From contig CAMNAE010000001.1 in NCBI GenBank assembly GCA_946530565.1, positions 1 through 26,618 of the forward strand: 26,618 nt of DNA. The letters are read 5' to 3'. This DNA comes from an uncultured Oscillibacter sp. (lineage in GTDB: Bacteria > Bacillota > Clostridia > Oscillospirales > Oscillospiraceae). Both the position numbers and the translations under genes were made by a program. Shown piece by piece: positions 1 through 26,618 of this stretch (position 1 is its first letter; each line of letters starts with the position of its first letter). The notes beneath the pieces are model-generated. The model was given only the letters and a program-made list of their open reading frames with translations. It did no database searches and was not told the DNA's origin.

Positions 1-685
1 CCACAGGCATGCAGCCCTCGAAGACGCCGGAGTCCTCAAAGCCGTGCCCCGGCGCCTCCTCGGCGCCGACAAGCGCCTGCCAGAAGGCCTCGTATTCCTC
101 TTCGTTCATCGGGCAGTTCACATAGTCGGCCGTGCCCTTATCGTAGCGGGAGCCGAGCCAGGCAAAGTCCATGTCGACGCTCTCAGCCGAAACGAGCGGT
201 GCGGCCGCGTCATAAAAATGCAGCGCGCTGCCGTCGCCGAGGAGCGCCGTGAGCTTTTCCGCGAGCGCGTCGCTCGTGAGCGGACCGCTTGCGATGACGA
301 CCGTGCCGTCCGGGATCTCGCGCATCTCGCCCGGTACGACCGTCACGTTCGGGTGGCTCTTCAGCCGCTCGGTCACGAGTCTTGCGAAGCCCCAGCGGTC
401 GACGGCGAGCGCGCCGCCGGCCTCCACGCGCGTAGCATCGGCACAGGAGAGGATCAGCGAACCCAAACGGCGCATCTCCTCTTTCAGAAGGCCGACCGCG
501 TTTTCGAGCTGGTCGCTTCTGAGTGAATTCGAACAGCACAGCTCCGCGAAATACTCGCTCTCGTGGGCCGGCGTGCGCTTTTCGGGCTTCATCTCGCAGA
601 GTCTGACCGGGATGCCGCGCTCGGCGAGCTGCCAGGCGCATTCGGATCCGGCGAGACCGGCGCCGATCACAGTTACTTCCATCAT
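1..685 (-). CDS. trmFO: TrmFO, folate/FAD-dependent tRNA U54 methyltransferase (partial, C-terminus off the left edge)
   Basis: The protein makes 5-methyluridine at tRNA position 54 using methylene-tetrahydrofolate and FAD. About 228 N-terminal codons are visible. The first residues read [15 protein letters not shown], the FAD-binding Rossmann motif GxGxxGxE, and the family hallmark CSNSLRSD follows near residue 50. Further in, [17 protein letters not shown] and a YDAAAPLVS stretch also fit TrmFO. Two ATG codons lie in tandem at 685 and 682. A GAGGTGG ribosome site that overlaps the topA stop codon sits 7 nt before the first, so I chose 685; 682 is equally plausible. It follows topA by 12 nt, so the two are almost certainly co-transcribed. 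This gene order is common in Clostridia. The reading frame is intact up to the window edge. Confidence 0.93.
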
Positions 686-697
686 CGCGCGGCCACC

Positions 698-2953
698 TCA
701 GCTCTTCTTTTTCGGCGCGGCCTTTTTGCGCGCCGCGGTCTTCGTTTTCGTCTTTGTATTCCTGCCGCCGGTCTTCGCGGCACTCCTGGCGGTCTTAGCG
801 GTCCTGACGGTCTTAACGCTCTTCGCCTGCGCTTCATCCGCCTTCGCGGCGGGCTTTTTGTAGTGGCCGCGTTTATCTTCGGGCGTGAAGTTCGGGCAAT
901 CCGGGTTGATGCAGAAGGGCTTGTGACGGCCTCTTCCCGAGGGCTTGAACATCGTCTGACCGCAGCTCGGGCAGTTCTCCTCGACCGGCACGTCGAAGGT
1001 CGAGAAGTCGCAGGTGCTGTTCTCACGGCCGCGCACGTTGTTCTCGCAGACGTAGATCGTATAGTTGTTGCCGGCCTGGCTCTTGCCCTGGCGCTTTAAG
1101 AGCCGTCCGGAGCACTTCGGGCAGCGGCCGGGCATCTCCTCGACGAGCGGCATCGTAAACGAGCACTCCGGGAAGCCGGGACAGCCGAGGAACTGGCCGA
1201 AGCGGCCGGTGCGGACGATGAGCCTTCTGCCGCACTCAGGGCAGATCTCCTGGCTCTCGATGACCGGAAGCTTCACGCGCTCGCCCTCGAGCGCGGTGTT
1301 GAGCTCACGGGTGAACGGGCCGTAGAAATCGCGGATCACGTCCTGCCAGGGCCGATTGCTGCCGGCGACCTCGTCGAGCCGCGTCTCCATGTCCGCGGTG
1401 AAGCCCATGTCCTCGATGTCCGGGAAATACTGCTTCATCCAGTCGGTCACGACGTGACCGAGCGGCGTGATCTTCAGGCTCTTGCCCTCTTTTTCCACAT
1501 AGTTGTGCGAGAGGATCGTCGTGATCGTCGGCGCGTAGGTCGAGGGTCGGCCGATGCCGGCCTCCTCCATTGCGCGGATCAGCGTCGCCTCGGTGTAGCG
1601 GGCCGGCGGCTGCGTGAAGTGCTGCTTCGGCTCAAAGGACATCGCGCGCAGCGACTCACCCTCGCGAAGCTGCGGCAGCGCGCGGCTCTCCTCCTCTTTG
1701 GCGTCCTGATAGACAGCCTTGTATCCGGCAAAGCGGAGGCGGGAGGCGGCTGCGCGGAAGGTATAGCCCGCGGCGTCGAGCGAGACGGAGGTCGTATCGT
1801 AGAGCGCATCGGCCATCTGGCTTGCGATGAAGCGGTTCCAGATGAGCGTGTAGAGCCGCAGCTGCTCGCTTTTGAGCTTGCCCGCGAGGCTCTGGGGCGT
1901 CCGGCGGGGGTCGGAGGGACGGATCGCCTCGTGCGCGTCCTGTGCGCCGGCCTTGGCGCTGTAGCGGCGGAGCTGATGGGACGCTTCGCCGAAGTGCTCC
2001 GTGATGACGGCGCGCGCGGCGGTGAGCGCCTCCTCACTGATGCGCAGGGAGTCGGTTCGCATATAGGTGATCAGGCCGACAGAGCCCTCACCCGGGAGCT
2101 CGACGCCCTCGTAGAGCTGCTGCGCGACGGCCATCGTCTGCCGCGGCGTCATATTCAGGCGGCTCGAGGCATCCTGCTGCAGCGTTGAGGTCGTGAACGG
2201 CGGGCGCGGCCGCTGGCGCTTTTCCGCCTGCTGCACGCGCTTGACAGTAAACGGCGCATCTTTGACCGCCGCGAGCACGGAAGTGATCTCATCGTGCGAG
2301 GGCTGTTTGCTCTCTTTCTCACCCTTTCCGTAGTAGGCGGCGGTAAAGGGAGGCTCTGCATCCATGAGCGCGTCGAGCGACCAGTACTCCTTCTGCTCGA
2401 AGGCCGCGATCTCCTGCTCGCGGTCGTCGACCATGCGCGTGGCGACCGACTGCACGCGCCCGGCCGAGAGCCCGCGCTGGATCTTGCGCCACATGACCGG
2501 GGAGACCTGATAGCCGACGAGCCGGTCCAGAACGCGCCGGGCCTGCTGGGAGTCGACGAGCGCCTGATCGATCGCACGCGGCGCGCGGATGCTCTCCTGC
2601 ACGACCTTGCGCGTGATCTCGTTGAACGTGACGCGGCAGGTCTTCTCGGGCGGCAGGTCCAGAAGCTGCTGCAGATGCCAGCTGATCGCCTCGCCCTCAC
2701 GGTCCGGGTCGCTTGCAAGATAGACAAGATCCGCGCCCTTGGCGAGCTTTTTGAGCTCACTGATCAGCTGGCTCTTTTCCTTTGAGGGCACATAGTCCGG
2801 GCGGAAATCGTCGTCGATGTCCACGCCGAGCTTCGACTTGGGCAGATCCCTCAGATGCCCCATGCTCGCGCGGACCGTATAGCCCGCGCCCAGGTATTTT
2901 TCGATCGTTCTCGCCTTTGAGGGCGACTCCACGATCACAAGATGATATGCCAT
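698..2953 (-). CDS. topA: DNA topoisomerase I (type IA), with three zinc ribbons and a lysine-rich tail
   Basis: The enzyme relaxes negatively supercoiled DNA through a 5'-phosphotyrosine intermediate. The 751 residues begin with the Toprim domain: Glu9 in VIVESPSKA and the acidic motif DPDREGE at about 82-88. The catalytic tyrosine is about residue 297 in GLITYMRTDS. The gyrase-like core ends in EEAGIGRPSTYA. Three four-cysteine zinc ribbons follow in the last 170 residues: CPECG...CPGFPEC, CPKCS...CENN...C and CPSCG...CINPDC. The protein ends in a roughly 50-residue Lys/Arg/Thr/Ala tail. The ATG at 2953 has a GGAGGAA ribosome site 7 nt upstream. The gene lies 154 nt downstream of dprA and just before trmFO. 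The family and start are certain; whether it has its own promoter in the 154-nt gap is not. Confidence 0.97.
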   Translation of the reverse strand: MAYHLVIVESPSKARTIEKYLGAGYTVRASMGHLRDLPKSKLGVDIDDDFRPDYVPSKEKSQLISELKKLAKGADLVYLASDPDREGEAISWHLQQLLDLPPEKTCRVTFNEITRKVVQESIRAPRAIDQALVDSQQARRVLDRLVGYQVSPVMWRKIQRGLSAGRVQSVATRMVDDREQEIAAFEQKEYWSLDALMDAEPPFTAAYYGKGEKESKQPSHDEITSVLAAVKDAPFTVKRVQQAEKRQRPRPPFTTSTLQQDASSRLNMTPRQTMAVAQQLYEGVELPGEGSVGLITYMRTDSLRISEEALTAARAVITEHFGEASHQLRRYSAKAGAQDAHEAIRPSDPRRTPQSLAGKLKSEQLRLYTLIWNRFIASQMADALYDTTSVSLDAAGYTFRAAASRLRFAGYKAVYQDAKEEESRALPQLREGESLRAMSFEPKQHFTQPPARYTEATLIRAMEEAGIGRPSTYAPTITTILSHNYVEKEGKSLKITPLGHVVTDWMKQYFPDIEDMGFTADMETRLDEVAGSNRPWQDVIRDFYGPFTRELNTALEGERVKLPVIESQEICPECGRRLIVRTGRFGQFLGCPGFPECSFTMPLVEEMPGRCPKCSGRLLKRQGKSQAGNNYTIYVCENNVRGRENSTCDFSTFDVPVEENCPSCGQTMFKPSGRGRHKPFCINPDCPNFTPEDKRGHYKKPAAKADEAQAKSVKTVRTAKTARSAAKTGGRNTKTKTKTAARKKAAPKKKS

Positions 2954-3107
2954 AGCGTTCCTCCACGGGCCCTTTGCCCGCTTTTTTCATCAATCTATTT
3001 CAATATGCGCCAGAGCGCAGAATGTACGAAAAATGCCGGAAAGTCAAGAAACCGGCGGTTGATCGCGATCCGGTCTGTATATTCAGCATACGATTATACG
3101 CATCGTA

Positions 3108-4319
3108 TCACGAGAGCCGCACCAGAGCCCGGAAATATCCGCCGCCGCAGTCGCGGGCATAGCCCTGGATCTGCAAGACCGTCATGAGCGAGAGGAACAG
3201 CGGCATCGCAAGGCCGGTCTCGTCGGCGAGGTCATCGCCGAGCAGGGGCTCTGGTGTCATGTGCTCGAGCAGCAGCCGCTGCTGCGGCGAGAGGAGCGCC
3301 TGCTCCTGCGCGTTCAATACCGGTATCTCCGTCGGCGGCGCGGGCGGGGGCGTCGGGGCCGCGGACGGCACAGCGGCGTTTTCACCATCCGCGTGCATGT
3401 CTTCTTCGCTCCGCGCCTCTTCCGGCGTGAGCGTGATCGTGTCCGGGTAGCGGGCCGCATAGTCCTCGAGCAGATCGAAGGCGCTGTTCGCGATCCCGGC
3501 GCCGGCCCGGATCAGGCGGTTGCAGCCGCGGCTCGATTCGGCCGTGACCGGCCCGGGCACCGCGTAGACGTCGCGCCCCTGCTCGAGCGCAGAGCAGGCG
3601 GTGATCATCGCGCCGCTCTTCTCGGGCGCCTCGACCACGAGCGTCGCGTCTGAAAGGCCCGAGAGGATCCGGTTGCGCTCCGGGAAGTGCGAGCGCTCCG
3701 GGCGCGTGCCAGGCGGGTATTCTGAGATGAGCGCGCCGTGCGCTGCGATCGCGGCCGCCGCGTCCTGATTGGCCCGCGGGTAGGCGACGTCGACACCGCA
3801 GCCGAGCACCGCGAGCGTCGGCCCGCCGGCCGAGAGCGCCCCGCGGGAGGCGCACACGTCGACGCCGAGGGCGAGCCCGCTCACGACGACCGCGCCGCAG
3901 CGCGTCAGATCGCGCGCAAAGGTCTTCGCGCACCAGACGCCGTAGGAGCTCGCCTTCCGCGTGCCGACGACCGCGACGACCGGGCGGTCGTCCAGAGGCG
4001 GCAGCGCGCCGCGGACATAGAGCAGCGTCGGCGGATCGTAGATCGTTTTGAGCCGCGCGGGATAGGCGTCCGACTCAAAGGGGATGAGCGTGATGCCCCC
4101 AGCCTCACACTGCTTTATGATCGCCTCGGCTGGCTTGAGATCGTGGCGCAGGAGGCCCTTTAAATGTGAGAGCGGGATCTCGAGCGCGGCGGCGAGCGCG
4201 GTCTCCGGCGCGCGGTAGACCGCCTCCGCCGTGCCATAGGCGCGCAGGAGCTTTGCCTTTCGCGCGCAGCCCATACCGGCTGCGGAGGCGAGCCATACGG
4301 AATAGAGCCGTTCGTCCAT
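3108..4319 (-). CDS. dprA: DprA/Smf, DNA-processing protein A (RecA loader in transformation)
   Basis: DprA binds incoming single-stranded DNA and loads RecA. The ATG at 4319 gives MDERLYSVWLASAAG and 403 residues. It overlaps the stop of the upstream methyltransferase gene by one base (TGATG), which favours this start over one 15 codons further upstream. The order is an N-terminal helix-hairpin region (1-70), a Rossmann-like DNA-processing core with VAVVGTRKASSYG, VVSGLALGVD, GCGVDVAYP, SEYPPGTRPERSHFPERNR and SGAMITACSALEQGRDVYAVPG, then a Pro/Ala linker and a C-terminal winged-helix (DML1-like) domain. All core motifs are intact. At 403 residues it is slightly longer than usual because of the linker (PSAAPTPPPAPPTEIP). 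The presence of DprA does not by itself show natural competence. Confidence 0.95.
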   Translation of the reverse strand: MDERLYSVWLASAAGMGCARKAKLLRAYGTAEAVYRAPETALAAALEIPLSHLKGLLRHDLKPAEAIIKQCEAGGITLIPFESDAYPARLKTIYDPPTLLYVRGALPPLDDRPVVAVVGTRKASSYGVWCAKTFARDLTRCGAVVVSGLALGVDVCASRGALSAGGPTLAVLGCGVDVAYPRANQDAAAAIAAHGALISEYPPGTRPERSHFPERNRILSGLSDATLVVEAPEKSGAMITACSALEQGRDVYAVPGPVTAESSRGCNRLIRAGAGIANSAFDLLEDYAARYPDTITLTPEEARSEEDMHADGENAAVPSAAPTPPPAPPTEIPVLNAQEQALLSPQQRLLLEHMTPEPLLGDDLADETGLAMPLFLSLMTVLQIQGYARDCGGGYFRALVRLS

Positions 4320-5104
4320 CACAGGCCCTCCCCGATCGCCGCGCCGTGCCGGCAGCTCTCCCACAAAAGGATCGTTGCGGCCGCGGCGGCATTGAGTGAT
4401 TCACAGTGCGCGCGCATCGGGATCCGGACAGTCGCGTCACAGGTTTCGAGCATCTCGGGCCCAAGGCCCCGGCCCTCGCTCCCGATCGCGATGCAGCCGC
4501 GCGTGAGGTCGGTATCTTTTAAGGCGCGCGTATCGGCACGCAGCGCCGCGCCGATCAGCGGGAGCGACGCCGCTTTTAAAAGCGCCGAAAGCGTCCGGGC
4601 CGTGCATTGCCACACCGGCAGGCGCACAAGCGCCCCCATCGTCGCGCGCACGGTCTTGGGTGAAAACGGGTCGGCGCAGCCGGGCAGCAGAAAGACGCCC
4701 TCACAGCCGAGCGCGTCGGCCGTGCGGAGGATCGTGCCGACGTTGCCGGGGTCCTGCACGGCGTCAAGCGCGAGATAGCGCTGCCCCGTGAGTTTTTCCG
4801 GCGGCGCCGTCGGCAGCAGACGGCAGAGGGCGAGTGTCCCCTGCGGCGTTTTTGCCGGTGAGAGATATTCCATCAGCTCCGCGCTCACCTCGTATGCGCG
4901 GACCGTCTCAGGCATGGACGGCAGAGCCTCCGGCCGGGAGGTGATGACCGCGCTCAGCAGTTCCGGCCGCCAGGCGAGGATCTCGGAGAGAAGCTTCGGG
5001 CTGTCGCAGACGAACAGGCCCTGCTCCCGGCGGCTCGCGCCGTCGGCGGCAAGACGCCGCACCGTCACGCACAGCGGGTTCTTCCGGCTCTCAATCCGCT
5101 CCAT
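4319..5104 (-). CDS. TrmH/SpoU-family RNA 2'-O-methyltransferase (RlmB/TsnR-like)
   Basis: This SPOUT methyltransferase transfers a methyl group from SAM to a ribose 2'-OH, probably of 23S rRNA. The 261 residues have an N-terminal RNA-binding (L30e-like) part starting MERIESRKNP, where ESRKNP is the usual opening of the 23S enzymes. The catalytic SpoU domain has all three motifs: LDAVQDPGNVGTILRTADAL (motif 1, with the key Asn and Arg), IGSEGRGL (motif 2) and IPMRAHCESLNAAAAATILL (motif 3, trefoil knot). The ATG at 5104 is preceded by a G-rich ribosome site 9 nt away; an in-frame ATG further upstream at 5158 lacks one. It is the first gene of the minus-strand run and overlaps dprA by one base. 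The exact target nucleotide cannot be read from the sequence. Confidence 0.9.
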   Translation of the reverse strand: MERIESRKNPLCVTVRRLAADGASRREQGLFVCDSPKLLSEILAWRPELLSAVITSRPEALPSMPETVRAYEVSAELMEYLSPAKTPQGTLALCRLLPTAPPEKLTGQRYLALDAVQDPGNVGTILRTADALGCEGVFLLPGCADPFSPKTVRATMGALVRLPVWQCTARTLSALLKAASLPLIGAALRADTRALKDTDLTRGCIAIGSEGRGLGPEMLETCDATVRIPMRAHCESLNAAAAATILLWESCRHGAAIGEGL

Positions 5105-5185
5105 ATCATGCCGCCCCCTCTCGTATGTCGCTGCGTTTGCCCGCAGACACGTATACATTTTAATATAGAATCGAAAACGCCAATT

Positions 5186-5214
5186 ATGTTAAACAAAAAA
5201 TCCGCGCTTGTCAA
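5186..5214 (-). promoter_or_regulatory. SigA-type promoter of the methyltransferase-dprA-topA-trmFO run
   Basis: On the minus strand a perfect -35 TTGACA (5214-5209) is followed by a 17-bp spacer and a -10 TAACAT (5191-5186). Transcription would begin near 5179 and leave a leader of about 75 nt before the ATG at 5104. It lies divergent from the permease promoter in the same intergenic region. Confidence 0.75.
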
Positions 5215-5315
5215 GAGCGGTTCATACGAAAACGCCGGCGGCATAACGAAGCGCTCGACGCTGTATCCGTCCCTGTGCCGACCGATTACGTGTGTTGATT
5301 TGTCGGCAAATAATC

Positions 5316-5344
5316 TTGCCTTCCGGACGATTTTTAACTATAAT
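5316..5344 (+). promoter_or_regulatory. SigA-type promoter of the NCS2 permease
   Basis: A -35 TTGCCT (5316-5321), a 17-bp spacer and a consensus -10 TATAAT (5339-5344). The expected start near 5351 leaves only about 54 nt of leader, too short for a purine riboswitch. Confidence 0.75.
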
Positions 5345-5404
5345 GTTTTTATAAAGCCCCGTCCCTGTCCGTCATGAACTAATCAAGAGAAAGCGAGGTC
5401 ACCT

Positions 5405-6874
5405 ATGAATCAGGACGTAAAAAGGCCGGAGACCGGAACGCCCTATACCTTTAAGGGCATCATCCCGCTGAAGTTCGCGATCCCGCTCGGCATCCAGCAC
5501 GTGCTGGCGATGTTCGTCGGCAACCTCACGCCCCTCATCATCATCTGCGGCGCCTGCGGCATCACGTCCGAGGATCCGGCGCTTTATGTCGCGCTCCTCC
5601 AGAACGCGATGCTCGTGGCGGGTCTCGTCACGCTCGTGCAGCTCTTCTCGATCGGCCCGATCGGCGGCCAGGTGCCCATCATCATGGGCACGAGCTCCGG
5701 CTTCCTCGGCGTCATGCGCTCGGTCGCCGGCACGATGGGCGGCGGTGTGATCGCCTACGGCGCGATCCTCGGCGCCTCGATCGTCGGCGGCATCTTCGAA
5801 ATGGTCCTCGGCTTCTTCATCAAGCCGCTGCGAAAGCTCTTCCCGCCCGTCGTCACGGGCACGGTCGTGCTCGCGATCGGCCTGAGCCTGATCTCCGTCG
5901 GCGTCAACTCCTTTGCCGGCGGCTCCGGCGCCAAGGACTTCGGCTCGCTCGAAAACCTTCTGATCGGCTTTGCGGTGCTCGCGGTCATCGTGATCCTGAA
6001 GCATTTCACCAAAGGCATCACCTCGAGCTCCTCGATCCTGATCGGCATCATCTGCGGCTACATCCTCTGCGCCATTCTCGGCCTCGTGCTGCCGACGGTC
6101 GGCATCGACGCCGACGGCAACGAGTTCACAAAGGCCTGGGTCCTGAACTGGGGCAAGATCGGCTCCTCTGCCTGGATCTCGCTGCCGCGCCTGCTGCCGG
6201 TCAGGCCCGTCTTCCGGCTCGACGCGATCATCCCGATCGGCATCATGTTCATCGTGACCGCCGTTGAGACGATCGGCGACACCGCCGGCTGCATCGAGGG
6301 CGGCATGGGCCGCGAGGCGACGGACTCCGAGCTCTCCGGCGCCGTCACCTGCGACGGCCTCGGCTCCACCTTCGCCGCGCTCTTCGGTGTGCTGCCGAAC
6401 ACCTCGTTCTCGCAGAACGTCGGCCTCGTCGCGATGACCAAGGTCGTCAACCGCTTCGCGCTCTCGATCGGCGCGATCTTCCTCGTTCTGTGCGGCCTGA
6501 GCCCCAAGCTCGCCGCCGTCGTCTCGATCATGCCCCAGAGCGTCCTCGGCGGCGCGGCGGTCATGATGTTCTCGACGATCGCGATCTCCGGCATCCAGCT
6601 CATCACGAAGCACGGCGTCACGAACCGCGTCATCACGATCGTCTCGGTCGCGCTCGGCGTGGGCTACGGCCTCGGTGCGACGAGCGGCGCGATCGTGGGC
6701 CTCGGCAGCGCATTGAACCTCGTCTTCGGCGGCTCCGGCATCGTCCCGGCCGCCCTGCTCGCGATCGTGCTGAACCTCGTGCTCCCGAAGGGCGAGGACG
6801 ACATCGCCGCCGAAAAGGCCGCCGCCAAAATGGCGGAGCTCCGCGACCAGGCGATGGAGGAGCAGGTCGGGTAA
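5405..6874 (+). CDS. NCS2-family nucleobase permease (xanthine/uracil/urate type)
   Basis: This integral membrane symporter imports a purine or pyrimidine base with protons or sodium. The 489 residues are dominated by hydrophobic segments rich in Gly/Ala/Ile/Val, consistent with the 14-helix UraA fold. The substrate-site glutamate is E288 in VETIGDTAG. The NCS2 signature (Q/N-N-x-G-x4-T-K) is complete at Q337-N338-V-G340 to T345-K346, within NTSFSQNVGLVAMTK. The QN form of the signature is typical of the xanthine/urate branch, but the substrate cannot be settled by eye. The ATG at 5405 has GAGGT upstream. It is monocistronic, bounded by its own promoter and a strong terminator, and the C-terminal tail (EDDIAAEKAAAKMAELRDQ) is charged and cytosolic. 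Confidence 0.92.
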   Translation: MNQDVKRPETGTPYTFKGIIPLKFAIPLGIQHVLAMFVGNLTPLIIICGACGITSEDPALYVALLQNAMLVAGLVTLVQLFSIGPIGGQVPIIMGTSSGFLGVMRSVAGTMGGGVIAYGAILGASIVGGIFEMVLGFFIKPLRKLFPPVVTGTVVLAIGLSLISVGVNSFAGGSGAKDFGSLENLLIGFAVLAVIVILKHFTKGITSSSSILIGIICGYILCAILGLVLPTVGIDADGNEFTKAWVLNWGKIGSSAWISLPRLLPVRPVFRLDAIIPIGIMFIVTAVETIGDTAGCIEGGMGREATDSELSGAVTCDGLGSTFAALFGVLPNTSFSQNVGLVAMTKVVNRFALSIGAIFLVLCGLSPKLAAVVSIMPQSVLGGAAVMMFSTIAISGIQLITKHGVTNRVITIVSVALGVGYGLGATSGAIVGLGSALNLVFGGSGIVPAALLAIVLNLVLPKGEDDIAAEKAAAKMAELRDQAMEEQVG

Positions 6875-6910
6875 GCTGCCGCCCCTCCCGCACAGCGCCG
6901 GAACCATTCC

Positions 6911-6927
6911 ATCATAACGACACCGCC
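6911..6927 (+). repeat. Left copy of direct repeat flanking the ATPase gene
   Basis: The sequence ATCATAACGACACCGCC here recurs at 8582-8597 with a single-base deletion. The pair brackets the ATPase gene. The core 10-mer also appears inverted at 6977-6986 (TCGTTATGAT), straddling the ATPase stop codon. Confidence 0.5.
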
Positions 6928-6960
6928 GCCGGCCCCCCAAAAAGAGCCGGCGGCGGTTTT
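6922..6960 (+). terminator. Rho-independent terminator of the permease gene
   Basis: Stem CCGCCGCCGGC (6923-6933) pairs perfectly with GCCGGCGGCGG (6946-6956) around a 12-nt loop, followed by TTTT. It ends the permease transcript 48 nt after its stop. On the minus strand no T-run follows, so it is a poor terminator for the convergent ATPase gene. Confidence 0.85.
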
Positions 6961-6979
6961 GGTATGTTGTATACGTTCG

Positions 6980-8401
6980 TTATGATTCCCCTGGATCCTG
7001 ATACATCTCCGCAAGATCGATCGCAACGATCTTTTTCTGCTCTTTGTTCTCCCGGATCCACTGTGAAAAGCCGCCGGCAGAGAACAGAAGATACTGCCGG
7101 ATCTCATAGTGACCACGCAGAAGGCCGCTTCTCTCCTCCAGCGCCTCGAACACAGCCTTGTCGATCCCCTCGTTTCTGAACTTGCACTCACCGATCACAG
7201 CAGCCTTGCCGCTTCGATCCAGCCCAACGACATCGATGTCGGTCTCTTCCCTTTTCTCCGGATTCGTTCCCCACCAGGTGCCGACCTTTGTCACCAGGCA
7301 GGAAAACGCCCCCACGATCCCGGCTGAGAGTGTATATTGGCGGCACATCTTCTCAAAGACCGGCCCCATATAATCGGCGAGCAGCGGCCTGACGTTCCGC
7401 TCGTAGTAGACGCGTCCTTTGCCGATCTCGATCGCTCCGATCGCGTCGGGAACAAAGCGATACCAGAAGCGCAGCATGTCATCTGCAAGAACGTATCTCG
7501 TCTTTTTCCGGTTGTTCTCTTCCGTGATCGCCTGCCGCCTTGTTACGATCCCGGTCTCTGTCAGGTTCTTGATCGCATGCGTAAGATTCTGTGACGGAAT
7601 ACCGGTTTTGTCGGTGATCTCTTTGATCTGACCTGCGCCGTGTGCGATCGCCTCGATGATGCGGCTGTATGCGTCGACATCCCTGAATTCCTGTGTCAGG
7701 AGATGATCCGCCTCTTCATAGAGATACCCGGTCTTGCTGAAATAGAGCGCCGTAATGTTATCGTCCAGACTCTGTCTCTCATCCAGAAGATCGAGGTATT
7801 TTGCAATGCCTCCCGTAATGCCATAGGCGATCGCCTTGTCCTGCGCAGACCAGGAAGGGACAAACAGCGCCGTCTGCCTGTAGTCGAAAGCATCCAGCCG
7901 GATCTGCATCGTACGGCGCCCGAACACCGGGCTCTTTTCGCTGAGCACCTCATCCTCCATAAAGCTGATGGAGGAGCCGCAGAGGATCAAAAAGAGCCGT
8001 CCAAACTGCCATTTCTCATCGATCCATTTCTGCAGAACGGAGACAAGACTCTCTTCCCTTTTTGCATAGTACGGAAGCTCATCCATGATCAGGACCAGGC
8101 GTTCTTCTTTGCTCTGATCATGCAGAAAGTCAAACATATCCTCAAGAGAGCGAAAGCGCGTTTGGGCAAGTTCCGGCGCCAACTGCTCAAGGACCGCACG
8201 GCCAAGAAGCTCTGTGTTTCGCGCTGCCGTTGTTTTGATGGCAGTATAGTAGACGCAGCGCTTCCCTGCACTGAATTTTCTCAGAAGCGTTGTCTTTCCG
8301 ACCCGCCTTCTGCCGTAGACCACTGCCATTTCAAATCGATCACTGTTATACGCGCGCTCAAGCGCCGCAAGCTCTTCCTCGCGCCCGATGAATCGACTCA
8401 T
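6980..8401 (-). CDS. Archaeal-type AAA ATPase with DUF234 (PD-(D/E)xK-like) C-terminal domain
   Basis: The protein has 473 residues. An N-terminal P-loop ATPase starts MSRFIGREEELAALE, with Walker A YGRRRVGKT (Lys36), Walker B LVLIMDELPYYA and the sensor-like LCGSSISFMEDEVL. A winged-helix region follows (GQIKEITDKTGIPSQNLTHAIKNLTETGIV), then DUF234. DUF234 carries GTWWGTNPEKREETDIDVV...AAVIGECKF, matching the D...(D/E)xK core of restriction-like nucleases. Homologues are frequent in archaea and anaerobic bacteria, often as solitary accessory genes. Their cellular role is not established. The ATG at 8401 is preceded by GAGGCG at a good distance; an open frame further upstream merely reads through the promoter repeats. 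By eye its codons are less GC-rich than all neighbours, and it sits alone between two terminators with flanking repeats, so recent acquisition is likely. Confidence 0.88.
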   Translation of the reverse strand: MSRFIGREEELAALERAYNSDRFEMAVVYGRRRVGKTTLLRKFSAGKRCVYYTAIKTTAARNTELLGRAVLEQLAPELAQTRFRSLEDMFDFLHDQSKEERLVLIMDELPYYAKREESLVSVLQKWIDEKWQFGRLFLILCGSSISFMEDEVLSEKSPVFGRRTMQIRLDAFDYRQTALFVPSWSAQDKAIAYGITGGIAKYLDLLDERQSLDDNITALYFSKTGYLYEEADHLLTQEFRDVDAYSRIIEAIAHGAGQIKEITDKTGIPSQNLTHAIKNLTETGIVTRRQAITEENNRKKTRYVLADDMLRFWYRFVPDAIGAIEIGKGRVYYERNVRPLLADYMGPVFEKMCRQYTLSAGIVGAFSCLVTKVGTWWGTNPEKREETDIDVVGLDRSGKAAVIGECKFRNEGIDKAVFEALEERSGLLRGHYEIRQYLLFSAGGFSQWIRENKEQKKIVAIDLAEMYQDPGES

Positions 8402-8457
8402 GCTGTTCGCCTCTTTTCTGTCGATCCTGCGTTCAAAAAGTGTTTTGCTGAAAATTA

Positions 8458-8497
8458 TTTTTGTAAACTTTATTTTTGTAAAAGTAAGTTTTGTAAA
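8458..8497. repeat. Three direct repeats of TTTTGTAAA, 15-bp period, at the ATPase transcription start
   Basis: Copies TTTTTGTAAA (8458-8467), TTTTTGTAAA (8473-8482) and GTTTTGTAAA (8488-8497) start exactly 15 bp apart. On the ATPase coding strand they read TTTACAAAA and lie immediately downstream of the -10, where a repressor would block transcription. An operator array is the simplest reading. A role in the 5' untranslated RNA is the alternative. Confidence 0.7.
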
Positions 8498-8500
8498 ATG

Positions 8501-8529
8501 ATTATAATAAATAATCCTTCCCGCGTCAA
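8501..8529 (-). promoter_or_regulatory. SigA-type promoter of the ATPase gene
   Basis: Minus strand: -35 TTGACG (8529-8524), 17-bp spacer, consensus -10 TATAAT (8506-8501). The start would be near 8494, inside the array of 15-bp repeats, giving a leader of about 90 nt. The -10 lies in the palindrome ATTATAAT, so a -10-like hexamer also exists on the plus strand at 8503-8508. Confidence 0.75.
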
Positions 8530-8581
8530 GCCCGAAATGGCTCGCTGCCAACAGCGTGTGCTCCGTTCCCTTGTGCTTTCG

Positions 8582-8597
8582 ATCATAACGACCCGCC
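8582..8597 (+). repeat. Right copy of direct repeat flanking the ATPase gene
   Basis: ATCATAACGACCCGCC matches the copy at 6911-6927 except for one missing A. The copies are about 1.67 kb apart and enclose the permease terminator, the ATPase gene and its promoter. Confidence 0.5.
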
Positions 8598-8674
8598 TCG
8601 GAATAAACACTCCGAGCTGCTGTGAGCTGCGCTGTCCGCATCTTTGAAACCGGCCCTTTCCGGGCCGGCTTTTT
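8597..8674 (+). terminator. Small hairpin followed by a strong Rho-independent terminator with no plus-strand gene before it
   Basis: A 6-bp hairpin (CTCGGA 8597-8602 with TCCGAG 8611-8616) is followed by a perfect 7-bp GC stem, CCGGCCC (8650-8656) with GGGCCGG (8662-8668), then CTTTTT. The 352-nt gap 8402-8753 otherwise holds the ATPase promoter and repeats and the ABC promoter. I see no open reading frame with a ribosome site on the plus strand. It may insulate the ABC operon, end a small RNA, or be the relic of a displaced gene. Confidence 0.7.
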
Positions 8675-8687
8675 GTGCGCCGCGCTC

Positions 8688-8716
8688 TTGACTTTGCGGC
8701 GAAAAACCACTAAGAT
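8688..8716 (+). promoter_or_regulatory. SigA-type promoter of the ABC exporter operon
   Basis: -35 TTGACT (8688-8693), 17-bp spacer, -10 TAAGAT (8711-8716). The start would be near 8723, about 30 nt before the ATG at 8754. It lies 14 nt after the orphan terminator. Confidence 0.65.
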
Positions 8717-8753
8717 GGTCTGCAATGTTTATTTCTTTGAAAGGGGACATTGG

Positions 8754-10487
8754 ATGCTCAGGAAACTATCAAAATATGTGCACCCGTACGGGCCGGTCGT
8801 CCTGCTCGGCGTCATCTGCGCGGCGTCCGAGGCCGTGTTTGAGCTTTTGATCCCGATGGTCATGAGCGACATCGTCGACGTCGGCATCCCGTCGGGCGAC
8901 ACGTCGTTCATCCTGAAAAAGGGCGGCATCATGGTGTGCATGGCGCTCATCTCGCTCGCCTTCGGCGTCGGGAGCGCGGTTTGCTCCTCGGTCGCCGGCC
9001 AGGGCTTCGGCGCGAACCTCCGCGCGGCGGAGTACGAGCAGCTGCAGCGCTTCGCCTTTTCGAACATCGAGCGCTTTTCGACCGCCTCGCTCGTCACGCG
9101 GCTCACGAACGACTGCACGAACCTGCAGATGGCGCTCATGATGGGCATGCGCCTTCTGGTGCGCGCGCCGGTCATGATGATCGCCGCGCTGATCCTCTCG
9201 ATGCGCATCTCCCTCCGGCTCAGCAGCGTGTTTCTGGTATCTCTGCCGCTATTGGCGTTCTTCGTGGGCCTCATCATCTGCCGTGCGAGCCCGCTCTTCC
9301 GACAGCTGCAGGAGCAGACCGACGCGCTCAACCTCGTCGTGCAGGAGGACCTCTCCGCGATCCGCGTCGTCAAGAGCTTCGTGCGTGAGGGGGCCGAGGA
9401 GGAAAAGTTCGCCGCGCGCAGCGACGCGATGAAAAATACCGCCCTGCGGGCCTTCGGCATGGTCGTCATCAATATGCCGGTCATGATGCTCATCATCTAC
9501 GGCACGCTGATCGCGGTCATGTGGTTCGGAGGGCACCTGGTCTACTCGGGCGCGCTGGATCCCGGCGGGCTCATGGCCTACTTCACCTATATCACGCAGA
9601 TCATGGTCTCGGCGATGATGGTCTCGATGATCTTCATGATGCTCACGCGTTCGATTGCCTCCGGGCGCCGTATTTTAGAGGTACTCGGGGAGACCCCCGC
9701 GATCCGCGACGATGGGGCCGATCCCGCACTCGAAGTCGCTGACGGCTCCATCACGTTCGACCATGTCACCTTCCGCTATCACGCCTCGAGCGAGGACGCG
9801 GTGCTCCGCGACATCTCACTTTCGATCCCCGCCGGCGCGACCGTCGGCATCCTCGGCGGCACGGGCAGCGGCAAGAGCTCGCTCGTTTCACTGATCCCCC
9901 GCCTCTATGAGGCGCAGGAGGGGACCGTCCTCGTCGGCGGCAGGCCCGTGCAGGACTACCCGCTCCACACACTGCGCGAGGCGGTCTCGGTCGTGCTGCA
10001 GAAGAACACGCTCTTTTCGGGCAGCGTACGCGAAAACCTGCAGTGGGGAGATCCGAACGCGAGCGACGAGAAGATCATGGCCGCCTGCCGTGCCGCCTGT
10101 GCCGACGAATTCGTCATGGCCTTCCCCGACGGGCTCGACCACGACCTCGGTCAGGGCGGCGCAAACGTCTCCGGCGGACAGAAGCAGCGGCTCTGCATCG
10201 CGCGGGCACTTTTGAAGTCCCCGAAGGTGCTGATCCTCGATGACTCGACGAGCGCGGTCGACACCGCGACCGACGCAAAGATCCGCGCGGCACTCAAAGA
10301 CATCCGGGGCATGACGAAGCTCATCATCGCCCAGCGCGTCACCTCGGTCATGGAGGCCGACCTGATTCTTGTGATGGAGGACGGTGCGATCGCCGACAGC
10401 GGCACGCACGCTGAGCTCATGGTCTCCTGCCCGCTCTATCGCTCGCTCTACGAATCCCAGCAGAAGGGGGTGTCGATCGATGGCTGA
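8754..10487 (+). CDS. ABC exporter half-transporter, degenerate-site subunit (TM287/BmrC-like)
   Basis: The 577 residues comprise an N-terminal type IV exporter membrane domain (about 1-320, six hydrophobic segments) and a nucleotide-binding domain. Walker A is GILGGTGSGKSS (Lys374) and the signature VSGGQ is at 472-476. Walker B is VLILDDSTSAVD, with Asp497 where the catalytic Glu is expected, and the switch position is Gln527 (IIAQRVTS) instead of His. These substitutions mark the catalytically impaired subunit of heterodimeric exporters. The ATG at 8754 has AAAGGGG upstream; codons further upstream run through the promoter and terminator. It overlaps the second subunit gene by 8 nt. The substrate is unknown; drugs, peptides or lipids are all possible for this family. 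Confidence 0.93.
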   Translation: MLRKLSKYVHPYGPVVLLGVICAASEAVFELLIPMVMSDIVDVGIPSGDTSFILKKGGIMVCMALISLAFGVGSAVCSSVAGQGFGANLRAAEYEQLQRFAFSNIERFSTASLVTRLTNDCTNLQMALMMGMRLLVRAPVMMIAALILSMRISLRLSSVFLVSLPLLAFFVGLIICRASPLFRQLQEQTDALNLVVQEDLSAIRVVKSFVREGAEEEKFAARSDAMKNTALRAFGMVVINMPVMMLIIYGTLIAVMWFGGHLVYSGALDPGGLMAYFTYITQIMVSAMMVSMIFMMLTRSIASGRRILEVLGETPAIRDDGADPALEVADGSITFDHVTFRYHASSEDAVLRDISLSIPAGATVGILGGTGSGKSSLVSLIPRLYEAQEGTVLVGGRPVQDYPLHTLREAVSVVLQKNTLFSGSVRENLQWGDPNASDEKIMAACRAACADEFVMAFPDGLDHDLGQGGANVSGGQKQRLCIARALLKSPKVLILDDSTSAVDTATDAKIRAALKDIRGMTKLIIAQRVTSVMEADLILVMEDGAIADSGTHAELMVSCPLYRSLYESQQKGVSIDG

Positions 10488-12333
10488 TCAAAGCTCCCGG
10501 CGCCCGCAGGGCGGACCCGGCGGCGGCCCGAGAGGCGCCCGCGGCGGCTACCAGAAGCCAAAGGCCCTGCTCCCGACGATCCGCAAGCTCCTGCGCTACC
10601 TTGCCCCCTACCGCGTGCAGCTCGTGCTCGTGCTGATGATGCTCGTGACGTCCTCGGCCTGCACGGTGCTCGGCTCCTATCTTTTAAAGCCGCTCATCAA
10701 TGACTACATCCTCCCCGGCGACTTCCCCGGCCTTGCGCGGGCGCTCGCGCTCATGGGCTGCGTGTACGCGCTCGGCGCCGCCTGCTCGTTTGGCTACGCG
10801 CGGCTGATGGTGCATATCTCGCAGACGACCGTCGCCGCGATCCGCCGCGACCTCTTTACGAAGATGCAGTCGCTGCCGCTCTCTTTTTTCGACACGCACA
10901 CCCACGGCGAGCTCATGAGCCGCTTCACCAACGACATGGACACGATCTCCGAGGCGCTCAACAACAGCATGGGCTCGGTGATCTCCTCCTCGCTGAACTT
11001 CACCGGCACGGTCATCATGATGTTCGTTTTGAGCCCCCTGCTCTCGCTGATCACCTTCGGCGTGATCGCCGTCATGCTGCTCTTCATGCGCTTCATCGGC
11101 GGCCGGAGCCGCCGTGGCTTCATCGCGCAGCAAAAGGCGCTCGGCGCTGTGAACGGCTACATCGAGGAGATGACCGAGGGGCAGAAGGTCATCAAGGTCT
11201 TCAACCACGAAGAGGCCGCGATCGCGGGCTTCCGGGAGCGGAACGAGGCCTACCGCGCAGCCGCGACCCGCGCGCAGATCTTCGCGGGGATACTGATGCC
11301 GGTCATGGGCAACCTCTCGCATCTCAACTACGCGCTCATCTGCTGTGTCGGCGCGCTCCACGCGATCGGCACCGGGGACCTCGGCTCGCTCGCGGCCTTC
11401 CTGCAGTATACGCGGCAGGTCTCCATGCCCCTCACGCAGATCTCCCAGCAGGTGAACGTGATCCTCTCGGCCACGGCCGGCGCCGAGCGCGTCTTCGAGA
11501 TCCTCGAAACCGCGCCAGAGATCGACGCGGGCAAGGTCACGCTTGAAAAGCAGGGCTCGGACTGGGTCTGGAAAAAGCCGGACGGCGAGACCGTGCCCCT
11601 GCGCGGCGACGTGCGCTTTTACGACGTGGTCTTCGGCTACGACCCGCGCAAAACGGTGCTGCACCATGTGAGCCTTTTCGCAAAGCCCGGGCAGAAGCTC
11701 GCCTTCGTCGGCTCCACGGGCGCGGGCAAGACGACGATCACGAGCCTCATCAACCGCTTCTACGAGATCCAGTCCGGCTCGATCACCTACGACGGCATCG
11801 ACGTGCGCGAGATCGAAAAGGCCTCGCTCAGGCGCTCGCTCGGCGTGGTCCTGCAGGATACGCACCTCTTCACCGGGACCGTTGCGGAGAATATCCGCTA
11901 CGGCCGCCCGGAGGCGACCGACGCTGAGGTCCGCAGCGCGGCGCGTCTGGCCGGGGCTGACGCCTTCATCCGCCGCCTGCCCCAGGGCTATGATACCGTG
12001 CTGACCGGCGACGGCGGGAGCCTCTCGCAGGGCGAGCGGCAGCTTTTGAACATCGCGCGCGCGGCCTGCGCCGACCCGCCGGTGCTGATACTGGACGAGG
12101 CGACGAGCTCCGTCGACACGCACACCGAGCTTCTGATCCAGTCCGCGATGGACAAGCTCATGGCCGGGCGGACCGTCTTCGTGATCGCCCACCGGCTCTC
12201 GACGATCCGCGACGCCAAGGCGATCCTGGTGCTCGAGGGCGGCGAGATCATCGAGCGCGGCGACCACGAAGAGCTCCTCGCCCAAAAGGGCCGCTACTAC
12301 CAGCTCTACACCGGCGCGGCCGAGCTGAAATAA
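10480..12333 (+). CDS. ABC exporter half-transporter, catalytic-site subunit (TM288/BmrD-like)
   Basis: The 617 residues start with a cytosolic Gly/Arg/Pro-rich extension (about 1-35), followed by the exporter membrane domain, with coupling-helix motif SRFTNDMDTI. The nucleotide-binding domain has Walker A GSTGAGKTT (Lys417), signature LSQGE (515-519), Walker B VLILDEATSS (Glu540 present) and switch His571 (VIAHRLSTI). The canonical Glu and His, combined with the altered LSQGE signature, complement the partner gene exactly: this subunit supplies the working Walker motifs, the partner supplies the good signature. The ATG at 10480 follows AAGGGGG and lies inside the end of the upstream gene. 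Transcription ends at the hairpin 12356-12392. Confidence 0.93.
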   Translation: MADQSSRRPQGGPGGGPRGARGGYQKPKALLPTIRKLLRYLAPYRVQLVLVLMMLVTSSACTVLGSYLLKPLINDYILPGDFPGLARALALMGCVYALGAACSFGYARLMVHISQTTVAAIRRDLFTKMQSLPLSFFDTHTHGELMSRFTNDMDTISEALNNSMGSVISSSLNFTGTVIMMFVLSPLLSLITFGVIAVMLLFMRFIGGRSRRGFIAQQKALGAVNGYIEEMTEGQKVIKVFNHEEAAIAGFRERNEAYRAAATRAQIFAGILMPVMGNLSHLNYALICCVGALHAIGTGDLGSLAAFLQYTRQVSMPLTQISQQVNVILSATAGAERVFEILETAPEIDAGKVTLEKQGSDWVWKKPDGETVPLRGDVRFYDVVFGYDPRKTVLHHVSLFAKPGQKLAFVGSTGAGKTTITSLINRFYEIQSGSITYDGIDVREIEKASLRRSLGVVLQDTHLFTGTVAENIRYGRPEATDAEVRSAARLAGADAFIRRLPQGYDTVLTGDGGSLSQGERQLLNIARAACADPPVLILDEATSSVDTHTELLIQSAMDKLMAGRTVFVIAHRLSTIRDAKAILVLEGGEIIERGDHEELLAQKGRYYQLYTGAAELK

Positions 12334-12347
12334 GCGGATATCTGCGC

Positions 12348-12393
12348 AAAAAATGCCCCGTGCTCTGAGCTTTTAAGTCTCAGTGCACGGGGT
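12348..12393. terminator. Bidirectional terminator between the ABC operon and the sensor kinase gene
   Basis: Arms 12356-12369 and 12379-12392 pair over 14 positions with one mismatch around a 9-nt loop. On the minus strand the stem is followed by C-A-TTTTTT, a good terminator for the kinase operon. On the plus strand TTTCG follows, a weaker tail. The right arm lies inside the last codons of the kinase gene. Confidence 0.75.
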
Positions 12394-13698
12394 TTCGTCC
12401 TGTTCCGATGCAGAAGCCGGCGCGCTTTCTTTTTTCGCCCTTGCGCCGCTCCTGCGCGGGATCGTGAAGATAAAGCGCGTCGAGCGTTCATCGCTCTCGG
12501 CCTTCAATGCCGCTTTGTGGGTCTTTGCGATCGTCAACGCGATCGGGAGTCCGAGGCCGAAGCCCTCTTTTTCGCCGCGCGAATCGTCGGCGCGGTAGAA
12601 GCGCTCAAAGAGACGTTTGAGCTGTTTGGGCGGGATCGGTGTCCCCTGGTTCGCGACCGTGAGACGCGCCGCGCGCTCGTCGGCTGTCAGTGTCAGGCGG
12701 ATCGGTCGGCCGTCGGCGCCGTACTTGACCGCGTTGTCCAGCAGGATCGCAAGCAGCTGCCGCAGCTGCTTGCCGTCGCCGGAAACACGCACATCCGGCG
12801 CGATCTCGTCGATCAGCGGCTTGCCGGCCTCGAAGGCCAGCGCCTCAAAGGCCATCACGCTCTCCTCGGCAAGCTCCGAGAGATCCAGCTCCTCCATAAC
12901 GGCCGTTGAGACCATATTGTCTGCCCGCGCGAGGGTCAGCATCTGTTCAACGAGCGAGCGCATGCTCTCGGACTCCGAGCGGATGTTCCCGACCCAGCGC
13001 GTCTCTTTCTCCGGCAGCGCGCTGCGGGAGAGCAGCTCCGCGTTGGAAAGGATCACCGTCAGGGGCGTTTTGAGCTCGTGTGATGCGTCGGAGAGGAACT
13101 GCCGCTGCTGCCGCCAGGACTTTTCGACCGGCCGCGTCACGAGATACGAAAGAAGCAGCGAGATCAGCAGCAGCACCACGAGCGCGATCGCCGCCGTGAA
13201 GAGATAGGGCACCATGATGAGGCGCAGGAGCGTCTGTTCCATCGAGGTATCGACAAAGGCAAAGCGGGTGTAGAGCCCGCGGTCCTCGCGCAGATAGCGC
13301 AGCGAATGGCTCTTGAGCATGCCGGAGCGCTCGGGAAGGCGCATGCACTCTTCGAGCAGTGTCCGGAGCTCCTCAGAGTCATCATCGATCTCGTAGGTGC
13401 CTCCGGTCACATAGACGCTCAGGCCCTCTTCCTCCTCGGCGGTCTCCCACGCGGTCACGGTGAAATACGGCAAAAGCGCCATCGCGCCGCGGTCGAGTCC
13501 CGGGCGGGAGCTGCCGTAGAAGCTGCGGTCATCGATGACCTGATGCAAAAGAGTCTCGCTCAGGCGCTGGACCGAGACCTGTGTGGAGGTGTAAATCCCC
13601 GCGAGCACGAACAGCAGCACCGCCATGACGAGCAGCATGCAAACCGCCGCGATGCGGAAGCGAAGTGAACGGATCAATCGAAAAACACCAGCTTTCAA
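12373..13698 (-). CDS. Sensor histidine kinase (EnvZ/PhoR-type), two membrane segments
   Basis: The 441 residues have a short cytosolic start, TM1 (about 16-36), a roughly 120-residue extracytoplasmic sensor rich in Asp/Glu, TM2 (about 161-187) and then the kinase. The H-box is FLSDASHELKTPLT (His207), the N-box LLDNAVKYG (Asn322), and the glycine box GFGLGLPIA is near 379. No clear HAMP domain is seen. The frame opens with TTG at 13698 and no Shine-Dalgarno precedes it; upstream is the pyrimidine-rich repeat arm. TTG at 13677 (codon 8) is an alternative. The partner regulator lies upstream in the same operon, separated only by the S23 cassette. The signal is unknown; the DUF4340 protein in the operon points to the envelope. 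Confidence 0.9.
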   Translation of the reverse strand: MKAGVFRLIRSLRFRIAAVCMLLVMAVLLFVLAGIYTSTQVSVQRLSETLLHQVIDDRSFYGSSRPGLDRGAMALLPYFTVTAWETAEEEEGLSVYVTGGTYEIDDDSEELRTLLEECMRLPERSGMLKSHSLRYLREDRGLYTRFAFVDTSMEQTLLRLIMVPYLFTAAIALVVLLLISLLLSYLVTRPVEKSWRQQRQFLSDASHELKTPLTVILSNAELLSRSALPEKETRWVGNIRSESESMRSLVEQMLTLARADNMVSTAVMEELDLSELAEESVMAFEALAFEAGKPLIDEIAPDVRVSGDGKQLRQLLAILLDNAVKYGADGRPIRLTLTADERAARLTVANQGTPIPPKQLKRLFERFYRADDSRGEKEGFGLGLPIALTIAKTHKAALKAESDERSTRFIFTIPRRSGARAKKESAPASASEQDETPCTET

Positions 13699-13710
13699 TT
13701 AGGTATTTGG

Positions 13711-13728
13711 AATGAGGAATGAGGAATT
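13711..13728 (+). repeat. Inverted repeat arm (kinase side) of the S23 cassette
   Basis: AATGAGGAATGAGGAATT matches the reverse complement of 14095-14112 at 17 of 18 positions. The first base of the S23 stop codon (minus strand, 13730-13728) overlaps its inner edge. Confidence 0.85.
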
Positions 13729-14075
13729 TATTCCCGTGTCGATTTGGTGATTGACGAGAGAAGTTTGTGTAATTCATCACGATCGCGTTTGAGTGATTGA
13801 TACTGAGTTCTATTGACATAGCCTGTCTCAAACAGCAGTGTCAGCCAGTACTCGGTTTCATAGCACTCTTTAAAGGCGATTTGCATTTTGGCATGAAAAT
13901 CTTTTCGGCTAACAGCGGCCAACGCCTCAGCAACATTTGCTCCGATACTGGTACCCGCTCGAAGAATCTGTTTTGACAAAACATATTCCTTTTTCGTCTC
14001 TATCAGATACTGGTATAAACGAACGATGCGAACGGCAAAGTGTCGGCTCTTTTCTGCAACGATATTGTCCTTCAA
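13728..14075 (-). CDS. Four-helix-bundle protein (S23 / rRNA intervening-sequence protein family)
   Basis: The 115 residues match the S23 family throughout. The hallmark is LRAGTSIGANVAEALAAVSRKDFHAKM, followed by ALKEC-like AFKECYETEYWLTLL and a C-terminal helix with QYQSLKRDRDELHKLL. Relatives are encoded inside intervening sequences of 23S rRNA genes and in short stand-alone cassettes. They form small helical oligomers of unsettled function. The start is TTG at 14075, with AGGA 8 nt upstream supplied by the flanking GGAATTAGGAATT repeats; an in-frame TGA closes the frame just above. By eye the gene is AT-richer than the neighbouring two-component genes, which supports separate origin. Confidence 0.88.
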   Translation of the reverse strand: MKDNIVAEKSRHFAVRIVRLYQYLIETKKEYVLSKQILRAGTSIGANVAEALAAVSRKDFHAKMQIAFKECYETEYWLTLLFETGYVNRTQYQSLKRDRDELHKLLSSITKSTRE

Positions 14076-14094
14076 AATTCAATTCCTAATTCCT

Positions 14095-14112
14095 AACTCC
14101 TCATTCCTCATT
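14095..14112 (-). repeat. Inverted repeat arm (regulator side) of the S23 cassette
   Basis: Read on the minus strand this is AATGAGGAATGAGGAGTT. It encodes the last three residues (Asn-Glu-Glu) and the stop codon of the response regulator, so the regulator's natural end has been replaced by repeat sequence. Confidence 0.85.
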
Positions 14113-14778
14113 AGAAAGGCAGTATCCGAGCATTCTGAGCGTTTTGATCCTGACGCTCGAGTGGATGTGCTTGAGCTTGCGGCGCAGGAAGGAAATATAG
14201 ACCTCGACGTTGTTGTCGTCGGCCTCGGTCTCATAGCCCCAGAGCTTTAAAAGGATCGTCTCCTTCGTGATGACGCTGCCGCGGTTCAAAAGCAGCAGCT
14301 CCATGAGCTCAAACTCCTTGTGCCGCAGCGTCACGCTCTCGCTGCCGCAGTGGAGCGTAAAATTCTGCTTGTCAAGCGTCAGATCGCCGAACGAAGGCCG
14401 GTCGCTCTCGCGCAGTTCCGGCTGCCGGCGTGAAAGGGCCCGGACGCAGGCGAGCAGCTCCTGCGGCTCAAAGGGCTTGGTGAGGTAGTAGTCCGCGCCG
14501 GAATCGAGGCCCTGCACCCGGTCCGCAAGCTCGGAGCGGGCGGTCAGCATCAAAACCGGCGTCTTGATTCCCTCGGCGCGCATGGCCCGCAGCACGGAAA
14601 AGCCGTCGCGCTTCGGGAGCATCACGTCGAGGATCATCACATCGTAGAGCCCCGTGAGCGCCTCGTCGAGGCCGCTCTCGCCGTCAAAGCGCGTCTCCGC
14701 CTGGTCGCCGCCGAGCTCCACAAGGTCGGCAAGCGTCGCGGCCAGGCGCTTTTCATCCTCCACGATCAATATCTTCAT
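14101..14778 (-). CDS. OmpR/PhoB-family response regulator
   Basis: The 225 residues have an N-terminal receiver with the acidic pair Glu7-Asp8, phosphoacceptor Asp51 (VMILDVMLPKRDG), Thr79 and Lys101 (LTKPFEP). The C-terminal winged helix includes LTLDKQNFTL, LRHKEFELMELLLLNRGSVITKETIL and VEVYISFLRRKLKHI. The fold ends at RMLGYCL; the remaining SNEE is encoded by the cassette repeat. The ATG at 14778 overlaps the DUF4340 stop as ATGA, so translation is coupled. Its cognate kinase is the gene at 12373-13698. Target promoters are unknown. Confidence 0.93.
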   Translation of the reverse strand: MKILIVEDEKRLAATLADLVELGGDQAETRFDGESGLDEALTGLYDVMILDVMLPKRDGFSVLRAMRAEGIKTPVLMLTARSELADRVQGLDSGADYYLTKPFEPQELLACVRALSRRQPELRESDRPSFGDLTLDKQNFTLHCGSESVTLRHKEFELMELLLLNRGSVITKETILLKLWGYETEADDNNVEVYISFLRRKLKHIHSSVRIKTLRMLGYCLSNEE

Positions 14779-15791
14779 GTGCTCTCCTCCCCGGTCTCCT
14801 CAGCCTCCGCCGGCGCGTCCTCCATGCCGTAGACCGCAATGTGCATAAGCTCTTCGAGCCACTCGGTCTCAATGAGATACACGGCTTCCTCATCGCCGAG
14901 GCACGCATAGCGCCCCTCGCCGCTCTCGAGCCGGTCGCCGATGGTCAGCTTGCACTCCTGTGTCTGAGCGTCGTCGTCAGTGTATTCGATGCGCACGACC
15001 GCGCTCGGCGACGCAAGACCCATCAGCGCCACCGCCTCCTCAGAGGGGGCATAGTCGATGCAGCGCGCGAAGGTCATGCGCCTGAGCGAACGCACAAGCC
15101 CCTGCAAAAGCGCATCGCCCGACAGCTCCTGCCCGTTGAGCCGCCAGCGCACGGAGTCGGTGCCCTCGGTGTGCTGCGCGGTAAAATGCGAGAGCTTAAG
15201 GCCTGAGATGCTGATCGATTGCAGGCGGGACTCGGCAAGATCCGGCAACACCGGCAGCACCGCCATATCATAGATCGGGGTCAGCAAAAGCTGATAGAGC
15301 TGATCGTCGATGATGTACATGCGGTTCGGATCGTCGTCCGCCATGATATAGCGGCTTTTTCCGTCGGTGGTCGTGCTGCCGAAGCTCAAAAGCAGCGGGT
15401 TCCCGCCCTCGCGCTCGGCGCGCAGCGTTGCCGTCGGGCGATCGAGCCCATGGGCAGAGGGCTGTCCGTCGGTGATCGTCTGCTGCGGGTGCAGATCCCT
15501 CAAATGCGCGGCGATCTCGGTCACGATCTGATCATCCAACGGAAAAGACGTGTCGTCTGCCCAGAGCCACTGCTCGCCCTCTTTTTTGAAGTTCAGGGTC
15601 GTGGTGCCGTTGTTCCAGGTGAGCGCTGTGTACTCGCCGGTGCTGATCGGCGCGGCGGGCGTCTCGGTCTCCTCGCTCTGCACGGCGTCGCGCCCGGCGC
15701 GAAAGCTTTTGCTGAGGCTCAGCAGCGCCCAGATGAGCACGATCACGAAAAACGCGGCGAGCAGCGGACGCAATATCCGTTCCAAAGGCAT
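14775..15791 (-). CDS. DUF4340 domain protein, single N-terminal membrane anchor
   Basis: The 338 residues have one N-terminal hydrophobic segment (about 7-27, LRPLLAAFFVIVLIWALLSL) and a large extracytoplasmic part. That part contains repeated beta-rich modules typical of DUF4340: WNNGTTTLNFKKEGEQWLWADD, then FPLDDQIVTEIAAHLRDLHPQQTI, and later DSVRWRLNGQ. The function is unknown; relatives often accompany ABC transporter genes such as GldG-like units. The ATG at 15791 lies 8 nt after a perfect AGGAGG. A TTG two codons upstream is too close to that site. It is the first gene of the operon and overlaps the regulator by 4 nt. I infer a role in sensing or transport at the envelope, without direct evidence. 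Confidence 0.82.
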   Translation of the reverse strand: MPLERILRPLLAAFFVIVLIWALLSLSKSFRAGRDAVQSEETETPAAPISTGEYTALTWNNGTTTLNFKKEGEQWLWADDTSFPLDDQIVTEIAAHLRDLHPQQTITDGQPSAHGLDRPTATLRAEREGGNPLLLSFGSTTTDGKSRYIMADDDPNRMYIIDDQLYQLLLTPIYDMAVLPVLPDLAESRLQSISISGLKLSHFTAQHTEGTDSVRWRLNGQELSGDALLQGLVRSLRRMTFARCIDYAPSEEAVALMGLASPSAVVRIEYTDDDAQTQECKLTIGDRLESGEGRYACLGDEEAVYLIETEWLEELMHIAVYGMEDAPAEAEETGEEST

Positions 15792-15836
15792 CTTCAACGC
15801 CTCCTTTTTCTGTCAACTTAATTTTTCACGCATATC

Positions 15837-15865
15837 ATTATAACCAACTCCCCCGCCCGCGTCAA
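15837..15865 (-). promoter_or_regulatory. SigA-type promoter of the DUF4340-regulator-kinase operon
   Basis: Minus strand: -35 TTGACG (15865-15860), 17-bp spacer, consensus -10 TATAAT (15842-15837). The start would be near 15830, about 39 nt before the ATG at 15791. Confidence 0.8.
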
Positions 15866-16019
15866 TTCCGGGAATTCGCAAAGCCGTTTGTCCCGCGGCC
15901 CGGGATTTTGTGTGCATTCATGTGCATCCCTGCGATCGGTGATCTGACGCAGCCCGGTCGCTGCCTGCAAAAAAAGTGCTGCTTCCGCTTACTTTCCAGT
16001 AGCGCCGAGGCGGGAAATG

Positions 16020-16028
16020 TGCTATAGT
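16020..16028 (+). promoter_or_regulatory. Extended -10 promoter of the zapA operon
   Basis: TGCTATAGT is an extended -10 element (TGn plus TATAGT). No convincing -35 lies 16-18 bp upstream. A start near 16035 would leave about 47 nt before zapA. The rest of 15866-16019 shows nothing I can name. Confidence 0.5.
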
Positions 16029-16081
16029 GATTCTGAATCAAGCTTTTGTAAACCCAAAACGACTGAAGGAGGCAGCAAACC

Positions 16082-16414
16082 ATGGCAAACAAGGTTCTCG
16101 TGACCATCGGCGGAGAGGAGTATCCTCTCGTTGCAGACGAGAGCGCCGCCTATATGCAGCGGGTGGGCGCCTATGTCAGTGACAAGATGGATGAGGTCAT
16201 CGCCGGATCCCGGGTCGGCCGCTTCGACGCCGCGATCCTCACCGCGCTGAATATCGCCGACGAGCTCTTCAAGCAGCAGCAGAGCGCAGAACAGCTCCGC
16301 GTGCAGATCAAGACCTATCTCGACGAGGCCGGAAAGGCCCAGAGCGAGGTCAGCGAGCTCAAGCGCGAGATCTTCCGTCTGCAGCAGAAGCTGGAGAAAC
16401 AGTCCCATGCCTGA
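16082..16414 (+). CDS. zapA: ZapA, FtsZ-ring-associated division protein
   Basis: ZapA bundles FtsZ filaments at the septum. The 110 residues start MANKVLVTIGGEEYPLVADESAAYMQRV, the beta-rich N-terminal head of the family. They continue with DKMDEVIAGSRVGRFDAAILTALNIADELF and end in a coiled coil (about 70-108) with heptad-like Leu/Glu/Lys. The length is typical. GGAGG lies 9 nt before the ATG. The gene overlaps the U32 gene by 8 nt, an arrangement conserved in many Clostridia. Confidence 0.92.
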   Translation: MANKVLVTIGGEEYPLVADESAAYMQRVGAYVSDKMDEVIAGSRVGRFDAAILTALNIADELFKQQQSAEQLRVQIKTYLDEAGKAQSEVSELKREIFRLQQKLEKQSHA

Positions 16415-18452
16415 GCTGCTCTCCCCTGCCGGCTCACCCGAGGCCCTGCGCGCCGCAGTGGAAAACGGCGCCGGGGCCGTTTATCTTGGTCTGGGCGGCT
16501 TCAACGCGCGCCGCAGCGCCAAAAACTTCACCTGGGACGATCTCGCCGCGGCGATCCCCTGGTGCCATGAGCGGGGCGCGCGCATCTTCCTCACGCTCAA
16601 TACGCTGCTCTCTGACCGCGAGCTCCCGGAAGCGCTTGAGATGGCCGAAAGAGCGGCAGCGCTCGGCGTTGACGCGGTGCTCGTGCAGGACTGGGGACTT
16701 CTGAAGCTCCTTCGCGAGGCACTGCCGTCTCTCCCGCTCCACGCCTCCACGCAGATGAGCATATTCACAAGCGGCGGCGCAAACGAGCTTGCGCGGGACG
16801 GCTGCGAGCGCATCGTGCTCGCGCGCGAGTGCTCCAAAGAAGACATCCGCACGATCATCGACCGCTGCCCCGCCGAGATCGAGATCTTCGCTCACGGCGC
16901 GCTTTGCATGTGCTACTCCGGCCAGTGCGCGCTCAGCGCGCTCATCGGCGGACGCTCCGGCAACCGCGGGCGCTGCGCGCAGCCCTGCCGCATGTGCTAC
17001 GGCATCGACGCGCCTGCCGCAAAGGCCCGGCCGCTGAGCCTGAAGGACTGCTCGATGGCCGGGCATCTCAAAGAGACCGAAGAGATCGGCGTCGCCTGCC
17101 TGAAACTCGAGGGCCGCATGAAGCGGGCCGAATATGTGGCAGTCGTGACCGGCATCTATGCAAAGCTGCTCGCCGAACAGCGCCTGCCGACGGCGCAGGA
17201 AGAGCGCGCGCTTGAAGACGCGTTCTCGCGCAGCGGCTTCACCGACAGCTACTGGCGCGGCAGACGCGGCGCCGGGATGTTCGGCGCCCGGCCCGAGGGC
17301 CAGCAGGACCCGAAGGAGCTCTTCGACACGGCGCGCGCAGCCTACGAAAAGGGCGGCATGCGAAAGGTCGGCATCTCCATGGATGCAGTCATTGACGCAG
17401 ACATGCCGGCAAGGCTCACCGTGCGTGACGATGCAGGCAACTGCTGCACTGTGAGCGGCCAGACGCCGGAGGCGGCGCGCAAGGTCCCCTTGAGCGAGGA
17501 GCAGGTGCGCACGCAGCTCACAAAGACCGGCGGCACCGCCTACCGCTGCGATCAGCTCAGCGTAACGCTCGCGCCGGGGCTCTCGCTTTCATCCGGCGCG
17601 CTCAATGCCCTGCGCCGCGACGCACTCTCAGCGCTCTCGGCGGCGCGCTGCACCGTGCCCGCACGTGCCCGGCACGCTCCCGCGCCGCTCCCCGCGCCGA
17701 TCGCGGCGCCGACTGAGCCGCAGTGGACGGTCTCGCTCAAGTCCCTCTCCCAGCTCTCACCCGACCTTCTGCGCCTGCCGATCGCGCGTCTTTTGCTCCC
17801 GCTCGAGGCCATTACAGAGCCGCTCCCCGCCTTCAGGGGGGCATACTGTGCCGTTTGGCCGCGCGTATGGCGCGACCGCGACGAGCCGGAATTAAAAAAG
17901 CGGCTCGCCCGCGCGAGGGAATACGGCGTCTCCGGTGTCTACCTCGGCAACATCGGCGCGCTTGCGCCCACCGAAGACTGCGGCCTCGATCGCTTCGGCG
18001 ACTACGGGCTCAACATCTTCAACGGCCGCGCACTGGATTATCTTGCCGGGAAGGGTCTCGCCTCGGCCACGCTCTCGTTTGAGCTGCGCGGAAAGCAGAT
18101 CCGTGAGATGTCCAAGTGCCTCCCGACCGAGACGCTCGTCTACGGCCGGCTGCCCGCGATGCTCTGCGAGAACCTGCCGCACGCCGCGGCGCCGGGTCAG
18201 TCATTGCGCGACCGCACCGGTGCCGCCTTCCCGATCATGGCCGCCTTCGGCGGTCGCTGTGAGATCGAGAACAGCCGGCCGCTGTATCTTGCGGACAGGC
18301 CGGAGCTTCAAAGTCTCGGCCTGCACTTCCTGCGTCTGCGCTTTACGACCGAGACAGCCGCTGACTGCGCGGCGATCGCCCGCGCCTGCCTCGCAGGCGA
18401 GCCGCCCCGCGGCACGTTCACAAGAGGCTTGTTCGAGCGCGGCGTGGAGTGA
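16407..18452 (+). CDS. Peptidase U32-family RNA hydroxylase (RlhA-type, U32 plus DUF3656)
   Basis: The 681 residues start PELLSPAGSPEALRAAVENGAGAVYLGL, the U32 opening. The U32 signature is complete: EIFAHGALCMCYSGQCALSAL, then GRSGNRGRCAQPCRMCY, giving the cysteine set thought to hold an iron-sulfur cluster. A long C-terminal half (about 300-681) corresponds to DUF3656 plus a closing domain. That size and architecture match RlhA, which hydroxylates 23S rRNA C2501 using prephenate-derived chemistry. The shorter TrhP (tRNA) lacks DUF3656. Despite the family name, protease activity is doubtful. The ATG at 16407 lies within the end of zapA. The target assignment is inference from domain layout. 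Confidence 0.85.
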   Translation: MPELLSPAGSPEALRAAVENGAGAVYLGLGGFNARRSAKNFTWDDLAAAIPWCHERGARIFLTLNTLLSDRELPEALEMAERAAALGVDAVLVQDWGLLKLLREALPSLPLHASTQMSIFTSGGANELARDGCERIVLARECSKEDIRTIIDRCPAEIEIFAHGALCMCYSGQCALSALIGGRSGNRGRCAQPCRMCYGIDAPAAKARPLSLKDCSMAGHLKETEEIGVACLKLEGRMKRAEYVAVVTGIYAKLLAEQRLPTAQEERALEDAFSRSGFTDSYWRGRRGAGMFGARPEGQQDPKELFDTARAAYEKGGMRKVGISMDAVIDADMPARLTVRDDAGNCCTVSGQTPEAARKVPLSEEQVRTQLTKTGGTAYRCDQLSVTLAPGLSLSSGALNALRRDALSALSAARCTVPARARHAPAPLPAPIAAPTEPQWTVSLKSLSQLSPDLLRLPIARLLLPLEAITEPLPAFRGAYCAVWPRVWRDRDEPELKKRLARAREYGVSGVYLGNIGALAPTEDCGLDRFGDYGLNIFNGRALDYLAGKGLASATLSFELRGKQIREMSKCLPTETLVYGRLPAMLCENLPHAAAPGQSLRDRTGAAFPIMAAFGGRCEIENSRPLYLADRPELQSLGLHFLRLRFTTETAADCAAIARACLAGEPPRGTFTRGLFERGVE

Positions 18453-18514
18453 GCGTGGCTTCTGCCCCTCGCCCCTGATCATGATCCCTAATCCCTGCTC
18501 TCTGGAGATACACT

Positions 18515-18943
18515 ATGGAACTCAAGATCAAATACTTCACCGACGGACTGGATCCCCTGTGTTATGTGGCGGGGAAATCCGACTGGATCGACCTGCACTG
18601 CGCCGAAACGATCACGCTGCACGCGGGCGAGGCGCGTCTTCTGCCGCTCGGCGTCGCGATCGCCCTGCCCGAGGGCTATGAGGCGATCGTCGCGCCCAGG
18701 AGCTCGACCTTCCTGCGCTACGGGCTTTTGATGTCGAACTCGGTCGGTGTTGTCGACAACACCTACTGCGGCGACAACGACCAGTGGCACATGCCGGTCT
18801 ACGCCACGCGCGACGTGACGATCGAAAAGAACACGCGCATCTGCCAGTTCCGCATTTTAAAGAGCCAGCCGACGCTCAGCTTCAAGGTCGTCGAGCATCT
18901 CTCCGGACCCGACCGCGGCGGCTTCGGCTCAACAGGGCGGTGA
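18515..18943 (+). CDS. dut: dUTP diphosphatase
   Basis: The enzyme hydrolyses dUTP to dUMP, keeping uracil out of DNA. Its 142 residues show the trimeric dUTPase motifs: SDWIDL (motif 1, the Firmicutes variant), APRSST (motif 2), NSVGVVDNTYCGDND (motif 3), NTRICQFRIL (motif 4) and RGGFGSTG (motif 5, the C-terminal arm that closes the site). The length is normal. GGAGA precedes the ATG. It lies 62 nt after the U32 gene and 5 nt before maf, which fits a nucleotide-sanitation pair. Confidence 0.92.
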   Translation: MELKIKYFTDGLDPLCYVAGKSDWIDLHCAETITLHAGEARLLPLGVAIALPEGYEAIVAPRSSTFLRYGLLMSNSVGVVDNTYCGDNDQWHMPVYATRDVTIEKNTRICQFRILKSQPTLSFKVVEHLSGPDRGGFGSTGR

Positions 18944-18948
18944 CGGAC

Positions 18949-19545
18949 ATGATCCTGACGAATCCCGCGATCCGCCGCATCGTGCTCTGCTCCGGCTCGC
19001 CCCGGCGCCGTGAGCTTTTACAGCAGGTCGGCCTTACGGACTTCGATATCCGCGTCCCCGACGCCGACGAGCACTTCCCGGACGCGCTCGACCCCGCCCT
19101 GATCGTGCAGCACATCTCCGAAAACAAGGCCGCCGCCGCGCGGAAGCTCTGCCGCGACGACGAACTCTTCATCACCGCCGACACGATGGTCTTTCTGGAC
19201 GATCTGCGCCTCGGGAAGCCCCACAGCGAAGAAGAGGCGCGTGAGATGCTCCGCTCGCTCTCGGGCAGGAGCCATCACGTGCTCACGGGCGTTTCCGTTG
19301 GCCTCGGCGATCAGCTCCGCACCGAGGTCGATTCCACCGAGGTTCACTTCCGCACGCTGAGCGAGGAGCAGATCACGCGCTACATCGCAAGCGGCGAGCC
19401 GATGGACAAGGCCGGCGCCTATGGCATCCAGGGCCTCGGCGCGCTGCTCGTCACGGCGATCGTCGGCGACTACAGCAACGTCGTGGGTCTGCCGCTGCTG
19501 CGGCTCGGGCGCATGCTCTCTTACTTCGGCGTCGTGCTTTTGTGA
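18949..19545 (+). CDS. maf: Maf-family nucleoside triphosphate pyrophosphatase
   Basis: Maf proteins hydrolyse dTTP/UTP or modified nucleotides and delay septation when overexpressed. The 198 residues show LCSGSPRRRELLQQVG (substrate loop), ITADTMVFLDDLRLGKP (catalytic Asp), MLRSLSGRSHHVLTGV and DKAGAYGIQGLGALLV, all family hallmarks. The ATG at 18949 gives the expected N-terminus, but its ribosome site (GGTGACGG) is weak. It probably relies on coupling to dut, whose stop is 5 nt upstream. Confidence 0.92.
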   Translation: MILTNPAIRRIVLCSGSPRRRELLQQVGLTDFDIRVPDADEHFPDALDPALIVQHISENKAAAARKLCRDDELFITADTMVFLDDLRLGKPHSEEEAREMLRSLSGRSHHVLTGVSVGLGDQLRTEVDSTEVHFRTLSEEQITRYIASGEPMDKAGAYGIQGLGALLVTAIVGDYSNVVGLPLLRLGRMLSYFGVVLL

Positions 19546-19623
19546 ACCCCGCCTCGATAGAGCCATTCGATCAAATGAATATACTGATTTCAAATAAAAC
19601 CCTTGCATTTCAAGCGTTATAAG

Positions 19624-19759
19624 CGCAGCAGTACTGCAAAGCGCGCGGCGTGAGCCACGCGCGAGATCGGTATTGCACGGCTTCTTCAAGGCACCTTGGC
19701 GCCTTTGAGAAGTGAGCTTTTTAAGCTCACAGGCAGTCAAACGATTTTCAATCGTTTGA
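19624..19759 (+). other. Array of five palindromic or hairpin elements upstream of mreC
   Basis: In order: the 10-bp palindrome GCAGTACTGC (19628-19637); a hairpin CGC-G-GCGTG/CACGC-GCG (19644-19663) with one bulge; an imperfect 12-position stem 19681-19692 with 19701-19712; a perfect 8-bp stem GTGAGCTT/AAGCTCAC with TTT loop (19712-19730); and a perfect 10-bp stem TCAAACGATT/AATCGTTTGA with TTC loop (19737-19759). None is followed by a T-run, so they do not look like terminators. A lone -10-like TATACT at 19580-19585 could place them in a transcribed mreC leader. The identity is unknown. Confidence 0.65.
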
Positions 19760-19796
19760 TTGAAGATTAGTATTACGAGAGGAGGGCGCGGGACTT

Positions 19797-20636
19797 TTGA
19801 AAGACTTTTTCAAGCAATACGGCATTTGGATCCTCGCGGCCGCGGCGGCGCTTTCGCTGCTGCTCGCCGCCTCGTCGCTGCTGCCCTTCACCTCGCCGCT
19901 CAAGGATCTCGAGGGCATTTTGTTCTCGCCGATCCGCTCCGGCGCGGGGGCCGTCGCCGACTGGTTCAACGAGCGTCAGACCGGGCGCCAGACCGTGCAG
20001 CAGCTGCGTGAGGAGAACGCCGCGCTCAGGCGCCGGCTGGCCGAGATGGAGGCCGCTGTGCGCCAGGCGGAGACCGACAGCGATGAAAACACACGCCTGC
20101 GTGAGCTTTTGAACTTCGTTCAGCGCCGCCGTGACCTGAGCGACCTGGAGCCTGCCCGCGTGACCGAGCACGCCGTAACGAACTGGAGCGAGACACTGAC
20201 GCTCGACCGCGGCTCGTCCTCCGGCATCGAGCTGAATGACTGCGTGCTCGACGACACCGGCGCACTGGTCGGCTTCGTGACCGAGCTCGGCTACAACTGG
20301 AGCACGGTCACGACGCTGGTCGACACCGAGACCTCGCTCGGCGCGCGCGTTTACCGCACGGGTGAGCTCGGTGTCGCCGTTGGCGATTTTTCCCTGATGC
20401 AGTCCGGGCTCATGCGCATGGACTACCTCTCGGCCGAGAGCCTTCTGACCGCGGGCGACCTCGTCGTCACCTCCGGTCTCGGCGGTTATCTCCCCCCTGA
20501 GGTCGTGATCGGCTCGATCCTTGAGCTCCGGCTCGACGAGGGCGGCGCTTCGGCCTCTGCGATCATCCAGCCCGCCGCTGATTTTGACTCTCTCGTACAG
20601 GTGTTCGTTTTGAAATCCTTTGAGATCATCACATAA
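19797..20636 (+). CDS. mreC: MreC, rod-shape-determining protein
   Basis: MreC is the periplasmic scaffold that activates PBP2-RodA in the elongasome. The 279 residues have one N-terminal membrane helix (about 10-32), a coiled coil (about 60-105, QQLREENAALRRRLAEMEAAVRQ in part) and the two-lobed beta domain with VTNWSETLTLDRGSSSGI, DCVLDDTGALVGFVTELG and a late GDLVVTSGLGGYLPPEVVIG. The start is TTG at 19797, 10 nt after a strong GGAGGG; no ATG is better placed. mreD follows after 50 nt. No mreB lies upstream, unlike the classical mreBCD order. Confidence 0.92.
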   Translation: MKDFFKQYGIWILAAAAALSLLLAASSLLPFTSPLKDLEGILFSPIRSGAGAVADWFNERQTGRQTVQQLREENAALRRRLAEMEAAVRQAETDSDENTRLRELLNFVQRRRDLSDLEPARVTEHAVTNWSETLTLDRGSSSGIELNDCVLDDTGALVGFVTELGYNWSTVTTLVDTETSLGARVYRTGELGVAVGDFSLMQSGLMRMDYLSAESLLTAGDLVVTSGLGGYLPPEVVIGSILELRLDEGGASASAIIQPAADFDSLVQVFVLKSFEIIT

Positions 20637-20686
20637 GCGATTTCTTTCACAGCGTGTAAAACATATCAAAAGGGGGGTGCGCGCAT

Positions 20687-21199
20687 ATGCCGTCACGCGG
20701 CGAGACGATCCGAAAATGGCTGCTCTACGGCCTGAGTGCGCTCCTGCTTGCCATCGTGCAGCTCGCGCTTTTGCAGCGTATCCGGCTCTTTGGCGTGATC
20801 CCCTTTGTCTGGCCGCTGCTTGCGCTGATCCCCGCCTCTTACGAGGGGCCGCTCGGCGGGGGAATTTTCGCCCTCGCCTGCGGCGTCGTCTGCGATCTGC
20901 TGCTGCCCTCGCCCATCCCCTGCCTCTATACGCTTGTTTTCCCGCTTGCGGCGATCCTGACCGCTTTTCTCGCCGTTCCGCTCCGCTCCGGCATCTCCTG
21001 CTCGCTGCTCTCCGCGGTCCTGGGCTTTGCACTCATCGATCTTGTACGTTTTCTCACGCTTCGGGCCTACCCCGAGGTCTTTTTATCCGTTGCGGTCCGT
21101 GAGCTTTTGATCACGCTGCCGCTGTGCATTCCGGTCACGCTGCTCTATGCCGCCATTTACCGCCGCACCCACGAAAACGACAGCAGGAGGCCCATATGA
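20687..21199 (+). CDS. mreD: MreD, rod-shape-determining membrane protein
   Basis: The 170 residues contain about five hydrophobic helices, starting at IRKWLLYGLSALLLAIVQLALL and ending TLPLCIPVTLLYAAIYRR. The acidic-glycine loop YEGPLGGGIFALACGVVCDLLL is typical of MreD. The ATG at 20687 follows AGGGGGG. The gene overlaps the PBP gene as ATGA. Family assignment rests on topology and on sitting between mreC and the PBP. Confidence 0.88.
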   Translation: MPSRGETIRKWLLYGLSALLLAIVQLALLQRIRLFGVIPFVWPLLALIPASYEGPLGGGIFALACGVVCDLLLPSPIPCLYTLVFPLAAILTAFLAVPLRSGISCSLLSAVLGFALIDLVRFLTLRAYPEVFLSVAVRELLITLPLCIPVTLLYAAIYRRTHENDSRRPI

Positions 21200-23361
21200 T
21201 GCTGACGAAACCGGCTTTTCGCACCGCCTTTCTCGGCGCGCTTCTCGGCTCTGTGCTGCTGCTCTACGGCGGCATTCTCTACCGCACGCAGATCCTGCAG
21301 CACGACTACTACACCCAGCAGTCCGAGCGCACGATCGCGACGGCCGAGACGATCAACGCCGCCCGCGGCGTCATCACCGACCGGAACGGCAAGGTGCTCG
21401 TCACGAACCGCTCCACCTATGCAATGACCTTTGACGCCTCGCGTTTCAGCGACGACGCCGCGCGCAATAAAGCGGTCGCCCGCCTTACGGCGCTGCTCAG
21501 GTCCCAGGGCATCTCCTGGACCGATTCGCTCCCGATCAGCCGCAGCGCCCCCTTTACCTACACCCTGCCGACCGATTCCACCGCAGGCCGCTCCCGTCTC
21601 TTTTTATACCTCGTGTCGCTGAGCGAGGCAAAACGCCGCCTCGGCGACTACCTGAGCGCCCACCCGGAAGAAGTAGGGCTCGATATGACTGCCACGACCG
21701 ATGAGCTCATCGAGGCGGTGACCGCCGAGAAGCTGACGCCGGATTTCCTGGCCAAAGCCTCTCTCTCGGCAAACGACGTGATGGGTCTCATGCGTTCAGC
21801 CTTCGGGATCGACGAAGCGTGCACCGACCTGGTCGCGCGGGATATCGCCGGCATCCGCTATGAGCTCGCGCTGCGTTCTCTCGGCACCAATACCGCCTAT
21901 GTCATGGCCGAAGATCTCTCCCCCGAGCTCATCACGATGCTCTCCGACGGCAACTTTGAAGGGGCCAAGGTGATCGCCTCGACCGAGCGCGAGTACCGCA
22001 CCTCCTCCGCCGCGCACATCCTCGGCAGCGTGTCGCGCATCTGGGCCGAGGAGCTTGCGGACCTGAAGGAAAAGGGCTACGACGGCGAGGACTGGATCGG
22101 CCGCGACGGCGTTGAGGCTGCCTTCGAAGACTACCTGCGCGGCATCGACGGACGGCGCGTCGTCTCAACGAATACCGACGGCAAGATCACAGGCGTCTAT
22201 TACACCACGGAATCCCAGCCCGGCAACACCGTTGCGCTCACGCTCGACATCGGCCTGCAGGAGACGACCGAGGCGATCCTGCGGGAGACCGTCGAATCGA
22301 TGAACGCGCAGGACGGGCTCGAGACCCGCGGCGCCGGCGCCGCGATTATCCGCATCGGCACCGGAGAGGTGCTCGCGCTGCCTACCTGCCCGACCTATGA
22401 CCCCGCCACCTACCGCAGCAGCATCAATGAGCTCTCGGCGGATCCCGCCGCGCCGCTCTTCAACCGCGCGACGCAGGGCCGCTATCCCCCGGGCTCGACG
22501 TTCAAAATGCTCACCGCCGTCGCCGCGCTCGAAGAGGGCGTTGTCACCGCGAGCGAGACAGTGCGCGACACGGGCCGCTGGTACTATCCCGACATGGTGG
22601 CCGGTGCCGCTCCCTGGGGCGCGTGGTGCTGGAACCACTCCGGCCACGGCCGCGTCAATGTGATCGACGCGATCCGTGTCTCCTGCAACTATTTCTTCTA
22701 TGAGATGGGCTACCGTCTCGGCATCGACCGGATCGACCAGTACGCCGAAGCCTTCGGGCTCGGGCAGAAGACCGGCATCGAGATCAGCGAGGACGCCGGC
22801 GTGCTCGCTAGTCCTGCGAACACCGAGGCGCACGGCGGGGTCTGGTACGGCGGCAACACGGTCATGGCCGCGATCGGTCAGTCTGACCACCTGTTCACCC
22901 CGCTCCAGCTCGCAAATTACATCGCGACGCTCGTCGACGGCGGAAATCACCGTCCGGCGCATCTTTTAAAAGAGGTCCGCCGCTATGATAACTCCGGGAT
23001 CGTCGCTGTCGGTGATACCGCGCCGATGAACATCGTTCCCATGCGTGAAGAGACCCGCGCCGCCGTCATGGAGGGCATGCGCCAGGTCGCGACGGTCACG
23101 CTGAAATCGAGCTTCAAAGACTGCATCGTCACAGCCGGCGCCAAGACCGGTACCGCGCAGGTGAATCTTGCCGAAAAGAACAACGGTGTCTTCGTCTGCT
23201 TTGCGCCCTATGAGGATCCCGAGATCGCTCTGGCACTCGTGATCGAAAAGGGCGGCTCCGGCAGCGCCCTTGCCTCCACCGCAGTCAGGATGCTAAACGC
23301 CTATTTTGAGGCCGGCGGTGAGACCTCCGCGGTCACCGGAGAGAACACGCTCATGCCGTGA
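21196..23361 (+). CDS. mrdA: Class B penicillin-binding protein (PBP2/MrdA-type transpeptidase)
   Basis: The enzyme cross-links peptidoglycan during elongation. The 721 residues comprise a short cytosolic start, one membrane helix (about 9-27), an N-terminal dimerisation/pedestal region with NAARGVITDRNGKVLVTN and a transpeptidase domain. The active-site motifs are complete: S434-TFK (PPGSTFKM), S496-CN and K650-TG. ATG codons at 21196 and 21199 both follow AGGAGG (5 and 8 nt); the first forms the ATGA overlap with mreD. With mreC and mreD it forms the elongasome set. The strong parS-centred palindrome 23 nt after the stop may also act as transcription end. Confidence 0.93.
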   Translation: MMLTKPAFRTAFLGALLGSVLLLYGGILYRTQILQHDYYTQQSERTIATAETINAARGVITDRNGKVLVTNRSTYAMTFDASRFSDDAARNKAVARLTALLRSQGISWTDSLPISRSAPFTYTLPTDSTAGRSRLFLYLVSLSEAKRRLGDYLSAHPEEVGLDMTATTDELIEAVTAEKLTPDFLAKASLSANDVMGLMRSAFGIDEACTDLVARDIAGIRYELALRSLGTNTAYVMAEDLSPELITMLSDGNFEGAKVIASTEREYRTSSAAHILGSVSRIWAEELADLKEKGYDGEDWIGRDGVEAAFEDYLRGIDGRRVVSTNTDGKITGVYYTTESQPGNTVALTLDIGLQETTEAILRETVESMNAQDGLETRGAGAAIIRIGTGEVLALPTCPTYDPATYRSSINELSADPAAPLFNRATQGRYPPGSTFKMLTAVAALEEGVVTASETVRDTGRWYYPDMVAGAAPWGAWCWNHSGHGRVNVIDAIRVSCNYFFYEMGYRLGIDRIDQYAEAFGLGQKTGIEISEDAGVLASPANTEAHGGVWYGGNTVMAAIGQSDHLFTPLQLANYIATLVDGGNHRPAHLLKEVRRYDNSGIVAVGDTAPMNIVPMREETRAAVMEGMRQVATVTLKSSFKDCIVTAGAKTGTAQVNLAEKNNGVFVCFAPYEDPEIALALVIEKGGSGSALASTAVRMLNAYFEAGGETSAVTGENTLMP

Positions 23362-23383
23362 TTTATCAGAAGCGAACAATCAT

Positions 23384-23435
23384 AAATCATAAGCGGAGCA
23401 TTGTTTCACGTGAAACAATGCTCCGCTTATGATTT
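23384..23435. other. parS site 1, inside a 52-bp perfect palindrome
   Basis: TGTTTCACGTGAAACA at 23402-23417 is the canonical Firmicutes parS, the ParB binding site. Perfect dyad symmetry continues 18 bp further on each side, to 23384 and 23435. It lies between the PBP gene and parA. Confidence 0.95.
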
Positions 23436-23445
23436 GTCTTGTCCT

Positions 23446-23471
23446 GAACATGTTTCACGTGAAACATGTTC
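23446..23471. other. parS site 2, inside a 26-bp perfect palindrome
   Basis: A second exact parS (23451-23466) is extended by GAACA/TGTTC on each side. Its centre is 49 bp from that of site 1, and it sits about 75 bp upstream of the parA promoter. Confidence 0.95.
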
Positions 23472-23540
23472 ACTGCCGATAAAATTTCTCATTCCCGACT
23501 TCTCATCCCTATTTTTTTGACATTCTTTCCCGTTTTGCGC

Positions 23541-23569
23541 TTGTAACCGCGCGTTATCAATGGTATAAT
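23541..23569 (+). promoter_or_regulatory. SigA-type promoter of parA-parB
   Basis: -35 TTGTAA (23541-23546), 17-bp spacer, consensus -10 TATAAT (23564-23569). The start near 23576 leaves about 20 nt before the coding region. The two nearby parS sites could allow ParB spreading to repress it. Confidence 0.7.
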
Positions 23570-23598
23570 GATTTGCTTGATGTTAAGGAGGCGGGATG

Positions 23599-24357
23599 AT
23601 GGCAAGGATCATCGCAGTGATGAATCAAAAAGGCGGTGTCGGAAAGAGCACCACCTGCGTCAACCTGACCGCCGCACTGACGGAAAAAGGTGCGCGTGCG
23701 CTGCTCTGTGACTTTGATCCGCAGGCCAACGCGACCAGCGGCATGGGGCTTGAAAAGCCTGAGGACGGCGGCGTCTACGGCGCGCTGATCGGCGAGATCC
23801 CTGCATGCGAGGCGATCGCGAAAACCGAGTTTGGGGACGTTCTCCCCTCCTGCAAGGCGCTGGCAGGTGCCGGGATCGAGCTCGTCTCCCTCCCCCGCCG
23901 CGAGCTGCTTTTAAAAGACGCGCTCGACTCCCTGCGCGAGAGTTACGATTTTATCTTCATCGACTGCCCGCCCTCGCTTGAACTCCTGACGCTCAACGCA
24001 CTCTGTGCGGCCGATGGGATATTGGTGCCTGTGCAGTGCGAGTACTACGCGCTCGAGGGCTTAAGCGACCTTATGAACATCGTGCGCATGGTGCGCCGTT
24101 CGCTCAATCCGCGCCTGACGCTCGAAGGCGTGCTGCTCACGATGTATGATTCCCGCACGAACCTCGCCCAGCAGGTCGCCGAAGAGGTCAAGCACTACTT
24201 TCCCGGGCAGGTCTTCACTTCGGTGATCCCCCGCAACGTCCGTTTGAGCGAGGCGCCGAGCCACGGTCTGCCGATCACGGCATATGACCGCAGCTGCAAG
24301 GGCTCCGAAGCCTATTTGAAGCTGGCTGACGAGCTCATGCGCCGCGCCAGACGCTGA
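23599..24357 (+). CDS. parA: ParA/Soj, chromosome-partition ATPase
   Basis: ParA cycles between ATP-bound DNA-associated dimers and free monomers, driven by ParB. The 252 residues start MARIIAVMNQKGGVGKSTT with the deviant Walker A (KGGVGKST, signature Lys11 and Lys16), then CDFDPQANAT (Walker A'), FIFIDCPPSLELLTLNAL (Walker B) and VIPRNVRLSEAPSHGLPI, all typical of Soj. An ATG one codon earlier (23596) is only 4 nt from AAGGAGG; the chosen one is at 7 nt and gives the usual N-terminus. parB follows after 16 nt. Confidence 0.95.
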   Translation: MARIIAVMNQKGGVGKSTTCVNLTAALTEKGARALLCDFDPQANATSGMGLEKPEDGGVYGALIGEIPACEAIAKTEFGDVLPSCKALAGAGIELVSLPRRELLLKDALDSLRESYDFIFIDCPPSLELLTLNALCAADGILVPVQCEYYALEGLSDLMNIVRMVRRSLNPRLTLEGVLLTMYDSRTNLAQQVAEEVKHYFPGQVFTSVIPRNVRLSEAPSHGLPITAYDRSCKGSEAYLKLADELMRRARR

Positions 24358-24373
24358 GGAAAGGAGCATCACG

Positions 24374-25264
24374 ATGGCAGCAAAACGCAGCACCGGCCTC
24401 GGCCGCGGTCTGGATGCGCTCCTCGGAGAGGCATCCTTGAAGCCCGCCGACAGCGAGCAGCCCCCGCTCACGCTCCCGATCGAGCGGGTCGAGGTCTGCT
24501 CGACCCAGCCGAGAAAAAATTTCGACGAGGAAGCTCTCGAGACTCTTGCCGATTCGATCCGACGCTACGGCATCCTTCAGCCGCTGACGGTCCGGGCGAT
24601 CGAGTCGGGCTACTATCAGATCATCGCCGGAGAACGGCGCTGGCGGGCCGCCCGGCTCGCAGGTCTGCGCGAGGTCCCGGTCCATATCATCGAGGCGGAC
24701 GATCAGAAAGCCGCCGAGCTCATGCTCGTTGAGAATCTCCAGCGTGAGGATCTCGACCCGATCGAAGAGGCGACCGGCTTCCAGACGCTGATCGAGCAGT
24801 TCGGTCTCACGCAGGAGGAGGCTTCCGAGCGCGTTGGGAGATCCCGAAGCGCCGTCGCAAACAGCCTGCGTCTTCTTGGGCTTACGCCGGAGGTGCGCGA
24901 GATGCTGGTCCAGAAGCGTCTCTCCGCCGGCCACGCCCGCGCGATCCTGCCGCTCAAAGGCGCTCTTCAGCTCAAGGCCGCTCAGACCATCGAACAGCAG
25001 GAGCTCTCCGTCCGTCAGGCAGAGGCGCTTGCAAAACGCCTGCTGTCGGATATCAAGCCAAAGGATCCGAAGCCCGCAGACGGCGTCGACTATGCCGCAG
25101 AAGCTGCCAAGGCGCTCTCGAACGCGATGGGTCGCGGCGTGAAGATCGTGACCGGGCGCAAAAAAGGGCGCATTGAGCTTGAATACTACGACACCGAAGA
25201 TCTCAATCAACTTATTGACGCGCTTGCCGAGATCAAGGCAGGCGGAAAGGGCAACCATTCATGA
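24374..25264 (+). CDS. parB: ParB/Spo0J, parS-binding CTPase
   Basis: The 296 residues begin KRSTGLGRGLDALLG, the ParA-stimulating N-terminus. The CTP-binding domain follows with STQPRKNFDEEALETLADSI, GILQPLTVR and the arginine box GERRWRAARLAG (about 86-97). The helix-turn-helix region runs ENLQREDLDPIEEATGF, then LTQEEASERVGRSRSAVANSLRLLGL (about 146-165), and a C-terminal dimerisation region closes. All functional motifs are present. GGAG lies 7-10 nt before the ATG. The stop overlaps the next gene as ATGA. Three parS sites flank the pair within 2.5 kb. Confidence 0.95.
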   Translation: MAAKRSTGLGRGLDALLGEASLKPADSEQPPLTLPIERVEVCSTQPRKNFDEEALETLADSIRRYGILQPLTVRAIESGYYQIIAGERRWRAARLAGLREVPVHIIEADDQKAAELMLVENLQREDLDPIEEATGFQTLIEQFGLTQEEASERVGRSRSAVANSLRLLGLTPEVREMLVQKRLSAGHARAILPLKGALQLKAAQTIEQQELSVRQAEALAKRLLSDIKPKDPKPADGVDYAAEAAKALSNAMGRGVKIVTGRKKGRIELEYYDTEDLNQLIDALAEIKAGGKGNHS

Positions 25265-25875
25265 ACATTCACCGCAGAGCCGACGACACGCCGCTGCCCG
25301 AGGCAGAGCTCGAGCAGGCCAACGAGGCCGCTGAGGAGTCCCCGCGCAGCAGCAAGCCAGTACTGGTCTACATCCTGATCCTGTTTGTTGTCGCGTTCCT
25401 GCTGATCGCCTATTCTGCGCTCGTGCAGCAGCACAGCCAGATCACCGCGCTCGACAAGCTCTCTGACAACCTGACCGCCGCGCAGGAGGTTCAGAATCTC
25501 CAGGAGCGGATCATCGAGCTGCAGGGACAGCTGGAGGCTGAGGAAAAGCAAAACCGTGACCTCAGCGATCAATTAGAGGACCTGCAGCAGGAATACGAGT
25601 ATTCCGCAACGGCCGCGCTCGACGCGCAGGAGGCCCAAAACGCGCTCTATGCACTTTATACGCTGCAGCAGCAGTATCTGACACGGGATTTTGACGGCTG
25701 CCGTGCAACGCTTGCCGAGATGGAGGCATCGTCTCTCTACGACGCGCTCCCGACCGAGGCGCGCGACGGGAAAGCCACCTCCCCTGCGATGCGCTACCGC
25801 CAGCTGCGCGAGGCGATCAACAAGCTGCCGACCGAGCCGCCGGCAGCCGCCGCAGAACCCACTGACAACGGCTGA
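25261..25875 (+). CDS. Single-pass membrane protein with cytosolic acidic head and external coiled coil, unknown function
   Basis: I do not recognise the family. The 204 residues have a charged N-terminus (1-33), one membrane helix (about 34-56, VLVYILILFVVAFLLIAY), a long coiled coil (about 62-115, including LQERIIELQGQLEAEEKQ), then a helical part with LYALYTLQQQYLTRDFDGCRATLAEME that resembles a helical-repeat pair, and a Pro/Ala-rich tail. By positive-inside logic (RSSK before the helix) the N-terminus is inside and the coiled coil outside. It is translationally coupled to parB (ATGA). A parS site straddles its stop codon. A link to segregation or division is inferred only from position. 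Confidence 0.8.
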   Translation: MNIHRRADDTPLPEAELEQANEAAEESPRSSKPVLVYILILFVVAFLLIAYSALVQQHSQITALDKLSDNLTAAQEVQNLQERIIELQGQLEAEEKQNRDLSDQLEDLQQEYEYSATAALDAQEAQNALYALYTLQQQYLTRDFDGCRATLAEMEASSLYDALPTEARDGKATSPAMRYRQLREAINKLPTEPPAAAAEPTDNG

Positions 25876-25897
25876 ATGTTTCACGTGAAACATTCAG
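25872..25897. other. parS site 3, inside a 26-bp perfect palindrome at a gene end
   Basis: An exact parS (25877-25892) is extended by CTGAA/TTCAG. The palindrome contains the TGA stop (25873-25875) of the coiled-coil protein gene. No T-run follows, so it is not an evident terminator. Confidence 0.95.
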
Positions 25898-25949
25898 GGC
25901 ACGCTCATCATAAGAAATAAGAAACCAAACCACACAAGGAGTCCTCAAC

Positions 25950-26618
25950 ATGCTTGACATTCGCTTTATCCGCGAACATCCCGACGAAGTCCGCGAAAAC
26001 ATCCGCAAAAAATTCCAGGAGCAGAAGCTGCCTCTGGTCGACGAGGTCCTCGACCTCGATACGAAGCGCCGCGCCGCGATCTCCGAGGCAGACGCCCTGC
26101 GCTCCGAGAGAAACGCTCTTTCCAAGCAGGTCGGCAAGCTCATGGGTATGGCCAAAAAAGACCCGAGCAAGCTTGAGGAGGCCGAGGCCGTCAAGCAGAA
26201 GGTCAAGGAGCAGGCCGACCGTCTGGCAGAGCTCGAGGAGCAGGAGCGTACCTACGAGGAAGAGCTCCGCAAGCGCATGTATCTGATCCCCCAGATGATC
26301 GACCCGAGCGTGCCGATCGGCCCGGACGACAGCGCGAACGTCGAGATCGAGCGCTTCGGAGACCCGCTCGTGCCAGACTTCCCGATCCCCTATCACACCG
26401 AGATCATGGAGTCCTTCAATGGCATCGACCTCGACGCAGCCGGCCGCGTCTCGGGCAACGGCTTCTACTATCTGCTCGGCGACATTGCGCGCCTGCACGA
26501 GGCGGTGCTCGCTTACGGCCGCGATTTCATGATCGACAAGGGCTTTACCTACTGCATTCCCCCATTCATGATCCACGGCAACGTCGTCGAGGGCGTCATG
26601 AGCCAGACCGACATGGAC
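25950..26618 (+). CDS. serS: Seryl-tRNA synthetase (partial, C-terminus off the right edge)
   Basis: The enzyme charges tRNA-Ser. The 223 visible residues start MLDIRFIREHPDEVREN and include the long antiparallel coiled-coil tRNA-binding arm (about 27-110). The start of the class II core follows with LIPQMIDPSVPIGPDDSANVE, SGNGFYYLLGDIARLHEAV and the motif at FMIDKGFTYCIPPFMI. AAGGAG precedes the ATG at 25950. There are only 52 nt between parS 3 and the start, so no T-box leader fits. It is probably transcribed together with parAB or from a promoter I cannot place. Confidence 0.95.
   Translation, partial: MLDIRFIREHPDEVRENIRKKFQEQKLPLVDEVLDLDTKRRAAISEADALRSERNALSKQVGKLMGMAKKDPSKLEEAEAVKQKVKEQADRLAELEEQERTYEEELRKRMYLIPQMIDPSVPIGPDDSANVEIERFGDPLVPDFPIPYHTEIMESFNGIDLDAAGRVSGNGFYYLLGDIARLHEAVLAYGRDFMIDKGFTYCIPPFMIHGNVVEGVMSQTDMD

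Follow-up and report, generated by a model that had tools for sequence, protein, structure and literature searches.

The S23 gene and the arrays flanking it

The DNA analyzed in this work, referred to here as the window, is a stretch of 26,618 nucleotides from an uncultured Oscillibacter sp. (contig CAMNAE010000001.1 of assembly GCA_946530565.1). On its minus strand the gene order is DUF4340, response regulator, S23 and histidine kinase, and the features of this locus are summarized in Table 1. In profile searches the S23 protein matched PF05635 with 105.8 bits (cut-off 33.8; residues 2–107) and TIGR02436 with 110.1 bits (cut-off 24), and it is a full-length member of the S23 / 23S_rRNA_IVP family above the curated cut-offs. 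At an E value of 1e-3 PF05635 was the only family matched by this protein, with no match to any transposase family, and the profile of the S23 family also matched the protein of known structure 2rld (E 1.2e-51). An in-frame TGA was observed by eye directly upstream of the start codon of the gene.

Table 1. Genes and repeat arrays at the S23 locus of the window.
Feature	Position	Strand	Basis or remark
S23 / four-helix-bundle gene, 115 aa, TTG start	13728..14075	-	PF05635, TIGR02436
Left arm, downstream heptamer array, GGAATGA GGAATGA GGAATT on + strand	13706..13728	.	overlaps S23 stop codon
Right arm, upstream heptamer array, coding strand AATGAGG AATGAGG AGTTAGG AATTAGG AATT	14081..14112	.	sequence
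Response regulator, Response_reg + Trans_reg_C domains	14101..14778	-	domain profiles
Sensor histidine kinase, HisKA + HATPase_c, downstream of cassette	12373..13698	-	domain profiles; TTG start as listed, uncertain

A sequence-only reading of this locus had described an S23-type gene within an inverted repeat that separates a regulator from its kinase, and this description is borne out. The 18-bp arms that it had marked (13711–13728 and 14095–14112) match at 17 of 18 positions, and as RNA of the coding (minus) strand they can form 18 contiguous pairs, one of them G-U. When the two 200-bp flanks of S23 were compared, the highest-scoring inverted match reached 16.5, a value attained by none of 3000 dinucleotide shuffles, the highest of which scored 15.5. 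Both arms consist of tandem 7-bp units (GGAATKA) that extend beyond the 18 bp, approximately to the limits given in Table 1, and the coding-strand sequence of the array following S23 is AATTCCTCATTCCTCATTCC. Within the right array the motif AGGA may be the ribosome-binding site of S23. The stop codon of the regulator (14101–14103) also falls inside this array, and the C-terminal residues SNEE together with the stop are encoded by array sequence, with different tails being found after GYCL in the congeners. No Rfam family was detected in the window at its gathering score.

The regulator-kinase junction in related genomes

The regulator was detected at E≤1e-60 in 55 of 61 genomes of the genus (G000 counted in). 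Thirty regulator loci were returned, the window's own among them, and the kinase adjoins the regulator in 28 of the other 29; for L041 no kinase is present within the stretch. In all 28 congeneric loci with both genes the gap between them is 45–262 bp, which leaves no room for S23. The sequence-only reading had suggested a search for the same gene pair with and without the insert, and all of these junctions are too short to hold it. Of the circumstances that it had named as speaking against its proposal, two could be looked for, viz. presence of the cassette at this very place in all distant relatives and lack of any other copies of the arms, and neither of these was found. The junction is devoid of S23 even in four genomes (G018, G025, G034, and G046) though they contain an S23 gene between purH and purD.

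S23 loci across bacterial phyla

The S23 loci were drawn from a sample of genomes of the family and from a genome collection, of whose 582 confirmed matches the best 80 were taken, and because of this the cross-phylum loci lean to the S23 subfamily of the window; they also include some near-duplicates (L132/L142, L106/L108, L144/L154, and L062/L066). After exclusion of L057, which had no profile match, and of five loci with short flanks, 124 loci (47 from the family and 77 cross-phylum) were usable with 200-bp flanks. Outside this count, loci L265, L285, L310–L312, and L314 were likewise left out, as the profile match was absent. Inverted arms were scored by comparing the upstream flank with the reverse complement of the downstream flank, a score of at least 14 being required. 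Such arms were present at 83 of the 124 S23 loci (68 of 77 cross-phylum and 15 of 47 family loci). The corresponding count for control ORFs taken from these loci was 9 of 164, and among 3000 mispaired flanks 5.4% attained this score. By the same score they were absent at 41 loci, 32 of them from the family. The arms are also characterized by a period of seven: upstream of S23, 69 flanks reached a period-7 score of at least 22 of 28 and 25 flanks did so for period 14, the downstream counts being 50 and 16, and of the remaining periods between 3 and 15 none was seen in more than one flank. A period-7 flank on either side is present at 83 of the 124 S23 loci versus 21 of the 164 control ORFs. In 40 of 51 cases the array began no more than 15 bp from the stop codon of the upstream gene, a figure partly forced by the method, in which the search starts 30 bp inside the ORF, and by stop codons lying in the arrays.

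Judged by record titles, the 83 loci with inverted arms span 11 phyla, a count in which family loci were taken as Bacillota and in which some labels of metagenome-assembled genomes may be wrong. The 7-bp word varies from locus to locus (AATTAGG, AATGCGT, AATTCGG, AATTGAT, AAGAGTG, AGGTATG, and others), and the two arms of one locus agree. Word similarity increases with S23 identity, both over the full set of pairs (r 0.36; 0 of 2000 permutations) and for pairs between phyla (r 0.29; 2 of 2000). In the S23 tree different phyla were intermingled and many forks lacked resolution. The genes neighboring S23 are diverse and are shared only by small groups of loci. Judged by its sequences S23 is under purifying selection, dN/dS being 0.03–0.10 in seven pairs with dS from 0.09 to 1.5; in the remaining pairs dS was higher or saturated.

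We also considered whether the genome dictates the word. This was rejected, though not wholly, because S23 copies of one genome differ in their word, the exception being the S23 of the window and the non-sister purH-purD S23 of G018, G025, and G046, all of which use AATTAGG. The Aequorivita genome G224 (L170) contains 21 S23 matches from two subfamilies, in which the array word varies from copy to copy.

Two other layouts were observed. In nine loci of another S23 clade (L053, L054, L068, L070, L075, L079, L081, L089, and L094) there are no inverted heptamer arms, and the 170–200 bp upstream of S23 hold a series of small hairpins, between which a short linker of constant sequence (such as TTTCATC, TTTCAC, or ATATCGA) recurs. 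In six further loci (L085, L086, L088, L090, L091, and L092) both arms, of the TTCACTA type, lie upstream of S23 and form one compact hairpin, which is sometimes found just past an apparent terminator or the end of a tRNA.

Array words and S23-less array pairs in the genus and family

The assembly containing the window (1.83 Mb in 306 contigs, about 69% complete) has the array word at three further places: one lies in the purE-purC interval, one separates ybeY from a recD-like gene, and the third follows another gene (these gene names, as well as purH, purD, accB, and accC, were read from the ORFs). Further copies of the arms with S23 genes, for which a search of this genome had been suggested, were not found: the arm word recurs, and a single S23 was detected in this partial assembly. 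In L008 (G000:C23, 2020–2350) two more repeat-like stretches, GTAGGGGCGACCCTGCGTGGTCGCCCG and the inverted CTGTCATCCTGAGCGCAGCGAAGGATC, lie beside a lone heptamer array.

Within the genus (61 genomes), PF05635 was detected in 12 and 14 have the word AGGAATKAGGAATKAGGAAT; the reversed control word is present in none of the 61. Among the 60 sampled congeners the arm word is present in 13, with a maximum of 68 matches in G042, a genome in which S23 was not detected; G013 and G030 contain S23 and no match to the word. The word AGGAATKA was found in 10 of the 12 genus genomes with S23 versus 4 of the 49 without it (Fisher p=6.3e-7). Similarly, in the family sample (n=150), arrays with AAT every 7 bp were present in 18 of 37 genomes with S23 versus 15 of 113 others (p=2.3e-5), and the reversed control word, found in 12 family genomes of which six have S23 (p=0.07), leans in the same direction as the true word. 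Genome G066 of this sample has 189 word matches and no detected S23. Both G066 and G106 (loci L178 and L179) are genomes with dense heptamer arrays, many of which begin at the stop codon of a gene.

From the word matches listed for three congeners, 20 array sites were chosen (11 from G018, six from G046, and three from G034). Inverted pairs no more than 500 bp apart were present at 15 of these sites, and at the other five a partner was missing by the word used. In all 15 pairs GGAATKA precedes its complement, and the opposite order was observed in none. The spacers are 17–170 bp long, and a GTCCGG-loop-CCGGAC hairpin is present in 12 of the 15 pairs by manual count (eight by a stricter count requiring two hairpins), the hairpin core occurring in both directions between the arms (e.g., L326 and L334). 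We read these S23-less pairs as a dispersed family of miniature elements whose ends are heptamer arrays.

Cassettes at purH-purD, in Bacteroides and on plasmids

At nine loci from congeners (L301–L309) and three from the family set, the S23 gene is located between purH and purD. These twelve genes group as a single clade (95/94), in which three subclades have the words AATTAGG, AGATAGG-like, and GAGTGAA-like, respectively, and the arms of each cassette are alike. Either both arms of a cassette were altered jointly at this site or one cassette was exchanged for a related one, and these copies look long settled rather than hopping. An origin of the window copy by a move from purH-purD was considered and dropped, because in the 39-row tree the window S23 lies outside this clade, with L097 and L111 as its nearest relatives (94/87).

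For the junction that is filled by the cassette in Bacteroides oleiciplenus (L113), all 60 genomes of the genus matched part of the query, and both anchors were present in 28 of the 30 loci read (L245 and L246 lack one anchor). The cassette occupies this junction in G211 and G648, with differing words. In G636 both arms are retained and S23 is internally deleted, and a similar remnant is present in G622. Eight loci have about 37–60 bp between the anchors, G637, G641, and G651 carry a different small ORF, and further genomes carry other inserts. Lone arm matches occur elsewhere in several of these Bacteroides genomes. Another inverted repeat, of the GGCACGGATTACACGGATT type, is found at the same junction in L227, L229, and L233.

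Nine S23 loci from plasmids or phages were read, and inverted arms scoring at least 18 were present in eight of them, the score for one faecal phage being 8. The S23 on a Monoglobus plasmid (L291) is 62.8% identical to that of the window and is broken by stops; it lies between hsdS and hsdR with the word of the window in both arms (arm score 19). Some plasmid S23 genes (L291, L297, and L296) are inside restriction or DISARM-like defence operons (hsdS-S23-hsdR and drmD-S23-MmeI) with no obvious functional link. Between two Planktothrix plasmids the array length varies by multiples of 7 (with alignment gaps of 7 and 21 upstream of S23), and a mixed array further downstream has other changes besides length. 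All three Planktothrix records contain the cassette, so that no near-identical plasmid free of it was found among them; other helicase-methylase plasmids, about 72% alike to these records, are shorter at the cassette site.

Proposed origin and spread of the S23 cassettes

Based upon these results, we consider it probable, with a likelihood of roughly 60%, that the window segment is a copy of a widespread small mobile cassette in which S23 lies between inverted 7-bp arrays at an operon junction, that S23-less array pairs spread as well, and that S23 serves the arrays. Comparison of the sequences establishes the architecture of the cassette, its recurrence across phyla, the matching of arms despite varied words, the cassette-free junctions, the dispersed S23-less relatives, and the purifying selection upon S23, and from these we infer that S23 acts on the arrays. 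In the proposed mechanism, the cassette would insert at a junction between operon genes, oriented like the operon itself, so that it could be read from the host promoter. S23, an oligomeric four-helix bundle, would recognize the heptamer array of its cassette, in the form of DNA or of transcript, and help in copying the arms. It may serve its own cassette and, in trans, the S23-less pairs, as RAYT serves REPINs. Array pairs with the same word would also spread on their own, lacking the gene, as miniature elements that end in inverted heptamers. We know of no catalytic motif for DNA cutting in S23, and the cutting and joining would be performed by replication or repair enzymes of the host. In the window, the insertion would have replaced the last codons of the regulator and supplied its stop, leaving the kinase gene open downstream. 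No transposition event was observed among the genomes compared, and the regulator-kinase and Bacteroides junctions are too diverged for the exact ends of the insertion or a target duplication to be fixed.

A broader proposal is offered more tentatively. S23 could be the dedicated protein of a class of transposase-free mobile DNA found across bacteria. The oligomeric S23 ring would read tandem 7-bp words, keep the arms alike and, with the aid of host replication, bring gene-bearing cassettes as well as miniature elements to new operon junctions; both the rRNA intervening sequences and the so far unexplained Xanthomonas heptamers would then be branches of this class.

It is also conceivable, although unlikely, that the arrays themselves are the mobile entity, moved by another protein of the host or of an element, for example RAYT or a reverse transcriptase, with S23 as a passenger that entered them by recombination. 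The hairpin cores, which are REP-like in appearance and occur as GC hairpins in most of the S23-less pairs, are consistent with this, as is the lack of detected S23 in 4 of the 14 genus genomes with the word and 15 of the 33 family genomes with arrays, and so is the sharing of one word by the S23 of the window and its non-sisters in G018, G025, and G046. However, a passenger is difficult to reconcile with the observations that the word tracks the S23 lineage, between phyla too, that S23 is under purifying selection, and that S23 and the word co-occur in the genus.

The sequence-only reading had regarded the segment as a possible mobile unit resembling an rRNA intervening sequence, with a stem formed by the arms in the mRNA that would let RNase III excise S23 and so uncouple regulator and kinase; in the fuller RNA-level alternative the unit would also move via RNA. 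Mobility and the resemblance to intervening sequences are supported, with 28 of 28 junctions being cassette-free, the word recurring, the layout being like that of such sequences, and S23 lying in the direction of its operon, and the conservation of the arms as an RNA stem is not supported. The predicted RNA of the cassette is closed by the arms (z -2.5; 2 of 100 shuffles equally stable), but any inverted repeat would close in this way. In the arms, G-U mismatches are not in excess of A-C mismatches (65 versus 86, p=0.10; by locus 21 versus 28, with 34 ties). At 63 loci with inverted arms and neighbors within 400 bp, S23 is co-directional with both neighbors in 51, against both in three and mixed in nine, which agrees with a function at the RNA level, but it may arise from operon context or a need for expression, as ordinary adjacent pairs in the same loci were 62 with the S23 strand, 17 against it, and 26 mixed (based upon crude ORF calls). 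RNase III is described, in the passages of PMC4990558 drawn on here, as cleaving the stem of the Coxiella intervening sequence. Overall, we consider excision and movement through RNA to be unlikely for the present cassettes.

Lastly, it is very unlikely that S23 is a resident gene serving the host and that the flanking heptamers are simple repeats growing and shrinking by slippage. The Planktothrix arrays, which differ by steps of 7, and the single clade of the twelve purH-purD genes are in line with this, but slippage does not explain the matching of two distant arms, which control ORFs rarely have. The diversity of the S23 neighbors and the constant arm order (15 to 0) of the S23-less pairs also speak against it.

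The mobile cassette thus remains the preferred reading. The layout of S23 and heptamers points to a hitherto unrecognized kind of small mobile DNA in many phyla. Structures have been solved for members of the widespread S23 family (2rld and 2gsc), for which, to our knowledge, no function is known, and heptameric intergenic repeats have so far been in print without an assigned cause; if the two belong together, both the function of S23 and the origin of the repeats become open to assay. If this reading is true, many genes annotated as 'four helix bundle protein' would be genes of mobile elements, an origin would be provided for the rRNA intervening sequences, and mobile DNA would gain a class with simple tandem words as its ends and with a protein that is not recognizable as a nuclease.

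Comparison with known systems

One of the closest known systems is the S23-encoding intervening sequence in 23S rRNA of Coxiella burnetii, which, as far as it is described in the passages of PMC4990558 considered here, resembles the window cassette in having an S23 ORF on the sense strand within a closing inverted repeat, heptamers before S23, and a patchy distribution. Its tandem heptamers (GACAGAT, two or three by strain) precede the S23 start, with an extra degenerate heptamer beside them just before the start codon, and the same passages describe the Xanthomonas S23 protein as a ring of five (PMC4990558). The solved relatives 2rld and 2gsc are likewise listed as having five chains apiece. 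Unlike the intervening sequences, the window copy is at the junction of a protein operon, outside any rRNA gene and with a regulator and a kinase as neighbors, both cassette ends are heptamer arrays, and S23-less array pairs exist. A conserved word of 23S rRNA matched none of 175 loci of this study, and hence the link to intervening sequences rests on PMC4990558. In a literature search of mainly open-access published papers, no paper besides the Coxiella note was found to tie S23 genes to inverted heptamer arrays; specialists may know others.

The heptameric repeats of Xanthomonas and Nostoc are also similar in being intergenic and of period 7, with inverted pairs in Xanthomonas (passages of PMC4692102). 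As reported there, the GGGAATC heptamers form 70 and 75 inverted pairs in two Xanthomonas strains and are generally not tied to mobile elements, and the repeat in Nostoc is GGGGAYT (PMC4692102). The passages concerned draw no link to S23, and the terms 'S23' and 'four helix' do not occur in the paper (PMC4692102). As GGGAATC arrays were expected to mark an S23 element, gammaproteobacteria were searched for this word, and three tandem copies were found in 1 of 369 genomes (G593). In this single case, which is also the only one of these genomes where S23 was sought, an incomplete S23 frame (77.9 bits, covering 64 of 106 positions) lies between accB and accC, and the GGGAATC-type arrays that flank it on either side are inverted relative to each other.

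Insertion sequences and MITEs share with the cassettes their terminal inverted repeats and the occurrence of an internally deleted copy with both arms (L225); unlike insertion sequences, the cassette has S23 as its sole gene and has no match to a transposase family. The Avd protein of diversity-generating retroelements (bAvd, PF22296) is another small helical-bundle protein. An S23 relative (L117) has a sub-threshold match to bAvd (E 0.002), whereas the S23 of the window has none even at E 10, and the genes adjoining its cassette are the regulator, the kinase, and DUF4340.

In organization, the cassettes are comparable to the REPIN/RAYT system, which, according to the passages of PMC3116915 used here, similarly consists of dispersed, extragenic, and hairpin-capable inverted doublets and of a gene flanked by the same repeats. 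The differences are that the ends of the cassettes are tandem 7-bp words and not palindromic REPs, and that the protein is S23 and not a Y1 tyrosine transposase (PMC3116915). Our verdict is that the cassette is probably related to the rRNA intervening sequences and appears to be built in the manner of a REPIN/RAYT system.
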